This document shows positions 1-64,000 of a DNA stretch of 64,000 bases, one piece after another. Under the pieces are notes generated by a model. That model was not told where the DNA came from. It made no database searches and saw only the letters and a program-made list of their open reading frames with translations. The position numbers and the translations under genes were made by a program. The DNA is from Dolichospermum flos-aquae CCAP 1403/13F (GTDB lineage: Bacteria; Cyanobacteriota; Cyanobacteriia; Cyanobacteriales; Nostocaceae): positions 4,965,334 through 5,029,333 of the forward strand of contig NZ_CP051206.1 of the NCBI RefSeq assembly GCF_012516395.1. Direction: 5' to 3'. Each line of letters opens with the position of its first letter. Position 1 is the stretch's first letter.

Positions 1-69
1 GGAAGAAAGCAAAAAGGTTCTAAATTTTAGATTTTTTATAATCTTAATTCAAAAAGGATTGAACAATCA

Positions 70-1218
70 ATGAAAATGGCTTACGTTACTAATTTTGATG
101 CAAGAACTCTAAGCAATAAGTGGTCTGGGCTAGGCTATTATATTGCTGAGTCACTTCAAAAGCAATCTATACCTCTTGATTACATTGGACCATTAGAGGA
201 TAAATTAACTCTACAATTTGTGAATAAGTTGAAAAGTCGTTACTACAAATGTTTTGGAGAAAACTATATAAAATATATCGAGCCATTAATTTTAAAAAAC
301 TATGCAAGGCAAATTTCTAAAAATCTCAACAACATCAAAGCTGATGTTGTATTCAGTGCAGGAAGTGATTCAATTGCCTATCTAGAATGTAATCAACCGA
401 TTGTTTTCTGGGCAGATGCAACCTTTGCAAATTTAATAGATTTTTACCCTGTATATAGTAATCTCTGTAAAGAATCTCTCCATAATGCCCATTTAATTCA
501 GAGTATTAGTCTCAAGAAATCTCAGTTAGCAATTTACTCCTCTGAATGGGCAGCCCAAACGGCTATTAACTATTACAATGCCGATCCTGAAAAGGTGAAA
601 GTTGTACCTTTTGGAGCTAATATTGAAAGTGATCACAATATTGACGACATTACAGCTGCAATTGAATCTAGACCAATTGATAAATGCAAACTCTTATTTT
701 TAGGAGTTGACTGGTTTCGTAAGGGCGGTGATGTTGCCCTAGAGGTGGCTAAAAAACTGAATAATTCAGGGTTAAAAACTGAATTAACAATAGTTGGCTG
801 TCAACCGACTGAAGACGAACCCCTACCTAATTTCGTTAAAGTTCTGGGTTTTATTCCAAAATCTACTCTTGAGGGTAAAAAGAAAATATATCAACTTATT
901 GCCGATTCTCATTTCTTAATTCTACCTTCAATAGCGGACTGTACCCCTATTGTTTTCGCTGAGGCAAATTCTCTAGGAGTGCCTTGTATCTCTAGAAGAG
1001 TTGGTGGAATTCCGACAATAATCAAAGATGATTTGAATGGCAAGCTATTTGATCGGGATAGCGATCCTTTTGAATACTGTGAATACATTTTTAATATCTT
1101 TACCAACTATACTCAATACAAAGAATTAGCTCTCTCTGCTTTTAATGAATACGAATCGCGCCTGAACTGGAGAGTAGCTGGTCAGAAAGTTAGAGATTTG
1201 CTCATGACAATAGCATAA
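70..1218 (+). CDS. GT4-type glycosyltransferase
   Basis: This protein of about 382 residues has the two-domain GT-B look of GT4 retaining glycosyltransferases. The C-terminal half carries KLLFLGVDWFRKGGD (start of the nucleotide-sugar domain), an ELTIVG strand, and the donor-binding segment LPSIADCTPIVFAEANSLGVP followed by GGIPTII. The second Glu of the usual EX7E pair is in FAEANSLG. The start is preceded by AAAAAGGATT about 10 bases upstream; a second Met two codons later is possible. It is the first complete gene of a co-directional polysaccharide cluster and is 14 bases from the next gene, so they are probably co-transcribed. Donor sugar and acceptor cannot be read from sequence. Confidence 0.85.
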   Translation: MKMAYVTNFDARTLSNKWSGLGYYIAESLQKQSIPLDYIGPLEDKLTLQFVNKLKSRYYKCFGENYIKYIEPLILKNYARQISKNLNNIKADVVFSAGSDSIAYLECNQPIVFWADATFANLIDFYPVYSNLCKESLHNAHLIQSISLKKSQLAIYSSEWAAQTAINYYNADPEKVKVVPFGANIESDHNIDDITAAIESRPIDKCKLLFLGVDWFRKGGDVALEVAKKLNNSGLKTELTIVGCQPTEDEPLPNFVKVLGFIPKSTLEGKKKIYQLIADSHFLILPSIADCTPIVFAEANSLGVPCISRRVGGIPTIIKDDLNGKLFDRDSDPFEYCEYIFNIFTNYTQYKELALSAFNEYESRLNWRVAGQKVRDLLMTIA

Positions 1219-1232
1219 AAATTGCAAATATT

Positions 1233-2135
1233 ATGAAAAACGCCGAAAAAGTTTTCGTTAGACTCAACGGACGGCTGGGTAATCAGTTGTTTCAACTGGC
1301 TTTAGCTTTGAATATTTCACAGCGATTTAAGGTTAAAGTTTTGCTAGATGATTATTTGTCCATACGCCAAGGATTTGAAAGATTCTTATTTAAAGATTTG
1401 TCTGTATTTAACTATTTTCAATATTGCTCCAAGCTGCATTCATTTACTAATAGAGTTCAGCATAATTCTACCCTCAGAAAGTTTTACAAGCCAAATAATA
1501 TATTCATAGAAAGTGAGAAAAATAATTATGAATTAGATTTCGCACAACCATATAAATCATATACGGGATTTTTTCAATCGCCCAGATTTTTCCCAGAAAG
1601 AGACGTAATTCTTAAAGCCTTCTCTTTAAGCAGTGAATTTATATGTGAACCGCTTTCGGGACTTTTGGATTTGATGGAAAAAACAGAATGTCTTGCGATT
1701 AGTGTTAGAAGAGGTGACTTTTTCGAGAATTCTGGCTTGGGAGTATGTTCAAATGAATATTATATTAATGCCATCAATTTTGTTCGAGACAGAAGATCCA
1801 TTGATTGTATCTTTGTTTTTTCTGATGATATTGCCTACTGTCGTGAACTCCTAGCTTTGCTTGATTGTCAAGTTATTTATGTGGAAGGATTTACACCTGC
1901 AAAATCCTTGTATTTAATGAGTCAATGTAAGCATTTTGTGATTGCAAACAGCACCTTTAGTTGGTGGGGTGCTTGGTTATCAGAGCATAAAGATAAGTTG
2001 ATAGTTCGCCCCGAACCTTGGAATAATCAACAATCTGTTTTATCTGACTTTCTTCCACCTGGTTGGATTGGATTACCTAAACATCCCATCCTTAAGTCTT
2101 CCGCAATATCTAAATCACTGTTTTCGGGCGGCTAA
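1233..2135 (+). CDS. GT11 family alpha-1,2-fucosyltransferase-like glycosyltransferase
   Basis: The 300-residue protein has the GT11 pattern: LNGRLGNQLFQ at residues 11-21, GFFQS near 112-116, SVRRGDF (residues 157-163, the RRGD donor-binding motif), and NSTFSWWGAWL at 239-249 followed by a conserved PEPW segment. GT11 enzymes transfer fucose, usually alpha-1,2, from GDP-fucose to a terminal galactose of a glycan. Length matches bacterial members. It probably adds a fucose or related deoxyhexose to the repeat unit built by the surrounding transferases. No GDP-fucose synthesis genes lie in the window. The family call is firm; linkage and acceptor are inferred. Confidence 0.88.
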   Translation: MKNAEKVFVRLNGRLGNQLFQLALALNISQRFKVKVLLDDYLSIRQGFERFLFKDLSVFNYFQYCSKLHSFTNRVQHNSTLRKFYKPNNIFIESEKNNYELDFAQPYKSYTGFFQSPRFFPERDVILKAFSLSSEFICEPLSGLLDLMEKTECLAISVRRGDFFENSGLGVCSNEYYINAINFVRDRRSIDCIFVFSDDIAYCRELLALLDCQVIYVEGFTPAKSLYLMSQCKHFVIANSTFSWWGAWLSEHKDKLIVRPEPWNNQQSVLSDFLPPGWIGLPKHPILKSSAISKSLFSGG

Positions 2136-2208
2136 AAAACTCTTGGTTTTCCTTCAACAATACCTTTGCCAAACAAAATAAGAGCCTATAATAAGAGGAT
2201 TAAGTAAT

Positions 2209-3162
2209 ATGGAACCGCTGGTAACAGTCATTGTCACTGTTTTTAAACGAGTTGAGTTTATCCGAGAGGCTATCGAGAGCGTTTTAGCACAAACATTTGA
2301 GTCCTATGAAATTATTGTTACAGACGATGCAGATAGCGAAGCTGCAAAAACTATTTGCGAATCAGTTAGTAGACCAGATCGAGTTCGTTATCGGTCTAAC
2401 AAGCGGAGACTTGGTGTAGCATTAAATCTCCGTGTTGCCATATTGGAAGCAAGAGGGAAATATGTGGCTATTCTCAATGATGATGATTATTGGGAACCTA
2501 ATTTCTTGTTTCGACTAGTATTGCCATTAGAGCAAGATTCTGGACGCGTATTAGCATTTAGCGATCATTGGATCATGCTTCAAGATGGCAAAATTGATAT
2601 GCAACAAACCGATAGAAATACAAAGATATTCAAAAGAGATAAACTTTCTGAAGGTGAGTTAAGAAACACAACCGATCTCGCGCTCAACAAAACAATTCCC
2701 CTTGTACAGGCATCTGTTTTCCGAAAAGAGTTTCTAGATACCGATTTACTCGTTACTAATGTTTCTGGAGCTTATGATTTTTGGATTACTTGTTTACTAG
2801 CAGTCAGTGGTCAGCCATTTTACTATGTTGCGGAACGTTTAACTCGTTATAGAACACATCCCCAGATGGAAACGCTTAGACTGGCTGCTGATAAATTTGA
2901 GCCAGAAGTTTTCATATACCGTAGTTTGCTGCAAGCGAATTACTTTCCTGAATGGCAAAAGTTTATTGAACAGCAGTTAGCATATATACTGTATAGGTGT
3001 GGCAGGGCTAGATTGGAATTTAACGACATTGAAAAAGCTCGGCAATTATTTAAAGAATCGTTACGCTTATTTCTATCCTGGAAAGCTGTACTAAGGCTGA
3101 GTATTACTTACCTACCTAGACCAATCCGTTTAGGCTTGTCCTTCACTCAAATAGTTGATTAG
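2209..3162 (+). CDS. GT2 family glycosyltransferase
   Basis: A GT-A fold inverting transferase of about 317 residues. The N terminus VTVIVTVFKR, the segment IIVTDDAD and the DXD-like metal-binding motif NDDDYW near residue 86 are typical of GT2. The C-terminal third (ARQLFKESLRLFLSWKAVLRL) resembles the TPR-like helical tail often found behind GT2 domains in polysaccharide clusters. It lies 73 bases after the fucosyltransferase gene and in the same direction. The sugar transferred is unknown. Confidence 0.87.
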   Translation: MEPLVTVIVTVFKRVEFIREAIESVLAQTFESYEIIVTDDADSEAAKTICESVSRPDRVRYRSNKRRLGVALNLRVAILEARGKYVAILNDDDYWEPNFLFRLVLPLEQDSGRVLAFSDHWIMLQDGKIDMQQTDRNTKIFKRDKLSEGELRNTTDLALNKTIPLVQASVFRKEFLDTDLLVTNVSGAYDFWITCLLAVSGQPFYYVAERLTRYRTHPQMETLRLAADKFEPEVFIYRSLLQANYFPEWQKFIEQQLAYILYRCGRARLEFNDIEKARQLFKESLRLFLSWKAVLRLSITYLPRPIRLGLSFTQIVD

Positions 3163-3254
3163 TTTCATAATTATCTCACCTTAAAAGCAAATACTCTCCT
3201 AAAAATTTTTAGCTGTTTCTCCTATTCACCGAAATATTAATAAGCGTTACAGTT

Positions 3255-4310
3255 ATGGATAAGAAGTTAATTGTTAGCATCATCATCAATAATTATAACT
3301 ACGATCGCTTTCTCCCAGAAGCAATTAATAGCACCATTAACCAAACCTATCCTCATACTGAAATTATTGTTGTTGATGATGGATCAACTGACAATTCCCG
3401 TAATATTATTGATGGATATGGCGATTGCATCATTCCCATCTTTCAAGAAAACGGTAAACAAGCTGCGGCTCTAAATAGTGGCTTTGCATCCAGTCATGGT
3501 GATATTATCCTTTTTCTTGATTCTGATGACTGTCTCTTGCCTAATGCAGTTGAGCAGGTTGTAGAGGTATGGAAACCGGGAGTTGGCAAAGTTCACTACC
3601 GCTTGAAAGTCGTGGATACCGAAAAGCAACCATTAGGATATTACATTCCTACGACTGAAGCGAAGTTATCTTCTGGAGAGGTGTGGCGGCATTTGCTAGA
3701 AACCAGTAGCTATACAAGTACGCCCATGAGTGGTAATGCTTATAGTCGAACTGCTCTAACTAATGTTTTCCCAATTCCCGATGAGTATAAGACCACGGCA
3801 GATGACTATTTGATGATCTCAACACCATTTTATGGTGAGGTTGTGGGCATTGAAGAACCACTTGGGTTATATCGCATTCACAACAGTAACCAATGGGCGT
3901 TGACATCAGTTTCCGGCAGCCGATTTCGCCGATTTGTGCAACATGACTTGCAAAACTTTTCTCTGCTGCTACAACGCGCTAAGGAGTTCGGTCTAGAAGT
4001 TCCTAATGACTTGGAAAAGAGATCCCTGGGTCGTTTGTGGTCACGTTTAGCATCGCTGCGTCTAGAACCTCAAGTCCATCCTGTTGTTTCAGATAATTCA
4101 CTTCAACTTATTTATTGGGGGTTTCGGTCTCTCTGGAAATATTCTGACTTTAACTGGCAGAAACGATGTATTTATAGCATCTTTTTTCTCTGGGTTGGAT
4201 TGATGCCAGTTCCACTAGCAAAATTGGGTTTTACCTGGTTATATGCTCCGCATCTTCGTCCAAAAACAATTGATTGGATATTGATTAAAATTCGCACATT
4301 AGTTAAATAA
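3255..4310 (+). CDS. GT2 family glycosyltransferase
   Basis: A 351-residue GT2 protein with SIIINNYNYDRFL at the N terminus, IIVVDDGSTDNS (UDP/dTDP-sugar binding) and the DXD motif LDSDD near residue 92. A hydrophobic C-terminal stretch around residues 300-325 (IFFLWVGLMPVPLAKLGF) may dock the enzyme at the membrane. It is one of two GT2 enzymes in this cluster and so probably adds an inner sugar of the repeat unit. Donor specificity cannot be inferred. Confidence 0.87.
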   Translation: MDKKLIVSIIINNYNYDRFLPEAINSTINQTYPHTEIIVVDDGSTDNSRNIIDGYGDCIIPIFQENGKQAAALNSGFASSHGDIILFLDSDDCLLPNAVEQVVEVWKPGVGKVHYRLKVVDTEKQPLGYYIPTTEAKLSSGEVWRHLLETSSYTSTPMSGNAYSRTALTNVFPIPDEYKTTADDYLMISTPFYGEVVGIEEPLGLYRIHNSNQWALTSVSGSRFRRFVQHDLQNFSLLLQRAKEFGLEVPNDLEKRSLGRLWSRLASLRLEPQVHPVVSDNSLQLIYWGFRSLWKYSDFNWQKRCIYSIFFLWVGLMPVPLAKLGFTWLYAPHLRPKTIDWILIKIRTLVK

Positions 4311-4347
4311 GCCGCCAATAATAAATATTTATCAAAGATTCAGATTT

Positions 4348-5592
4348 ATGAACGCTCCATTTCGTTTAGGCATTGTTTTTACCCATCCAACTCAACATCA
4401 CGGACCACTTTGGAGAAAATTAAATGAACAACCTGGTCTTTCCGTCAAAGTCCTTTACCTCTGCAATGAAAATCAGATCAGTGGTGATGCTCTTCTGGGT
4501 GGTAGTTCTCAACCTTGGGATGTTGATGTATTAAGTGGCTATGAGTATGATTATCTCAAAGATTTGTCTGGAAGAGTACCATCCCAACAAGAAAAGAACG
4601 TTATCAGCCCAGAGTTGTTCAATAGTCTGACTCCAGATAACTTCGATGCCATTTTCATGCAGAGTTTTGTTAATTACTCTTACCGATTAACTGCTCTGCT
4701 GTGTAAACTCCGTGGCATTCCTTTAATCATGCAAAACGATGCAACCATCATGTCTGATTGTCGCTACAGTCGCTTGCGGCGAATTATGATGGCGATTCTT
4801 TACCCCTGGATGCTTAATTTAGCAGATTACTGGCTCTCCTGTGGCGACCATAATGAAATCCACTTACGTCATTATGGTGTTGCAGACGAAAAAATTGTCC
4901 GTGGGTGTCATCCCGTAGATGGTGAACGATTTGAGCAATCAATTAGGCAAAACCAAAACGAAATTTGGAAAATTCGTCAGGAACTTAGTGGGAATGAGGA
5001 TACTTTAATTTATGGCTTTGCAGGTAAATATATAGAGCGGAAAAATCCCTTTGAATTTATTGCAGCTATAGAAAAAGCCCATCAACGTGATCCGCGTGTC
5101 AGAGGAATCATGATTGGTGGAGGTGACTTAGAATCCGAGATTAATCAACGTCTTAGCCAACTTGGTAATGCAGAGGTTATCAATCTTGGCTTTGTGAATC
5201 AAGCCAAAATTCCTCTCTACTATGCAGCCATGGATGTTTTTGTAGTTACATCGTGGATTGATCCCCATCCCCTAGTGGTTTCAGAAGCAATGGTATCTGG
5301 GACACCTCCTATTTTGAGCGATCGCTGTGGTAATTGGGGGTATAACGATACAGTTCGCCATCGCTACAATGGTTTGGTTTATCCTTGTGGTAATTCTGAT
5401 GTCTTAGCAAAGACAATGCTAGAAATGACTGATATTGAGACTCGTAAGAAGTACAGCACAAATTCTAAAGAAGTCTTTCACGGACAAGATATCTACTGCG
5501 AAGTCCAAGCTTTTTTAGAAGTGATAGAACGAATCAAAGAAGGTTTAGTAATAAAATCCAGGAACTTTAGTAAATCTAGCTTTGGGAATTAG
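4348..5592 (+). CDS. GT4-type glycosyltransferase
   Basis: A GT-B glycosyltransferase of about 414 residues. The N terminus (FRLGIVFTHPTQHHGPLWRK) differs from the common Gly-rich GT4 start, while the C-terminal half has YGFAGKYIERKNPFEFI, IMIGGGDLE, INLGFVNQ and the donor-binding segment DPHPLVVSEAMVSGTPPILS. It is co-directional with its neighbours and 37 bases after the previous stop. The His-rich HPTQHHGP opening is shared with some capsule and O-antigen transferases, but no more precise call is supported. Confidence 0.84.
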   Translation: MNAPFRLGIVFTHPTQHHGPLWRKLNEQPGLSVKVLYLCNENQISGDALLGGSSQPWDVDVLSGYEYDYLKDLSGRVPSQQEKNVISPELFNSLTPDNFDAIFMQSFVNYSYRLTALLCKLRGIPLIMQNDATIMSDCRYSRLRRIMMAILYPWMLNLADYWLSCGDHNEIHLRHYGVADEKIVRGCHPVDGERFEQSIRQNQNEIWKIRQELSGNEDTLIYGFAGKYIERKNPFEFIAAIEKAHQRDPRVRGIMIGGGDLESEINQRLSQLGNAEVINLGFVNQAKIPLYYAAMDVFVVTSWIDPHPLVVSEAMVSGTPPILSDRCGNWGYNDTVRHRYNGLVYPCGNSDVLAKTMLEMTDIETRKKYSTNSKEVFHGQDIYCEVQAFLEVIERIKEGLVIKSRNFSKSSFGN

Positions 5593-5710
5593 ATAATTAT
5601 TTTTTGCTTCCCATTTTGAAGAAAGAACGTTTTTTATAAAATAGCTGTTACTAGAATCTGTTGTCCTTCAAATTCAAATTAGCATCTTTGTCAGTCAAGG
5701 AGTTTCTCTT

Positions 5711-6679
5711 ATGGTTAAGATAGCCTACTTAGTCTTAGCTCATCACGATCCAATTCACTTAGAAAGATTGGTCAATTCCATTGATTATCAGGCTCATATT
5801 TTTATACATTTGGATAAGAAAACAAACATTGATAGATATATAAATATTGCTAATATAGAGTCAGTAAATTTTATTCCTGAGAGAGTAAAGGTCTATTGGG
5901 GAGGGATTTCAATGGTCAAGGCAATTTTAAATCTTATTAAAACTGCATTGGCTTCCAAAGAAAATTTTTCACATTTGGTGCTGCTCTCTGGTTCTGATTA
6001 TCCGATTAAACCTGTATCCACATTCTATGATTTTTTGAAAAGCAATCCTGATAGACAATTTATTAAACTTACTAACCTCAATGAATCACCATTACCCTCT
6101 GAAAAACGACTCACTAACTACTGGTTTATGGAACCTTTCCAACCTTTTTATAATGACAGATTCTTTAGACGAGTATTACAAAAAATATTCCATTTAGGAG
6201 TGACAAAAAAGCCTCTAAACAATGTTTCAACAGTTTGGGGTAGCCAATGGTGGGCAATTACTCCTGAATGTGCAGCTTTCATTTTGCAATATCTAGAAGA
6301 AAATCCAGTTTTTATAAATTTTTATAAATATGCTCACGCACCTGATGAACACTTTTTTCATACAGTTGTAGCTAACTCTCCTTTTTTTGAAAAAGCAGGA
6401 GGATTTCGGCAAGAAATTAGGTGGCCCCACGAAGTTTCAAATATTACGCTAAACTTTGAGGGGAGAATTTTTGCTGAAAATGATTATGAGTTTCTTGAGG
6501 ACTTGCGTTTTAATAGAAAACCAACCGAACAGCGAATGTCTAAAGAATTGTGCAACCTAATGGATACATCATTAATCCGCGGAGCTTTTAGTTACTCTGA
6601 CTTTTTCTTTGCGAGAAAATTCACAACAAACAAATCTTCTCGCTTACTTGATCTGATAGATAAGAATCTTCTTTCTTGA
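5711..6679 (+). CDS. GT14 family (core-2/I-branching type) beta-glycosyltransferase
   Basis: The protein matches the GT14 family: IAYLVLAHHDPIHLERLV at the N terminus, IFIHLDKK, the central HLVLLSGSDYPIKP, then VWGSQWWAITPECAAFIL and YAHAPDEHFFHTVVANSPF. Members are inverting transferases related to beta-1,6-N-acetylglucosaminyl- and xylosyltransferases, and many bacterial ones lack a membrane anchor, as here. Length (322 residues) is normal. It may introduce a branch in the polysaccharide; in bacteria the real donor is rarely known. The preceding 118-base gap is the longest in the first part of the cluster and may hold a secondary promoter. Confidence 0.86.
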   Translation: MVKIAYLVLAHHDPIHLERLVNSIDYQAHIFIHLDKKTNIDRYINIANIESVNFIPERVKVYWGGISMVKAILNLIKTALASKENFSHLVLLSGSDYPIKPVSTFYDFLKSNPDRQFIKLTNLNESPLPSEKRLTNYWFMEPFQPFYNDRFFRRVLQKIFHLGVTKKPLNNVSTVWGSQWWAITPECAAFILQYLEENPVFINFYKYAHAPDEHFFHTVVANSPFFEKAGGFRQEIRWPHEVSNITLNFEGRIFAENDYEFLEDLRFNRKPTEQRMSKELCNLMDTSLIRGAFSYSDFFFARKFTTNKSSRLLDLIDKNLLS

Positions 6680-6810
6680 AAATTGAATTTAAGGACACCT
6701 CGAAAAATTCAAACTGCAAGGTTTTGAAAAGTTATTGGCATCAAAAATATCGAGAAATTTCAAATCCACAAAAATAGTTTATTTATTGGAAATTTAGTAG
6801 AGGCTTAGAG

Positions 6811-8046
6811 ATGAAGATTGCATTCATCAGCTATGAATACCCTCCAGATACTGGAGGTGGTGGGATTGCCACTTATGTGGAACAAGCTGCCAAGATGTTG
6901 CAAAACAGAGGAAACCTGGTAGAAGTTTTTACAGCAAGTCACTATCGCTCAGGTGTGGAAATTGAAGCAAGTGGTGTCAGGATTCATCGAATTCAACTTG
7001 AGAATAAAAAGCTATTTGCTAACGAAATTGCTCCAGTTTTTGCTGAACGTCATGCTTTAGTTAAATTTGATGTTTTAGAAGGACCAGATTTTTGTGCTGA
7101 TGCTGCTGGAGTAATCCGCCTTATTCCTGAGATTCCGCTGGTCGTCAAGCTTCACACTCCTAATGGAATTTGCCGTCAGGTTCAAGCAGCAACGATAACG
7201 GAGTTTATCCCAAAACTCAGAACGAATCTGGGTGCCTGCCATCAATGGCTCAATCCCAGTTCGATTGAAAACATTGAGAAGCGCCATGCTCATGATGCTG
7301 ATGTAATTGCTGCTCCCTCAAATCTAATTGCTGAATTGTTGATCAAGCAATGGAAACTGAATCGCCAAAAAGTACACATCTTTCCATCTCCATATATTCC
7401 CTCTCCTGAGACCCTCAGCATTCCCATTGAACAAAAAGCCAGTCAGGTGGTCACATTTGTTGGGCGCTTGGAAATTAGAAAAGGTGTACTCGACCTGGCT
7501 CAGGCGATTCCAGATATCCTGAAACACTGCCCAGATGCAAAATTTCGTTTTGTTGGGAAAGCAGGGCTATCACCTGATCCTGAGAAAAATATGCAGCAGT
7601 ATATTGAAAAACTTTTACATCCTTATTGCCACTCACTCAAATTCATTGGACCCGTTCCCAACACTCAAATTCCATTCATACTAGGACAAACAGATGTATG
7701 CATCTTTCCCAGTTTGTTTGATAACTTCCCTTTGGTTTGCTTAGAGGCAATGGCGGCTGGTCGCGCTGTAATTGGCAGTATTGCCAGTGGCATGGTTGAA
7801 ATAATCAACACTAATTCTGTCGGCAGATTAATATCACCAAATTCCCCACAACAAATTACTCAATCTACGATAGAACTGTTGCAGAATCCAGAACTACGCG
7901 TTCAGGTGGGAATAGCCGCTCGTGAGCGAGTTTTACAGGAATATAATCTTGAGCGCATTGGAGATTTACAGGAGAAGAGTTATCAAGTTGCAATTGAAAC
8001 TAGACAAAGATTGGGAACTCGTCGAAAATTTTCAATCTTTGCCTAA
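6811..8046 (+). CDS. GT4-type glycosyltransferase
   Basis: A classical GT4 enzyme. The N terminus KIAFISYEYPPDTGGGGIAT carries the Gly-rich acceptor loop. The C-terminal half has VTFVGRLEIRKGVLDLA, FRFVGKAG, and FPSLFDNFPLVCLEAMAAGRAVIGS, the donor-site EX7E region. Length (411 residues) is usual. GAGG of TAGTAGAGGCTTAGAG lies about 12 bases before the ATG. It is a cytoplasmic enzyme acting on lipid-linked intermediates by family analogy; substrates are unknown. Confidence 0.87.
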   Translation: MKIAFISYEYPPDTGGGGIATYVEQAAKMLQNRGNLVEVFTASHYRSGVEIEASGVRIHRIQLENKKLFANEIAPVFAERHALVKFDVLEGPDFCADAAGVIRLIPEIPLVVKLHTPNGICRQVQAATITEFIPKLRTNLGACHQWLNPSSIENIEKRHAHDADVIAAPSNLIAELLIKQWKLNRQKVHIFPSPYIPSPETLSIPIEQKASQVVTFVGRLEIRKGVLDLAQAIPDILKHCPDAKFRFVGKAGLSPDPEKNMQQYIEKLLHPYCHSLKFIGPVPNTQIPFILGQTDVCIFPSLFDNFPLVCLEAMAAGRAVIGSIASGMVEIINTNSVGRLISPNSPQQITQSTIELLQNPELRVQVGIAARERVLQEYNLERIGDLQEKSYQVAIETRQRLGTRRKFSIFA

Positions 8047-8100
8047 TAGATAGGCATTGCTTGTGTGGAGATATCAAATCAATTTATTTGGAGATATGCA

Positions 8101-9219
8101 ATGCGGTTAGTGATTGTTCGTAGAGAACCTGGTGTTGCTCTGAGTATGGATGTCTATGCTGACAATTTAGTTACCGAATTAAAGGCAATCCGTCCAAATT
8201 GGGAAATTGTCGAGGTTGCACCCCATCCTTGGAGCAAAAGCCAAGAAAACCTGTGGCACTCCGGGACTGGTATCCGCAAGTATTATGAACGCTATTGGCA
8301 TCATCCCCAACAAGTTTGTCAGGTAGAAGGAGATATTTATCACATCATTGATCATACCAATGCTCATGTTGCCTATTGGTTGAAAAATAAAGGCAAACCT
8401 CTTATTATTACATGTCACGACTTAGTGCAGTTTGTCTATCCAGAAATTCTCAAAGGACAGTCCCGTTTTCCCGCTTTCAGTATGGCATCTTGGCAATTTT
8501 CAGTTAGAGGAATGTGTTATGCTGATTGTGTGATTGCTGTTTCCTCAAATACAGCTAAGGATGTTCATAAAAGGCTGAATATTGAATTAGAGAAAATTTT
8601 GGTAGTTCCTAACGGAGTTGAAGCATCCTTTCAAACATTACCATCCCAGGAAGTAAAATCATTTCGGAAAAAATATCAACGGTTACCTGAAGAAATCTGT
8701 TTACTTAATGTTGGCTCAACTCACCAACGAAAGAACATTATTACTGTGTTGAAAGTGCTAAAAACTCTTAAAGATCGAGGGTTATCAGTCCGTCTTTGGC
8801 GGTCAGGGGGCAAATTTATGGCAGAGCAAATAACCTTTATCAAAGAACTTAATCTTGAGGAAGATATTCTTGATTTTGGTACTGCTGATAAAAATATTCT
8901 AATTCAACTTTACAATGCAGCGGATGTTCTCTTAGCACCATCTCTCTATGAAGGTTTTGGTTTGACAGTTTTAGAGGCAATGGCCTGCGGACTACCGGTA
9001 ATTACTTCTAATATCTCATCCCTCCCAGAAGTGGTGGGTAATGCGGCAGTGTTGGTTAATCCTATGGATATCCAAACTATGTCTGAATCTGTAGTTAGGC
9101 TCACACAGAATTCTAGTGACCGTCAAAATTTGATTACTCAGGGATTTGCAAGAGCTAAACAATTGACTTGGAAAAAATCAGCAGAACATTTGGTTTCAGC
9201 TTATGAGCAGTTAAGTTGA
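8101..9219 (+). CDS. GT4-type glycosyltransferase
   Basis: A GT4 protein of about 372 residues. I place the start at the ATG giving [20 protein letters not shown] because TTTGGAG sits 7 bases upstream; the frame is open to a GTG at 8065 but that extension has no ribosome-binding site or family-like sequence. The C-terminal domain shows [24 protein letters not shown] and [24 protein letters not shown], a textbook donor site with both Glu residues. Its upstream neighbour ends 54 bases earlier, consistent with one operon. Confidence 0.87.
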
Positions 9220-9332
9220 TCAAAATTCGTACTTGCGAATAAGAGTGGCTTTCTCAAAATTTTCTCAACGGCATCCGGTGAGTTTATAACAGCAAAAAAG
9301 ATTATTAGTAAATCAGAAATTTAGAAGAAATT

Positions 9333-9644
9333 ATGAACGTTTTGATGAGAAAACTGCAATTAGCATTAACACCGCAGACAAGGCTTCTGAAAACAAAATT
9401 GTCCAATGGAGCAATAGTTTACGGAAAAAATAGCACAGGATTCGGCGGACGGGGAATATATATTTATAGAGATGCTATTGAGCCAGAGTTTGAACACCTA
9501 GACAAATTATTAGATTCAGAAGGTGTTTTTATAGATGTTGGTGCTAACACAGGTATATACACGATCAAAGCTGCAAAACACTTTGATAATAATGGGACTG
9601 TTTTGAGACACCATAAGCCAAAACTTTGCACTTTTTTGTTCTAA
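9333..9644 (+). pseudogene. FkbM-family methyltransferase, truncated
   Basis: The first ~90 residues read like the beginning of an FkbM-family SAM-dependent methyltransferase: LSNGAIVYGKNSTGFGGRGIY, then the SAM-binding motif FIDVGANTGIYTIKAAK at about residues 66-82. After NNGTV (near base 9603) the homology stops and the frame ends in an unrelated LRHHKPKLCTFLF tail. Family members are normally 200-280 residues, so the catalytic C-terminal part is missing. The following ~85 bases hold palindromic, repeat-like DNA (ACACCACACTACGCTATCAG), suggesting deletion or insertion of mobile DNA. Such enzymes O-methylate sugars. The product is probably inactive. Confidence 0.7.
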
Positions 9645-9732
9645 AAATCTGCGAAACCATTATTAATAAACGGTTTTAGTTTTATATGGCTTACACCACA
9701 CTACGCTATCAGCAAGCCCTATTTAGAGTTTG

Positions 9733-11169
9733 ATGTCAAACTTATTAAGTATCGAAATCATGTATTTGCATCCACCCACAACTAAGAAACCAAAAAAGAA
9801 AGGATGGATTGATAATACAAGCTTAATTATCCTTGCCTTTTCCGTAGTTTTCTACTCCCGTATTTTTTGTGCCATTACTCGCGCTCCTTCAATTTTTAAC
9901 CTTGCTCACTTCGCAGTTGTTCCCTTTGTTTTAGGAGTTGTATTATTTACCAGTCGGGCAAAAGATCGCAAACAAATTACTATTGCCTATTCTTTTGTAT
10001 TAGGACTTTTGATTTTTCTAGTTGCAGTTTTAGCTAGTGCATTATGGAATAACACAGGCTTAATTAATGCCGTCGTCTCTTTCATGATGCTTTGCGAACC
10101 TTTCATCTTTCTGCTGGCTATTGTCTGTATTCCCATGTCTGCTAAATCCATTACCCGCATCAAGAAATGGCTGATATGGTCTGCTTTGATTAACTTTGTC
10201 CTTGCTGCTTTCCAGAAACCCCTAATTGATGCGGGGAAGCTCTATGCTAACGGATTTAATGGCACGGATGGATGCGGTGGAGTCTTTTTCGTTTCCGGGG
10301 CGGGAAATTATGTATCAGCTTCGGTATCAGTTGCCTTTGCCCTCTACTTCTTCACTAATGAAAAAACTTTTCCATTATGGATGAGAATCGCGGTAATTAT
10401 CGCTGCTTTTTGGCAGATTCTATTTTCTGATTCCAAACAACTTCTGCTTGCGTATCTAATCGCCTGGGGTCTTTTAGTTTTAGCAAATTCCCATGATATT
10501 GGTAAAAGTATAAAATTGCTGAGTGCGATCGCTCTCTTCGGATACGGATTCCTTTGGTGCGTACAGAACCTAGAAGCATTTGCTGCATTTACAGCTTGGG
10601 CGCGACCGGAACTTTACGGACCAGATGGTTATGCTTGGTATACCAAATTCTACTCGGTGCGTTCCATTTTATCTCATTATCAATCATCCCTCAATTGGTT
10701 ATTTGGTCTTGGTCCTGGGCATACCGTGAGCCGCTTAGGAGTATGGTTTCTTAAAGATTATTGGTCTATACTCGGACTACTAGGTGCTACCACCAATCCA
10801 ATTAGTCAGGAAGCAATGGAATTTTGTGGTAATTCTTGGCTTTGTTCTGGTTCTACTCTTTTCATGCCCATTTTTGGTTGGGCTGGAATATGGGGAGATT
10901 TAGGACTTTTGGGTGTAGGTGCATACCTATTTCTATCCTACTTAGCTTGGCAACACTTTGGTTTAGATGATTCCTTAAAAGTTACTTTACTAACTGTTCT
11001 CGTCATGGGTTTTATTTTTACTCAAATGGAAGAACCAGGCTTCATGCTTTCTATCGCCTTTATTCTAGGACTAGCATGGCAAGAACGACAACTGAAGAAA
11101 CAGATACACAGAGGCAAGAGAGAGAAAGAATTTCCCAATTACCAATTACCAATTACCAATTCCCTATGA
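9733..11169 (+). CDS. O-antigen ligase/polymerase-like polytopic membrane protein
   Basis: A hydrophobic protein of about 478 residues with roughly ten to twelve predicted membrane spans (for example SLIILAFSVVFYSRIF, FAVVPFVLGVVLF, FVLGLLIFLVAVLASALW). Large loops near the centre contain GLGPGHTVSRLG, and the C-terminal third has FGWAGIWGDLGLLGVGAYLF, in line with the Wzy/WaaL-type O-antigen ligase superfamily. It probably polymerises or ligates the glycan assembled by the flanking transferases at the periplasmic face. The start is uncertain: ATG at 9733 or 9760. The last ~10 residues (NYQLPITNSL) are encoded by a CCAATTA tandem repeat, so the original C terminus was altered. The stop overlaps the next start (ATGA). 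Confidence 0.75.
   Translation: MSNLLSIEIMYLHPPTTKKPKKKGWIDNTSLIILAFSVVFYSRIFCAITRAPSIFNLAHFAVVPFVLGVVLFTSRAKDRKQITIAYSFVLGLLIFLVAVLASALWNNTGLINAVVSFMMLCEPFIFLLAIVCIPMSAKSITRIKKWLIWSALINFVLAAFQKPLIDAGKLYANGFNGTDGCGGVFFVSGAGNYVSASVSVAFALYFFTNEKTFPLWMRIAVIIAAFWQILFSDSKQLLLAYLIAWGLLVLANSHDIGKSIKLLSAIALFGYGFLWCVQNLEAFAAFTAWARPELYGPDGYAWYTKFYSVRSILSHYQSSLNWLFGLGPGHTVSRLGVWFLKDYWSILGLLGATTNPISQEAMEFCGNSWLCSGSTLFMPIFGWAGIWGDLGLLGVGAYLFLSYLAWQHFGLDDSLKVTLLTVLVMGFIFTQMEEPGFMLSIAFILGLAWQERQLKKQIHRGKREKEFPNYQLPITNSL
11135..11162. repeat. Heptameric tandem repeat (CCAATTA)n at a gene junction
   Basis: CCAATTA is repeated head to tail about four times. Such short tandem repeats are common between genes of Nostocales. 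Here the repeat encodes the last residues of the O-antigen ligase-like protein and lies just before the ATG of the next glycosyltransferase. Confidence 0.85.
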
Positions 11170-12428
11170 AGATTTTAATGTCTGCTTACTCCTGTGAACC
11201 AGGTATGGGTTCTGAACCTGGTGTGGGTTGGAATATTGCCCGCGAAGCTGCTAAATACCATGAAGTTTGGGTACTCACCCGACCCGATGAAAGTCAGGAT
11301 ATTATTAACGCAGAATTGGCACGCCACCCCATTCCCAATCTTCACTTTGTTTACTTTACTTTGCCCTTTTGGCAAGATAGCCGACGCTGGGGACAGTCTG
11401 GGGGAATGCAGTTTCACTATTACCTCTGGCAAATTCAAGCCTATTTTGTCGCCCGTGACTTACATCAGAAAATTGGCTTTGACTTGAGCCATCATGTTAC
11501 CTTTGTTAAGTATTCCAGTCCTTGCTTCCTCTCACTCCTGCCCATTCCCCTAGTTTGGGGTCCTGTAGGTGGTGGAGAATCAGCACCAGCAAGCTTTTGG
11601 CAGGATTTTAGCTTAAATGGCAAAATTTACGAAATTGCTCGTAGCGGCGCTCGCTGGCTGGGAGAAAAAGACCCCTTTGTCCGTCTGACTGCTCAAAGAA
11701 GTGCTGTAGTCCGAGCCACAACTAAAGATACAGCCCAGTGTCTCTATAAAATGGGTGTGAATCATGTGCATATTTTGCCGGAATCAGGGTTATCGGCGGC
11801 AGACATAGACCATCTAAATCAATATGAAATCCCTAATGAGCCAATAGTAAAATTTATCAGCATGGGTAGACTTTTGCATTGGAAAGGCTTTCATTTAGGA
11901 TTGCGTGCCTTTGCTCAAGCAAATCTACCAAATACAGAATACTGGATTGTGGGAGATGGACCGGAATGGCATCACCTGCAAACTTTGGCATCAGATTTAG
12001 GAATTGCTAAAAAAGTTAAATTTTGGGGTAGGTTGCCTCGTGAAAAGGCTTTAAATTTATTAAAAGATTGTCATGTGCTAGTTCATCCCAGCTTACATGA
12101 TTCTGGTGGGTGGGTCTGTATGGAAGCAATGGCAGCAAGTCGTCCTATCATCTGTTTAGATATAGGGGGACCTGCTGTTCAAGTTACAGATGAAACTGGT
12201 TTTAAGATTACTGCTAATGAACCATATCAAGCTGTCCGTGATTTAGCGGCCGCAATGATTCATTTAGTTCAAAACCCAGAACTAATAGTGAGTATGGGTC
12301 AGGCAGGTCGGAAACTAGTCAATGAAAACTACAGTTGGCAGATTGTCGGAGAGCGTTTGCACAAACTTTATTTAGAGATTGCCAGCAAGAAGGTATCACA
12401 AACTGACGTTATATCTCAAGTTTTTTGA
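11166..12428 (+). CDS. GT4-type glycosyltransferase
   Basis: The frame is open from 11076, but the upstream part is shared with the previous gene and encoded by tandem repeats, so the start is the ATG at 11166 giving MKILMSAYSCEPGMGSEPGVGWN. The PG-rich opening is typical of a GT4 subgroup. The C-terminal half has FISMGRLLHWKGFHLGL, YWIVGDGPEW, VKFWGRLPREKAL and VHPSLHDSGGWVCMEAMAASRPII (donor site). Length is about 420 residues. The ATG overlaps the upstream TGA by four bases, indicating translational coupling to the ligase-like gene. Confidence 0.87.
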   Translation: MKILMSAYSCEPGMGSEPGVGWNIAREAAKYHEVWVLTRPDESQDIINAELARHPIPNLHFVYFTLPFWQDSRRWGQSGGMQFHYYLWQIQAYFVARDLHQKIGFDLSHHVTFVKYSSPCFLSLLPIPLVWGPVGGGESAPASFWQDFSLNGKIYEIARSGARWLGEKDPFVRLTAQRSAVVRATTKDTAQCLYKMGVNHVHILPESGLSAADIDHLNQYEIPNEPIVKFISMGRLLHWKGFHLGLRAFAQANLPNTEYWIVGDGPEWHHLQTLASDLGIAKKVKFWGRLPREKALNLLKDCHVLVHPSLHDSGGWVCMEAMAASRPIICLDIGGPAVQVTDETGFKITANEPYQAVRDLAAAMIHLVQNPELIVSMGQAGRKLVNENYSWQIVGERLHKLYLEIASKKVSQTDVISQVF

Positions 12429-12467
12429 ACCTAAATTTAACTAATTAATTTTTCCCACTTGGATAAT

Positions 12468-13595
12468 ATGCACATATTAATTGCTGCTTTACACAGACCA
12501 ACAAAACCAACGGGTGTTTGCCGACACGCTGCAAATCTAGCTCAATGTTTGGCTGATACTCCAGAGGTTAGCAAGGTGACTTTAATTGTCGGAACATGGC
12601 AGAAAGATTACTTTGAACAATTTTTTCATTCCCCAAAAATTCAATTAATTACTGTAGATGTTAAAAATAGTTCTTTAGCAAGAAATATCTGGTTTTTATT
12701 TGGTTTACCAAAATTGGTAAAGCATTTAAATCCTGATATTGTCCATTTATCTTTTCCTTTTCCTTTTTTACGACCACTTTTTCCTTGTCCTATTGTTTCG
12801 ACAATTCACGATTTGTATCCTTATGAAAAACCAGAGGTTTTTGGCTATCCAAATGTGATCTTTAATCGCTTGTTTTTAAAACAATGTATAGAACATAGTG
12901 ATGGTCTTACCTGTGTTTCTAAATCTACTTTAAGCAGTCTTAAATCCTATTTTCCCAAAACTCAAACACTCAAACCCATTGCTGTTATTTATAATTACGT
13001 GGATTTTAGTAATATTGTTGCTGAACCACATCATAATTTAGATATTAGTGATCATGATTCTTTTCTGTTATGTGTCGCTCAACATCGAAAAAATAAAAAT
13101 ATAGATTTGTTAATTCAATCATTTTCTTTTTTAAAGAAAAATGGTTATTTAAAAGATGAGACTAAGCTAATAGTTGTTGGTAGTACAGGACCAGAAACAG
13201 AGAGTTTAGTTAATCAAATTCAGCATCTATCTCTTCAAAATCAAGTGCTGCTAATTCATGCAATTAAAGACCATGAATTATGTTGGTTATATCAAAAGTG
13301 TGAAATTTTTGTGGCCGCTTCATCTCAAGAAGGATTTTGTTTACCATTAGCAGAAGCTCTATATTTTTCTTGTCAAGTAGTTTGCTCAGATATTCCCATA
13401 TTTAGAGAAATTGGTAGTTCTAGCTGTTGTTATTTTGATGTTGAACGTGATACTGTCAAAAATCTCTCACAAGCCATTATTTCTACTTTAGAACAGCCTG
13501 TAAATAGAACTGCTAATGATCTTCAATTTTCTAAATTGGATGTAGCAAATCAATATCTAAAATTTTACTCTACATTTTCCTTTATTAGTCAGTAG
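12468..13595 (+). CDS. GT4-type glycosyltransferase
   Basis: A 375-residue GT4 protein starting MHILIAALHRPTKPTGVCRH; the frame also allows a TTG three codons earlier. The pattern PTGVCRHAANLAQ, STIHDLYPYEKPEVF, LLCVAQHRKNKNIDLLI, LIVVGSTG and AASSQEGFCLPLAEALYFSCQVVCSD matches the mannosyl-/rhamnosyltransferase-like GT4 group. It ends the long co-directional cluster: after its stop there is a hairpin and a 319-base gap. The acceptor is unknown. Confidence 0.86.
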   Translation: MHILIAALHRPTKPTGVCRHAANLAQCLADTPEVSKVTLIVGTWQKDYFEQFFHSPKIQLITVDVKNSSLARNIWFLFGLPKLVKHLNPDIVHLSFPFPFLRPLFPCPIVSTIHDLYPYEKPEVFGYPNVIFNRLFLKQCIEHSDGLTCVSKSTLSSLKSYFPKTQTLKPIAVIYNYVDFSNIVAEPHHNLDISDHDSFLLCVAQHRKNKNIDLLIQSFSFLKKNGYLKDETKLIVVGSTGPETESLVNQIQHLSLQNQVLLIHAIKDHELCWLYQKCEIFVAASSQEGFCLPLAEALYFSCQVVCSDIPIFREIGSSSCCYFDVERDTVKNLSQAIISTLEQPVNRTANDLQFSKLDVANQYLKFYSTFSFISQ

Positions 13596-13620
13596 GGATT
13601 TTTAACTGAAAAGTATCCCG

Positions 13621-13647
13621 GAGGGGCTTAGTATTTCTAAACCCCTT
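13621..13647. terminator. Hairpin after the polysaccharide cluster
   Basis: GAGGGGCTTAG and CTAAACCCCTT form an imperfect 11-bp stem around a five-base loop, 25 bases after the last glycosyltransferase stop. It has no T-run, so it may be a terminator or a dispersed palindrome of the kind common in Nostocales. The rest of the gap up to 13914 is AT-rich with no gene; it presumably holds the promoter of the HetP-family gene. Confidence 0.45.
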
Positions 13648-13914
13648 GCTTGCCACGCAACTGAAAAAATTAACATAAAAAAGAGAAAAATATTATATAA
13701 TTATTCCCGTTAAATTTACACTTAAAATTATCATCTGCTGACAGTTAATTAAATGTAAAAAATAAGAGCGAAAAAATCATCAAGTTAATCAAAAAATAAT
13801 TCATGTATTAGCAGGGTAATTTTCGGTAGTCTTAAAAAGAAGCCTTTGCTGATAAGTATCAGGAAAGTCTTCAAAAAAATTGGATGATTGTTGTTACCAA
13901 CAGGAGTGCAGATT

Positions 13915-14136
13915 ATGAGTCAAAATTTTAACGATTATAATTCATCTGTTCATAAAAAAATCAAGACTGAACAAATAGAGCAAATAATCAAAGCGATTAT
14001 ATCTGGTAAATATTCTTGGGCTTGTGTTCTAGTTTTACAATTTGCTGGTTACAATCCTATGGACTATATCCCCTATCGTACTTATATCAGATTACTTAAA
14101 ACTAACTGCTTGCTTGGTAATTCTCAGCAAAATTAA
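13915..14136 (+). CDS. HetP-family heterocyst commitment protein homolog
   Basis: A 73-residue protein. Residues 32-59 (GKYSWACVLVLQFAGYNP and IPYRTYIRLLK) reproduce the conserved core of the HetP family, small proteins that in Anabaena promote or delay commitment to heterocyst fate downstream of HetR. The start is the ATG at 13915, with CAGGAGTG 6-13 bases upstream; the upstream TTG at 13888 lacks a site. Several paralogs normally exist per genome, and this may be one of them rather than HetP itself. The gene stands alone between a polysaccharide cluster and a TrpC-like gene. Family assignment is strong; its role in this strain is inferred. Confidence 0.8.
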   Translation: MSQNFNDYNSSVHKKIKTEQIEQIIKAIISGKYSWACVLVLQFAGYNPMDYIPYRTYIRLLKTNCLLGNSQQN

Positions 14137-14279
14137 CCACCTATCAGCAAAGTTGACAGGTTTGATTTGAAATTAAAGTAGTTGCGTTTTAAACATGGAT
14201 TTGTGAGAATTTTTTCTGGAAAATAAGAAGGAAAGGTGAAGATTCATCAATAAAAATTTATGACTATCATGCCGATTTT

Positions 14280-15134
14280 ATGATCTACCCAACCACAAGT
14301 TATAATCATCAAATGCAAGCAATTATTCAAGAAATTGTGTGGCAGAAAAAACTAGAAGTTGCACAAATACAAAAAGATATGTCTTGGGCTTCCTTGCAAC
14401 GTCAGTTAACTGCTGCTCCTACTGTCCGGGACTTTTTTACGGCTTTGCAGTTGAGTATTTATAAACCTAGTTTAATTGCAGAAGTGAAAAAAGCAACACT
14501 TTATCATAGTGTAATTAGACCAGATTTTGATCCAGTTACTATTGCTCAGGCTTATAAAAAAGGAGGAGCATCTTGTGTATCTGTTGTCACTGATCAAAAG
14601 TTTTTTCATGGTGGGTTTGATCATCTTCGTGCTATCAGATATCGCGTAGGAATACCTCTACTTTGCAAAGATTTTATCATTGATCCTTGCCAAATTTATT
14701 TAGCCCGTTCCGCTGGTGCAGATGCAATATTATTAATTGCTGCTATTCTGACAGATAAGCAATTACAAAACTTCTTACGAGTGATTCACTACTTAGGGAT
14801 GAATGCTGTCATCCAAGTTCATAACTTAAATGATTTGGATAGGGTTCTCGCATTAGAAGATGTCAGGATAGTTTCCATTGATAACCAGAGTTTAAGTGAT
14901 TTTAATACCAATATTAACACTACTCAGGAATTATTGGCAGCTAGGCGATCGCAACTTCAAAACCTAGGAATTTTAGTCATCAGTGAATCAGGTATAGAAA
15001 CCCCCGATGATTTATCATTTGTTGCTGAAATTGGTGTACAAACAGTGATCATCGGAGAATCTTTGCTTAAAGAAAATGATTTAGAAGTAGCTGTCAGAAA
15101 TTTACTCCAATCCAAATTTCCTATTCATTATTAA
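14280..15134 (+). CDS. TrpC-like (indole-3-glycerol phosphate synthase) paralog, probably not a normal IGPS
   Basis: The 284-residue barrel aligns along its length with cyanobacterial TrpC: IVWQKKLEV, SLIAEVKKA, GGASCVSVVTDQKFF, LLCKDFII, LLIAAILTDKQL, ILVISESGI, VIIGESL. By known IGPS catalysis, Glu68, Lys70, Lys130, Glu236 and Ser237 are kept. The usual SPSKG after EVKKA is TLYHS here, the catalytic Glu of the EVH motif is Gln179, and GINNR is SIDNQ, so Asn becomes Asp201 and Arg becomes Gln203. This argues against ordinary IGPS activity and for a divergent paralog, as found in secondary-metabolite loci. A seven-codon frame (14260-14283) overlaps the start by ATGA. It could be regulatory or vestigial. 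Confidence 0.8.
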   Translation: MIYPTTSYNHQMQAIIQEIVWQKKLEVAQIQKDMSWASLQRQLTAAPTVRDFFTALQLSIYKPSLIAEVKKATLYHSVIRPDFDPVTIAQAYKKGGASCVSVVTDQKFFHGGFDHLRAIRYRVGIPLLCKDFIIDPCQIYLARSAGADAILLIAAILTDKQLQNFLRVIHYLGMNAVIQVHNLNDLDRVLALEDVRIVSIDNQSLSDFNTNINTTQELLAARRSQLQNLGILVISESGIETPDDLSFVAEIGVQTVIIGESLLKENDLEVAVRNLLQSKFPIHY

Positions 15135-15176
15135 GAAGAATTAAGGATTGGCTAGTAATTGATAATTACGAATTTC

Positions 15177-16199
15177 TCATAACAAAGGTTTCCACCAATC
15201 ATGATTATTCAGATACCATTCTACAGTTAAACGTAACCCTTCATTAATTGTCACGGATGGAGTCCAACCAAATTCTGTTTTTAGCTTATTGGCATTAATA
15301 GCATATCTTCGATCATGTCCAGGTCTATCCTTCACAAAAGTAATTAATTTTTCCGCTGGATATACTGGTAAATCTGGTGCTAATTCATTCATGATTTCAC
15401 ATAAACTTTGTACCAGACTGATATTTTCAACTTCGTTATTACCACCAATATTATAATTTTCTCCTGGTTTTCCTTGATGGATTACCACATCTAAAGCCCG
15501 ACAGTGATCAACTACATATAACCAATCTCGAACATTTTTTCCATCACCATAAATAGGTAATTCTTTACCAGTTAAAATGTTAATACACATCAAAGGAATT
15601 AGCTTTTCGGGAAATTGAAAAGCACCATAATTATTAGAGCAATTAGTGATAATTGTCGGTAATTTATAAGTATGATAATAAGCCCGAACTAAATGATCAC
15701 TCCCAGCTTTTGAGGCTGAATAAGGACTATTGGGACTATAAGCTGTAGTTTCTGAAAACGCTGGTTCATCTGCAGTGAGACTACCATAAACTTCATCTGT
15801 AGAAACATGAAGAAATAGGTAATTATCAGGTTGTGTTTTTGCTTCCCAATGTTGACGAAAAGCTTCTAAAAGAGTAAAAGTTCCTACTACATTAGTTTGG
15901 ACAAATGCAGCAGGTCCAGTAATTGACCGATCAACGTGAGATTCGGCGGCAAAATGGGCTATAGTATCTATATTTTCTGCTAAGAGTAATTTATCAACTA
16001 AAGAGCGATCGCATATATCCCCTTGGACAAACCGGAAATTCTCTCTTTCTGCAACTGATGCTAAATTATGGCGATTTCCAGCATAGGTAAGAGCATCCAA
16101 TACCACTAATTTATCATTTGGATAAGCTTGACACCAATGATGGACAAAATTCGCTCCAATAAACCCAGCTCCCCCTGTCACCAATAATCGTCTATTCAT
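15177..16199 (-). CDS. rfbB: dTDP-glucose 4,6-dehydratase
   Basis: A 340-residue extended short-chain dehydrogenase: NAD-binding TGGAGFIG at residues 8-15, HFAAESHVDRS, the catalytic triad segment STDEVYG (Thr134-Asp135-Glu136), and YSASK with Tyr160 and Lys164. It converts dTDP-glucose to dTDP-4-keto-6-deoxyglucose, the precursor of dTDP-rhamnose and other deoxysugars. No rfbA, rfbC or rfbD is present in the window, so those must lie elsewhere. It follows the glycosyltransferase gene on the same strand by eight bases, so the pair is probably an operon supplying the polysaccharide pathway. Confidence 0.93.
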   Translation of the reverse strand: MNRRLLVTGGAGFIGANFVHHWCQAYPNDKLVVLDALTYAGNRHNLASVAERENFRFVQGDICDRSLVDKLLLAENIDTIAHFAAESHVDRSITGPAAFVQTNVVGTFTLLEAFRQHWEAKTQPDNYLFLHVSTDEVYGSLTADEPAFSETTAYSPNSPYSASKAGSDHLVRAYYHTYKLPTIITNCSNNYGAFQFPEKLIPLMCINILTGKELPIYGDGKNVRDWLYVVDHCRALDVVIHQGKPGENYNIGGNNEVENISLVQSLCEIMNELAPDLPVYPAEKLITFVKDRPGHDRRYAINANKLKTEFGWTPSVTINEGLRLTVEWYLNNHDWWKPLL

Positions 16200-16207
16200 G
16201 AGATTCC

Positions 16208-17209
16208 TTAATTACTTTGTAAATATTTCTTTTTAATTTTACCAAAAATTCTCTGTATAAACAATTTTGCTAACCGAATTTTTGTCAAATTGGCAATTGG
16301 ATTTGAGTAATTATTTTCATGAGTAAAGAAATCATTAATTTCTGTTAAAATTACCCGCAAGCGTTGGATAATATTCTCAGTTCTATACTCTGCTAATACA
16401 TTTTCAGATAAAGTCAATGATGTAGAAGATGCTAAAACTTTCAAAATTCTATCTACGTCATATTCCAAAGCATAACCAGCGATTTTATAACAATTAAATC
16501 CTGGATCTAAATAATCAGATAATCCCCCATTGACACTAGAAAACACCTGACAACCACAAGCTAATGCTTCCATTGGTTGTAAACCAAATCCTTCGCTAAC
16601 TCCTTGTAATTTCCAATATTCCGCCGAATCATAAAGATAAACTTTCGTGCGATTAAATAAAGCTGGTAAATCTTCTACATAACTATCAATAACCAACACC
16701 TTACATTTTTTTTCTAAAGCTGGAATTAATGACTTAATTAAATATTCTGAAGATTTCCGCGTTTGAACTAAAACATCAATATCTCGATTTTGATGTAAAT
16801 TAGTAAATTCCTGACTAATTTGATTAGGTAAATAATAAATTAGAGAATTTGGTGCTTGTTGTCCCCAATAACCTAGAGAATTTCTGCTAACTGTAATTAT
16901 GGGAATACCTGATGGTAAATTAATCTTATAACCTGCACTGTGAGCATGATAAATTACATGATATTTTTGCAATTTAGATGCAAGTTTACCAACATCAAAT
17001 CCCCAACTAATCACAAAAATTACATCATCTAAATTTTCCTCTTGCAATAAATCATCTAAAAACAATTTATCTGATTCCCGCTGACGATAAGTAACTACTT
17101 CAGCAGCACAAATCTGTTGAGCTAAAGTAACCGTTTTCAACTCCGCCCAAAGACCACCACAAGCAAATTTACCATCTGTCCCCGGAACTAAAAAGTAAAG
17201 CTTTTTCAT
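16208..17209 (-). CDS. GT-B glycosyltransferase (GT4-like)
   Basis: I choose the start MKKLYFLVPGTDGKFACGGL. The frame extends another 39 codons upstream but that part is encoded by tandem repeats and overlaps the neighbour's end. The ~333-residue protein has VIFVISWGFDVGKLA and VIYHAHSAGYKI in the acceptor domain, and IDVLVQTRKSSEYLI and the donor-site segment VSEGFGLQPMEALACGCQVFSS in the second. A C-terminal basic tail (KKKYLQSN) closes it. It precedes rfbB on the same strand. Substrates are not deducible. Confidence 0.82.
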   Translation of the reverse strand: MKKLYFLVPGTDGKFACGGLWAELKTVTLAQQICAAEVVTYRQRESDKLFLDDLLQEENLDDVIFVISWGFDVGKLASKLQKYHVIYHAHSAGYKINLPSGIPIITVSRNSLGYWGQQAPNSLIYYLPNQISQEFTNLHQNRDIDVLVQTRKSSEYLIKSLIPALEKKCKVLVIDSYVEDLPALFNRTKVYLYDSAEYWKLQGVSEGFGLQPMEALACGCQVFSSVNGGLSDYLDPGFNCYKIAGYALEYDVDRILKVLASSTSLTLSENVLAEYRTENIIQRLRVILTEINDFFTHENNYSNPIANLTKIRLAKLFIQRIFGKIKKKYLQSN

Positions 17210-17282
17210 AATACTAAATATTAAATTTTCTTCCTTCTTTCTTCTTCCTTCGTGTTCTTCGTTCCTTTGTGGTTCATTAATT

Positions 17283-17312
17283 CCTGATTTATTAACTCCT
17301 GATTTATTAACT
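17283..17312. repeat. Two-copy 15-bp tandem repeat
   Basis: CCTGATTTATTAACT occurs twice head to tail, preceded by a partial third copy. It lies between the DUF6391 gene and the glycosyltransferase and causes an artificial N-terminal extension (GVNKSGVNKSGINEP) in the open frame. Confidence 0.8.
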
Positions 17313-17313
17313 C

Positions 17314-17952
17314 CTATTTTTCCCAAGATACCTTAACAAAATGACTTTCCTTTCCCCAAAAATCACGAGCAATAGTAATATTTTCAACAGCCAAATTAAA
17401 AGGGATAGAAGTTGTAATATAACGCTGAGTGAGCATTCCTAAATCCGGTGCAATTCCCGCTGCGGCCGTTGCTGCTAAACCTAAGCCAATAAGTTGTTCA
17501 ATTGGTCGAAACGGCAACATAAAAGGTACAGTTACCGATAGTCCAGCAGTTAATAACATAGCCACAGATACATTTGTGCCACAACGGGGATGTATAGCTA
17601 AATCCCATTCTCCACTGGTAAGACGATGTTTAGCTAATGTTACCGCGCGGCGCAAATCATTAATATTCACATCACCATATAGAAAAAATCCCTGTTCGGT
17701 AGACAAACCACCTAATAATTCATCATCTAATTGCGTATTAGTGCTTGTTCCTGGTGGTGAATAGGGTTTTTTATTGTCCCCTAATACCCAAACCGTAGCG
17801 TGTTCTAGAGCGTGAACTTGACGTAACATGAGAATTTCTTTCAACCCAGGAATAAAAGATAGCTGTTGGAGTAAATCAGCATCTTGGCTGGGGTGAGGTG
17901 CAAGAAAGTCAAAGCTAAAGGAAGATGATTCGTCCAAATAAGCAGTATTCAT
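17314..17952 (-). CDS. DUF6391-type cyanobacterial membrane protein
   Basis: A 212-residue protein of unknown function conserved in cyanobacteria. The N-terminal half contains LRQVHALEHATVWVL, a highly conserved HALEHA block, and HPRCGTNVSVAML. The middle has two hydrophobic segments (VAMLLTAGLSVTVPFML and LIGLGLAATAAAGIAPDLG) that probably span the membrane. The conserved His and Cys residues suggest metal binding, but this is a guess. I assign the DUF number from memory of the motif. No functional link to neighbours is visible. Confidence 0.6.
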   Translation of the reverse strand: MNTAYLDESSSFSFDFLAPHPSQDADLLQQLSFIPGLKEILMLRQVHALEHATVWVLGDNKKPYSPPGTSTNTQLDDELLGGLSTEQGFFLYGDVNINDLRRAVTLAKHRLTSGEWDLAIHPRCGTNVSVAMLLTAGLSVTVPFMLPFRPIEQLIGLGLAATAAAGIAPDLGMLTQRYITTSIPFNLAVENITIARDFWGKESHFVKVSWEK

Positions 17953-17991
17953 AAAACCTCACGGTAATATATGTTTTTTAACCAGGACTAT

Positions 17992-18055
17992 GGCGGGCTA
18001 GAAGCCGACCCCACAATAAATATATAACTTTTGTGGGGTGGGCATCCTGTCCGCC
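17992..18055. repeat. Palindromic intergenic repeat
   Basis: GGCGGGCTAGAAGCC with CCCCACAA is mirrored by TTGTGGGG and GGGCATCCTGTCCGCC around an AT-rich centre, so the unit can fold into a long hairpin. GGGCATCTTGCCCGC at 22237 is a related sequence, so this is a dispersed family. It lies in the 361-base gap between the DUF6391 gene and tnpB. A short open frame here (17978-18172) is a by-product. Confidence 0.7.
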
Positions 18056-18313
18056 AATCTTATATTTAACACAAACAGCAGAAGTCCCACATCTCACTAT
18101 ACCGGAGTGTGGGATGAATACAATACACGCGAGTGAGGAATTGACCAACAGGCGAAATTGAAAGCAGTTCAATCAGGATCGTTGGTCAATGACGAATGAA
18201 CATTTTCCGATTTAAGAGAATCTATCCAATCTTCTACCAAAGACGTAATAGTTTTGTCTTTAGTGGCTACCCTTTATGTTATCATAAAAACAGGTCGAAA
18301 GGAAACGAAAAAC

Positions 18314-19513
18314 ATGAGAACATCTTACCAATACCGATTAAAACCAACAAAAGAACAAGCGGAAAAAATTGATAAAATACTAGATATGCTGCGTTGTCAG
18401 TACAATTATCAACTTGCTCAACGGTTTAATTGGTATGAGGCAAATCGCTCTCCTCTTGATAGATGTTCCATTTTCGTTTGTCATTTACCAGAGTTAAAAA
18501 ATAAACCTAATCGCTTTAGTCAGCAAGCATCATTAACCCAACTTAAAAAAGACCGACCTTGGTACAGAGATATTCATTCTCAAGTGCTACAAGAAGTGCC
18601 TAAAAAAGTTGAATTAGCTTTTGATAGATGGTTGAAAGGTGATAGCAAAGGCAAAAAATCTGGTAGACCTAGATTTAAAGGTGTTGGACAATACAAAACA
18701 TTTACGTTTCCTCAATTCAAGCAACATCACTTTGTCAATAACAAGATTACGCTGTCTAAAATAGGAGATGTAAAGGTAATTGTTCATCGTCAAATCCCCG
18801 ACGGGTTTGAGATTAAAACTGTGTCTGTCACTAAAAAAGCAGATGGGTATTATGTAACTTTAAGCCTTGACGACAAAACAGTTCCAACAATTAAACCTGA
18901 TTTTAATGCTAATAATATTATTGGTATTGATGTCGGATTAATTGATTTTATTGTCACCTCAGACGATGAAAGAATTGCCGCCCCTAAGTTTTTACGTAAA
19001 GCTGAACGTAAATTAAAATCTGCACAACGTCGCGTTTCTCGCAGAAACAAAAATTCTAACCGACGTAAAAAAGCGATTAAAAAACTGGGTATTCAACACA
19101 AGAAAGTATCAGATACCCGCAAAGATTTCCACTTTAAAACAGCAAACAATTTACTCAAAAAGTACGATGTTATTGCTGTAGAAAAGTTAAATATAAAAGG
19201 ACTCGCTAGAACAAGGTTGGCTAAAAGTATTAATGACGCTGGTTGGGGACAATTTATTTCGATACTAACAGTCAAAGCCGTAAATGCTGGACTAAAAGTA
19301 ATCGCTGTAAATCCAAACGGTACAAGCCAAGAATGCTCTAGTTGCGATGCCCTGAGCTTGCCGAAGGGTGGTCACAAAGTTAAAAAGCCGCTATCCCAAA
19401 GAATGCACAATTGCCCTATCTGCCATGCAAGTTTGTGCAGGGATCTAAATGCGGCTATAAATATCAAGAACCGTGGGACACACGGTCTTAAAGCTCAGTC
19501 AATGTCTTCATAG
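18314..19513 (+). CDS. tnpB: TnpB RNA-guided nuclease of an IS200/IS605-type element
   Basis: A 399-residue TnpB, the family ancestral to Cas12. The N terminus MRTSYQYRLKPTKEQ is typical. The RuvC triad appears complete: Asp206 (IIGIDVGL), Glu290 (VIAVEKLNIKGL) and Asp377 (CRDLNAAINI). The zinc finger has Cys341, Cys344, Cys367 and Cys370, but between the pairs an extra DALSLPKG is inserted relative to the usual CSSCGHKVKK pattern. The inserted bases contain the palindrome CCCTGAGCTTGCCGAAGGG. The start is the ATG at 18314 with GAAAGGAAACG upstream. TnpB cuts DNA guided by an RNA from the element's right end. Activity of this copy is uncertain because of the insertion. Confidence 0.88.
   Translation: MRTSYQYRLKPTKEQAEKIDKILDMLRCQYNYQLAQRFNWYEANRSPLDRCSIFVCHLPELKNKPNRFSQQASLTQLKKDRPWYRDIHSQVLQEVPKKVELAFDRWLKGDSKGKKSGRPRFKGVGQYKTFTFPQFKQHHFVNNKITLSKIGDVKVIVHRQIPDGFEIKTVSVTKKADGYYVTLSLDDKTVPTIKPDFNANNIIGIDVGLIDFIVTSDDERIAAPKFLRKAERKLKSAQRRVSRRNKNSNRRKKAIKKLGIQHKKVSDTRKDFHFKTANNLLKKYDVIAVEKLNIKGLARTRLAKSINDAGWGQFISILTVKAVNAGLKVIAVNPNGTSQECSSCDALSLPKGGHKVKKPLSQRMHNCPICHASLCRDLNAAINIKNRGTHGLKAQSMSS
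19350..19368. repeat. Dispersed palindrome CCCTGAGCTTGCCGAAGGG inside tnpB
   Basis: This 19-base sequence has CCCT/AGGG-type arms and matches a well-known class of dispersed repeats in cyanobacterial genomes (CCCTGAGC...GAAGGG). It sits in frame inside the zinc-finger codons of tnpB. Confidence 0.75.
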
Positions 19514-19566
19514 AAGAGTCGCGCTCGTTGCCCACACTCACCCGAAGGGTGAGTGTGGAGTATGTC
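19440..19566 (+). ncRNA. Putative omega (guide) RNA at the right end of the tnpB element
   Basis: In active IS200/IS605 elements the guide RNA overlaps the 3' end of tnpB and continues through the right-end hairpin into flanking DNA. Here the 3' part of tnpB is followed by a perfect hairpin at 19532-19558, in the expected place. This is positional inference; the exact 5' end is not visible. Confidence 0.35.
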
Positions 19567-19582
19567 ACTTGTGTCTATCTAC

Positions 19583-20110
19583 CTATTTAATGCCTAACAA
19601 TTCCACATCAAAAATTAAAGTAGAGTAGGGGGGAATCACACCACCAGCACCACGGGCACCATAACCTAATTGTTCAGGGATAATTAATTGGCGACGGCCA
19701 CCTACTTTCATAGTGATTACGCCTTCGTCCCAACCTTTAATTACTTGTCCTACACCAATTTTAAAGCTAAAGGGTTTACCGCGATCGCGCGAGCTATCAA
19801 ATTTAGTCCCATCTTTTAAAGTACCGATATAGTGAACCTCAACGGTTTGGCCAGTTTGGGGAATTGCGCCCGTTCCCTCGACTAGTTCCACATATTTTAA
19901 TCCAGAGTCGGTAGTAACAACTTTAGCTTCAGACATAGTATTGCTCTTGATTAGAGTATTGTTTTCTTGAGTGACAGTGGTGGTTGGTTGTGCTGGGGAA
20001 GAATTACCGATTGCAGTGATTGCAGTATCTTTTTGACCACTAATTTGGGTAAATACTAAAACGCCAACACATACCAGCATTAACACCACGCTGAGGAAAA
20101 TCCCTTTCAA
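19583..20110 (-). CDS. FKBP-type peptidyl-prolyl cis-trans isomerase, membrane-anchored or exported
   Basis: A 175-residue protein. Residues 1-20 (KGIFLSVVLMLVCVGVLVF) form a hydrophobic signal or anchor, followed by a Thr/Gln-rich linker. The FKBP domain begins near residue 65 (TTDSGLKYVELVEGTGAIP) and contains VEVHYIGTLKDGTKFDSS, FKIGVGQVIKGWDEGV, and GYGARGAGGVIPPYSTLIFDVELL, with the main active-site aromatics present. It catalyses prolyl isomerisation of folding proteins, here in the periplasm or thylakoid lumen. There is no lipobox Cys at a convincing site. The stop is 70 bases past the tnpB gene end on the other strand. Confidence 0.9.
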   Translation of the reverse strand: MKGIFLSVVLMLVCVGVLVFTQISGQKDTAITAIGNSSPAQPTTTVTQENNTLIKSNTMSEAKVVTTDSGLKYVELVEGTGAIPQTGQTVEVHYIGTLKDGTKFDSSRDRGKPFSFKIGVGQVIKGWDEGVITMKVGGRRQLIIPEQLGYGARGAGGVIPPYSTLIFDVELLGIK

Positions 20111-20188
20111 AATCAGCCCTCTCTGTTTTAATTACTGATGATCAGATTACCGATAGAACACAAATTAGTTTAAATCAGAAATGACCGT

Positions 20189-20512
20189 TTAGCGCCACAG
20201 CTTATTTTCCAAATCCCGAACCTGACGCTCTAAACGGTCAATTCTTCCCCGTAATTCATCTACTTCTGACTGACGGGCAACTCCCAAGTCCTGCATCATA
20301 TTCCGCATTTGTCGGTGCATTTGCTCATCCCAATTACCTTGTTCAGACTGTAATTGGGTAACAAGATCATCCATTACCGCCTTAGCTTGCTCAGGATTGA
20401 GTTTACCGTCTTTAACCAGTTCATCACTGACTTCTTTCAGTTTGTCTGCAACTAAAGAAGTTGTGCCAATACCCAACATCATTAACTGTTGCAACCAATT
20501 GTTACTATCCAT
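20189..20512 (-). CDS. Phasin-family-like coiled-coil protein
   Basis: A 107-residue, mostly helical protein: LQQLMMLGIGTTSLVADKLKEV near the N terminus, then ELVKDGKLNPEQAKAVMDDL, and a C-terminal heptad-like coiled coil (SEVDELRGRIDRLERQVRDL). This layout is that of the small phasin-like proteins of cyanobacteria, which resemble polyhydroxyalkanoate granule proteins and AtpZ/PhaF-type helices. The granule role is not proven here. It is 78 bases upstream of the FKBP gene on the same strand. Confidence 0.65.
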   Translation of the reverse strand: MDSNNWLQQLMMLGIGTTSLVADKLKEVSDELVKDGKLNPEQAKAVMDDLVTQLQSEQGNWDEQMHRQMRNMMQDLGVARQSEVDELRGRIDRLERQVRDLENKLWR

Positions 20513-20563
20513 ACTCCCTTCCTCTGACTAAAAGCTTCGTAATTCTAGCCTACACATTTATTT

Positions 20564-20730
20564 TGTCAGTTGTCAGTTGTCAGTTGTCAGTCGGAAAAAT
20601 CTTATTCCTACCTCCCCTACCTCCTCCTCTACCTCCCCTACCTCCTCCTCTACCTCCCCTACCTCCTCCTCTACCTCCCCTACCTCCCCTACCTCCCCTA
20701 CCTCCCCTACCTCCCCTACCTCCTCCCCCC
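20564..20730. repeat. Tandem repeats TGTCAGT and CCTCCCCTA/CCTCCTCCT
   Basis: About four copies of TGTCAGT (20564-20591) are followed by a long tract of CCTCCCCTA and CCTCCTCCT units (from about 20608). All three plus frames through the tract are open (Pro-, Tyr-Leu- and Thr-Ser-rich), which shows low complexity, not coding. It fills the gap between two minus-strand genes. Confidence 0.9.
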
Positions 20731-20747
20731 TACATCCCCTTGCTCTA

Positions 20748-21302
20748 CTAAACCTGCATCCAACCGTGCATTGGTGCTATGGCTTTAGTGACTGATTCAA
20801 TGATGTCTGGAGGTGCTTCTGAAAGCATGACACTGGGATAAACAGCAGTTCCCCATTGAGGATGCACAAGAACATGGCATTTATTTTGAATTGCGGGATA
20901 CTTGAGTAAGGCTTGGGCTACTGCTGTATCATCGTGGGGAACTAAGCCAGAATGAGACAGTAATGGATAACCTGTCCGGGGATCTATCAAGTCTGTTAAA
21001 TACCCGCGGTCGCGCAAATTAAATGCCAAATCGCAACCAAATCGCATAAATTTTTCCCGCAGCTTTTCCTTTTCTATTTCTGTTTCTGTGGTCATTTCTT
21101 CTAGAGAATATTGTGATTGCTGTAAAACAACCACTACCCACAAAAACTGCTGCTGTTTCCAATCTGGTAAGATCTGTTCGCAATTGGCACAGATATATGG
21201 ACTGGGAGTATGAATAGAAATCTCTACAGCTTGTCCTGTTTTGCCAACTAAATGAATAGGACAGCTAGGCTGTGAAATACAAACTGGGGGATAAGACACC
21301 AC
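20748..21302 (-). CDS. MMADHC-like protein (methylmalonic aciduria and homocystinuria type D homolog)
   Basis: A 184-residue protein with an N-terminal Cys-containing region (SPYICANCEQILPDW) and a C-terminal block RDRGYLTDLIDPRTGYPLLSH, then VPHDDTAVAQALLKYPAI, CHVLVHPQWGTAVYPSVML and IAPMHGW. This matches cyanobacterial proteins annotated as homologs of MMADHC, the human cobalamin-trafficking protein. The biochemical role in cyanobacteria is not established, and no cobalamin gene is adjacent. Confidence 0.7.
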   Translation of the reverse strand: MVSYPPVCISQPSCPIHLVGKTGQAVEISIHTPSPYICANCEQILPDWKQQQFLWVVVVLQQSQYSLEEMTTETEIEKEKLREKFMRFGCDLAFNLRDRGYLTDLIDPRTGYPLLSHSGLVPHDDTAVAQALLKYPAIQNKCHVLVHPQWGTAVYPSVMLSEAPPDIIESVTKAIAPMHGWMQV

Positions 21303-21530
21303 ATTAATTCGGTTTATGAAAGTTTTTAAATTTATCTTTGCTAAAAATAATAACTCTTAAATCTCCAAATAAATCATCAAATTTTGCGAATAATTAGATG
21401 AGGACAATTATTTACTCTAATGGAAGCATCCAAGCAAGTTGAGAAAGTTTAAAGAGAGAAAATAAGAAACCCCCAAAGAGAGGGGGATTGTAGGTTATTC
21501 GAGTGGAGTGAACAACTAAGTAATAAATAC

Positions 21531-22145
21531 CTAGAGTAAATAGAGTAATCCGAACAAAATAATCCAAATTACATCTACAAAATGCCAGTAAATTTCCGCT
21601 GCTTCAATCCCGAATCGTTTTTCATTGCTGTAGTGTCCAGGAGTACGCGATCGCCACAACACTGCTAAAATCGCTAAAACACCGATGGTAACGTGCAAGC
21701 CGTGAAACCCAGTCAAAACATAAAACGTACTAGCGAATAAATTGGTAGTCAGACTAAACTCTAAATGAGTATATTCATAAACCTGACCTGCCAAAAAAAT
21801 CGCCCCCATAACTGCGGTAATTGCCAACCAAACCCGCATTCCCTTAGTATCATTCTTTTTAATAGCAGTATCAGCATTGTGCATCACAAAACTACTAGCT
21901 ATCAAAATAGAAGTATTCACAGTAGGTAACAACAATTCTAAATCCGGTGTCCCTACTGGTGGCCAAACCGGAATAGTAGAACGGTAAGTCAGGTATGCAC
22001 CAAACAAACCCATAAAAATCATTCCCTCAGCCACAAGGAACATAAATAGACCAGTCAAACGATGATCTGGATGTTCCTCATGATGAGAAACAGTTGTGTG
22101 GTGACTTAATTCAGTTTTCCCCGTGTCAATAATTTGACCTTGCAT
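21531..22145 (-). CDS. ctaE: Cytochrome c oxidase subunit III
   Basis: A 204-residue subunit III with five predicted spans: GLFMFLVAEGMIFMGLFGAYL, LLLPTVNTSILIASSFVMH, WLAITAVMGAIFLAGQVYEY, ASTFYVLTGFHGLHVTIGVLAILAVLW and EIYWHFVDVIWIILFGLLYLL. HFVDVIWI is the family signature. Bacterial five-helix length is normal. It is the last gene of ctaC-ctaD-ctaE (coxBAC) on this strand, but a 292-base stretch of repeats separates it from ctaD. It stabilises subunit I and contributes to oxygen access. Confidence 0.93.
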   Translation of the reverse strand: MQGQIIDTGKTELSHHTTVSHHEEHPDHRLTGLFMFLVAEGMIFMGLFGAYLTYRSTIPVWPPVGTPDLELLLPTVNTSILIASSFVMHNADTAIKKNDTKGMRVWLAITAVMGAIFLAGQVYEYTHLEFSLTTNLFASTFYVLTGFHGLHVTIGVLAILAVLWRSRTPGHYSNEKRFGIEAAEIYWHFVDVIWIILFGLLYLL

Positions 22146-22193
22146 AAATTAGTAATTAGTAATGGGTTCAAGGCAGGGCTATTTCATTTTTAT

Positions 22194-22305
22194 CTAGTAG
22201 TCTGTCAAATTTATTTTGACGGGTTTTTGGTAGTTCGGGCATCTTGCCCGCGTGAGCGAGACGCTCACACTACAGTCCATCATTTTTATCTTGACAGACT
22301 ACTAG
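22194..22305. mobile_element. 112-bp MITE-like element with perfect 15-bp terminal inverted repeats
   Basis: CTAGTAGTCTGTCAA at the left end is exactly mirrored by TTGACAGACTACTAG at the right. The interior has GGGCATCTTGCCCGC and GTGAGCG/CGCTCAC palindromes. It has no coding capacity and lies between ctaD and ctaE. Confidence 0.75.
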
Positions 22306-22424
22306 CCCGCCTCAGAATGAATTCTGAGTCTAATAGCGAAAGTCGTCTAAAGACGACTAAAAGAAATTTCTAGTCCGTTTTAACGGACTTTAGTTATTAG
22401 CCCGGAACTTCAGTTCTGGGCGGG
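22305..22424. repeat. Multi-hairpin (cloverleaf-like) dispersed repeat
   Basis: Four hairpins stand side by side: CTCAGAATGAATTCTGAG (22311), GTCGTCTAAAGACGAC (22342), AGTCCGTTTTAACGGACT (22372) and CCCGGAACTTCAGTTCTGGG (22401), closed by outer GCCCGCC/GGGCGGGT arms. The third hairpin recurs at 29960, so this is a family. It abuts the MITE-like element. Confidence 0.75.
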
Positions 22425-22437
22425 TCATGTCCATCCC

Positions 22438-24111
22438 CTAAAGTGCTGATTCAGTTTGGGGAGTTAACACAGATTCAGTTTCCACCCGTTCCTCACTCAC
22501 CCCGTAATCGTAGGGGCCAGTAGTCAAAACCGGAAGAGTTTCAAAATTCTCAATACTGGGAGGAGAAGAAGTCATCCATTCCAAAGTTAACGCTTGCCAA
22601 GGATTATTACCGGCTTTTTCGCCATAGAACCAAGACCAAACGGCATTGATGATAAATGGTAACGTCGAAACCGCCAATATATAAGATCCGTAGGTACAGA
22701 TTTCATTCAAAGCCGTGAACTTAGGATCATATTCAGCAATCCGGCGATTCATCCCCATGAGTCCGAGTTTGTGCATGGGTAAGAAAGTCATATTTAAACC
22801 AATCATGGTTAAGGCAAAATGCACCTGACCCCAAAATTCGTTCATTTTCCGTCCCGTCATTTTCGGGAACCAGTGATAAATAGCCGCAAAAATCCCTAAC
22901 ACACTACCACCAAACAAAACATAGTGGAGATGTGCCACCACAAAGTAAGTATCGTGAACGTGAATATCAAAAGGAACAGCAGCCAACATTACGCCACTAA
23001 TGCCACCAATCACAAAAGTTGCTAAAAAGCCGATAGCGAACAACATGGGACTATTGAGGCGAATTTTGCCACCCCAAATAGTAGCTAACCAACCGAAAAT
23101 TTTAATCCCAGTGGGGACAGCGATGATCATTGTCGTGATCATGAAAAACATCCGCAACCAACCGGGAACACCACTGGTAAACATATGGTGCGCCCAGACG
23201 ATTAAGCCTAAGAAACTGATAGCTAGGGATGAAAAAGCGATCGCTTTATAGCCAAAAATCGGTTTGCGGGCATGAATTGGCAGAATTTCCGAAATTGCCC
23301 CAAAGAAAGGCAAAATCATAATATAAACCGCTGGGTGAGAATAGAACCAGAACATATGCTGATAAACAACAGGATCTCCGCCCCCAGAGGGATTAAAAAA
23401 GTTTGTTCCTGCCAACAAATCAAAACCCAACAAAATCAAAGCCGCAGCTAATACTGGTGTAGATACCAACACTAAAGCCGAAGTTGCTATCATCGCCCAA
23501 CAAAACAACGGCATTTGAAAGATGCCCATACTAGGAACACGCATCTTCCAAATGGTGACGAGAAAATTCATCGCCCCCAAAATCGAAGAAGTTCCCAATA
23601 GCAAGATACTCATAATCCAAATCCCCTCACCCACCTGGCCTGTCACCAAACTCAGCGGCGGGTAAGAAGTCCAACCAGCATCGGGGGCATCACCTACCGC
23701 CAAACTAGCAACCAGTAATACACCTGCTGGGGGAACCATCCAAAAAGCTACCGCATTCAGGCGCGGAAATGCCATATCTCTCGCCCCAATCATCAGCGGG
23801 ATTAAATAGTTAGCAAATCCCGCCCCGGTTGGCACAATCCACAAAAAAATCATGATTGTGGCATGGAGAGTAAACAGGCTGTTATAGACTTCTGGCGTGA
23901 CAAAATCTACCTCTGGAGTCCGTAATTCTGTCCGCACTAAATCAGCCATTACGCCGCCAATGCAGTAAAAAACAAACGAAGTGACCAGATATTGAATTCC
24001 AATCACCTTATGGTCGGTACTAAAACCGAAAAAGTCTCGCCAATGCCTTTCCTCATGTTCTTCAGCATGGTTAGGGACATTAGCAATTTCTTCTAACTGT
24101 GCCTGTGTCAT
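22438..24111 (-). CDS. ctaD: Cytochrome c oxidase subunit I
   Basis: A 557-residue heme-copper oxidase subunit I with twelve spans. Metal-binding His-containing motifs are visible: LHATIMIFLW (low-spin heme), FYSHPAVYIMILP and VWAHHMF (CuB), and HDTYFVVAHLHYVL (heme a3/CuB and low-spin heme). The helix VI motif reads YSHP rather than GHPE, so the D-channel Glu is missing and the Tyr-Ser variant of A2-type oxidases is used, as commonly seen in cyanobacteria. It is preceded by ctaC and forms the catalytic core of the aa3-type terminal oxidase that reduces oxygen to water. Confidence 0.96.
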   Translation of the reverse strand: MTQAQLEEIANVPNHAEEHEERHWRDFFGFSTDHKVIGIQYLVTSFVFYCIGGVMADLVRTELRTPEVDFVTPEVYNSLFTLHATIMIFLWIVPTGAGFANYLIPLMIGARDMAFPRLNAVAFWMVPPAGVLLVASLAVGDAPDAGWTSYPPLSLVTGQVGEGIWIMSILLLGTSSILGAMNFLVTIWKMRVPSMGIFQMPLFCWAMIATSALVLVSTPVLAAALILLGFDLLAGTNFFNPSGGGDPVVYQHMFWFYSHPAVYIMILPFFGAISEILPIHARKPIFGYKAIAFSSLAISFLGLIVWAHHMFTSGVPGWLRMFFMITTMIIAVPTGIKIFGWLATIWGGKIRLNSPMLFAIGFLATFVIGGISGVMLAAVPFDIHVHDTYFVVAHLHYVLFGGSVLGIFAAIYHWFPKMTGRKMNEFWGQVHFALTMIGLNMTFLPMHKLGLMGMNRRIAEYDPKFTALNEICTYGSYILAVSTLPFIINAVWSWFYGEKAGNNPWQALTLEWMTSSPPSIENFETLPVLTTGPYDYGVSEERVETESVLTPQTESAL

Positions 24112-24130
24112 ATTTTAAAAAAGTTTGTAG

Positions 24131-24149
24131 GGGCGCAGGGCCTGCGCCC
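24131..24149. repeat. Palindrome GGGCGCAGGGCCTGCGCCC
   Basis: A GC-rich perfect palindrome in the 94-base gap between ctaC and ctaD, followed by a repeated CCCATGTATTTTGT. It could form a hairpin in the operon mRNA that sets subunit ratios. This is a dispersed-repeat type, so function is not implied. Confidence 0.65.
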
Positions 24150-24205
24150 ATGTATTTTGTGCGCCCATGTATTTTGTAACCACTGCAACTCAAGTAATTC
24201 TTAAA

Positions 24206-25171
24206 CTACTTAATTTGATGCAGAATTTCTGAGTGAATGCCCATATTGTGAGTGTAAGGAGAGAGAAATTCATCAGCAGTCATGGCCATGGAATTCACAG
24301 CTACGGCTTGATTAGGGATCTCTTTACCAGCAATTAGCTGTTCTTGCATCCAACTATCAAAAGCTTCCTGTGTCTCCACCACAACTTGACTTTTCATCAC
24401 CCCGTGGTAAGGTCCACACAATTCAGCACAAATAAGTTGATAATCACCCGCTTTTCTGGGAGTAAAACGCAAATTGGTTTGTCTACCAGGAATGGCATCC
24501 TGTTTCACCCGAAATTCAGGAATCCAAAAGGCGTGGATAACATCACTGGCTGTCATGTTGATTTCCACTGTTTTGCCAATAGGTAAATGCAGTTCACCAG
24601 TTGTCACGTCGGTATCTGGATAGGTAAATAACCAAGCATATTGCATTCCAGAGACGTTAATGGTTAATTCTGCTGGTTTTTTAACGGCATCAGCATCGGT
24701 ATCTAATTGTGATACTTGTCCAGATGCTTCTGTACTGATGAGGGTGGCAGCCATTGCCGTTCCCGGCATATTCATGGCATTTTCCATCATCGGGGCAGCA
24801 TGAGCCGAATGGGGATCAAAGCCACCCATGTTGTTATATACATCAAAACTGTAGAGAGAAATACCGATAACGATAATTGCGGGGATCGCTGTCCAGAGTA
24901 TCTCTAGAGGCACATTACCTTCAATTGCTGGCCCATCTGCATTGTCACCAGCCCGACGACGATATCTAATAACAGCGTAAATTAAAACACCTTCAACAAT
25001 CAAAAATATGCCTGTAGAAACAGTCATCATGGTGTTGAATAGACCATCTACCAAGGGGGCTTCGTCTGAGGCCGCTACAGGTAATAGACCGTGATTTTGA
25101 CCGTACCAGAGACTGGCGAGGGTGAGGACAATGCCAATGAGTAATGTCCAGATTGCATTTGGAATTTTCAC
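24206..25171 (-). CDS. ctaC: Cytochrome c oxidase subunit II
   Basis: A 321-residue subunit II. Two N-terminal membrane helices lie near residues 7-25 and 48-70, with a third hydrophobic stretch near 92-108. The CuA ligands are all present: His213 (DVIHAFW), Cys248, Glu250, Cys252, His256 and Met259 in CAELCGPYHGVM. The 40-residue Ala/Met-rich insert at about 120-165 is longer than in many family members. It accepts electrons from cytochrome c or plastocyanin. It is the first gene of ctaCDE and is divergent from ctaA across a 426-base region. Confidence 0.95.
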   Translation of the reverse strand: MKIPNAIWTLLIGIVLTLASLWYGQNHGLLPVAASDEAPLVDGLFNTMMTVSTGIFLIVEGVLIYAVIRYRRRAGDNADGPAIEGNVPLEILWTAIPAIIVIGISLYSFDVYNNMGGFDPHSAHAAPMMENAMNMPGTAMAATLISTEASGQVSQLDTDADAVKKPAELTINVSGMQYAWLFTYPDTDVTTGELHLPIGKTVEINMTASDVIHAFWIPEFRVKQDAIPGRQTNLRFTPRKAGDYQLICAELCGPYHGVMKSQVVVETQEAFDSWMQEQLIAGKEIPNQAVAVNSMAMTADEFLSPYTHNMGIHSEILHQIK

Positions 25172-25226
25172 GGCTGATTTCTTGATTAATTGACTATTTT
25201 ATCTGTAAGTTACTTCACTTGTTAAA

Positions 25227-25240
25227 GTAACTCTACATAC
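25227..25240. promoter_or_regulatory. Candidate NtcA site GTA-N8-TAC upstream of ctaC
   Basis: GTAACTCTACATAC fits the palindromic NtcA consensus GTAN8TAC exactly. It lies 56 bases before the ctaC ATG on its strand; about 25 bases further toward the gene is TAAAAT, a possible -10 element (spacing normally about 22). NtcA is the nitrogen regulator of cyanobacteria. A chance match in a 426-base gap is not rare. The rest of the region also holds three CCCATTAATT-type tandem units near 25387. Confidence 0.4.
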
Positions 25241-25597
25241 TAAGGTAGTGCAGGCAATGAGATATAGTATCCGCTGGTCTGAAATCTTTATTAATTTTTT
25301 CGATTAAGAACACAATTTTGAGTACAAGGGAGATAAGTTGTCTTGCCCAGGTTAGATGACAATTAGGCAAAAAATTTTCAGAAATTTCCATTAATTCCCA
25401 TTAATTCCCATTGATTAATTATTTCCATCTGCAAAACAGCACGAAATCTTACAGCGGAAACTAGCTAAAGTGATCCAAAGTGTAAGGGAAAGCTGATTTC
25501 TATATTCTGACCTATAGGTTAGGGTAAGTAGAAGTCGGGACTAAATCAAAATAGAAAATTTTCAATTTCCAGCACAAGCGGTCCAAAGGTATTGTTA

Positions 25598-26524
25598 ATG
25601 AACGAATTTGTCCTAGAACAACAAAATAAAGCGGCCACAGTAGCACAACAGCCCCAGGAGATGATTCGTCGCTTGGTGTGGAAAATATGCGTAGCCACCT
25701 TAATTTTGATGGCTATAGGCAGTGCCACCCGCGTTATGAATGCTGGACTCGCTTGCCCTGATTGGCCTTTGTGCTATGGGGAGTTAGTTCCAGCCAAACA
25801 AATGAATCTCCAAGTGTTTTTGGAGTGGTTTCATCGCCTGGATGCAGCTTTAATTGGTTTTAGTGCGATCGCCCTTTGTGGTTTATCCTGGTGGCATCGT
25901 CAACATTTACCCAAGTGGCTACCCTGGGCTTCCACATTTGCCCTGTTTTTAATTGTCTTCCAAGGGATTCTGGGAGGACTGACTGTAACTGAATTATTGC
26001 GGTTTGATATCGTTACCGCCCATTTAGGAACAGCGTTACTATTTTTCACTACGTTGTTAATTATCGGTACAAGTTTGATTCCCTATCAAGGCACGGGAAC
26101 AGTAGGAAAGTTGCCTTGGGTGGGTTTAACTGCTGCTGTTTGCGTCTACTTACAAAGTTTATTGGGTGCAATAGTCGGTTCTCGTTGGGCTTTGCACCAA
26201 TGTTTGTCCGGGGAACAACTTTGTGATGTCATGTACAGCCATATTTTTGGCGTAGTACCCCCAACCATCGCTACTTTAGCAGTTGTTTTAATTTCTTGGC
26301 GCACACCAGCCCTACATCCGGCTTTGCGAAAACTGGCAAATCTGGCTGGTGGCTTGTTGATTTTACAACTTCTTTTGGGTGTGGCTACCTTCCGTTTACA
26401 TTTACAAGTTGAATCCCTTACCGTTTCTCACCAAGCTATCGGTGCGACTTTACTGGGGACTTTAGTAGTATTTACAGTTTTATCACTGCGGGATGGTTTG
26501 CTTCCTCAGTCACAAACACAGTAA
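25598..26524 (+). CDS. ctaA: Heme a synthase (COX15/CtaA family)
   Basis: A 308-residue integral membrane protein with about eight spans. The conserved His residues sit in EWFHRLDAALIGF, IVTAHLGTALLFF, ALHQCLSGEQLC and VSHQAIGATLLG, the heme ligands and substrate site of the family. GLACPDWPLCYG near residue 48 is the family signature. It oxidises the methyl group of heme o to make heme a. The start is the ATG at 25598 with AAAGGT 7 bases upstream, not the TTG at 25592. It is followed by ctaB, and both support the adjacent oxidase. Confidence 0.93.
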   Translation: MNEFVLEQQNKAATVAQQPQEMIRRLVWKICVATLILMAIGSATRVMNAGLACPDWPLCYGELVPAKQMNLQVFLEWFHRLDAALIGFSAIALCGLSWWHRQHLPKWLPWASTFALFLIVFQGILGGLTVTELLRFDIVTAHLGTALLFFTTLLIIGTSLIPYQGTGTVGKLPWVGLTAAVCVYLQSLLGAIVGSRWALHQCLSGEQLCDVMYSHIFGVVPPTIATLAVVLISWRTPALHPALRKLANLAGGLLILQLLLGVATFRLHLQVESLTVSHQAIGATLLGTLVVFTVLSLRDGLLPQSQTQ

Positions 26525-26580
<56 letters not shown>

Positions 26581-26629
26581 TACAGCGGTTTGCTGACCAG
26601 TTCTTGAAAAATAAGGAAAAAGACCTAAC

Positions 26630-27568
26630 ATGATTGAGACTAATGTCTCTCGTCGTCAACACGACACATTTCTCCAAGTCGTTCAAAGTTACTACCAGCT
26701 AACCAAACCCCGGATTATTCCCCTACTATTAATTACCACTGCTGGGAGTATGTGGATAGCCGCTAAGGGTGAGGTAGATCCCTGGTTGTTAATTATTACA
26801 ATGATTGGCGGAACTTTAGCAGCAGCCAGCGCCCAAACTATTAACTGTATCTATGATCGAGATATAGATTATGATATGGAGCGGACACGCAACCGCCCCA
26901 TCCCTTCCGGGAAGATCCAATCCCGTGATGCTTTAATTTTTGCGATCGCTCTGGCTGTACTTTCTTTTACCCTCCTCACCGTTTTTGCCAATCTCCTGGC
27001 AGCATTTTTAGCCTTTTCTGGCATCATTTTCTATGTTTTAGTCTATACTCACTGGCTCAAACGCCATACCACTCAAAATATCGTCATTGGTGGTGCAGCA
27101 GGGGCAATTCCCGCTTTAGTCGGTTGGGCAGCAGTGACAGACACTTTAAGCTGGTCTGCGTGGCTAATTTTTGCCATTGTCTTTTTGTGGACACCTCCCC
27201 ATTTTTGGGCTTTGGCTTTAATGATTAGTGATGATTACGCTAAGGTGGGGATACCAATGTTACCTGTGGTAGCGGGTAATAAAGCCACCGTCCGGCAAAT
27301 TTGGTTTTATACGGTGATTACTGTCACTGCGACTATCTTGCTGTTTTATCCCTTACACGCCAGCGGGATTGTCTATGCTGTTATTGCCTTGACTTTAGGG
27401 GGAGTATTTGTCCATAAGTCTTGGCGCTTATTGCAAAATCCCGAAGATAAAACCATAGCGCGGGAATTATTTTTGTATTCCATTTCCTACATGATGCTGT
27501 TGTGTTTGGCAATGGTGGTGGATAGTTTACCCATTACTCATCATTTCCTTGCTCAACTGCATTTGTAA
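26630..27568 (+). CDS. ctaB: Heme o synthase (protoheme IX farnesyltransferase)
   Basis: A 312-residue UbiA-family prenyltransferase with about nine spans. The first Asp-rich motif reads [19 protein letters not shown], fitting NDxxDxxxDxxxxRT; the second is near [21 protein letters not shown] and VGWAAVTD are further family blocks. It attaches a farnesyl group to heme b to give heme o, which CtaA then oxidises. It is co-directional with ctaA and ends at a strong terminator. Confidence 0.95.
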
Positions 27569-27584
27569 TCATGCTCAGGACATA

Positions 27585-27630
27585 GATCCCCGATTTCTTT
27601 GAGAAATCGGGGATCTGATTATTTTTTTTT
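27585..27630 (+). terminator. Rho-independent terminator after ctaB
   Basis: GATCCCCGATTTCT and AGAAATCGGGGATC form a perfect 14-bp stem with a 3-base loop, followed by ATTATTTTTTTTT. It starts 17 bases after the ctaB stop. Confidence 0.85.
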
Positions 27631-27760
27631 TACAAAAAACCCAACAAAAATATACCCAGACGATTTTCTCATCATTTCTTGTATTAGTGCGTTTTGTTAC
27701 GAAATTATTACAGTGGGGAATACCTCACCTCTTTGAGGGGCATACACACCAGAAAATAAT

Positions 27761-27790
27761 TTGCAACTTCTGTTAACAATCTGTTATATT
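27761..27790 (+). promoter_or_regulatory. Possible psb34 promoter
   Basis: TTGCAA (27761) and TTATAT (27784) are separated by 17 bases, resembling -35 and -10 elements of a sigma70-type promoter, about 40 bases before the psb34 start. This is a pattern match only. Confidence 0.4.
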
Positions 27791-27832
27791 TATTTACATA
27801 AGGTTACAAAAAGTAAAAAACGAGGTTCTCGA

Positions 27833-28060
27833 ATGGCTATTTTAATTTCTCTATTGGTTGTTGCTTGGGTAGCAGTTTCCGTTATCGGTTCTCTAGCTTA
27901 TTTCATGGGTGAACAAAGCAAGCCCATTCACGAACGCAATTGGGCTTCTGACAAATTTGCAGCTTTGGCTAAATCTATTACTGGCGTAGATATAGACTAT
28001 ACCCAACGCACACCCGCCTATGCTATTGATGCTTACAACAGCCGCAACTTACCCAGATAG
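27833..28060 (+). CDS. psb34: Photosystem II assembly protein Psb34 (Ssl1498 family)
   Basis: A 75-residue protein. MAILISLLVVAWVAVSVIGS and LAYFMGEQ form a single membrane helix, followed by the conserved SKPIHERNW and a polar tail YTQRTPAYAIDAYNSRNLPR. This matches the Ssl1498 light-harvesting-like family, shown to bind PSII assembly intermediates near CP47. The start is the ATG at 27833 with ACGAGG 7-12 bases upstream; an upstream extension to 27761 is in the putative promoter. It is a single-gene unit between terminators. Confidence 0.85.
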   Translation: MAILISLLVVAWVAVSVIGSLAYFMGEQSKPIHERNWASDKFAALAKSITGVDIDYTQRTPAYAIDAYNSRNLPR

Positions 28061-28096
28061 TATTTACTGGCAATTTGACAAGATGTATATAAAAAT

Positions 28097-28132
28097 AACC
28101 CCCAGCATTGTGACTGGGGGTTTTGCTTTTTT
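28097..28132 (+). terminator. Rho-independent terminator after psb34
   Basis: AACCCCCAG and CTGGGGGTT form a stem with an 8-base loop, followed by TTTGCTTTTTT. It lies 36 bases after the stop. Confidence 0.85.
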
Positions 28133-28165
28133 GTCAGTTGTCAGTTGCTCTTACCTGTTCCCTAA

Positions 28166-29758
28166 TTAAAATGCTGGCCGATAAACGCGATAGTTAATAT
28201 TGGGGAAAATATTATCCATGGACTCGACTTTTTCCAACCAACCACTATCAACTTTACCCACTTTCACATCTTCATAGAGTTTATTAAAGCGCATTAAATG
28301 CGATCGCGTTCTTCTGACTGCATAGGGAACCATTGTTCCTGTCCGCATAATAAACGCCCAGTCAGAAGATTGTGCTAATAACAACTCTCTCGCAGCTTGA
28401 TTGAGTGCTTTTTCCTGTAATTCATCTTCAGCTTCAATTTGGGAAATTTCAATCATCCGTTCCGCAGCTTTGTGCAAATGTGGATAAACCCAAGCATTAG
28501 TATCATTCAACCAATATTCATGAAAACCCTTAAAGCCCCAACTCGACTGAGCAGGACGACATACTTGTTGCTGAGGATTAGCCCGTAAATAATCGGCTAA
28601 ATGGGTCATTTCATAGGTTTTCTGGTCATACCATGACTTACGGAACAGATAATCAATAAACCAAGGACCCTCATACCACCAATGACCAAATAACTCCGCA
28701 TCATAAGGGGAAACAATAATTGGCGGCCGACCCATGATATTGTGTAAATGCCCAGTTTGCTGCTCACGATTATACATAAAGTTAGCAGCGTGTTCTGCCG
28801 CTTTTTCCTTTGCCCAGTAAGGATCATATAGAGCTTTATCGGAAAGACCTAAGCCCCGTCCGGTAATTTTATGATACTTAATGCCAGTATTTTTTCGCTG
28901 ACCATTGGGCATTATATAGGGCTTAATATATTCATATTCCGCTTCCCAACCCAAATCTTTATAAAATTCCCGATATTCGGCTGCACCAGGATAACCCACC
29001 TCAGAAGACCATACTTGCTGAGAAGATTCATGATCTCGACCAAAAGCCGCTACACCCGGTTCAGTAAAAATCGGGGCATAACTACCGAAGCGAGGACGGG
29101 GACGGGCGTATAAAATGCCATGTCCATCAGTGAGGAAATAACGTAAACCAGCATCCGCCAGCATTCGCTCCACACCTTCATAATAGGCGCATTCTGGCAA
29201 CCATATTCCTCTAGGCGCTTGACCAAAGGTTTCCTCATAATGTTCACAAGCTACCTGAATTTGCGCCCATACAGCTTGGGGATACATTTTCATTAATGGT
29301 AAGTAGCCGTGAGTAGCACCACAGGTGATAATTTCTAAATTGTTACTATCTTGGAACTGTTTAAATGCTGTAACTAAATCACCCTGATAACGTTCCCATA
29401 ACTCCCGCGCTTGATTAAATTCAGTTGCATAATGTTCTGCTAAATACCGCAGATGACCATTATGAATATTGCGCTCAGATTCTAGTTCTATAAGCTCTTC
29501 TAGTTGTGATAAGTGAGCATCATAGCGTTCTTGCAATAAAGGATCACGAAGCATAGAAATCAAAGGCGGAGTCATACTCATGGTGAGTTTAAAATCAACG
29601 CCGTCTCGCTTTAAGCCTTCAAATACTTTTAATAAAGGAATGTAAGTTTCAGTAATCGCTTCATACAGCCATTCTTCTTCTAGCACATAATCACTTCCTG
29701 GGTGACGAACGAAGGGCAGATGTGCATGAAGTACAAGCGCGACGTAGCCTATAGCCAT
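28166..29758 (-). CDS. GH57-family 1,4-alpha-glucan branching enzyme-like protein
   Basis: A 530-residue GH57 protein with the DUF1957 C-terminal region. The N-terminal block GYVALVLHAHLPFVRHPG is the family's first conserved region. The nucleophile Glu189 lies in GIWLPECAYY and the acid/base Asp353 in SPYDAELFGHWWYEGP. The C-terminal helical part includes QSSWGFKGFHEYWLND and the tail SMDNIFPNINYRVYRP. Such enzymes form alpha-1,6 branches in glycogen; length matches the branching-enzyme subgroup and not 4-alpha-glucanotransferases. It is transcribed alone. Confidence 0.9.
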   Translation of the reverse strand: MAIGYVALVLHAHLPFVRHPGSDYVLEEEWLYEAITETYIPLLKVFEGLKRDGVDFKLTMSMTPPLISMLRDPLLQERYDAHLSQLEELIELESERNIHNGHLRYLAEHYATEFNQARELWERYQGDLVTAFKQFQDSNNLEIITCGATHGYLPLMKMYPQAVWAQIQVACEHYEETFGQAPRGIWLPECAYYEGVERMLADAGLRYFLTDGHGILYARPRPRFGSYAPIFTEPGVAAFGRDHESSQQVWSSEVGYPGAAEYREFYKDLGWEAEYEYIKPYIMPNGQRKNTGIKYHKITGRGLGLSDKALYDPYWAKEKAAEHAANFMYNREQQTGHLHNIMGRPPIIVSPYDAELFGHWWYEGPWFIDYLFRKSWYDQKTYEMTHLADYLRANPQQQVCRPAQSSWGFKGFHEYWLNDTNAWVYPHLHKAAERMIEISQIEAEDELQEKALNQAARELLLAQSSDWAFIMRTGTMVPYAVRRTRSHLMRFNKLYEDVKVGKVDSGWLEKVESMDNIFPNINYRVYRPAF

Positions 29759-30189
29759 AATATTTTTTATGTGTGGTATTTGGAGGTTACAGACAAAAAA
29801 GTCTGTGTGGGGAAATTAAGAATATTTTAAGACTATATGGGTCATTGGTCATGAATCCTCGGCTAATACTTAATAGAAAAATATTTTGGTCTAGCGCCGC
29901 TTCGCGGAAGTTCAACGGGCGCTTATAAACCGCGTCTACACTTACTTGTGAAATTCCTTAGTCCGTTTTAACGGACTTGAGCTATGAGACAGGGAATTCA
30001 TTCCCTGGCGTATTTGCAAGCTTCCCATATTTGTCTGTTCATGATCAATATAATCATCAATCAAATTCGGAAATAGCCTTTTTTCCTCAATACATAAAAT
30101 GATTAATTTTGACAGTGCATAAATCCTAAATTACTGATTTTCAGTAAATCAAGGTAGAATGTCCTATAAACGTGCTAACTACCAAGATT
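29759..30189. repeat. Intergenic region with dispersed hairpins (29960-30007)
   Basis: This 431-base gap between divergent genes contains GCGCCGCTTCGCGGAAG-like palindromic DNA and two hairpins: AGTCCGTTTTAACGGACT at 29960, identical to one at 22372, and CAGGGAATTCATTCCCTG at 29990. The remainder is AT-rich and should hold the promoters of both flanking genes. No gene is seen. Confidence 0.7.
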
Positions 30190-31959
30190 ATGAGCCTGTG
30201 CATCAATTCTAACTGCCCAAAGCCACAAAATCCCGATAATATCCTTTTTTGTCAAGCCTGTGGCTCGGAAGTCTTGCTACAACAACGTTATCGGGTACAA
30301 TGTCAGTTAGGACGGGGTGGCTTTGGTGTGACTTATGAGATTAACGAAGTCAGAACCAATCAGGCTAAAGTTCTCAAAGTCTTGATTAATAACAACCCTA
30401 AAGCCGTAGAATTATTTAAACAAGAAGCTGATGTTTTAAGTCAACTCCATCATTCCGGTATTCCTCATGTAGAATCAGACGCTTATTTTGAATATTATCC
30501 CTACAATAGCCAAAATCCAATTCATTGTTTGGTAATGGAAAAAGTTGTGGGAGAAGATTTAGAAAAATATATGCAAAAACGTGGTTTGCGTCCTATTAAC
30601 CAAACTACAGCTATAGAGTGGCTAAAAGATCTAATCATTATTTTAGAACAGGTACATAATAAAGACTTTTTTCATCGAGATATTAAACCACCTAATATTA
30701 TGTTGCGGTCTGAAAGTGCCGAATTGGTATTAATTGATTTTGGTACTGTGAGGAAGGTAACATCTACAGTATTTAAACAACAAGGTGGTGTCACAGGAAT
30801 AATTTCCGCAGGTTACACACCCTCAGAACAAATTAACAATAACGCCGTACCTCAATCTGATTTTTTTGCTTTAGGACGGACATTTGTTTATTTACTCACG
30901 GGTAAAGAACCACTTGACCCAATCATGTATGATTCCTATAATGAAAGATTAAATTGGCGGAATCATGCACCACAAATATCATCTATGTTAGCAGATTTAT
31001 TAGATGATATGATGCAGCGTTTATATAAAGATCGTCCTCAAAACTCCCATGAGATTTTGCAAAGAATAGCAGCAATAGAAAAAGCTTTACAATCACCAAA
31101 ACCTCAACCACCAAAACCCCAACCACCAATACCTGCCAATAACCTTAAAACCTTTAGTTTTGAAGTTGTCACCACAGACGCACGGGGAAATATCACCAAC
31201 CGACGCAACGCAAGCGCGAAATACTTTACAGAAGACTTAGGAAATGGTGTGACGTTGGAAATGGTGGAAATCCCAGGGGGAACATTTATCATGGGTTCAC
31301 CGGAAAACGAAGCAGAAAGGTATTCAAACGAAGGTCCCCAACATCAAGTTACTGTTCCCAGTTTCTACATGGGAAAATATGAATTGACACAGGTACAATA
31401 TCAAGCTATCATAGGAACTAACCCTTCCAACTTCAAAGGCGATAACCGCCCTGTTGAAAGAGTTAGTTGGAATAATGCGGTTGAGTTCTGTAAAAAGTTA
31501 AGTCAAAAAACAGGCAAAAACTACAGATTACCCAGTGAAGCAGAATGGGAGTATGCTTGTCGTGCCGGAACTACCACACCATTTTATTTTGGTGAAAGTA
31601 TTACTCCAGATTTGGTAAATTATAATGGTAATTATACTTATGCTTCTGCACCAAAAGGAAAATATCGTCAGCAGACCACAGATGTAGGAACTTTTCCCCC
31701 TAACTCTTTTGGTTTGTACGATATGCACGGTAATGTCTGGGAATGGTGTCAAGATGACTATAAAGATGATTATATAAACGCGCCTACAGATGGCAGTGCT
31801 TTGACAAGTCCAAGCCGGAGCGTTAAGCTGCTGCGCGGTGGTTCGTGGCACTTCACTCCTGAGGATTGCCGTTCTGCTTGTCGCGACCCCTACGATCTCG
31901 GCACCTACGACTACTATATTGGTTTTCGGGTTGTATGTAGTGGTGCGGCGAGGACTTAG
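30190..31959 (+). CDS. Serine/threonine kinase fused to FGE-like (CLec-fold) domain with DGR-type variable C terminus
   Basis: The 589-residue protein begins with a short Zn-ribbon-like segment (CINSNCPKPQ...FCQACGSE). A Hanks kinase follows: GRGGFG (41-46), HRDIKPPN near 162, IDFGTVRK near 183, TPSEQ. A Pro/Gln/Lys linker (~300-320) leads to an FGE-sulfatase domain: MVEIPGGTFIMGS, YRLPSEAEWEYACRAG, YDMHGNVWEWCQDD, LLRGGSW. True FGE needs two active-site Cys residues just after this point; here HFTPEDC keeps at most one, so oxidase activity is unlikely. Residues 554-576 have DGR variable-region features. The start is the ATG at 30190. It may sense ligands through a diversified lectin-like surface. 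Confidence 0.88.
   Translation: MSLCINSNCPKPQNPDNILFCQACGSEVLLQQRYRVQCQLGRGGFGVTYEINEVRTNQAKVLKVLINNNPKAVELFKQEADVLSQLHHSGIPHVESDAYFEYYPYNSQNPIHCLVMEKVVGEDLEKYMQKRGLRPINQTTAIEWLKDLIIILEQVHNKDFFHRDIKPPNIMLRSESAELVLIDFGTVRKVTSTVFKQQGGVTGIISAGYTPSEQINNNAVPQSDFFALGRTFVYLLTGKEPLDPIMYDSYNERLNWRNHAPQISSMLADLLDDMMQRLYKDRPQNSHEILQRIAAIEKALQSPKPQPPKPQPPIPANNLKTFSFEVVTTDARGNITNRRNASAKYFTEDLGNGVTLEMVEIPGGTFIMGSPENEAERYSNEGPQHQVTVPSFYMGKYELTQVQYQAIIGTNPSNFKGDNRPVERVSWNNAVEFCKKLSQKTGKNYRLPSEAEWEYACRAGTTTPFYFGESITPDLVNYNGNYTYASAPKGKYRQQTTDVGTFPPNSFGLYDMHGNVWEWCQDDYKDDYINAPTDGSALTSPSRSVKLLRGGSWHFTPEDCRSACRDPYDLGTYDYYIGFRVVCSGAART
31846..31935 (+). other. Predicted diversity-generating retroelement variable region (VR)
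   Basis: Codons 31849-31917 encode HFTPEDCRSACRDPYDLGTY and DYY. Sixteen of the 23 codons fit NNC or NNT derived from AAC/AAT (CAC, TTC, ACT, GAT, TGT, GAC, CCC, TAC, CTC, GGC, ACC, TAT), while the frame residues Pro-Glu, Cys-Arg-Ser-Ala and Arg are as in known DGR targets. It is followed by ATTGGTTTTCGGGTTGTATG, matching the usual non-mutated end (IMH). This is the codon bias expected of adenine-specific mutagenic retrohoming. The template and reverse transcriptase are not in the window. Confidence 0.72.
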
Positions 31960-32243
31960 TAGCCCTTTACACTCTTGCTCTTTTGCCCTCTTCTCTTTTT
32001 TTCTTTTCCCTTCTTAACCCACCGCCGTTAGGCGGAAAATATTTTTCTACAAAAAGCTGGTTTTGATGTCTGGATTCAGTGTAGCACAGATTTTTTATTT
32101 TGTCTGAATCAGGATTTCCAGGATTTAAGGATTTACAGGATGGAAGAAGGGGTGGGATTTTGAATGTTAGGAAATTCTGTTTATTCAAGATCCCAATATC
32201 CCCGACTTCTTGAAGAAGTCGGGGATATGAAATTTATCTAGAA
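31960..32243. repeat. Intergenic region: hairpins and dispersed GGATT repeat
   Basis: No gene is seen. A small GC hairpin CCGCC-GTTA-GGCGG lies at 32022-32035, about 60 bases after the kinase stop. From 32103 to 32141 runs TCTGAATCAGGATTTCCAGG and GGATTTACAGGATG, a repeat seen widely in Nostocales. At 32196-32228 the palindrome ATATCCCCGACTTCTT/AAGAAGTCGGGGATAT forms a strong hairpin between convergent genes and could stop transcription of rsgA, although there is no T-run. Confidence 0.65.
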
Positions 32244-33401
32244 TCAATCTTCACTGTCTTGATATAAATTTTGTAAGTCTTGCAATTGAGTCTTTCGAGA
32301 AATTCGGCGATATTTTTTACTTTCCAGTTTTGGTTCGTACTGACTCTGACCTTTACCTTTAGATATTAATTTCAGACTTGATTCGGGGTCAGCTTGTTGG
32401 TTAGTCTGGTTTTGATGGGCTAAAGCATCATCCAGAAATTCTAAATAATGCTGATATCGTTCCCAGTCGCCACTCACAGCACAGTCTGGCTCATCCTTAT
32501 GGATACAATCACTAAAGCGACAATGGGCAACAGCTAGGCGTTCTCTTGCTTCTGGGAAATAGTGAATTAACTCTTCAGGGCTACAATCTAAATCAGGTTG
32601 ATTAAAACCGGGAGTATCTGCTAATAACCCACCTGTAGGCATTTCAAATAATTCTACATGACGGGTAGTATGGCGACCACGGGCTAATTTACCGGAAACT
32701 TCCCCCACGCGCAGGTTGATATCGGGAATCAAACTATTAATCAAGCTGGATTTTCCCACACCAGAAGGACCAGCAATCACCGTAATTTTATCCTGCAAAT
32801 ATGTGGCTATTTGGTCAATGTTAATGCTATTTTGAACGCTAATAAATAAAGGTTGATAACCCCAAGCCAGTAAGCGATCGCTAATTTGCTGTTTTTCTTC
32901 TAAAGAAACTAAATCACATTTATTCAAACATAACAGCACATCAACGCCTGTAGACTCAGCCTTAATTAGAAATCTACTCAATTGAATAGGTTCTAAAGGC
33001 GGGTCAGCCACCGCAAAAACCAGGAGAATTTGATTGACATTAGCGATCGCTGGGCGATTTAATTGGCTATGACGGGGTAAAACCTCACCCACAGCCCCTC
33101 GTCCCCCCGCCCAATCTGGTTCTTCCACAATTACGCGATCGCCCACCATCACCTGCTGACCAATCTTTTTTAAGCGCGTTCTTCTTGTGCAGAGGAGGAT
33201 AGGGGGATTGGTGACTGGTGACTGGTGATTGGTGATTGGTGATTGGTGATTGGGAAAAATCTTCTCCCTACTCCCCTGCTCCCCTGCTCCCCTGCTCCCC
33301 TGCTCCCCTGCCTCCTCATCCATCTGTACTCGATAAAAATTCGCCTGTACAGCTAACACCGTACCCAATAACTGTTTAGTAGAAATATTTTCCCCTGTCA
33401 T
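32244..33401 (-). CDS. rsgA: Ribosome small-subunit-dependent GTPase A
   Basis: A circularly permuted GTPase of about 385 residues. G4 comes first (LLCLNKCDLVS), followed by G1 (VIAGPSGVGKSSLINSL), G3 (LLADTPGFNQPD) and the C-terminal Zn site CRFSDCIHKDEPDCAV. It assists late 30S maturation. The start is the ATG at 33401, whose ATGA overlaps the stop of the upstream gene; the longer frame reads through it. Residues ~30-67 (EAGEQGSRGAGEQGSR and NHQSPITNHQSP) are encoded by tandem repeats inserted in frame in the OB domain. Confidence 0.92.
   Translation of the reverse strand: MTGENISTKQLLGTVLAVQANFYRVQMDEEAGEQGSRGAGEQGSREKIFPNHQSPITNHQSPVTNPPILLCTRRTRLKKIGQQVMVGDRVIVEEPDWAGGRGAVGEVLPRHSQLNRPAIANVNQILLVFAVADPPLEPIQLSRFLIKAESTGVDVLLCLNKCDLVSLEEKQQISDRLLAWGYQPLFISVQNSINIDQIATYLQDKITVIAGPSGVGKSSLINSLIPDINLRVGEVSGKLARGRHTTRHVELFEMPTGGLLADTPGFNQPDLDCSPEELIHYFPEARERLAVAHCRFSDCIHKDEPDCAVSGDWERYQHYLEFLDDALAHQNQTNQQADPESSLKLISKGKGQSQYEPKLESKKYRRISRKTQLQDLQNLYQDSED
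33211..33312. repeat. Tandem repeats inside the rsgA coding sequence
   Basis: Plus-strand units GGTGACTGGTGATTGGTGAT (heptamers TGGTGAT) and four or more copies of CTCCCCTG (33275-33311) form a block within rsgA. Both kinds are common intergenic repeats of Nostocales; here they remain in frame. Confidence 0.85.
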
Positions 33402-33655
33402 GCCACAGTAACCGGACGACGGATAACCAGGGAAAAATAGCCAGTACAATCTGTAATTTGTTCCACTTGATAACCAGCCATTGTTAGACTATCAGGAACT
33501 TGTTCTATCGGTTCACCGGGATCTAACCAGACTTCCAACAAATCGCCAGGAGGCATCTTTTCCAGAAATAATTTTGTCCGCACAAAATTAATCGGGCAAG
33601 GAGTACCACGTAAATCGAGTTGAGCATCAGGGGTGAATACAGAAGACCCAATCAT
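33398..33655 (-). CDS. TusA-family sulfurtransferase-like protein
   Basis: An 85-residue TusA-fold protein: [22 protein letters not shown] contains the conserved CPxP-type Cys (Cys20, here CPIN), followed by [20 protein letters not shown]. TusA proteins carry persulfide sulfur, for example in tRNA thiolation. The CPxP motif is altered to CPIN, which occurs in some paralogs. Its ATG overlaps the dnaJ stop by four bases and its stop overlaps the rsgA start by four, so the three genes are translationally coupled. Confidence 0.85.
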
Positions 33656-34791
33656 GACTTAAACAAGCCTCCTAAGAATCCTTCTAAACCACCCTTACCA
33701 GTTCTGTCTCCCTTAATTTTAGCCAACTTCTCTAGCAATTCCCGTTCCTCTGGGATGATCTTAGTGGGGATATCAATTAACACCGTCAACAGATGATCAC
33801 CACGACTCACAGGATTACCCAGACGGGGAACACCACGATTTTCCAATTTCATGATTGTATTCGGTTGAGTTCCAGAGGGAATAATTAACTCCACAGGTCC
33901 ATCTACCGTATTTACCTCCAATCGGCAACCTAAAATCGCTTGTAAGTAGCTAATTTTAATTTCCGAGTTAACATTAATGCCCTCACGATGAAATTCTTCA
34001 TCTTCATTGACAAACAAGTAAACGTATAAATCACCTGGAGGACCATTCCGTTGACCCGCATCTCCTTCTTGGGAAATCCGTAGTCTTGTGCCATTGTCCA
34101 CACCGGCGGGAACATTAATTTTCAGTTTCTTTGTAACCTGATTTGCGCCCTTACCATCACAAGCATTACACTTATCTTCCACCACTGTTCCTGTGCCATC
34201 ACAGGTGGGACAAGTTGATACTTGGGTAAAGCTACCAAAAGGAGTTCTTGTTACCCTTCTAACTTGACCTGAGCCGCTACAAGTGCTGCAAGTCCGAGGA
34301 CGAGTTCCTGATTTAGCACCAGAACCATTACAAACTTCACAAGTTTCTAAATGGGAAATGCGAATTTCCTTTTCCCCACCAAATACCGCTTCCCGAAAAT
34401 CTAATTTCAGGTCTAGCCGGAGATCATCACCCCGCACTGGTCCACCACGCCGTCTTTGTTGGGGTTGTCCACCTGGAGCACCAGCAAAGCCGCTGAAAAT
34501 ACTTTCAAAGATATCGGCAAAACCACCCATATCTCCCATATCTTGGAAACCAGCGCCAGCCGCAGCCGCACCGGAAACACCAGCTTCACCAAAGCGGTCG
34601 TAACGAGCGCGAACCTCCGGCTCTGATAGCACTTCGTAGGCGCGGTTAATTTCTTTGAATCGTTCCTCTGCCCCAGATTCTTTATTCACATCTGGGTGAT
34701 ATTTTCGGGCTAGGCGGCGATAAGCCTGTTTAATCTCTTCTTTGTCGGCGTCACGAGAGACACCCAGGGTTTCATAATAGTCTCGGGCCAT
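33652..34791 (-). CDS. dnaJ: Chaperone protein DnaJ (Hsp40, type I)
   Basis: A 379-residue type I DnaJ. The J domain (1-70) contains HPD at residues 32-34. A Gly/Phe-rich segment follows ([20 protein letters not shown]), then four zinc-finger repeats [24 protein letters not shown] and CNACDGKG, and the C-terminal substrate domain. DnaJ delivers substrates to DnaK and stimulates its ATPase. It lies downstream of dnaK on the same strand, separated by 561 bases, unusually far for an operon. Confidence 0.96.
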
Positions 34792-35352
34792 ATAGCAAGG
34801 TTAAGAATTATAAGGAAGCAGAAGTACGGAAAACAGTAACTAATAGGTTTAAGGTAACACTTTAACAAGAATACAGAAATTTAGGAATGCCAATAGCGTG
34901 GGGTCACGCTAAGTCATGCTCTTTAGTTTAATTTTTGTTAATAATTAATTTTACCAATATTTTTTTGCTAGTGTTTGCTCTCACCGATGATTAATCTTTT
35001 ATTATTGTGCTATTCAGATGTCGAAAAACCCACCTCTTGATTATAGGAACTAGCCGTACCATTAAATGTGGAAAACCCGACCTATACTTTTAGTTCTATC
35101 TGTGATACAAGCTCTTGTGTTCCCTGGTAGATGAAGAAAATATATCCTTGCTTCTCTAAATGACTACTTGAGAAACACATTTCTTTACAGTAAATTCATA
35201 CAAGTATTAAATAGATTAGGAGTAACGAATCGCACTGAGACAGCAACCACAGCAGTGCGAGTTGGATGTTGTTAAAATCAGCTTGTGAGTTATTTTCCTG
35301 ATCTAAATTAATGTTGAATTGAGGTATTTGTGTGTTGCTTGAAGCAAGAGGT
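34792..35352. other. 561-base gap between dnaK and dnaJ
   Basis: No open frame or RNA gene is recognisable. An imperfect hairpin CGCACTG...CAGTGCG (about 35230-35261) lies roughly 90 bases after the dnaK stop, and the remainder is AT-rich (several TTTAATTTTTGTT-like tracts). A promoter for dnaJ-tusA-rsgA may lie here. The length suggests dnaJ is not simply co-transcribed with dnaK. Confidence 0.5.
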
Positions 35353-37218
35353 CTATTCTTCGGTAAGATTTATTTGCGTGGCAGCTTCTGATTTTAAATC
35401 TTTATTATCAACCTGGTTATAAACATTTGTACCAATAGCAAAGATAGTTTGCTGGAAATCCTCTAAAAGGGTCTTCAACTGTGTGGGGGACATATTCGGA
35501 TTGTTCATTGCCGTTTGCAATTGTTCAACTTTCTGATTAGCCAAAGCTATCAACTTCTCACTGACTAAATTGGCATTATCCCGTAATGTTGAAGCATAAG
35601 TAAACAAGAGATTATTCGCTTGGTTTTTGAGTTTCACCAGTTCTTTACGTCTTTGATCTTCTTCGGAAAATAACTTAGCTTGTTGCCGCATTTGCTCAAT
35701 TTCGTTGTTACTTAAACCGCCTGTACTTGTAATCCGAATACTTTGTTCTCTACCTGTACCTTTATCTTGAGCCGCAACTTTGAGAATGCCATTCACATCA
35801 ATTTCAAAAGCCACTTCAATTTGGGGAACGCCGCGAGGAGCAGGAGGAATCCCACTGAGGAGAAACTGCCCTAGACTTTTGTTATCCTTGGCCATGGAGC
35901 GTTCTCCTTGGAGGACATGGACTTCTACGGAGGTTTGACCATCAACGGCTGTAGAAAATATTTGAGCTTTGCTAGTGGGAATAGTGGTATTCCGGTCAAT
36001 AATTTTGGTGAATACTTCTCCTAGTGTTTCAATCCCTAAAGATAGAGGTGTGACATCTAACAGTAATAGGGTATTTAATTCTCCTCCCAAAACTCCGGCT
36101 TGGATAGCTGCACCTAGTGCTACTGCTTCATCAGGGTTGACGGAATGATCTGGGATTTTGCCATTGAAAAATTTGATCAGGGCGTTTTGAACAGCAGGAA
36201 TGCGGGTAGAACCTCCTACTGAAATAATCTTATCTATATTCTGCGGTTTGACTTCCGCATCTTTGAGGACTTGCATCATTGGGGCGATAGTCTCCTCGAT
36301 TAAACTCCCTGTTAGTTCTTCAAATTGAGAACGACTGAGTTCCATTTCCAGATGCTTTGGTCCAGTAGCATCAGCAGTGATAAATGGCAGGTTAATGGAG
36401 GTAATAACCATGCTAGATAGTTCAACTTTGGCTTTTTCCGCGGCTTCTCGCAGGCGTTGGAGTGCCATTTTGTCTTGGGTAATGTCTATTTTCTCTTCTG
36501 CTAGAAATCGCTCTACCATCCAGCAAACAATAGCATTATCAAAGTCGTCTCCGCCGAGATGATTATTACCACAGGTGGCTTTAACTTCAAAAACTCCATC
36601 TCCTAGTCGGAGAATAGATACGTCAAATGTCCCTCCTCCTAAGTCAAATACTAAAATTAATTGCTCTTGATCTTGTTTGTCTAGACCGAAGGCTAGGGCG
36701 GCGGCGGTAGGTTCGTTGATAATTCTTAATACTTCTAGTCCAGCAATAGTAGCTGCATCTTTTGTGGCTTGTCTTTGGGCATCTGTAAAATATGCTGGTA
36801 CGGTAATTACGGCTTTTGTCACTTCGTCACCTAAGAAATTTTCCGCGTCTTGCTTGAGTTTTTTCAAGACCATAGCGGATATTTCTTGGGGTGTGTAATT
36901 TTGTCCGCGAATTTGGACATCAACGGTATTATCTCTTCCTTTGATGCAATTATAAGGGACGCGACTGCGCTCTAATTCTGTATCTTCCCAGCGACGACCG
37001 ATAAATCTTTTAATACTGTAGACTGTGTTTTCGGCATTAGTTATAATTTGTCGCTTTGCTAATTGTCCGATGAGGCGATCTTTCCCTTTACCAAAGGCTA
37101 CAATACTAGGGGTAGTGCGTCCACCTTCGGAGTTGGCAATTACTTTTGGTTGCCCAGATTCCAAAACAGCTACACAACTATTCGTAGTCCCTAAGTCAAT
37201 CCCAATAACTTTTCCCAT
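35353..37218 (-). CDS. dnaK: Chaperone protein DnaK (Hsp70)
   Basis: A 621-residue Hsp70. N-terminal [15 protein letters not shown] and [19 protein letters not shown] are phosphate-binding blocks, [13 protein letters not shown] and [12 protein letters not shown] complete the ATPase domain, and [13 protein letters not shown] opens the substrate domain. The Lys of [12 protein letters not shown]-like sequence ([11 protein letters not shown]) is present. The C-terminal tail is short and lacks a charged EEVD-like end; it ends [11 protein letters not shown]. Its gene is downstream of grpE on the same strand but mobile DNA of about 2.6 kb separates them. Confidence 0.96.
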
Positions 37219-37335
37219 AACAATACTGCCAAAAAAAGAGTATGAAGAGAGAGGGCTGATGTAGTAGAGTTATAGTCTTCCAAAATAACAACTCGAAAAC
37301 CACACACAGCCCATGTTCGATATCCTAACACTCTT

Positions 37336-39553
37336 GCAACCCACATTCCGCACCCCAAACTGTCACAGATCAAAAAAGCCCTTAAAGTAGTACATAATAA
37401 CTAAAGTCAATTCAAAAATTAAGATGCTTAATGATAATAAATAGCATTAAAAGCGAAATGGTGTGAGAAAGTGAAACTTGGTAACAAAAGAAAAAAATGA
37501 ATTGATAACCAAATAAGAAATAATTGATAACAACAGAAGTATGAGAGGAAACTGTTGTGAAATTAAAACCTCAAGAAATGGAAATTCAGAACATAGACCA
37601 TCTAGGGATAGTAGCAGGAATCATAGATTCAATCGGAATAGTAGAAATAATAAATGAATTAATAGGAGTCGAAAAAGACGAAAAAGTAAATGCAGGTCAA
37701 GTGGTAAAAGCCATGATAATAAACGGGTTAGGATTTGTCTCCAAACCGTTATATATGTTTCCCAAATATTTTGAAACAATAGCCTGTGAGCATTTAATAG
37801 GAGCAGGAGTAAAACCAGAATATCTCAACGACGATAAATTGGGGAGAGTCATGGATAAACTGTTTATAAAAGGCTTAGATACAATCTTTTTTATCATAGC
37901 CTTAAAAGCTGCTCAAAAATTTGGAGTATCACTATCAACATCACATCTAGACTCATCATCAATGCACGTGCATGGGCAGTATAACACTAGCTTACCATTC
38001 GTAATATTTGAGAGTCAAAAAGTAGGAAATAACCAAGAATTAGAAGAATTAGCAGTAAAATCACCAAAAGAAATAACCATCACCTACGGTTATTCTCGTG
38101 ACCATCGTCCAGACTTAAAACAGTTTATCATAGAAATGATATGTTCAGGAGATGGAGACATACCAATATTTTTAAAACTAGCATCGGGAAACCAAGCTGA
38201 CTCATCATGTTTTGGTAAAATAGCAGTAGAATATCAAAAACAATTAGAAGTTAATAGTCTCATGGTTGCTGACGCTGCTTTATATACAGAATCAAACCTG
38301 AAAATGATGTCAGAATTACGTTGGTTATGTCGAGTACCATTAAGCATAAAAGCAGCAAAATCATTAATATCAACATTAGCAGAATCAGAATTTATTGATA
38401 GTACAATACCAGGATATAAATTAGCATCAAAAATCCAAAATTATGCAGGGATAGAACAAAGATGGTTAGTAGTGCAAAGTCAAGAAAGAAAAGAATCAGA
38501 CCTGCATAAGCTCACACAAAAAATTACCAAAGCAGAATCAAAAGCTGTGCAAGATTTGAAAAAGTTATCACAAGAGAGATTTGCATGTGTTGCAGATGCT
38601 ATCAAGGCATTATCAAAATTATCAAAACAATTCAAATATCATCAAATTCACGAAAGTACGGTGACTCAAGTAAAATCTAATAAAAAAGATACTTCAGGAG
38701 AAATATCCTATCAAATATCAGCTACAGTCTCCCAGGATGAAAGTAAAATTAATACAGAATTGCTGAGTGCGGGACGTTTTATTATTGCGACAAATGTTTT
38801 AGATTCAAAGGAACTAAGCAATGATTCTATGCTCAGGGAATATAAAGCTCAACAATCATGTGAAAGAGGGTTTGGTTTTCTCAAAGACCCATTATTTTTT
38901 GCCGACAGTATTTTCCTCAAAAGTCCTGAGAGAATAGAGTCTTTGGGAATGATTATGGGTTTATGTCTACTGGTTTATACTTTGGCTCAACGTCATATTA
39001 GAAATGCTCTTTTGGAGTCTAAATCAACAATTAAAAATCAATTAGGCAAAGCAACTAATCGTCCTACTTTACGCTGGATTTTTCAATGCTTTCAGTGTAT
39101 TCATTTGGTTACACTCAGTCAGGAGAAACATATTTCTAATTGGAATAAGGACAGAGATTTTATCTTGAGTCTTTTACCAGATGATTGTTTACGTTACTAT
39201 CAATTAGTCAGCTAATTATCATCTCTATCAATTTAATTTCTATGAGTAAAGATGAGCTAATCTCTTTGATTTATAGCTCCATTTTACTATGTCTATAATT
39301 TCGTTTTTTACTTTAATTGATTAGTCTAACTTATAATTATTTCTTGAATATCTCCTTTCGCTTATTCATTGACCTCTCCAGGTGGTGTGCATTCTTATTG
39401 CTTCTTATTGAGAATAGATTTTGATGACATTTTTGGTGATTTACTGTTTCTCAAATGCCTTTTTTCACTTTATCTGTTTGTTTTGATGCTCCCTTTGATT
39501 TTCATCTCCGTAATTTCCCTCTGTAACATTTTGGGGTGCGGAATGTGGGTTGC
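37336..39553 (+). mobile_element. IS1634-family insertion sequence, complete
   Basis: A 2218-bp element bounded by perfect 24-bp inverted repeats: the left end starts GCAACCCACATTCCGCACCC (37336-37359) and the right end is its reverse complement (39530-39553). It carries one transposase gene. I could not identify a convincing target duplication. It sits between grpE and dnaK, opposite to their direction. Confidence 0.8.
37557..39215 (+). CDS. IS1634-family transposase
   Basis: A 552-residue transposase. The N-terminal DUF4277-like domain is MEIQNIDHLGIVAGIIDSIG, then NAGQVVKAMIINGLGFVSKPLY and HLDSSSMHVHGQY, containing the first catalytic Asp of the DDE fold. The middle has ITYGYSRDHRPDLKQF and VADAALYT (second Asp), and the C-terminal part CERGFGFLKDPLFFADSIF with the catalytic Glu. 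Length and layout are those of IS1634 enzymes. No frameshift or stop is seen, so it may be active. Confidence 0.88.
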   Translation: MKLKPQEMEIQNIDHLGIVAGIIDSIGIVEIINELIGVEKDEKVNAGQVVKAMIINGLGFVSKPLYMFPKYFETIACEHLIGAGVKPEYLNDDKLGRVMDKLFIKGLDTIFFIIALKAAQKFGVSLSTSHLDSSSMHVHGQYNTSLPFVIFESQKVGNNQELEELAVKSPKEITITYGYSRDHRPDLKQFIIEMICSGDGDIPIFLKLASGNQADSSCFGKIAVEYQKQLEVNSLMVADAALYTESNLKMMSELRWLCRVPLSIKAAKSLISTLAESEFIDSTIPGYKLASKIQNYAGIEQRWLVVQSQERKESDLHKLTQKITKAESKAVQDLKKLSQERFACVADAIKALSKLSKQFKYHQIHESTVTQVKSNKKDTSGEISYQISATVSQDESKINTELLSAGRFIIATNVLDSKELSNDSMLREYKAQQSCERGFGFLKDPLFFADSIFLKSPERIESLGMIMGLCLLVYTLAQRHIRNALLESKSTIKNQLGKATNRPTLRWIFQCFQCIHLVTLSQEKHISNWNKDRDFILSLLPDDCLRYYQLVS

Positions 39554-39563
39554 AATGCCATAC

Positions 39564-39742
39564 TTGAATCCCACCTTCCGCACCCTAAACTGTCACACAA
39601 CGAAAAATGGTCGTTTGGGGATTTGAGATTGGCGATAGCCACCTAAGATTTCGACAGTTTTGTATCAAAATTATCATTAAATGTATTCAAAAATCCGAAA
39701 TTACCGATTGTGACACTGGGGGGTGCGGAATGTGGGTTGAAT
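39564..39742. mobile_element. 179-bp MITE-like element derived from the IS1634 ends
   Basis: Imperfect ~34-bp inverted repeats, beginning TTGAATCCCACCTTCCGCAC on the left and ending GTGCGGAATGTGGGTTGAAT on the right, resemble the ends of the adjacent IS. The interior has no gene. It starts ten bases after the IS right end, so the IS and MITE abut. Confidence 0.65.
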
Positions 39743-39962
39743 AACCAACGTCAGAACTTTGTTCACCAAGAAACTACACGAATAATCAGCGGTAATAGCA
39801 CGGTAGTTACTGAAAAATTAGAAGTCAAAAACATGAGTGCCAAAGCTTTGAATATGGTTGCTTTATTTCCGCCCTGCGGTACTAGGTCGTGCGAAGCGTC
39901 AAAAATCTCAGGCTCCGCTAGGGGATGTAGAAACCCCTGGCTCAAACGAAGTTAGCCAGGGG
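39743..39962 (+). pseudogene. tnpB relic with IS200/IS605-type right-end hairpins
   Basis: The frame reads RQNFVHQETTRIISGNSTVV and TEKLEVKNMSAKA, resembling the RuvC-II region of TnpB (VVTEKL holds the catalytic Glu), then breaks into unrelated text. The segment ends with hairpins GGGGATGTAGAAACCCC (39921) and CCCCTGGCT...AGCCAGGGG (39934-39962), matching a solo copy at 41407. The 5' part of tnpB is missing and the MITE-like element abuts the truncation. Confidence 0.5.
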
Positions 39963-39971
39963 TAGTTCATG

Positions 39972-40646
39972 TTAACCGTTATCTTGGCTAGACAAATCTT
40001 CTGATTCTAAAGATATATCTTCTCTGGGAGCAGCTACTTTCACCATGGCATGACGGAGGACACGCTCACCAAAATAGTAGCCGCGAACTAACTCTTCTAA
40101 AACTGTTCCTTCTGGATGTTCATCTGTCGGTTCTCGCATGACGGCTTCATGCAAATTTGGGTCAAATTCTTGACCTTCAGGGCGCATGGGTGCTACACCT
40201 AGACGTTTTAAACAATCCACCAACTGTTTGTAAACCCCTTGATAACTCTTATGAATTGTCATTTCGCCATCACCTTGGGGTTTGAGGTGCGCTCGCGCTC
40301 GCTCAAAATTATCTACAACAGGTAGCAATTCTGTAATTGTATTTCGCTTTACCTGTAAGTCAATTTCTTCTTTTTCTTTGGCAGTTCGCTTGCGATAATT
40401 CTCAAAATCTGCGGCAATTCGCATATACTGAGTGCTACGGTCTTCTAGTTGGGTTTTGAGCGTTTCAATTTGTTGATTTAACTCTGCTAAAACAGCGATA
40501 TCTACTTCAATAGGGTTGGCTGTAGCATCGCCATGTTCTTCAGTGAGTATGTTATCTCCCTGTTCATTTATTTGGTTTGCTGCTTGCTCATTAACCTCGT
40601 ATCCAGGTTCGTTGGAGTTAATTTCGGACGGGGAGTCACTTTTCAT
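39972..40646 (-). CDS. grpE: Nucleotide exchange factor GrpE
   Basis: A 224-residue GrpE: an acidic N-terminal region (residues 1-45), a long coiled coil ([33 protein letters not shown], residues ~55-90), then the beta-domain with [28 protein letters not shown] and [21 protein letters not shown]. It releases ADP from DnaK. In cyanobacteria it usually precedes dnaK; here mobile DNA lies between. Its stop is ten bases from the tnpB relic end. Confidence 0.94.
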
Positions 40647-41487
40647 AAGAATATGTGGTATGTGGTAAATTCAGTCACTTAAGTGCTGAGAAGAATGGTT
40701 TGAGGTAAACTTAGATGTGTTCGGTGACTTTAGCAACTGCTGGCTATATCTTGAGTTGATTAGCCTAATTCCTGGCTTATATAGTGTACCTGTTTATTTT
40801 CGTTTACTATTATTTACTCATTCCAGATGCTTTTAACAGCACAAATTTAACGAGCATTCAGCTAGTAAGCTAATTTTGGGTTTAAATCCCCCTTTTCAAC
40901 AACCCGCTGACGACGGACTGCTTTTTAAATTACCAATATTTTGGCAGGAAGTGATACCACTAAGCTGTCACGCATCTAGTTTTTGAACCCAATCTGGGCT
41001 ATAGGCGGGTTTCCACCTCCAAATTATACAATTTAAGTGCGCGACAACTTATTATTCTATTGTGATAAATGGTGAATAGAATGGGAAATAAAGACAAAAT
41101 AATTCAAAATAGCTGAACAGTAAGGCTTTGATCTTCAAAAAAACTCTTGCCTTGTTTGTTCTCACTTAATTCTCGGCCATGAAAATTTAAATTTCAGGAG
41201 GCAGGAGGAACCCACCCTTACTCATAGTGGGATTAAAGCAAAGACGCTTTATACTGTACTTCGTGCCGCTATGCTAACGCGCTGCGTGTCTTAGTATAAT
41301 TCTTTCTGTAAACCCAGAACTAAAGTTTTAATTGATACTCATAACCTCCTGCCCCCTGCCTCTTAACTCCTGCCTTTTTGTAAAAAGGTTGTTGACTGAA
41401 ATTTAAGGGGATGTAGAAACCCCATCTTCAACGAAGTAAGATGGGGTAGTTCAAAAAAGAGGTTTCTCTACCCTAACCCAATTGCTT
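40647..41487. other. 841-base divergent region between grpE and pilB
   Basis: No gene is recognised. The first ~330 bases are presumed promoter DNA for grpE and pilB; I saw no CIRCE element (TTAGCACTC-N9-GAGTGCTAA). From about 41195 repeat-like DNA appears: AGGAGGCAGGAGG is mirrored by CCTCCTGCCCCCTGCCTC near 41345. At 41407-41446 GGGGATGTAGAAACCCC and CCCCATCTT...AAGATGGGG form hairpins like those ending the tnpB relic at 39921, so this is a solo right end. Confidence 0.6.
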
Positions 41488-43488
41488 ATGACTTACTCAT
41501 CACCACAACGGCGTAGCACTGCGCTGACTACAAGAACTGAGTTTTCGCCTTTCGGTAATAAATTAGTAACGTCTGGCTATGTCAATAATGAACAAATGAA
41601 GCAGGCTGTAATTGCCAGCCGCAAGTCCGGTAAACCACTGACAGAAGTATTAGAATCAATTACTGAGCGAAAATTATCACCTGAGTTGGTCACCGAATAC
41701 AAAAAACAACATTTATTTGAACTCAAAATTTTATACGGCGTTGAGTCTCTTGATCCCGAAATCTACGAAATTGATACAACAAACGTGGGGAATTTAATTC
41801 AAACCCTCATTCCTGTTGATATCTGTCGTCGGCATCACTTAATCCCACTGTCAAGAAATGATAACCAAAGCCCACCTTATGTGTTGGTGGCTATGGTTGA
41901 TCCAGATAATTTAGATGCTTCTGATGATCTTAATCAGATTTTGCGTTCCCAAGGCTTGTCTTTTCAACGCAGGGTAATTACCCAGAAAGATTATCAGGAC
42001 ATCATTAACAAATTTTTAAATGAACAAGCGGCACGCCGAAAGATATTAGACCGGCAAAAAAATTATGATGTCAAGGGTGATTTAGACAATCTAGGGACTC
42101 TGGACATAGATGAAAGTAGTGATAATGATGTTGATTTAGATAATGCTATGAAGGGTGCTGATCATGCACCAATCATTAAACTTGTGAATCGGATTTTGTT
42201 GAAGGCTTTAACTGAGGGTGTTTCGGATATTCACATTGAACCGCAGGAAGAATATTTACGGATTCGTTTCCGTAAGGATGGGGTATTACATGAGGCATTT
42301 GATAATATGCCGAAAAAAATTATCCCAGCGGTAACAGCCCGATTTAAAATTATTTCTAACCTGGACATTGCTGAAAGACGTTTACCTCAAGATGGCCGGA
42401 TTCGCCGGATATTTGCCGGAAGAAAGGTAGATTTCCGGGTAAATACTCTACCTAGTCGCTATGGAGAAAAGGTTGTTGTACGGATTTTAGATAACTCTAC
42501 AACTCAATTAGGTTTGGATAAGTTAATTACTGACCCAGAAACCTTAAATATTGTTAAGGATATGTTTAGTAAGCCATTCGGGTTGATTTTAGTGACGGGA
42601 CCAACTGGTTCGGGTAAAACTACTTCGTTGTATTCGGCACTATCAGAAAAGAATGATCCGGGGATTAATATCAGTACAGTAGAAGATCCAATTGAGTATA
42701 GTTTACCGGGGATTACTCAAGTACAGGTAATTCGGGAAAAGGGGTTGGATTTCTCGACGGTCTTGCGGGCTTTCTTGCGTCAAGATCCAGATGTGTTGCT
42801 GGTGGGGGAAACACGGGATCGGGAAACTGCGAAAACGGCGATTGAGGCAGCATTAACCGGTCACTTGGTATTAACTACTTTACACACTAATGATGCACCA
42901 GGAGCGATCGCTCGCTTGGGAGAAATGGGTATTGAACCTTTCATGATTTCCAGTTCTTTAATTGGTGTTTTAGCACAACGTCTAGTTCGTCGTGTCTGTG
43001 CTGAATGTCGTATAGCATACACTCCGACCATTAAAGAACTAGCTCGCTATGGTCTATCCGTTTCCCAAGAAGCTCAGGTAACTTTCTACAAAGCCAATAC
43101 TATTCCACCAGAAGAAATAGCCAGCCATAAAAATCTTTGTCAAAAATGTGGTGGTGTTGGCTACAAGGGGCGTTGTGGGGTTTATGAAGTAATGCGGATT
43201 ACTGAAGAATTACAAACTCTGATCAACAAGGAAGCACCTACAGAAAGGATTAAAGAAGTAGCTGTTGAAGAGGGGATGAAAACCTTACTAGCTTACAGTT
43301 TGGACTTAGTTCGTCAAGGAGCAACTACCTTAGAAGAAGTAGAGCGAGTAACACTTACAGATAAAGGTTTAGAGGCTGAATTAAAAGCTAAACGCAAAAG
43401 TGGTCTGACTTGTCTGACTTGTAGTGGGGAATTACAACCAGAATGGTTAGATTGTCCTTACTGTATGACACCTTGCTTTACAGATTAG
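41488..43488 (+). CDS. pilB: Type IV pilus assembly ATPase PilB
   Basis: A 666-residue GspE/PilB ATPase. The N-terminal T2SSE_N domain covers ~1-160. The ATPase domain has LPQDGRIRR, Walker A GPTGSGKTTSL (~371-381), Asp box ISTVEDPIEY, Walker B LLVGETRDRETA (~435) and the His box LTTLHTNDAPGA. A four-Cys zinc motif combines CAECR and CQKCGGVGYKGRCGVYEV. A further Cys-rich tail (CLTCSGELQPEWLDCPYCMTPC) is a cyanobacterial extension. The start is the ATG at 41488. It powers pilus extension in motility and DNA uptake. Confidence 0.95.
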   Translation: MTYSSPQRRSTALTTRTEFSPFGNKLVTSGYVNNEQMKQAVIASRKSGKPLTEVLESITERKLSPELVTEYKKQHLFELKILYGVESLDPEIYEIDTTNVGNLIQTLIPVDICRRHHLIPLSRNDNQSPPYVLVAMVDPDNLDASDDLNQILRSQGLSFQRRVITQKDYQDIINKFLNEQAARRKILDRQKNYDVKGDLDNLGTLDIDESSDNDVDLDNAMKGADHAPIIKLVNRILLKALTEGVSDIHIEPQEEYLRIRFRKDGVLHEAFDNMPKKIIPAVTARFKIISNLDIAERRLPQDGRIRRIFAGRKVDFRVNTLPSRYGEKVVVRILDNSTTQLGLDKLITDPETLNIVKDMFSKPFGLILVTGPTGSGKTTSLYSALSEKNDPGINISTVEDPIEYSLPGITQVQVIREKGLDFSTVLRAFLRQDPDVLLVGETRDRETAKTAIEAALTGHLVLTTLHTNDAPGAIARLGEMGIEPFMISSSLIGVLAQRLVRRVCAECRIAYTPTIKELARYGLSVSQEAQVTFYKANTIPPEEIASHKNLCQKCGGVGYKGRCGVYEVMRITEELQTLINKEAPTERIKEVAVEEGMKTLLAYSLDLVRQGATTLEEVERVTLTDKGLEAELKAKRKSGLTCLTCSGELQPEWLDCPYCMTPCFTD

Positions 43489-43552
43489 CCGCACATTTTG
43501 AATTGAGAGTTTTAAGTTTTTTATTGTTAATTAATGGGAACGAAATCAGACT

Positions 43553-44653
43553 ATGGAAATGATGATTGAAGACTTGATGGAAGAACTGATTACTAGAGGT
43601 GGGTCAGACTTGCACCTATCCGCTGGATTGCCTCCCTATTTTCGGATTAGTGGACGTCTGACACCTATTGGTGAAAACATATTGACGGCTGATGAATGTC
43701 AAAGGCTAATTTTCAGTATGCTCAATAACACTCAGCGCAAAACTTTAGAGCAAACATGGGAATTAGATTGTTCTTACGGTGTCAAAGGATTAGCTAGGTT
43801 CCGGGTGAATGTCTATAAAGAACGTGGTGCTTATGCTGCTTGTTTACGAGCATTAAGTTCTAAAATTCCTAACTTTGAAAAATTAGGTTTGCCAGATATA
43901 GTCCGGGAAATGACGGAAAAACCTAGAGGACTAATTCTCGTCACAGGTCCAACTGGTTCTGGGAAGACTACTACCCTAGCGGCAATGATTGACTTAATTA
44001 ACCGCACTAGGGCAGAACATATTTTAACAGTTGAAGACCCTGTGGAATTTGTTTATGAACCAATCAAAAGCCTAGTTCACCAACGCCAATTAGGAGAAGA
44101 TACGAAGAGTTTTGCTAATGCTTTAAAAGCAGCTTTACGAGAAGATCCCGATATTATTCTGGTAGGAGAAATGCGGGACTTGGAAACCATTGCGTTGGCG
44201 ATTTCCGCCGCAGAAACAGGTCACTTGGTATTTGGTACACTACATACAAGTTCTGCCGCACAAACCGTTGACCGGATTATTGACGTTTTTCCCTCAGAAA
44301 AACAAACTCAGGTGCGGGTGCAGTTGTCTAACTCCTTAGTCGCAGTTTTTAGTCAGACTTTAGTACCTAAGAAAAATGTCAAGTCAGGTGAATATGGGCG
44401 AGTAATGGCTCAAGAAATTATGATTATCACTCCCGCTATTTCTAACTTAATTCGGGAAGGAAAAACAGCACAAATTTACTCAGCTATTCAGACGGGTGGT
44501 AAATTGGGAATGCAAACTCTAGAAAAAGTTTTAGCTGATTTGTACAAAGCTGGAACTATTTCTTTTGAAGCAGCAATATCTAAAACTTCTAAACCAGATG
44601 AAGTCCAGCGTCTAATTGGTGCAACAGCCCCAGCAGGAGCTAAATTACGTTAA
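43553..44653 (+). CDS. pilT: Type IV pilus retraction ATPase PilT
   Basis: A 366-residue PilT: SDLHLSAGLPPYFRISGRL at the N terminus, Walker A GPTGSGKTTTLAAM (~132-145), HILTVEDPVEF, Walker B DIILVGEMRDLETI and HLVFGTLHTSSA. Length and motifs are normal for a retraction ATPase. It depolymerises the pilus fibre for twitching. It is 64 bases downstream of pilB. Confidence 0.95.
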   Translation: MEMMIEDLMEELITRGGSDLHLSAGLPPYFRISGRLTPIGENILTADECQRLIFSMLNNTQRKTLEQTWELDCSYGVKGLARFRVNVYKERGAYAACLRALSSKIPNFEKLGLPDIVREMTEKPRGLILVTGPTGSGKTTTLAAMIDLINRTRAEHILTVEDPVEFVYEPIKSLVHQRQLGEDTKSFANALKAALREDPDIILVGEMRDLETIALAISAAETGHLVFGTLHTSSAAQTVDRIIDVFPSEKQTQVRVQLSNSLVAVFSQTLVPKKNVKSGEYGRVMAQEIMIITPAISNLIREGKTAQIYSAIQTGGKLGMQTLEKVLADLYKAGTISFEAAISKTSKPDEVQRLIGATAPAGAKLR

Positions 44654-44825
44654 CAGGCAGGGGGCAGGGAGCAGGGAGCAGGGTAAAAGAATTATTCCAA
44701 TGACAACTGACAACTGTACGGGCGAAGCATTTGGAGAACTATTTTTGGCAATGACCGATAATTTATCTTCCAAATGCTTCGCCCCTACTAACAACTGACC
44801 AATTCTAAAATTTTAAATAAATATT
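44654..44825. repeat. Inverted-repeat element between pilT and pilC
   Basis: The 171-base gap contains a GGGAGCAGGGAGCAGGG tandem at its start. GGGCGAAGCATTTGGA (44720-44735) is exactly mirrored by TCCAAATGCTTCGCCC (44769-44784), so a MITE-like unit spans about 44716-44788. It does not break the pilB-pilT-pilC order. Confidence 0.75.
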
Positions 44826-46049
44826 ATGCCTACCTACGTTACTCGTATTCGTGATTCTCAAGGAAAATCCAGAACCGAAAAATTTACCGCTGATTCCTTG
44901 ACTGATGCTCGCAATAATATTATAAATCAAGGTTTTATTATTCAAGATTTAAAAGAATCTCAAAGCTTGGCTTCTCGGTTCGATATCCAAAAGATTAAGA
45001 ATTCCTTTGTCAAGGTTTCTGTTAAGGATAAAGCAATTTTTTCCCGTCAATTTGCTGCTTTAGTAAATGCGGGTGTAGCCATAGTCAGAGGCTTGACTGT
45101 ACTTTCTGAGCAATGTAGTAATCCTAAACTTAAAGCTGCTTTAGTAGAAATTTGTGGCGATGTTCAGACTGGAATTAACCTCTCAGATTCCATGCGTAAA
45201 CATCCTGAGTGTTTTGATGGTTTGTATGTGAGTATGGTACAAGCTGGCGAAGTTGGGGGTGTGTTGGATGAAGTCTTAAATCGTCTAGCTAAATTATTAG
45301 AAGATATGGCACGATTACAGAATCAAATTAAATCAGCTATGTCTTATCCAGTGGTTGTGGGTTTTTTAGCAACTGCTATCTTTGTGGGCATGACAGTTTT
45401 TCTGATTCCAATTTTCGCAGATATTTTTGTATCCATAGGAGCAGAATTACCACCACTTACATTATTCTTAATGACCTGTAGTAAAGTCTTACGAAGCTAT
45501 TGGTCTTTGTTGGTTATTGGGATTTTATTTGTATTATCGTTTCTTTATAAGCAGTATTACAAAACCCCTGTTGGTAGGTTACAGATTGATAGTATTGCCC
45601 TAAAGCTACCTTTATTTGGTGATTTGATTCAAAAATCTGCTATTGCCCGTTTTAGTCGGACTTTTGGTTCATTGACTCGCTCTGGAGTCCCGATTTTAAC
45701 TTGTTTAGAAATTGTGCGAGATACATCAGGAAACCAGGTTATTGCTAATGCCATTGACGCTGCCCGTGAAGAGGTTCAACAAGGGGGGATGATTAGTGTT
45801 GCTTTGCTCACAGAAAACGTTTTTCCAGCTATGGCAATTCAGATGATGAGTATTGGTGAAGAAACGGGACAACTAGATGCAATGTTGATGAAAGTCGCCG
45901 ATTTTTATGAAGATGAAGTAGAACAGGCAGTTAAATCACTCACCAGTATTTTAGAACCAGTAATGATTGTGGTACTGGGGGGAATGGTGGGGACAATTTT
46001 GCTGGCTATGTATTTGCCGATGTTCAAAGTATATGAAAAGCTCGGTTAA
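44826..46049 (+). CDS. pilC: Type IV pilus inner-membrane platform protein PilC
   Basis: A 407-residue GspF/PilC protein. Two GspF domains carry FSRQFAALVNAGVAIVRGL and FSRTFGSLTRSGVPILTCLEI; membrane segments lie near 170-200 (VVGFLATAIFVGMTVFLIPIFA), 210-240 and the C terminus (IVVLGGMVGTILLAMYLPMF). It bridges the PilB/PilT ATPases to the pilin. It completes the pilB-pilT-pilC operon. Confidence 0.95.
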   Translation: MPTYVTRIRDSQGKSRTEKFTADSLTDARNNIINQGFIIQDLKESQSLASRFDIQKIKNSFVKVSVKDKAIFSRQFAALVNAGVAIVRGLTVLSEQCSNPKLKAALVEICGDVQTGINLSDSMRKHPECFDGLYVSMVQAGEVGGVLDEVLNRLAKLLEDMARLQNQIKSAMSYPVVVGFLATAIFVGMTVFLIPIFADIFVSIGAELPPLTLFLMTCSKVLRSYWSLLVIGILFVLSFLYKQYYKTPVGRLQIDSIALKLPLFGDLIQKSAIARFSRTFGSLTRSGVPILTCLEIVRDTSGNQVIANAIDAAREEVQQGGMISVALLTENVFPAMAIQMMSIGEETGQLDAMLMKVADFYEDEVEQAVKSLTSILEPVMIVVLGGMVGTILLAMYLPMFKVYEKLG

Positions 46050-46242
46050 GGAAAGGTTGAAAGATGGAGAATGAAGACTAAAAAAATCAATTTAATCCTT
46101 CATTCTTCATACTTTATCTTGCGTATTTGTCATCTGATGATATCAACACCCACCGTGAGTGTTATTTTTCTGGTAAATTTCCCTGGTAAAATAACTAATA
46201 AATCACTAATCCAACATCCACAACCCAAAAAGTTATCAAACA

Positions 46243-48135
46243 ATGATCCGTTTAAAACCCTGGCAATGGATAATCTTAGTTTCACCAATTGCGGTAATTA
46301 TCTCCTTCCTTCTCATTTCCGCAGGAACGCAAATTCACGCTTGGGGATTAAGTTGGATTTGGGCTGTATTTACATTTGTATTTGTCGGTTGGCGGTGGTT
46401 GCTGGTACGCTGGACTAAACCGGCAATAAATCAAATTGAAGCTGTTTTTGCAGAAGTTCGAGAAGAATTAGAAACTACCACAGAGAATAATTTAGTCATC
46501 GAAACAGATAGGACTAAAGCAGTAGAAACAGCATTACAAAATATTCTCACCGCAGCCGCAAATGATTTACCTATTTGGGAAGATTGGCAAACTTTTTGGC
46601 AGAGATGTCAAAATTTAATAGTAGCAATTTCTCATATTTATAACCCTGAAGTTAAATATCCGCTTTTAAATATTTACATTCCCCAAGTTTACGGTTTAAT
46701 TCGGGGTACAGTAGATGATATGGATCAATGGATGCAAAAATTATCTCCGGTTCTGAATCAAGTTACCGTTGGCCAAGCTTATCAAACCTATGAAGTTTAT
46801 CGCAAATTAGAACCATCTGCCCGTAAATTGTGGAAAGTTTGGAATTGGGCACAATGGGTATTAAATCCGGTCACTGCGGTAGCTAAAAAAGCGAGTGAAG
46901 GTGTGGGAAATCGGGCTTCTCAGGAATTATTAATAAACTTGAGTCAACTATTACGAGAAGCCGCTTTACGGAACTTATGTAAACAAGCGATCGCTCTCTA
47001 TGCAGGAACTAAAATTGAATTACCTATTCCCACCCTACCCCAAGTTAAAACCCAAACCCTGCGGGACATTCTCACCCAAGCTGAACCCCCGGAAATCGTT
47101 GCCCAAAAACCCGTAAATATTCTCATTATTGGGCGCACAGGTGCAGGTAAAAGTAGTTTAATTAATACTCTTTTTCAAAATGAATTAGCTGCGGTTGATG
47201 TTTTACCCAGTACAGATACAATTCAAAATTACCATTGGGAAACGGAAAATGGGGAAACTCTCAACCTTTGGGATACTCCCGGTTATGAACAGGTAAAACG
47301 GGAAGATTTGCGAGATTTAGTGATTGATTATGCTAGTAATGCTGATTTACTATTATTAGTTACTCCTGCACTAGATCCAGCTTTACAAATGGATGTAGAT
47401 TTTCTCCAAGATGTAAAATCAGAAGTGGCAGATTTACCGATTATTACCATTGTAACTCAAGTAGATCGTTTACGTCCTATCCGTGAATGGCAACCTCCTT
47501 ATGATTGGGAAAAAGGAGAAAAACCAAAAGAGATTTCTATTCGAGAAGCGACAAAATATCGCCAACAACTATTAGGAAATTTGGCTAATTTAGTTTTACC
47601 TGTCGTTACGAATGATCCAAAAACTAATCGAAATTCTTGGAATATAGAAGCTTTATCTTCAGGATTATTAGCAGCAATAGATCCGGCTAAACAATTACGG
47701 TTAACTCGCTTTTTACGGAATTTAGAAACTCGCACCACAGCAGCAGCTAATATTATTGAGCATTACACATTTCAGATGACAACCACCCAAGGAATTGCTG
47801 CATTACTAAAAAGTCCCGTTTTGCAATTTATTTCCACATTATCAACAGGTTCTCCTACTCTTGCTTATTTACTCGCAGAACAAATTCCCATTGAACAATT
47901 ACCGATAGTAATTGGCAAATTACAAATGGCTTATGAACTTTTTCCCCTATTAAATACAGACAATTCCAAATCCCGCAACTTTGATTTATTATCTCTATGG
48001 CCATTGTTGTTAGAAAACCCATCTACACCAGATCGTAATGCTTGGGCTTTTGGTCATGCTTTAATAGAATATTGGAAGCAAGATTTAACAATTGAACAAT
48101 TGCGAACCAGATTTAATTATTATCTTCAACAGTGA
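46243..48135 (+). CDS. Membrane-anchored GTPase (Era/dynamin-like superfamily)
   Basis: A 630-residue protein with two N-terminal hydrophobic segments (WIILVSPIAVIISFLLI, GLSWIWAVFTFVFVGW). A helical region leads to a GTPase domain: G1 GRTGAGKSSLINTLF (~296), G3 LWDTPGYEQ, G4 VTQVDRLR and a C-terminal helical tail. The class resembles the YeeP/YfjP-type and cyanobacterial 'GTPase family' proteins of unknown function. It is transcribed on the same strand as pilC, 194 bases downstream. The in-frame upstream reading over 46071-46418 is another frame and is not coding. Confidence 0.8.
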   Translation: MIRLKPWQWIILVSPIAVIISFLLISAGTQIHAWGLSWIWAVFTFVFVGWRWLLVRWTKPAINQIEAVFAEVREELETTTENNLVIETDRTKAVETALQNILTAAANDLPIWEDWQTFWQRCQNLIVAISHIYNPEVKYPLLNIYIPQVYGLIRGTVDDMDQWMQKLSPVLNQVTVGQAYQTYEVYRKLEPSARKLWKVWNWAQWVLNPVTAVAKKASEGVGNRASQELLINLSQLLREAALRNLCKQAIALYAGTKIELPIPTLPQVKTQTLRDILTQAEPPEIVAQKPVNILIIGRTGAGKSSLINTLFQNELAAVDVLPSTDTIQNYHWETENGETLNLWDTPGYEQVKREDLRDLVIDYASNADLLLLVTPALDPALQMDVDFLQDVKSEVADLPIITIVTQVDRLRPIREWQPPYDWEKGEKPKEISIREATKYRQQLLGNLANLVLPVVTNDPKTNRNSWNIEALSSGLLAAIDPAKQLRLTRFLRNLETRTTAAANIIEHYTFQMTTTQGIAALLKSPVLQFISTLSTGSPTLAYLLAEQIPIEQLPIVIGKLQMAYELFPLLNTDNSKSRNFDLLSLWPLLLENPSTPDRNAWAFGHALIEYWKQDLTIEQLRTRFNYYLQQ

Positions 48136-48376
48136 AAAATTAGAGATTTTTTATGTGATTCTTTTGTCCGCGTGAGTAAAAATTATCACAATAAATATTT
48201 CGGAGATATCTATGACCAGGGATAGTAATACAAAGTTAGGTTAAGAGATATTATTTGCTCAATAGTAGTTAACAAGTGATCCGAAAAATATCTTTTTTTC
48301 CTCTGCGGTTTAAGAAGTAATTTATCGAACCACAGAGGCACAGAGGACGCAGAGGAAAGAGGTTCAATTTCCAGCT
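48136..48376. repeat. Gap with dispersed repeat (CACAGAGG units)
   Basis: CCTCTGCGGTT near 48300 is partly mirrored by AACCACAGAGGCACAGAGG and GACGCAGAGGAAAGAGG at 48330-48361, a repeat family common in Nostocales (a related CTCTGTGCCTCTGTGG stands near 54535). No gene is seen. Confidence 0.7.
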
Positions 48377-49231
48377 ATGCACCATCCTTTACTGTTGATT
48401 TTCGTTAAAATCACGATTTTTTCTTTAATGTTAGCCATAGGAAGCAATCTCTGTTTTGAGGAAATGCTTTCCCTATGGCGAAAACCTGCTTTACTATTCC
48501 GGGCGCTTTTAGCCGTTGTGGTGCTAGTTCCTCTAGTGGTTATTGTCCTGCTAAAACTGTTTAACTTACCCCCAGAAGTAATGACAGGATTAGCCTTGTT
48601 AGCGGCTTCTCCAGGTGCGCCTCTGACCACAAAACGAGCGCAAATGGCTGGATGTAGATTTTCCTACTCAGCGAGTTTTCAGCTAACTCTCGCTATACTT
48701 GCAGTCTGCGTTACTCCTATTACCTTGGAAATTTTTGTCACCCTATTTGAGAATATTTCAGAAAAAGTGACAATTTTAGAAGTTACCCGACAAGTGATCA
48801 TGGTACAGTTATTGCCTGTCAGTATCGGTCTGTTGCTGCAAAAGTTTGTACCTAAATTTGCCGAAAATATCGCTCAACCTTTAAATTTTATGGCTAATAG
48901 TCTTTTTTTCGTACTGGTTGTTTTGGCTGGTATTTTAGGGATTCCCCTATTTTTCAAAGTTTGGGGATTACCAATGGTTGTTATTACCATCATGGTAATT
49001 GCCTCCTTAGCAATAGGACACAGTTTAGGAGGTAACAATGATGATACACAACCGATTTTAGCAATTTCCTGTATTGCTCGTAATGTTGGTTTAGCCTTGT
49101 TTATCGCCATTTTGAATAACGTAGAACAAAAGGTAATTCCCACACTCATAGCTTATGTAATTTTAGGAGCATTTCTAGGTAGTTTTTACTCAATTTGGAA
49201 TAAACGCAAATTAGAGCAACAACCTAACTAA
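48377..49231 (+). CDS. Bile acid:sodium symporter (BASS)-family transporter
   Basis: A 284-residue polytopic membrane protein with about nine spans: SNLCFEEMLSLWRKPALLFRALL, LAVVVLVPLVVIVLLKLFNL, GLALLAASPGAPLTTKRAQMAG and a C-terminal region ending in CIARNVGLALFIAIL. The NLxxSPGAP-like and RNVGLAL segments fit BASS transporters, which move organic anions with sodium in bacteria. The substrate (for example pyruvate, pantothenate or another anion) is unknown. ATG at 48377. Confidence 0.78.
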   Translation: MHHPLLLIFVKITIFSLMLAIGSNLCFEEMLSLWRKPALLFRALLAVVVLVPLVVIVLLKLFNLPPEVMTGLALLAASPGAPLTTKRAQMAGCRFSYSASFQLTLAILAVCVTPITLEIFVTLFENISEKVTILEVTRQVIMVQLLPVSIGLLLQKFVPKFAENIAQPLNFMANSLFFVLVVLAGILGIPLFFKVWGLPMVVITIMVIASLAIGHSLGGNNDDTQPILAISCIARNVGLALFIAILNNVEQKVIPTLIAYVILGAFLGSFYSIWNKRKLEQQPN

Positions 49232-49269
49232 ATGCGGTTTTTTCCGTTACATAATGGCGGTATAAATTA

Positions 49270-49307
49270 TGTTTCGCGCAAAGACACAAAGGAGCAAAGA
49301 CGCAAAG
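49270..49307. repeat. Dispersed repeat TGTTTCGCGCAAAG...
   Basis: TGTTTCGCGCAAAGACACAA continues with AGGAGCAAAGACGCAAAG. Almost the same sequence recurs at 57168-57205, and related forms are widespread in cyanobacteria. It lies in the 167-base gap before the DUF1622 gene. Confidence 0.8.
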
Positions 49308-49398
49308 TTTGAGATTTTATATTTTCCAATTTAATACTTTGATTCACTAAGGCTATTGTAATTAATCTCTATGCCTGGAGCGTGAAAAAAGCTAAATT

Positions 49399-49740
49399 AT
49401 GGCATTATTTGAACAGCTAGAGAGCGGGTTATCATTTGTTGTGACTTTGCTGAAATTTTTACTAGAATCTATTTCTGTTTTTTGTATTTTATTGGGTGTA
49501 TTAAAAAGCGGAAAAATAGCAATTTCTCTGAACCATCATCATAGTCAAAACAGATTTCTGCAAATCCGGCTCAACTTTGGAATTTGGCTAGTGCTGGCAT
49601 TAGAATTTCAATTAGGAGCAGATATTCTTTCTACAACCTACCATTCAACCTTTGAGTCTCTAGGAAAATTAGGAATTGTTGCTTTAATTAGAACTTTCCT
49701 CAATTATTTTCTGACTCAAGAACTCAATAAACAACAATAA
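49399..49740 (+). CDS. DUF1622-family membrane protein
   Basis: A 113-residue protein with three hydrophobic segments (LSFVVTLLKFLLESISVFCILLGV, IWLVLALEFQLGADILS and LGIVALIRTFLNYFL). RLNFGIWLVLALEFQLGADI is the DUF1622 signature. Function is unknown. The gene lies 42 bases before a DUF202 gene on the same strand, so the pair is probably one operon. Confidence 0.8.
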   Translation: MALFEQLESGLSFVVTLLKFLLESISVFCILLGVLKSGKIAISLNHHHSQNRFLQIRLNFGIWLVLALEFQLGADILSTTYHSTFESLGKLGIVALIRTFLNYFLTQELNKQQ

Positions 49741-49782
49741 AAGTAATTATTCAGAGGTAATTTACAGGCACATCTTACCACA

Positions 49783-50220
49783 ATGAATCAGCCACTTATC
49801 AAATCAGAAACACCTGAACAATTGTCTACCAACGATTTAGCAGCAGATAGAACAGAATTAGCTAAATACCGCAGTCGAGCGGCAGCAGACCGCACATTAA
49901 TGGCGTGGATACGCACCTGTCTTTCCTTAATTGGTTTTGGTTTTGGTATCCCCACCATTGTTAGAGCAATTGAAAATACTCGTCTGAGTCATCATCTTAA
50001 CCCAGTCAGATTTTCGGTGATTGTGGGACTGTCTTTTATTGTGACGGGAATGTTGGGAATGGTTTTAGGGTTGAGAGAACACCGTCAGTTACTTAAACAA
50101 ATTCAAAATAATCGCTATACCTACGAAACCTCTCACAGTGCGGAAATTATCGGAGTGGCTTTACTTGTAATTGGCTTAGTTAGTTTTCTTGGTGTGATAA
50201 TTCGGGCAATGAATTTTTGA
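49783..50220 (+). CDS. DUF202/YidH-family membrane protein
   Basis: A 145-residue protein: a charged N terminus (DLAADRTELAKYRSRAAADRT), then LMAWIRTCLSLIGFGFGIPTIV, a second span FSVIVGLSFIVTGMLGMVLGL and a third IIGVALLVIGLVSFLGVIIR. The ADRTLMAWIRT motif is diagnostic of the family. Function is unknown. Downstream, CCCTTCTAT and ATAGAAGGG (50250-50283) form a possible terminator stem. Confidence 0.82.
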   Translation: MNQPLIKSETPEQLSTNDLAADRTELAKYRSRAAADRTLMAWIRTCLSLIGFGFGIPTIVRAIENTRLSHHLNPVRFSVIVGLSFIVTGMLGMVLGLREHRQLLKQIQNNRYTYETSHSAEIIGVALLVIGLVSFLGVIIRAMNF

Positions 50221-50312
50221 CTTTTGATTTCACGGTGGTACTAATTCCCCTTCTATTTTCTCTCCTTATTACGATAGAAGGGATTTACTAATGCTTTATG
50301 TGTGAGAATTTT

Positions 50313-51029
50313 TTAGGGTGATATTTTGTCATTAGTACCATCGTTTGGCCAAAATGTGTTGGCTTTTTTCTCCCATTGATGCCATTTTTCCATCATGTCT
50401 TTAGGTTCTAACCAATGTACAATAGCTTCATCTGGAGTGGTGACAATTACTAAAGCATTGTTAATTCTTAATCCATATTGACGATTGACAGCACCCCAAT
50501 AAGCCGCAAGTTGTAAAGGTTCATCATAAAGAGGTTTTATGCGTTCTGCGGTTTTAAATTCAATCACACAGGGAATATTGCAATAATTCGCTACACAATC
50601 AACTCTACCAGCATAGCCAAGATAGTAATTAAAAAGATTGGCTTCAATTAATCGGATGTTATGAATATTTTCCAATATTGGTAATAGGTTATGCCAATAA
50701 GGTTTGATAAATTCAGAGCAAATAATAGGCTCATCTAAAAAGTAGTTTTTAACTTGTTGATGAATGAGAATACCCCTTTGTTTTGATTCTTGGATAATTC
50801 GATTAGCTTCAAAATTACCTACTTTTTGTCGCCATTTTGCGAGTTGTGCTTTTTCTCCTGGAGGTTTGGTAGATTTTAAAATTGAGGTAACGCTAGGAAG
50901 TCTAATACCGCGACTATCTTCGAGATATCCGATTCCGTTTTCTCTGGCAAGTTTACCGTAGTAGTGGGGGAGAAGGTTGAGTTTAGTTTGTAACATAACT
51001 GAATAAAAACCTATTTTTTGAGGACTCAT
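50313..51029 (-). CDS. PD-(D/E)XK-superfamily nuclease (RecB/MGME1-like)
   Basis: A 238-residue protein. Residues 85-90 (RGILIH) give the conserved His, Glu129 follows, Asp144 lies in AGRVDCVA, Glu157-Phe-Lys159 in CVIEFKTAERI, and Gln173 in EPLQLAAYW, together the catalytic GxxxH-E-D-ExK-QxxxY pattern of exonucleases such as MGME1 and RecB. No helicase domain is attached. The start is the ATG at 51029; a Met 11 codons later is possible. It is divergent from a NACHT NTPase across 179 bases of AT-rich repeats, which makes a joint defence role possible but not shown. Confidence 0.75.
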   Translation of the reverse strand: MSPQKIGFYSVMLQTKLNLLPHYYGKLARENGIGYLEDSRGIRLPSVTSILKSTKPPGEKAQLAKWRQKVGNFEANRIIQESKQRGILIHQQVKNYFLDEPIICSEFIKPYWHNLLPILENIHNIRLIEANLFNYYLGYAGRVDCVANYCNIPCVIEFKTAERIKPLYDEPLQLAAYWGAVNRQYGLRINNALVIVTTPDEAIVHWLEPKDMMEKWHQWEKKANTFWPNDGTNDKISP

Positions 51030-51070
51030 TCATCATGACAAAATCAACAAATTAATAAAATATCCAAAAA

Positions 51071-51127
51071 ATAGTAATTAAATAGTAATTAAATATAAAT
51101 TAAATATAAATTAAATATAAATCAAAT
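51071..51127. repeat. AT-rich tandem repeats (AATAGTAATTA, AAATATAAATT)
   Basis: AATAGTAATTA occurs twice, then AAATATAAATT about three to four times, in the 179-base space between the divergent nuclease and NACHT genes. Such low-melting DNA is a plausible shared promoter zone. Confidence 0.8.
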
Positions 51128-51208
51128 AAAATTGAGAGAATTACACACAATTAAGAAACTAACAACTATAATGGTATTTGCAGTTATTCAGCATCTATTC
51201 CTAATAAT

Positions 51209-54130
51209 ATGGACTCATTCCAACACAGTATTGAGCTAAGAAACCGATTTTTAGAGGAAGTCGCTAATGAATACGGCTTATTCCATAAACACAGAGAGAT
51301 ATTTTTGGGTAGATTTGATCATCAAAATGCCGAATCTAAAAATACAGAAATTGCTAAATATTTAGGTATTGAAGACCAAGTATTACAAGATTATTTGGGT
51401 GAAATATGCGAATTGTTTGGTTTTAAATCTCAACGTGGACGAAGTAAAAAGGGTCAATCACCTTGGGAACAGACTTTTACTCAGCTATGGAATCAAAAAT
51501 TTAATGAATGGTTGAAATTACAACAAAATCCTAATGTTCAGACACCCATTTTAAATGATGATGATTGGCTAAAAATTTTTCACACAAAACTAGAAAACCA
51601 GCAAGAACAAATCAGAAAAAATGCTTCTGAAATGGGTTTTGAGTTAAAGTTTCCATCTGTTCCACTGGGTTTAGTCGAACGTAAACACCAGCAAAGACGA
51701 GATGAGAATGTTGATAGAAGAGACGTTTATCAGTTAGAAAAGGAAGTCATTGCTAAAATTTACGAACATAATGATTTTCTGGAACAGGTAATAAATCAAA
51801 ATTCTGCGGGAAAAAACAAGCATATTGCTACAGTTGGAGAACCGGGAGCAGGTAAAACGACTTTATTAACTGCTATTGCTTCATATATCAAAAATGAAAA
51901 TAAAGACTTACCAATTGTTATATCTCTCGGTAGCTTGCAAGGTATGACATTAGAGGAATATATTCTCAAAAAATGGCTACCTGACACAATGAGATTAGTT
52001 AATAATACTCCTACCTCAGAAATAGAGGAACAGCTAAAAACGCGATTTTATAAACCTGGTGTTTGGTTATTGTTAGATGGTGTTGATGAAATGGGGGAAT
52101 CTTCACCAACAGCAGCATTAAATAAAATTTCTCAAGCATTAACAGACTGGTTAGGAAAAGCGCGAGTAGTTTTAACTTGTCGGTTAAATGTTTGGGATGC
52201 AAATCCTAGTAATAATGATTTATCTGGTTTTGATACCTATAAAACTCAAGAATTTAAACCTGAACAAATTGATAAATTTATTGAAGAGTGGTTTAAATGT
52301 GATGATGATAAAATACAGCGTGGTGAAGAACTCAAGGCAAAATTAAGAGAACCTGGAAAAGAGCGTATTCGTGAATTAGTTACTAATCCTTTGAGGTTAT
52401 CTTTGTTATGTCAGATTTTTTATCAAGACAAGCATGGAGAATTACCAGAAACTAAAGCAGGACTTTTTGATTTATACGCTAAGTATTTTTATTATTGGAA
52501 ATCTACCCCAGAAACTCAAGAGTTAAGAGATTCTCCTGAATTGCAAAAAGAATTACACCAAGGATTAGGTAAATTAGCTTTAGAAGGAATTAAAAGGGAT
52601 GCTAGATTTCGGCTTAATAAAAGTTTAGTAGTTGAGGTAATGACTGAGAGGTTATTCAAATTAGCTCGTGATGTAGGTTGGTTGAATTTGGTAGATAGAG
52701 ATGTTTATGCTTTCTTTCATCCTAATTTTCAGGAATATTTTGCAGCTTTAGTTATTGATGATTGGCATTATTTTTTAAATCATGTTCCTACCAATCCCGT
52801 AAAAGCGAAATATCGTGTTTTTGAGCCGCAATGGAGAGAAGTCATTTTACTGTGGTTAGGTAGAAATGATATAAACAAGAATCAAAAAGATGATTTTATG
52901 AATGCGTTAATAAAATTTGATGATGTATCTGGGCATTTTGAATTCTACTCATCCCAAGCACGTAATTTAGCACGGTTTGGACTGAAAGAGTTTCCAGAAT
53001 CTGTTCTTAATGAAATTGTTGAAGATGGATATGACGATAACGGCAATAAATTATATACTTACCGTTTCTTTAAAGTAGTTACTTACCATTTAAAATTTCC
53101 TGGTGATTTGTTAAGTCACCATCCAATAACCTATTATAAATTATATCAATGGCTAGGTATCTCTATTAATTTAAACCTAGATTATGGTAGTAATTTTTTA
53201 GATTTTTTGCTTCAAATGGATTTCAGAGAATTGAAGAATTATCTTATATATCCAAAAACAATAAACTCGGATTTTGATAATAATGATAAATACCATGTCT
53301 TTGATAAATTAAAAATCTTATTATCTTATTCAAAGGATGTAGATATTTTACAAGCTTTCATTCAAAAAATAGGACTTAATTATAATTCTGACACAGAATT
53401 ATTATATGCGATTATCAATTTAATACCAAAGAATCGTGATCATTTAACTTCTTTTGCAGCACGCGAAAGCTTGAAACAATTCTTAATGCGAAGTAACAAA
53501 CATGATTTTTTTTCAATCATAATTCAAAATTTAAAACCCTATGTAAATCAAAGAGAACTTGATCCATACGGTTCTTGTCTAGAAATTATTGAATACTGTG
53601 TTGAGAATATGGATTACGCAGAATTTTATACCGCATGGCTACTCCCAACGTCTCATCGAGATGCATCTGATAATACCGCGTCTCCTAACTCTCATTTGGT
53701 TAACATCTGGGAACTCCAATTTACTAAAATCATCTCTCAACTCCAACCCATAAATACAACCTATCCCCTTACCCTCAACCTCAAAACCCTCCAAAACGAA
53801 ACAGACATCATAGAAATATCTCAAGAAATCTGCAACCAAATTTACTTTACAGCTTGTCCCGAAAATCTAGAAATTCCCCAAATTAACAACGCACCTCAAC
53901 TCAAAAGCAAAATTCCCCAAATTAAAAAACATCTAAAAACCGAAAACCTAGCCTTAATTATCAACAACTGCGAACCAAATCAAGAAATGATCAAATTCTG
54001 CAATAAACTAACAGATGTCTTACACATTGCCTTTATCACAGAACAACCATTAGACGCACCATTAAAAGGTTTTCCCAATCAATCAAACTTATTCAATGTG
54101 ATTCAACATTGGATTAATGAGATAGGGTGA
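51209..54130 (+). CDS. NACHT-domain NTPase (STAND, NLR-like), candidate antiviral sensor
   Basis: A 973-residue protein. Residues 1-90 form a helical, HTH-like N-terminal region (EIAKYLGIEDQVLQDYLGEI) of unknown function. The NACHT core has Walker A GEPGAGKTTLL (~210), LPIVISLGSL, Walker B VWLLLDGVDEM (~287), sensor VVLTCRLNVWD and NPLRLSLLCQIFYQD. A helical part with FHPNFQEYFAALVI follows. The C terminus (~840-973) ends IPQIKKHLKTENLALIINNC and TDVLHIAFITEQPL, an alpha/beta domain seen in cyanobacterial NACHT proteins. Bacterial NACHT proteins often mediate abortive antiphage defence. No obvious toxin domain is visible. Confidence 0.85.
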   Translation: MDSFQHSIELRNRFLEEVANEYGLFHKHREIFLGRFDHQNAESKNTEIAKYLGIEDQVLQDYLGEICELFGFKSQRGRSKKGQSPWEQTFTQLWNQKFNEWLKLQQNPNVQTPILNDDDWLKIFHTKLENQQEQIRKNASEMGFELKFPSVPLGLVERKHQQRRDENVDRRDVYQLEKEVIAKIYEHNDFLEQVINQNSAGKNKHIATVGEPGAGKTTLLTAIASYIKNENKDLPIVISLGSLQGMTLEEYILKKWLPDTMRLVNNTPTSEIEEQLKTRFYKPGVWLLLDGVDEMGESSPTAALNKISQALTDWLGKARVVLTCRLNVWDANPSNNDLSGFDTYKTQEFKPEQIDKFIEEWFKCDDDKIQRGEELKAKLREPGKERIRELVTNPLRLSLLCQIFYQDKHGELPETKAGLFDLYAKYFYYWKSTPETQELRDSPELQKELHQGLGKLALEGIKRDARFRLNKSLVVEVMTERLFKLARDVGWLNLVDRDVYAFFHPNFQEYFAALVIDDWHYFLNHVPTNPVKAKYRVFEPQWREVILLWLGRNDINKNQKDDFMNALIKFDDVSGHFEFYSSQARNLARFGLKEFPESVLNEIVEDGYDDNGNKLYTYRFFKVVTYHLKFPGDLLSHHPITYYKLYQWLGISINLNLDYGSNFLDFLLQMDFRELKNYLIYPKTINSDFDNNDKYHVFDKLKILLSYSKDVDILQAFIQKIGLNYNSDTELLYAIINLIPKNRDHLTSFAARESLKQFLMRSNKHDFFSIIIQNLKPYVNQRELDPYGSCLEIIEYCVENMDYAEFYTAWLLPTSHRDASDNTASPNSHLVNIWELQFTKIISQLQPINTTYPLTLNLKTLQNETDIIEISQEICNQIYFTACPENLEIPQINNAPQLKSKIPQIKKHLKTENLALIINNCEPNQEMIKFCNKLTDVLHIAFITEQPLDAPLKGFPNQSNLFNVIQHWINEIG

Positions 54131-54227
54131 AACAATCAAAGATAAAACTTCCAGCATTGATGATATTAATGGAGTATTTATAGAACCCATTTAGTATCTA
54201 TGGCGATCGCAAAGCACAACCTAAGAA

Positions 54228-54479
54228 TCACATTTTTAATACTGTAATTCCTTCTAAGGTTAATTCCCAGCGATCGCGTGGTGAATCTTTTTCTACATAA
54301 CGGTTGACTAACCCGCGATGGGCAATATTTTTTAAAACCTCCATCATATCAGGTTCTCTCGGAACATCTTGACGGGAAAGCGCATTCCCTAATTCATACC
54401 AACTCCATTGACCTTTTCCTTTCTCAACTAATTTTAGTAAAACCAATTCTAGCTGAGTTAATTGAGTGATGTTTTTCAT
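54228..54479 (-). CDS. Small winged-helix-like hypothetical protein
   Basis: An 83-residue protein: ITQLTQLELVLLKLVEKGKG (helix), QWSWYELGNALSRQDVPREP, then MMEVLKNIAHRGLVNRYVEK and RDRWELTLEGITVLKM, a wing-like beta ending in a Leu-Thr-rich strand. The pattern of helix-turn-helix plus wing is typical of MarR/PadR-like DNA-binding folds, but the family is not named. It lies convergent with the NACHT gene, ending 98 bases from its stop. It could regulate the region. Confidence 0.6.
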   Translation of the reverse strand: MKNITQLTQLELVLLKLVEKGKGQWSWYELGNALSRQDVPREPDMMEVLKNIAHRGLVNRYVEKDSPRDRWELTLEGITVLKM

Positions 54480-54734
54480 AACTAAATAGCCCTTTTTGCC
54501 AAAAACCCTCTCTATTTCTTCTCTCTCTGTGTTCTCTGTGCCTCTGTGGTATGGCTAACGCCACGCTTCGCTATCGTTTGTTCATTTATTTATTGGGAAT
54601 TTACTAGAAGTCCCTTAATTAGTTTTCTCAGTATGGTAATTCAGTCCATGAATTTATAAATTAACCCCTCCTAAAGAAGATATAGAATTTCAGGGTTTTT
54701 GTTAAAAATTAAATATTCTCAAGAGGTCAGATTT
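54480..54734. other. 255-base gap with a dispersed repeat
   Basis: CTCTGTGTTCTCTGTGCCTCTGTGG is split here into CTCTCTGTGTTCTCTGTGCC and CTCTGTGGTATGG (about 54525-54553), followed by GCTAACGCCACGCTTCGCTATCG, a Nostocales repeat type also partly seen at 9690 and 41270. The remainder is upstream DNA of the sulfatase gene. No gene is seen. Confidence 0.6.
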
Positions 54735-57089
54735 ATGTCTCTGCATGAATACAAACTCGGAACCACCTTCCCCGGTGTAATCGGCCGCACAGTTGATAAA
54801 TCCAGTCCAGCTTGGCCAGAACCATTACGGGCAAAAGAAAATACACCAAACGTCCTATTTATCGTTTTCGATGATACAGGTTTTGGACAATTTGGAAATT
54901 ATGGAAGTCCCATCAAAACACCCAACCTAGACACACTAGCCGCTAATGGATTGCGCTACAATAATCTACACACAACGGCACTGTGTTCTCCCACCCGTTC
55001 CTGCTTGCTGACTGGGCGCAATCACCATTCTAACGCCATGTCCTGCATTACAGAAGGGTCTACGGGTTATCCCGGAGGTAATGGGAATATTCCCTTTGAA
55101 AATGGGTTTCTCTCAGAGATATTACTCCAGAAGGGTTATAACACTTATGCGTTAGGAAAATGGCATTTAACCCCCTCAGACCAACTTTCAGCCGCAGGAC
55201 CCTATGATCGCTGGCCTCTCGGTCGCGGTTTTGAGCGTTTTTATGGCTTTTTAGGCGGAGAAACCCACCAGTATTATCCAGATTTGGTTTATGATAACCA
55301 CACCGTTAAGCCAGAAAAGACCCCCGCAGAAGGCTATCATTTAACGGAAGATTTAGCAGACAAAGCCATTAGCTTTATCGCTGATGCCAAGCAAATTGCC
55401 CCAAATAAGCCTTTTTTCATGTATTTTTGTCCGGGAGCAATGCACGCCCCCCATCATGTGCCAAAAGAATGGGCTGATGCCTACGCTGGACAATTTGATG
55501 ATGGTTGGGAAGCTTACAGGGAAAAGGTTTTTGCCCGTCAGCAAGAAATGGGGATTGTTCCCGCAGATGCTGAACTTTCTCGTCATGATCCCGATGTCCC
55601 GCACTGGGATTCCCTCTCAGCCGCCGAAAAACGGCTTTATGCCCGAATGATGGAAGTATATGCTGGTTTTTTAACCCATACTGACTACCATATCGGTCGT
55701 TTACTCGATTTTCTTAAATCTATCGGTGAGTTCGAGAATACTGTCATTATGGTGATTTCGGACAATGGCGCAAGTTCGGAAGGGGGACCGACTGGTTCAG
55801 TAAATGAAAACCTGTTTTTTAACAATGTGCCAGAATCCCTAGAGGAAAATCTCAAAGCATTGGATAAACTAGGCAGCGCCGAAACCTTTAACCATTATGC
55901 TTGGGGCTGGACTTGGGCAGGAAATACGCCTTTTAGGCGTTGGAAACGGGAAACCTATCGGGGGGGAATCAGCGACCCTTTAATTGTGCATTGGAGTCAA
56001 GGTATTGAGGCTAAAGGGGAGATTCGGACTCAGTACGCTCATGCTATTGACCTTGTGCCGACGGTGCTGGAATTACTGGAAATTGAACCACCGACAACTA
56101 TTAAGGGTGTGACTCAATCCCCCATTGAAGGTGTCAGTTTTGCCCATACTTTTAATCATAGTAACGCCCCCACTAAGCATATTACCCAGTATTTCGAGAT
56201 GATGGGACATCGTTCTCTTTACTATGATGGTTGGCGGGCGGTTTGTCCTTGGCCGGGTCCCTCATTTACAGAAGCGGGGCAGTTTTTTGGTGAGGCGATT
56301 TCGGCGGAAACTTTGACGGATTTGGATACTCATCATTGGGAACTGTATCATGTCGCCTCAGATTTTGCGGAAAATCACAATATTGCGGCTGATAATCGTC
56401 CTAAGTTGATTGAGATGATTGCCACTTGGTATATTGAGGCTGGCAAGTATAATGTGTTGCCTGTGGATGGACGTGGTGTGCAACGATTCGCGGAGGAACG
56501 CCCGCAAATTGCTGTCAATCGTAGCCGCTATGTTTACTATCCTGATACTCAAGCGATTCCCGCCGGTAGTGCCGTGAGGGTGTTAAATCGTCCCCACAGT
56601 ATTACGGCTGATGTGGAGATTCCCACAGGTGGCGCTGAAGGCATATTACTGGCACACGGGGGTAATGATAGTGGCTATTCTTTCTATGTCCAAAGTGGTA
56701 AACTGCACTGGGTTCATAATTATGTCGGGCGATCGCTCTATCATGTTGAATCTGGGTCATCTGTGCCGGTAGGTCGTCACCAGTTGCGCTTTGAGTTTAA
56801 AGTCACGGGTCAACCAGATTTAGCCAAGGGAAAAGGAACACCAGGACGCGCCCAACTGTATATTGATGAGAGATTGGTCGGGCAGATTGATGTGCCTGTA
56901 ACTACTCCTTTAGCACTAGGTCTAACCAGTGGTGTCACCTGTGGAATTGCCCCTGGTGCGCCTGTTACACCGGATTATGAACCGCCTTTTAAGTTTACGG
57001 GGAAGATTTATAGTGTGATGGTGGATGTCAGTGGCGATTTGATTCAAGATCGGGAAACTGAAATGCGGACTATTATGGCGCGACAGTAA
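54735..57089 (+). CDS. Type I arylsulfatase
   Basis: A 784-residue sulfatase. Start ATG at 54735 with AGAGG 8 bases upstream; the extension to 54699 is in leader DNA. The N-terminal metal site is VLFIVFDDTGFGQFGNYG (Asp46-Asp47); the nucleophile region is LCSPTRSCLLTGR, where Cys84 of CSPTR must be oxidised to formylglycine. GKWHLTP and ISDNGASSEGG are further catalytic blocks. A C-terminal beta-rich region (~620-784) with a lectin-like SITADVEIP stretch ends the protein. No signal peptide is evident. It hydrolyses sulfate esters. The FGE-like domain elsewhere in this window lacks the Cys pair, so a true FGE must be elsewhere. Confidence 0.93.
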   Translation: MSLHEYKLGTTFPGVIGRTVDKSSPAWPEPLRAKENTPNVLFIVFDDTGFGQFGNYGSPIKTPNLDTLAANGLRYNNLHTTALCSPTRSCLLTGRNHHSNAMSCITEGSTGYPGGNGNIPFENGFLSEILLQKGYNTYALGKWHLTPSDQLSAAGPYDRWPLGRGFERFYGFLGGETHQYYPDLVYDNHTVKPEKTPAEGYHLTEDLADKAISFIADAKQIAPNKPFFMYFCPGAMHAPHHVPKEWADAYAGQFDDGWEAYREKVFARQQEMGIVPADAELSRHDPDVPHWDSLSAAEKRLYARMMEVYAGFLTHTDYHIGRLLDFLKSIGEFENTVIMVISDNGASSEGGPTGSVNENLFFNNVPESLEENLKALDKLGSAETFNHYAWGWTWAGNTPFRRWKRETYRGGISDPLIVHWSQGIEAKGEIRTQYAHAIDLVPTVLELLEIEPPTTIKGVTQSPIEGVSFAHTFNHSNAPTKHITQYFEMMGHRSLYYDGWRAVCPWPGPSFTEAGQFFGEAISAETLTDLDTHHWELYHVASDFAENHNIAADNRPKLIEMIATWYIEAGKYNVLPVDGRGVQRFAEERPQIAVNRSRYVYYPDTQAIPAGSAVRVLNRPHSITADVEIPTGGAEGILLAHGGNDSGYSFYVQSGKLHWVHNYVGRSLYHVESGSSVPVGRHQLRFEFKVTGQPDLAKGKGTPGRAQLYIDERLVGQIDVPVTTPLALGLTSGVTCGIAPGAPVTPDYEPPFKFTGKIYSVMVDVSGDLIQDRETEMRTIMARQ

Positions 57090-57103
57090 GGATTAAATAC
57101 TTT

Positions 57104-57127
57104 GCAGGGTGGGTTATCTCACCCTGC
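57104..57127 (+). terminator. Hairpin after the arylsulfatase gene
   Basis: GCAGGGTG (57104-57111) pairs with CACCCTGC (57120-57127) around an 8-base loop, 15 bases after the stop. No strong T-run follows, so efficiency is unclear. Confidence 0.5.
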
Positions 57128-57167
57128 ATTAATCAAATTATTCATATTTATCTAAAATACTAAATAT

Positions 57168-57205
57168 TGTTTCGCGCAAAGTCGCAAAGGAGCAAAGACG
57201 CAAAG
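57168..57205. repeat. Dispersed repeat TGTTTCGCGCAAAG...
   Basis: TGTTTCGCGCAAAGTCGCAA continues as AGGAGCAAAGACGCAAAG, a near copy of the sequence at 49270-49307. It is followed by AAGAAGAAAAGAAGAAAAG. The gap to the AbrB gene is otherwise AT-rich with a GCGATCGC at 57295. Confidence 0.8.
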
Positions 57206-57389
57206 AAGAAAAGAAGAAAAGAAGGTTTTAGTCAATATCTTCTAAGTTACGAAACTTTGGTTTTATTTTCGGTTTTAATGATATCGAATTTTTAGCGATC
57301 GCAAGGCGTTCCAGTACAGCAACATTTACAATAGATTTAGGGATGTTTGGTGAAAATGTCCCTACAAAAACCCATACAAACGACTAATT

Positions 57390-57689
57390 ATGACTTATAT
57401 ATCAGAAAATATGGAAATTAAGGCTTTCCCTATTCGCATAGAAAATGAGGGAAAAATTACTATTCCAGAAGATTTAAAGGTGCATCTTAGCTTAGGTACA
57501 GGTGATACGTTGACATTATTGCAAATTGGTGAAGTTGTTTTACTTACTCCCAAACAACCGCAAGTTCCACAAATTGCCGACAAAATTACAGCAATGATGG
57601 AAGATGCAGGTTTAGAACTAAATGATTTACTCCAGGGTTTGGTAGCAGAAAGAGCAGCAATTTGGCAAGAGAAAGATCACAATGCGTAA
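57390..57689 (+). CDS. AbrB/SpoVT-type DNA-binding antitoxin
   Basis: A 99-residue protein with an N-terminal swapped-hairpin motif: IRIENEGKITIPEDLKVHLSLGTGDTLTLLQIGEVVLLTPK, typical of AbrB/MazE/VapB antitoxins. The C-terminal half (MMEDAGLELNDLLQGLVAERAAIW) is helical and should contact the toxin. The last codons overlap the start of the PIN gene by eight bases, a hallmark of a toxin-antitoxin pair. A start at 57411 (MEIKAF) is equally plausible. Confidence 0.82.
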   Translation: MTYISENMEIKAFPIRIENEGKITIPEDLKVHLSLGTGDTLTLLQIGEVVLLTPKQPQVPQIADKITAMMEDAGLELNDLLQGLVAERAAIWQEKDHNA

Positions 57690-58119
57690 AATCTTTGCTG
57701 ATTCTAGCATTCTCATTGCTGGTGCTGCTTCTCGTACAGGAGCTAGTCGCGCTGTGTTAACAATGGCGGAAATTGGTTTGTTTCAGTTAGTGATATCAGA
57801 GCAAGTTTTATTAGAGTGTGAACGAAATATCAAGAAAAAATTACCTGATGCTTTACCAATTTTCTCGCAGTTAATAGCAGCTATTAATCCAGAAATTGAA
57901 CCTGATCCAACTCTAGAAGAAAGTAATCATTGGGTTAGGATTATTGAAGCTAAAGACGCGCCTATTTTAGCTGCTGCTGTGTTGACAAAAGTTGATCGTT
58001 TATTAAGTTTAAATACCAAGGATTTTACTGCGGAAGTTGGTATTGAGAGTGGATTAATTATTCAAACTCCTGCTGAGTTTATTAGAGAAATTCGAGAAAT
58101 TGTACAAAGAGGTTTGTAA
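57682..58119 (+). CDS. PIN-domain ribonuclease toxin (VapC-like)
   Basis: A 145-residue PIN-domain protein. Conserved acids are Asp7 (IFADSSILI), Glu45 (LLECER), Asp92 (AKDAPILAAA) and Asp114 (LLSLNTKDF), the magnesium-binding set. PIN toxins cleave tRNA or rRNA when freed from the antitoxin. It overlaps the AbrB gene and shares its promoter. Length is a little above typical VapC. No degradation is seen, so the pair may be functional. Confidence 0.82.
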   Translation: MRKIFADSSILIAGAASRTGASRAVLTMAEIGLFQLVISEQVLLECERNIKKKLPDALPIFSQLIAAINPEIEPDPTLEESNHWVRIIEAKDAPILAAAVLTKVDRLLSLNTKDFTAEVGIESGLIIQTPAEFIREIREIVQRGL

Positions 58120-58222
58120 TATACAAATATCACCTTCACGCTCAATAATTGCAGTAAATCGCTTATAATTAAATTAATGATCAAATTTCTATTAATCTTG
58201 AATTACCTTACATAAAATTTAT

Positions 58223-59893
58223 ATGGACATCAAAGTTAGAGACATAATCGATCAACGTTATCAAATCGTTGAGGAATTGGAACAAGGAGGCTTTGGTAAA
58301 GTTTTTCTTGCAAAAGATAGGTTAAAATTTGATTCCAGATGTGTTGTAAAGCAATTCATACAGCCCTATAATGAAGAATCAACCAATGGACAAAAAGCAA
58401 GAGAATTATTTAAAACAGAAGCAAAAATTCTCTATGAATTAGAAGCTTATTCACAAACTCCTAGCTTACTCGCATATCTGGAAAGTGAAAATTGCATCGT
58501 ACAAGAATTTATTGAAGGAAAAAATTTGAGACAAGAATTAGAACAAAATAATTTTAAAATTTTTAATGAAAAGCAGATTTTGGAACTTTTGCTAGAAATA
58601 TTACCTGTATTACAAGAGATTCATAATAGAGGTATTTTTCATCGTGACATTAAACCCGATAATATAATAAGAAATAGTAAAAATGGAAAATTTGTACTAA
58701 TTGATTTTGGAATTTCAAAGCAAGTTTCCGATCTCGATACTTCATTACAAGGAAATGTAACTATCAAAACCCTCAAAAGTACAAATTTTGGTACATCTGG
58801 CTATCAATCACCCGATAGTTTTTCTTCTGCTGCGAGTGATTTGTACTCTCTAGGTGCAACTTGTTTTCATCTTTTAAGCGGATATTCACCGTTAGACTTA
58901 GAATGTAATCTTGGAGATAATTGGATTAAAAGAAGTTGGAATCTTCTGGATATGACTATCACAGAACAGACAGTCTCTATTTTAGAAAGGCTTCTCAATA
59001 CAAATATATCTAGTCGTTATTCAAATGCGGAAGAAGTTTTAGAAGATATTAGAGCTATAGATGACATAAAACGTAGTGAAAAAATAAATTTTCTTCTGTC
59101 TTTGTTAAGTAGCACAGATGAAAGATATAAAAGTCAAGCAATTGATGATCTGGCTGAGTTTGGTGCTGAAGCTAGTGAAGCTATTCCTCAACTTATTAAA
59201 GTTTTTCAGGAAGATAACTCTGAACTTCGTGGTTCAGCATCAATTACTTTAGCAAAAATTGGTAAAGAATCTGTTCCCTTTCTTGCCGAACTACTTCAAC
59301 ACGAAAAGCTGGAAGTAAGACGAAGAGCAGCAATTACACTTGAAGAAATTGGAACACAAGCTGAAGTTGCAATTTCTCAACTCATTTGTGCATTAGAAGA
59401 TATTGATCCTGAAGTTCGTGGATATGCCGTTATTGTAATTGCAAATATTGGAATACCAGCTAAAGAAGCTATTCCTGCTTTAATTGAAAGGCTAAAAGAC
59501 TCTAACCCTAATATTAGAGCATGGTCACTTTACGCACTAGGTAGAATGCAAGAGCTTGCTAAGGAAGCTATACCTATTATCTTAGAAATTTTATCTCAAG
59601 AAGAGCCTAATGCTACAGGTAATAAAGTCTTTATCGCTGGCATTGAAGCTTTAGATGCAATTGGGTTTAACATTGATAAAATTAATATTAAGTCTATAGA
59701 AGACAATGTTATTAGGACAGCTAGAGAATGGGTTCTCTTTATCAGACAGGATCAGAAAGAAAAAAGAGAACAGGCAAAACAACAAGCGCGAGCTAGAAGA
59801 GCAATATATTTTGATTTCCAACCCAAATTAATCTCTAATACTCCACCACAAAAAGATCCTGCTCAATTTATGGAGACATATAAAAATGAGTAG
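58223..59893 (+). CDS. Serine/threonine kinase with C-terminal HEAT repeats
   Basis: A 556-residue protein. The kinase domain has ELEQGGFGKVFLAKD (Gly loop), VVKQFI (Lys), GIFHRDIKPDNII (catalytic loop), VLIDFGISK (DFG) and GYQSPDSFSS (activation end). From about residue 285 there are PBS/HEAT-like repeats: AIPQLIKVFQEDNSELRGSA, SVPFLAELLQHEKLEVRRRA, AISQLICALEDIDPEVRGYA, AIPALIERLKDSNPNIRAWS. The tail is basic (KEKREQAKQQARARRAIY). No membrane segment. Targets are unknown. It follows the AbrB-PIN pair by 103 bases on the same strand. Confidence 0.88.
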   Translation: MDIKVRDIIDQRYQIVEELEQGGFGKVFLAKDRLKFDSRCVVKQFIQPYNEESTNGQKARELFKTEAKILYELEAYSQTPSLLAYLESENCIVQEFIEGKNLRQELEQNNFKIFNEKQILELLLEILPVLQEIHNRGIFHRDIKPDNIIRNSKNGKFVLIDFGISKQVSDLDTSLQGNVTIKTLKSTNFGTSGYQSPDSFSSAASDLYSLGATCFHLLSGYSPLDLECNLGDNWIKRSWNLLDMTITEQTVSILERLLNTNISSRYSNAEEVLEDIRAIDDIKRSEKINFLLSLLSSTDERYKSQAIDDLAEFGAEASEAIPQLIKVFQEDNSELRGSASITLAKIGKESVPFLAELLQHEKLEVRRRAAITLEEIGTQAEVAISQLICALEDIDPEVRGYAVIVIANIGIPAKEAIPALIERLKDSNPNIRAWSLYALGRMQELAKEAIPIILEILSQEEPNATGNKVFIAGIEALDAIGFNIDKINIKSIEDNVIRTAREWVLFIRQDQKEKREQAKQQARARRAIYFDFQPKLISNTPPQKDPAQFMETYKNE

Positions 59894-59987
59894 GAATCAG
59901 GCTAACAATGATATGGTTTGGTAATTGACACCCCAGAATAGCGATAGTAATCTTTTATATAACTCTTTTTAACAACTTCTCTATAGT

Positions 59988-60233
59988 TCATCTGACGGAT
60001 ATAATTGTTTCTATCAAAGCTGGTGAATTTTGGTCTACAGATTGTAGATTATCAGGAAGTTCTTTACCTAAATCTTCATACATTTCTATAACTGCTTCCA
60101 AAGCATCTTGAACATTAGCTAAAACTTCATCCATAGAATCCCCTTCAGTGATCAATTGTGGTAAGAGTGGAGAAGTTACAGTGAATCCTTCTTCTTGTTG
60201 AGGTGTAAGCAATAGTGAGATTTTGTAAAACAT
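59988..60233 (-). CDS. hicB: HicB-family antitoxin
   Basis: An 81-residue protein: FYKISLLLTPQQEEGFTVTSPLLPQLITEGDSMDEVLANVQDALEAVIEMY matches the HicB RNase-H-like fold (GFTV..P..LPQLITEG). There is no separate C-terminal DNA-binding domain, as in short HicB forms. It is immediately downstream of the HicA-like gene (39 bases) on the same strand. It should neutralise HicA by binding, but the partner may itself be inactive. Confidence 0.82.
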   Translation of the reverse strand: MFYKISLLLTPQQEEGFTVTSPLLPQLITEGDSMDEVLANVQDALEAVIEMYEDLGKELPDNLQSVDQNSPALIETIISVR

Positions 60234-60272
60234 ATTGTGATGGTATGGTGTAGTTTATTATATTTTCATACT

Positions 60273-60524
60273 TTAACTGACAATTTTTCTCATAAAACTG
60301 TCAAAAGTATTGGTGTTGATTAAACCATTTTCTACCAATATTTGACGTACAGCTACCAAATGTACAGGCTGAAGATATGCCTGTTGTTCGTAAGCTGGTA
60401 AAATGACCAAACTTCCTGACGATAGATATTGATAGACTTGTTGAGAGCCTGTTGTTGGTACTTTTGTAAAACCTATCTTGAAAAGCAATTGTTCTAGGTC
60501 AGTAAACTGAATATCTCTAACCAT
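60273..60524 (-). CDS. HicA-like protein lacking the catalytic histidine
   Basis: An 83-residue protein: FTDLEQLLFKIGFTKVPTTGSQQVYQYL and VHLVAVRQILVENGL follow the HicA dsRBD-like layout (helix, GSHHIY loop, strands, final helix). The usual catalytic His in GSHHIY is replaced: here the loop reads GSQQVY (Gln28, Gln29). HicA toxins cut mRNA by that His. The gene therefore probably encodes an inactive toxin kept with HicB, or a related protein with another role. The order HicA then HicB is normal for the pair. Confidence 0.7.
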   Translation of the reverse strand: MVRDIQFTDLEQLLFKIGFTKVPTTGSQQVYQYLSSGSLVILPAYEQQAYLQPVHLVAVRQILVENGLINTNTFDSFMRKIVS

Positions 60525-60600
60525 GATGACGAATCACTTCAGGGGAAACGCATCTAATTTTTTTGACAAAATGTCACTTATATGTATTTCACAACTTCGA

Positions 60601-60626
60601 TAGAGACGTTTCATGAAACGTCTCTA
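60601..60626. repeat. Perfect 26-bp palindrome
   Basis: TAGAGACGTTTCA is followed directly by its reverse complement TGAAACGTCTCTA. It lies 20 bases after the dctP stop on the minus strand and could act as a terminator-like hairpin; similar GTAGAGACG palindromes are dispersed in Nostocales. Confidence 0.8.
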
Positions 60627-60646
60627 CATTATAATTTAGGAAATTC

Positions 60647-61786
60647 TCAATTCCCTGCTTTCATCTTTCCATAAGCATAACGAACAAAACTGCCTTCATT
60701 GAGATTGTTCCACGCATACATCCGATCTCTAAAGGGTTTCCACTGTTCATAAACGGCTTTAAAATCAGCGTCTTTAGCTGCAAACTCATCATATAAAGCA
60801 AAAGAGGCTTTTTCCCCAGCTTCCAAAATTTCCTGACTATAAGCACGCAATTGAGTACCCGTTTTTAATAGTTTCTCTAAGGACTCATTATTGCGGACAT
60901 CATAACGAGCTAACATTGTTGTATTTGACTGAAATGCAGCAGTTTCTAATGCTGCTTGGTATTGCGGTGGTAACTTTTTCCATTCATCTAAATTCACTTG
61001 TACTTCTAAAGTTGGACCTGGTTCCCACCAACCTGGATAATAGTAAAATTTAGCGACTTTATTTAAACCCAATTTTTCATCATCATAGGGGCCTACCCAT
61101 TCTGCCGCATCAATAGCCCCTGTTTGTAGCGCTTGGAAGATTTCCCCCCCTGGAAGAGTCTGCACAGTTACGCCTAATTTAGCCATAACTTGCCCTCCTA
61201 AACCGGGAATTCGCATTTTTAGGCCTTTGAGATCATTGAGGGTTTTCACTTCGTTGCGAAACCATCCCCCCATTTGTGTACCAGTATTTCCCGCAGGAAA
61301 TTGAATCACATTAAATTTACTGGCATAGATTTCTCGCAGTTTGGTTAAACCTCCGCCTTCATATAACCAAGCGTTTTGTTGTTGGGCATTAAGTCCAAAT
61401 GGTACTGATGTACCAAAAGCGAGGGCAGGACTTTTACCAATATAGTAATAAGCGGCAGTATGTCCAGCTTGTACAGCACCTTGGGAAACCACATTCAGAA
61501 CTTCTAAACCGGGGGCTATTTCTCCAGCCGCACGGGGTTCGATAATAAATTTACCGTTAGTGAGAACTTTGACACGTTCTGCTAATACCTGCGCTCCACC
61601 AAATATAGTTTCTAAGGACAATGGCCAACTTGTCGCCATTTGCCATTTTATTGTCGGTAGATTACTGGTGTCGGTTTGAGCGGTTGCTGTTTTATTTTGA
61701 GCTTTTTGACAACCACCAATAATTGCTACTCCTGTGGCAGCGATCGCACTTTGAGATAATCTGTTAACAATAGCTCGGCGTTTCAT
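60647..61786 (-). CDS. dctP: TRAP transporter substrate-binding lipoprotein (DctP family)
   Basis: A 379-residue binding protein. The N terminus [19 protein letters not shown] has an RR pair and a lipobox-like AIIGGC at residue 26, so it is probably an exported lipoprotein. The mature part has [59 protein letters not shown] and [16 protein letters not shown], matching DctP/TakP-type proteins that bind organic or alpha-keto acids. It is on the opposite strand from the two permease genes and separated by a Uma2 gene. Confidence 0.9.
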
Positions 61787-61951
61787 AAAAGTTACTATTA
61801 TTGACTAACTGGAGGATTTCACTACAATATCATGTTTGATTTGATTGTGTTAATACACTGAAAACTTATTATTTCTTATAATTTTGCCAATTGCTGATCA
61901 TTTCAGATTAGTATAAAAATATTAAGTAATTTCTAACTAAATTTAACGGCT

Positions 61952-62716
61952 ATGTTAGAAACTGTTTTAGCTGAACCTAGCATTAAACTGCCACCCACCC
62001 AGGCAGAACTTCCTTGTGATGATGGTATCCCCATGGAGACGCAAAGACATAAATTCCAAATGGATATTTTAATTGATACCATTCAGCCTTGGTTAGAGCA
62101 AAGGACTGATGGATACGTAGGTGGCAATATGTTTGTCTACTACAGTTTAGCACAATTGAAAAATCAAGATTTTCGCGGTCCAGATTTCTTTGCTGTTTTG
62201 GGTGTACCGAAAACAGAACGATTGTCTTGGGTAGTTTGGGAAGAAGGAAAACCCCCAGATGTAGTAATTGAATTACTTTCAGAAAGCACAGCTAACAATG
62301 ATAAAAATCAGAAAAAATTGATTTATCAAAATCAAATGCGGGTTTCTGAATATTTTTGGTATGACCCTTTTAACCCAGATGATTTTGCCGGTTTTGATCT
62401 TAACAGTGGTGCATATCAACAGATTGCTCTAAATGATAAAAACCAACTGATAAGTAAAGTTTTAGATTTAGCTTTGGTACGTTGGGAAGGTAATTATAGA
62501 GGCGTTGATGCCACTTGGTTACGCTGGGCAACTTTGGACGGTGATTTATTTCCCACTTCTCAAGAAATGGTAGGAATTGCACAACAAAGGGCAGAACAAG
62601 CTGAATTGCAATTAAGGGCAGTTGCCATTAATTTGTTACAGAATGGAATGTCTATAGAACAAGTGGCACAGTTAACAAATTTAGATATTTTGGAGGTGGA
62701 ACAATTGATGAATTAA
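61952..62716 (+). CDS. Uma2-family (PD-(D/E)XK-like) protein
   Basis: A 254-residue protein: GYVGGNMFVYYSLAQLK, RGPDFFAVLGVPKTERLSWV, PPDVVIELLSESTANNDKNQK and VSEYFWYDPF. The D-x(n)-VIELLS pattern is the Uma2 nuclease-like core, and the C-terminal coiled helices (AEQAELQLRAVAINLLQNGMS) are typical. These proteins are very abundant in cyanobacteria and their role is unproven. It stands between the dctP and dctQ genes. Confidence 0.82.
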   Translation: MLETVLAEPSIKLPPTQAELPCDDGIPMETQRHKFQMDILIDTIQPWLEQRTDGYVGGNMFVYYSLAQLKNQDFRGPDFFAVLGVPKTERLSWVVWEEGKPPDVVIELLSESTANNDKNQKKLIYQNQMRVSEYFWYDPFNPDDFAGFDLNSGAYQQIALNDKNQLISKVLDLALVRWEGNYRGVDATWLRWATLDGDLFPTSQEMVGIAQQRAEQAELQLRAVAINLLQNGMSIEQVAQLTNLDILEVEQLMN

Positions 62717-62740
62717 TAGTAAAAATTCACTAAAGTTTTT

Positions 62741-62847
62741 CTCGTTCCCATACTCTGTATGGGAATGAATTCCAGAAGGCTCTGCCTTCAATAACAGCAG
62801 AGGCAGAGCCTCCGTTAAGTCATTCCCAGTCAGAGACTGGGAACGAG
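62741..62847. mobile_element. 107-bp MITE-like element with CTCGTTCCCA ends
   Basis: CTCGTTCCCA at the left is mirrored by TGGGAACGAG at the right. Inside, GTATGGGAATGA and TCATTCCCAG are partial mirror images, and AGGCTCTGCCT pairs with AGGCAGAGCCT. It has no coding capacity. A GACTGGCTGACTG tandem follows (about 62865-62884). It lies between the Uma2 and dctQ genes. Confidence 0.8.
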
Positions 62848-62920
62848 ATAATTTATTCCCTGGCTGACTGGTGACTGGCTGACTGTATTCTCAAGTCTTA
62901 CCTTTAATTTATTATGTTCT

Positions 62921-63544
62921 ATGCGTGACTCAAGCAGATTTTCTTTAATTCGTAAACTCTTAAAATTTTCGCAGTTTATTGACAATGGTGCTGATAAATT
63001 GGGATGGTTATCGAATTGGCTAGTTTTACTAACAATTGGAGTTGGTTTTTTTAATGTTGTCGCCCGTTATATGGGTCGCTTCATTGGCGTACAATTGTCT
63101 TCTAATGCCTTATTAGAACTGCAATGGTATTTATTTTCTCTAACTTTCTTATTCGGCTTTGTTTATATTTTACGTCATGGGGAAAATGTCCGCGTTGATT
63201 TTCTCTATACTAATATGAGTGAAAAAAAACGCGCCTTAGTTGATTTTGTGGGAACAGTTTTATTTTTAATTCCCTTTTGTCTACTTGGTATTTGGGTAAC
63301 AATCAATCCGGTTTTACAATCTTGGGGCAGATTAAGTGACGGTAGTTGGGGAACTTGGGAAATATCTTCTGACGCTAATGGTTTACCCCGCGCCCCAATC
63401 AAAACTATGGTTCCTATAGCCTTATTATTGCTGCTTTTGCAAAGTATTTCTCAAGCAATTAAGTATTTAGCAGTATTATTAGGCTATCAACAAGTAGAAG
63501 ATCAACTAAGGTTAGAGACTTCAGAAAATATCAATATTGAATAG
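62921..63544 (+). CDS. dctQ: TRAP transporter small permease (DctQ family)
   Basis: A 207-residue protein with about four membrane segments: [59 protein letters not shown] and [38 protein letters not shown] and [11 protein letters not shown] are the DctQ signatures. ATG at 62921. It pairs with the large permease immediately downstream (8-base gap) to form the TRAP membrane unit. Confidence 0.9.
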
Positions 63545-63552
63545 GAGAAAAT

Positions 63553-64000
63553 ATGGGTTTTGAATGGTTAGCAATTTTAATGTTTGTCGGCTTTTTCTTT
63601 ATTCTCATGAGTGGCTTTCCTGTCGCTTTTTCTTTTGCCGGCACAGCCATTGTTTTTGGACTTATTGGTACAGTAGTTGGGGCTTTTAATCCGGCGCGTC
63701 TCCTCCTATTACCTAATAGTTGGTTTGGCACAATGTCGAATTTTACCTTACTTGCTATTCCCTTCTTTGTGTTTTTGGGCGCAGTTCTAGAAAAGTCAGG
63801 ATTAGCTGAAGAATTATTAGAAACTATTGGCATTGTATTAAGTCGTGTCAGAGGAGGATTAGCTTTAGCAGTTGTCTTAGTAGGAACTGTTTTAGCAGCC
63901 ACAACTGGAGTTGTAGCCGCCACAGTAATTGTGATGGGAATGTTATCATTACCGCTCATGTTACGCTATGGCTATGATAAAAAATTAGCTTCAGGAGTAA
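63553..64000 (+). CDS. dctM: TRAP transporter large permease (DctM family), cut by the window edge
   Basis: The frame starts at ATG 63553 with AGGAGAAA 4-11 bases upstream and is open to the end of the window (149 codons seen). It reads [60 protein letters not shown] and [20 protein letters not shown], with [14 protein letters not shown]. The [15 protein letters not shown] and [11 protein letters not shown] segments are typical of DctM. About 300 C-terminal residues should lie beyond the edge. Antisense open frames in this area are not genes. Confidence 0.88.

Follow-up and report, generated by a model that had tools for sequence, protein, structure and literature searches.

A stranded target of a cyanobacterial diversity-generating retroelement at the end of a kinase gene in Dolichospermum flos-aquae

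How does a gene come to carry a hypervariable end when the machinery that writes such ends is nowhere near it? In diversity-generating retroelements (DGRs), a reverse transcriptase (RT) and its partner Avd copy the RNA of a template repeat (TR), misinserting at A's, and the cDNA replaces a variable region (VR). The gene considered here lies in a 64,000-nucleotide stretch of Dolichospermum flos-aquae CCAP 1403/13F (the window; NZ_CP051206.1, positions 4,965,334 to 5,029,333). The original prediction, made from the letters of the window, placed a DGR-type VR at the end of a kinase–FGE fusion, with neither RT nor template close by.

The gene (30190..31959, +) encodes 589 amino acids from the ATG at 30190, or 595 from a GTG at 30172. 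Its product contains, in order: a four-Cys prefix (NF045510); a Ser/Thr kinase; a Pro-rich linker; and a C-terminal FGE/CLec-type domain. The kinase domain (30289..31062, +; PF00069, E=1.5e-30) includes HRDIKPPN and DFG, which we take to be protein kinase motifs. The FGE-sulfatase/C-lectin-type domain (31258..31935, +; PF03781, E=4.5e-58) matches the solved structures (PDB) of PvdO (3e-38), Treponema denticola variable protein 1 (TvpA, 2y3c; 9e-26), and FGE (1.5e-23), and the predicted fold encoded by the 3' end of the gene is of this CLec/FGE type. TvpA is a DGR variable protein and is not known to contain a kinase. Unlike these relatives, the window protein has the first Cys of the FGE Cys pair on a variable codon (alignment of paralogue L005 with L010, the window locus).

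The VR spans 31828..31952 (+), 125 bp of gap-free homology with the TR that Anabaena sp. 90 carries on its plasmid pANA02 (a TR/VR type that we label type-I). Relative to this TR, 18 of the 34 template A's are changed and none of the 91 non-A positions (Fisher p=9e-13); this confinement to A's is not chance. The substitutions (A to G, seven; A to T, six; A to C, five) all fall within the hypervariable codons, residues 554–577 (31849..31920, +). Comparison with the TR of a congener, G002, gives differences at 18/34 A and 4/86 non-A positions (p=7.7e-9). Two of those four lie at the repeat end and are present in 28/28 VRs compared; the other two are gone when the pANA02 TR serves as the reference. 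The segment 31828–31952 is a DGR variable region at the 3' end of a Ser/Thr kinase–FGE/C-lectin gene, and the A-only differences from a real TR bear the prediction out.

The finer claims fared unevenly. The codon positions 31849–31917 had been read correctly, and Cys-Arg-Ser-Ala and Arg, described as fixed, are indeed encoded, like GFRVV, by the non-variable part of the template. It had also been stated that 16 of 23 codons fit AAC or AAT templates: 16 of 23 do derive from A-bearing template codons, but only 13 of these are AAC or AAT, the others being GAA, TAT, and GAC. Similarly, of a supposedly fixed Pro-Glu pair, the Pro is kept in six of the seven VRs of this type in the genome, whereas the Glu comes from a variable GAA codon, matched in sister VRs by GAC, GGT, GGA, GGG, or CTT.

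Could ordinary diversifying selection on a binding surface, with no retroelement at all, have produced this pattern? Orthologues of the window gene, picked by identity of upstream and downstream DNA, are present in G003, G011, and G015. The G015 VR differs from that of the window at 22/34 A sites and 1/82 non-A sites, and the upstream 900 bp are 5.0% different; for G003, the values are 17/34, 3/82, and 2.8%. The G011 VR has 23 codons rather than 24, and its upstream DNA is 7.1% different. Changes at codon positions 1, 2, and 3 number 12, 9, and 2 in the VR relative to G015 (16, 14, and 36 in the remainder of the gene), and 8, 9, and 2 relative to G003 (remainder, 12, 7, and 23). In the last 44 codons of the FGE paralogues L005 and L006, a control pair assumed to be VR-free, the corresponding changes number 5, 1, and 25. 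The original prediction had held that changes spread evenly among strains would count against a DGR; they are concentrated at template A's and at codon positions 1 and 2, favouring DGR writing. Nonsynonymous changes do dominate the VR (14 codons relative to G015, with no synonymous ones), as selection would have it, but selection does not account for the 91 unchanged non-A template positions, silent ones included, nor for the AAC-run TR that a congener carries next to its RT and Avd. Selection as the sole cause is scarcely credible.

If inheritance was vertical, at least three of the four orthologue lineages must have been rewritten since their common ancestor, because all four orthologues differ in the VR. 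Yet a DGR RT is seen in none of the four assemblies that carry them (two of which are drafts). This suggests fast turnover of the DGR machinery over durable targets.

Where, then, is the machinery? The original prediction supposed that a DGR elsewhere in the genome diversifies the gene, and this part does not hold: neither a DGR RT nor a matching TR was found in the genome assembly (5.22 Mb, two contigs, 99.96% complete). The prediction had itself named the lack of RT and template from the genome as grounds for its rejection; that lack is what the assembly shows, though the strain comparison favours DGR writing. The assembly contains four RVT_1 matches (L001–L004), and neither these, nor a motif and family scan, nor a search with the G002 RT yielded a DGR-type RT gene. 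L001 and L002, which score 288.9 and 299.3 bits against TIGR04416 (just below the cut-off of 300), are group II maturases. L003 (C1:1003-1007 kb) is a retron-type RT of 757 amino acids fused to a C-terminal AAA_5 domain, and its closest NCBIfam matches fall below their cut-offs. L004 is truncated and nearest to Drt2 and group II proteins, with the motif IPQGGAIS versus PIGNLTSQ in the G002 RT. At E <= 1e-5, the G002 RT (P0001) retrieved only a 25%-identical maturase from the genome.

The search for a template in the same assembly ended similarly. BLAST with the VR, BLAST with the G002 cassette, and a pattern search found no type-I TR. The VR search (E up to 10) gave 16 places: seven FGE gene ends of the window's VR type, its own included; one 66% match in L008; and eight matches of 24 bp or less, with no TR-like full match among them. 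The pattern search picked up a single sequence: a TR of another type (C1:1876370), some 270 bp downstream of the caspase–FGE gene L017 (C1:1875.3-1876.5 kb; L017, L209). Within the repeat, this TR differs from its VR at template A's only, and no RT or Avd piece was found by tblastn in the 20 kb around the pair. To judge from these letters, the pair is undecayed and would fit recent or continuing DGR activity. The same caspase–FGE/TR unit recurs in genome G005 (87% identity over 681 bp), where the ORFs of at least 90 amino acids in the 9 kb listed include no RT. The VR at locus L014 belongs to a different TR, of the type found near the RT of G005; inside the repeat it shows a single non-A difference. 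L008 itself (C1:4907.7-4911.4 kb), a caspase–FGE gene with an in-frame TAG inside the FGE domain, is a decaying variable-protein paralogue.

Complete cassettes of the relevant kind do exist in relatives. In G002, a single contig holds two FGE genes with VRs, avd, RT, and an AAC-rich TR, in the order VR-VR-avd-RT-TR. Its Avd matches DivGenRetAVD (E=1e-42), and its RT, with the motif PIGNLTSQ, matches 8ub7 best among solved structures (5e-52), ahead of a group II intron RT (5e-23); we take 8ub7 to be the BPP-1 DGR RT complex. Outside the genus set, the closest relatives of the G002 TR and RT lie on pANA02, a 56-kb plasmid (NC_019429.1), with 98.3% DNA and 95.7% protein identity, and Avd and RT are annotated beside the TR there. 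Further genes of pANA02 encode a type I-D CRISPR-Cas set and two additional RT-domain proteins. A viral origin was considered and set aside: the exact TR stretch has no match in viral contigs, and the phage matches of the RT (best 15 of 31) are all below 60% identity.

The chromosome of D. flos-aquae retains a scar of such a cassette (C1:1126420-1128300), consisting of cassette flank, 27 avd codons, and then unrelated DNA. The first part (C1:1126420-1126834) comprises 415 bp, 96.9% identical to the pANA02 stretch between a VR gene and avd. After an insert of about 100 bp, the second part (C1:1126936-1127044; 109 bp, 96.3% identical to pANA02) includes the 5' end of avd, and these first 27 codons, identical in protein sequence (100%) to G002, are all of Avd that was found in the genome. 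There follows unrelated DNA of about 1.07 kb that includes DUF2442 and DUF4160 genes; the corresponding interval on pANA02 is 1.77 kb long and contains the remainder of avd, the RT, and the TR. The third part, from about C1:1128116, is the hydrolase gene that follows the TR on pANA02 (185 bp at 88.6% identity). The simplest reading of this arrangement would be cassette loss by deletion with replacement. The DUF2442/DUF4160 gene pair (C1:1127.0-1128.1 kb; L111:10355-10978) stands in place of the DGR RT and TR as if it had replaced them. Thus, the window gene resembles the pANA02 system in its exact non-A match to that TR, and the genome resembles it in a scar 96–97% identical to the pANA02 flank and avd 5' end; the difference is that the whole cassette is present on the plasmid and deleted here.

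The absence of RT and type-I TR rests on a single two-contig assembly, and an unassembled plasmid could carry both. The VR might therefore still be diversified in trans by a DGR on a pANA02-like replicon missing from the assembly. It is on a plasmid that the nearest relatives of the G002 TR and RT sit; the window VR shows no non-A difference from that plasmid's TR; the L017 TR–VR pair is undecayed; and trans action is inferred for some loci of Thiohalocapsa PB-PSB1 (PMC10907252). However, the assembly is nearly complete, its 69-kb second contig (C2), examined as a possible pANA02 relative, shares just 181 bp with that plasmid and has no TR match, and the chromosomal scar marks the loss of one cassette. 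We regard continued diversification from such a plasmid as unlikely, and prefer deletion of the cassette. Because RT and matching TR are missing from the assembly, the sensor tail encoded in the window is probably frozen as last written.

The window VR has sisters. The genome contains 15 PF03781 places, and seven FGE gene ends share the type-I VR: L007, L009, L010 (the window), L011, L015, L016, and L019. Their fixed-codon DNA is nearly identical, and the codons between differ. Codons with a non-A change relative to the pANA02 TR number two each in L007, L015, and L019, three in L009, and four in the first 18 of L016; L011 has none in its first 18 codons, and only the window VR has none over its full length. 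Most of these changes sit at two sites, the third positions of template codons 16 and 18, that vary in the VRs of other genomes too; hence the sister VRs were probably written by several TR alleles, some having decayed since, as far as base patterns can tell. L019 (C1:206152-206424) is a 96-aa open frame with only the C-terminal third of an FGE domain. L029 (C1:1315.04-1315.12 kb), with a VR-type 3' flank (86% over 64 bp) beside a 15-bp exact match to the VR end and no FGE domain match, is perhaps the last remnant of another target gene.

Such a family of nearly identical fixed blocks raises another explanation, in which no DGR ever worked in this lineage and its VR alleles arrived from other strains or were exchanged between paralogues, through homologous recombination or gene conversion. 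Exchange between strains does happen: downstream of the L011 locus, 839 bp are 100% identical to G009, and the upstream DNA is 11.7% different. Recombination with DGR-bearing strains could thus have supplied VR alleles. Among 28 equal-length type-I VRs of the genus, however, all 378 of 378 pairs differ at 10 or more of the 34 A sites, which argues against plain copying, and no donor haplotype is seen among them. (The comparison took the 28 type-I VRs of the TR's length, setting aside eight of other length; the bases at 33 template A's across the 28 are A, 491; T, 182; G, 181; and C, 70.) Moreover, the chromosome holds a cassette scar with avd, and even imported VR letters would still have been made by a DGR somewhere. 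Recombination in a lineage that never had a working DGR is thus an improbable account, and rewriting by a cassette since lost is retained.

The 3' end of the window VR also fits. A fixed block, GGTTTTCGGGTTGTATGTAGTGGTGCGGCGAG (31921..31952, +), is followed by GACT, and the TR end differs: at this point 41/58 collected rows read AGGACT, and four of the five TR rows AGCA. (The collection, made by regular expression, kept 58 sequences, five of them TR-like, and missed some VR matches found by BLAST.) The end is IMH-like in VRs and IMH*-like in TRs. A fixed block with TR/VR divergence directly after it is consistent with replacement of the VR by cDNA. Farther on, 70 nt past the VR end, lies a GC hairpin, CCGCCGTTAGGCGG (32022..32035, +), which recurs behind some sister VRs. 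The original prediction gave its position correctly and supposed that it may be unrelated. Its recurrence makes a link probable, either to the VR or as a shared terminator: GC-rich perfect hairpins occur within 180 bp downstream in 13/57 collected sequences (TR rows included), 12 of them at offsets of 50–66, versus 1.15 expected from shuffles; under this strict rule, 44/57 have none. By analogy with phage DGRs, the hairpin may possibly be a cruciform cis element of the DGR, or alternatively a terminator.

Is D. flos-aquae alone in this? DNA of the window VR type is present at E <= 1e-8 in 14/16 genomes of the genus, this one included, whereas a full-length DGR RT (at least 63% identity) is present in five of 16: G002, G004, G005, G010, and G012. 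Nine of the 14 VR-bearing genomes therefore have no full DGR RT. Many of these assemblies are drafts, so single absences are weak; among genomes with one or two contigs (this one, G005, G008, and G011), three of four have no full RT. (Per-genome tables are complete for the searches with the G002 RT, the G002 cassette, and genus VR flanks; individual rows are among the matches listed.) The cassette leftovers differ from genome to genome: an avd 5' end here; an RT 3' piece in G007; and an RT middle piece with a stop in G014, where the VR is absent at the same threshold. Such differing leftovers point to separate losses of the machinery.

Together, these observations fit a general model. An Avd–RT pair would have copied the type-I TR RNA while randomizing the bases at its A's; the resulting cDNA would have replaced the VR up to the shared 3' block (mutagenic retrohoming). 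The cassette, chromosomal or plasmid-borne, would once have been functional in the lineage and was presumably deleted later, leaving the VR frozen. We hold it very probable that the window VR is a remote target rewritten from a type-I TR by a cassette that worked in the lineage and was then lost; it clearly belongs with the remote targets of a known cyanobacterial DGR, and is stranded. The model can be extended tentatively, in a form that may well be wrong, to an itinerant mutator: cassettes on plasmids or islands would visit, rewrite many chromosomal VRs in trans, and be lost, leaving at least seven tails frozen yet open to rewriting by any later visitor that brings the same TR.

Much of this has precedents. 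Vallota-Eastman et al. 2020 (PMC7517822) describe kinase–CLec remote DGR targets in cyanobacteria: 76 targets lie remote from the RT, and the cassettes are found on chromosomes and, in Anabaena sp. 90, on a plasmid. Like those remote variable proteins, whose N-terminal domain is a Ser/Thr kinase or caspase, the window protein has a C-terminal CLec domain with the VR at the 3' end of the gene. The same authors proposed that the variable tail acts as a ligand or partner sensor of the kinase, and by analogy the window tail may be a ligand- or partner-binding sensor. They also suggest that the diversification parts may be removed once a good variant has been selected, and give remnant cases: all3226 of PCC 7120, whose genome has two DGRs, and, in Anabaena sp. 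90, a remnant that consists of the RT only. Their 52 genomes, as described there, were chosen for complete cassettes; in contrast, the present genome has seven VRs of one type with no DGR RT or cognate TR found. In PB-PSB1 (PMC10907252), targets also lack an RT of their own, VRs match a distant TR at all non-A sites, and DGR parts are degraded. There, however, intact RTs exist at other loci or in structural variants; none was found here.

These two papers are the closest that we found, and no paper joining retroelements with Dolichospermum appeared in the literature searched; stranded VRs in Nostocaceae without an RT may be reported outside it. Known already are remote kinase–CLec targets, plasmid cassettes, remnants, and the idea of later removal (PMC7517822), and incomplete loci with trans action (PMC10907252). 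The present analysis contributes an exact template match between genomes, a scar, and, for one genus, a tally of genomes that have VRs but no RT; the phenomenon itself is of a known kind.

Searches for DGR targets usually start from an RT or are confined to genomes whose cassettes are complete, and can therefore overlook stranded targets where there is no RT. In this case the template was matched exactly to its target across genomes, and the deletion left a scar suitable for typing. The genus offers a natural experiment: have hypervariable sensors without their mutator been fixed as useful variants, or are they decaying?
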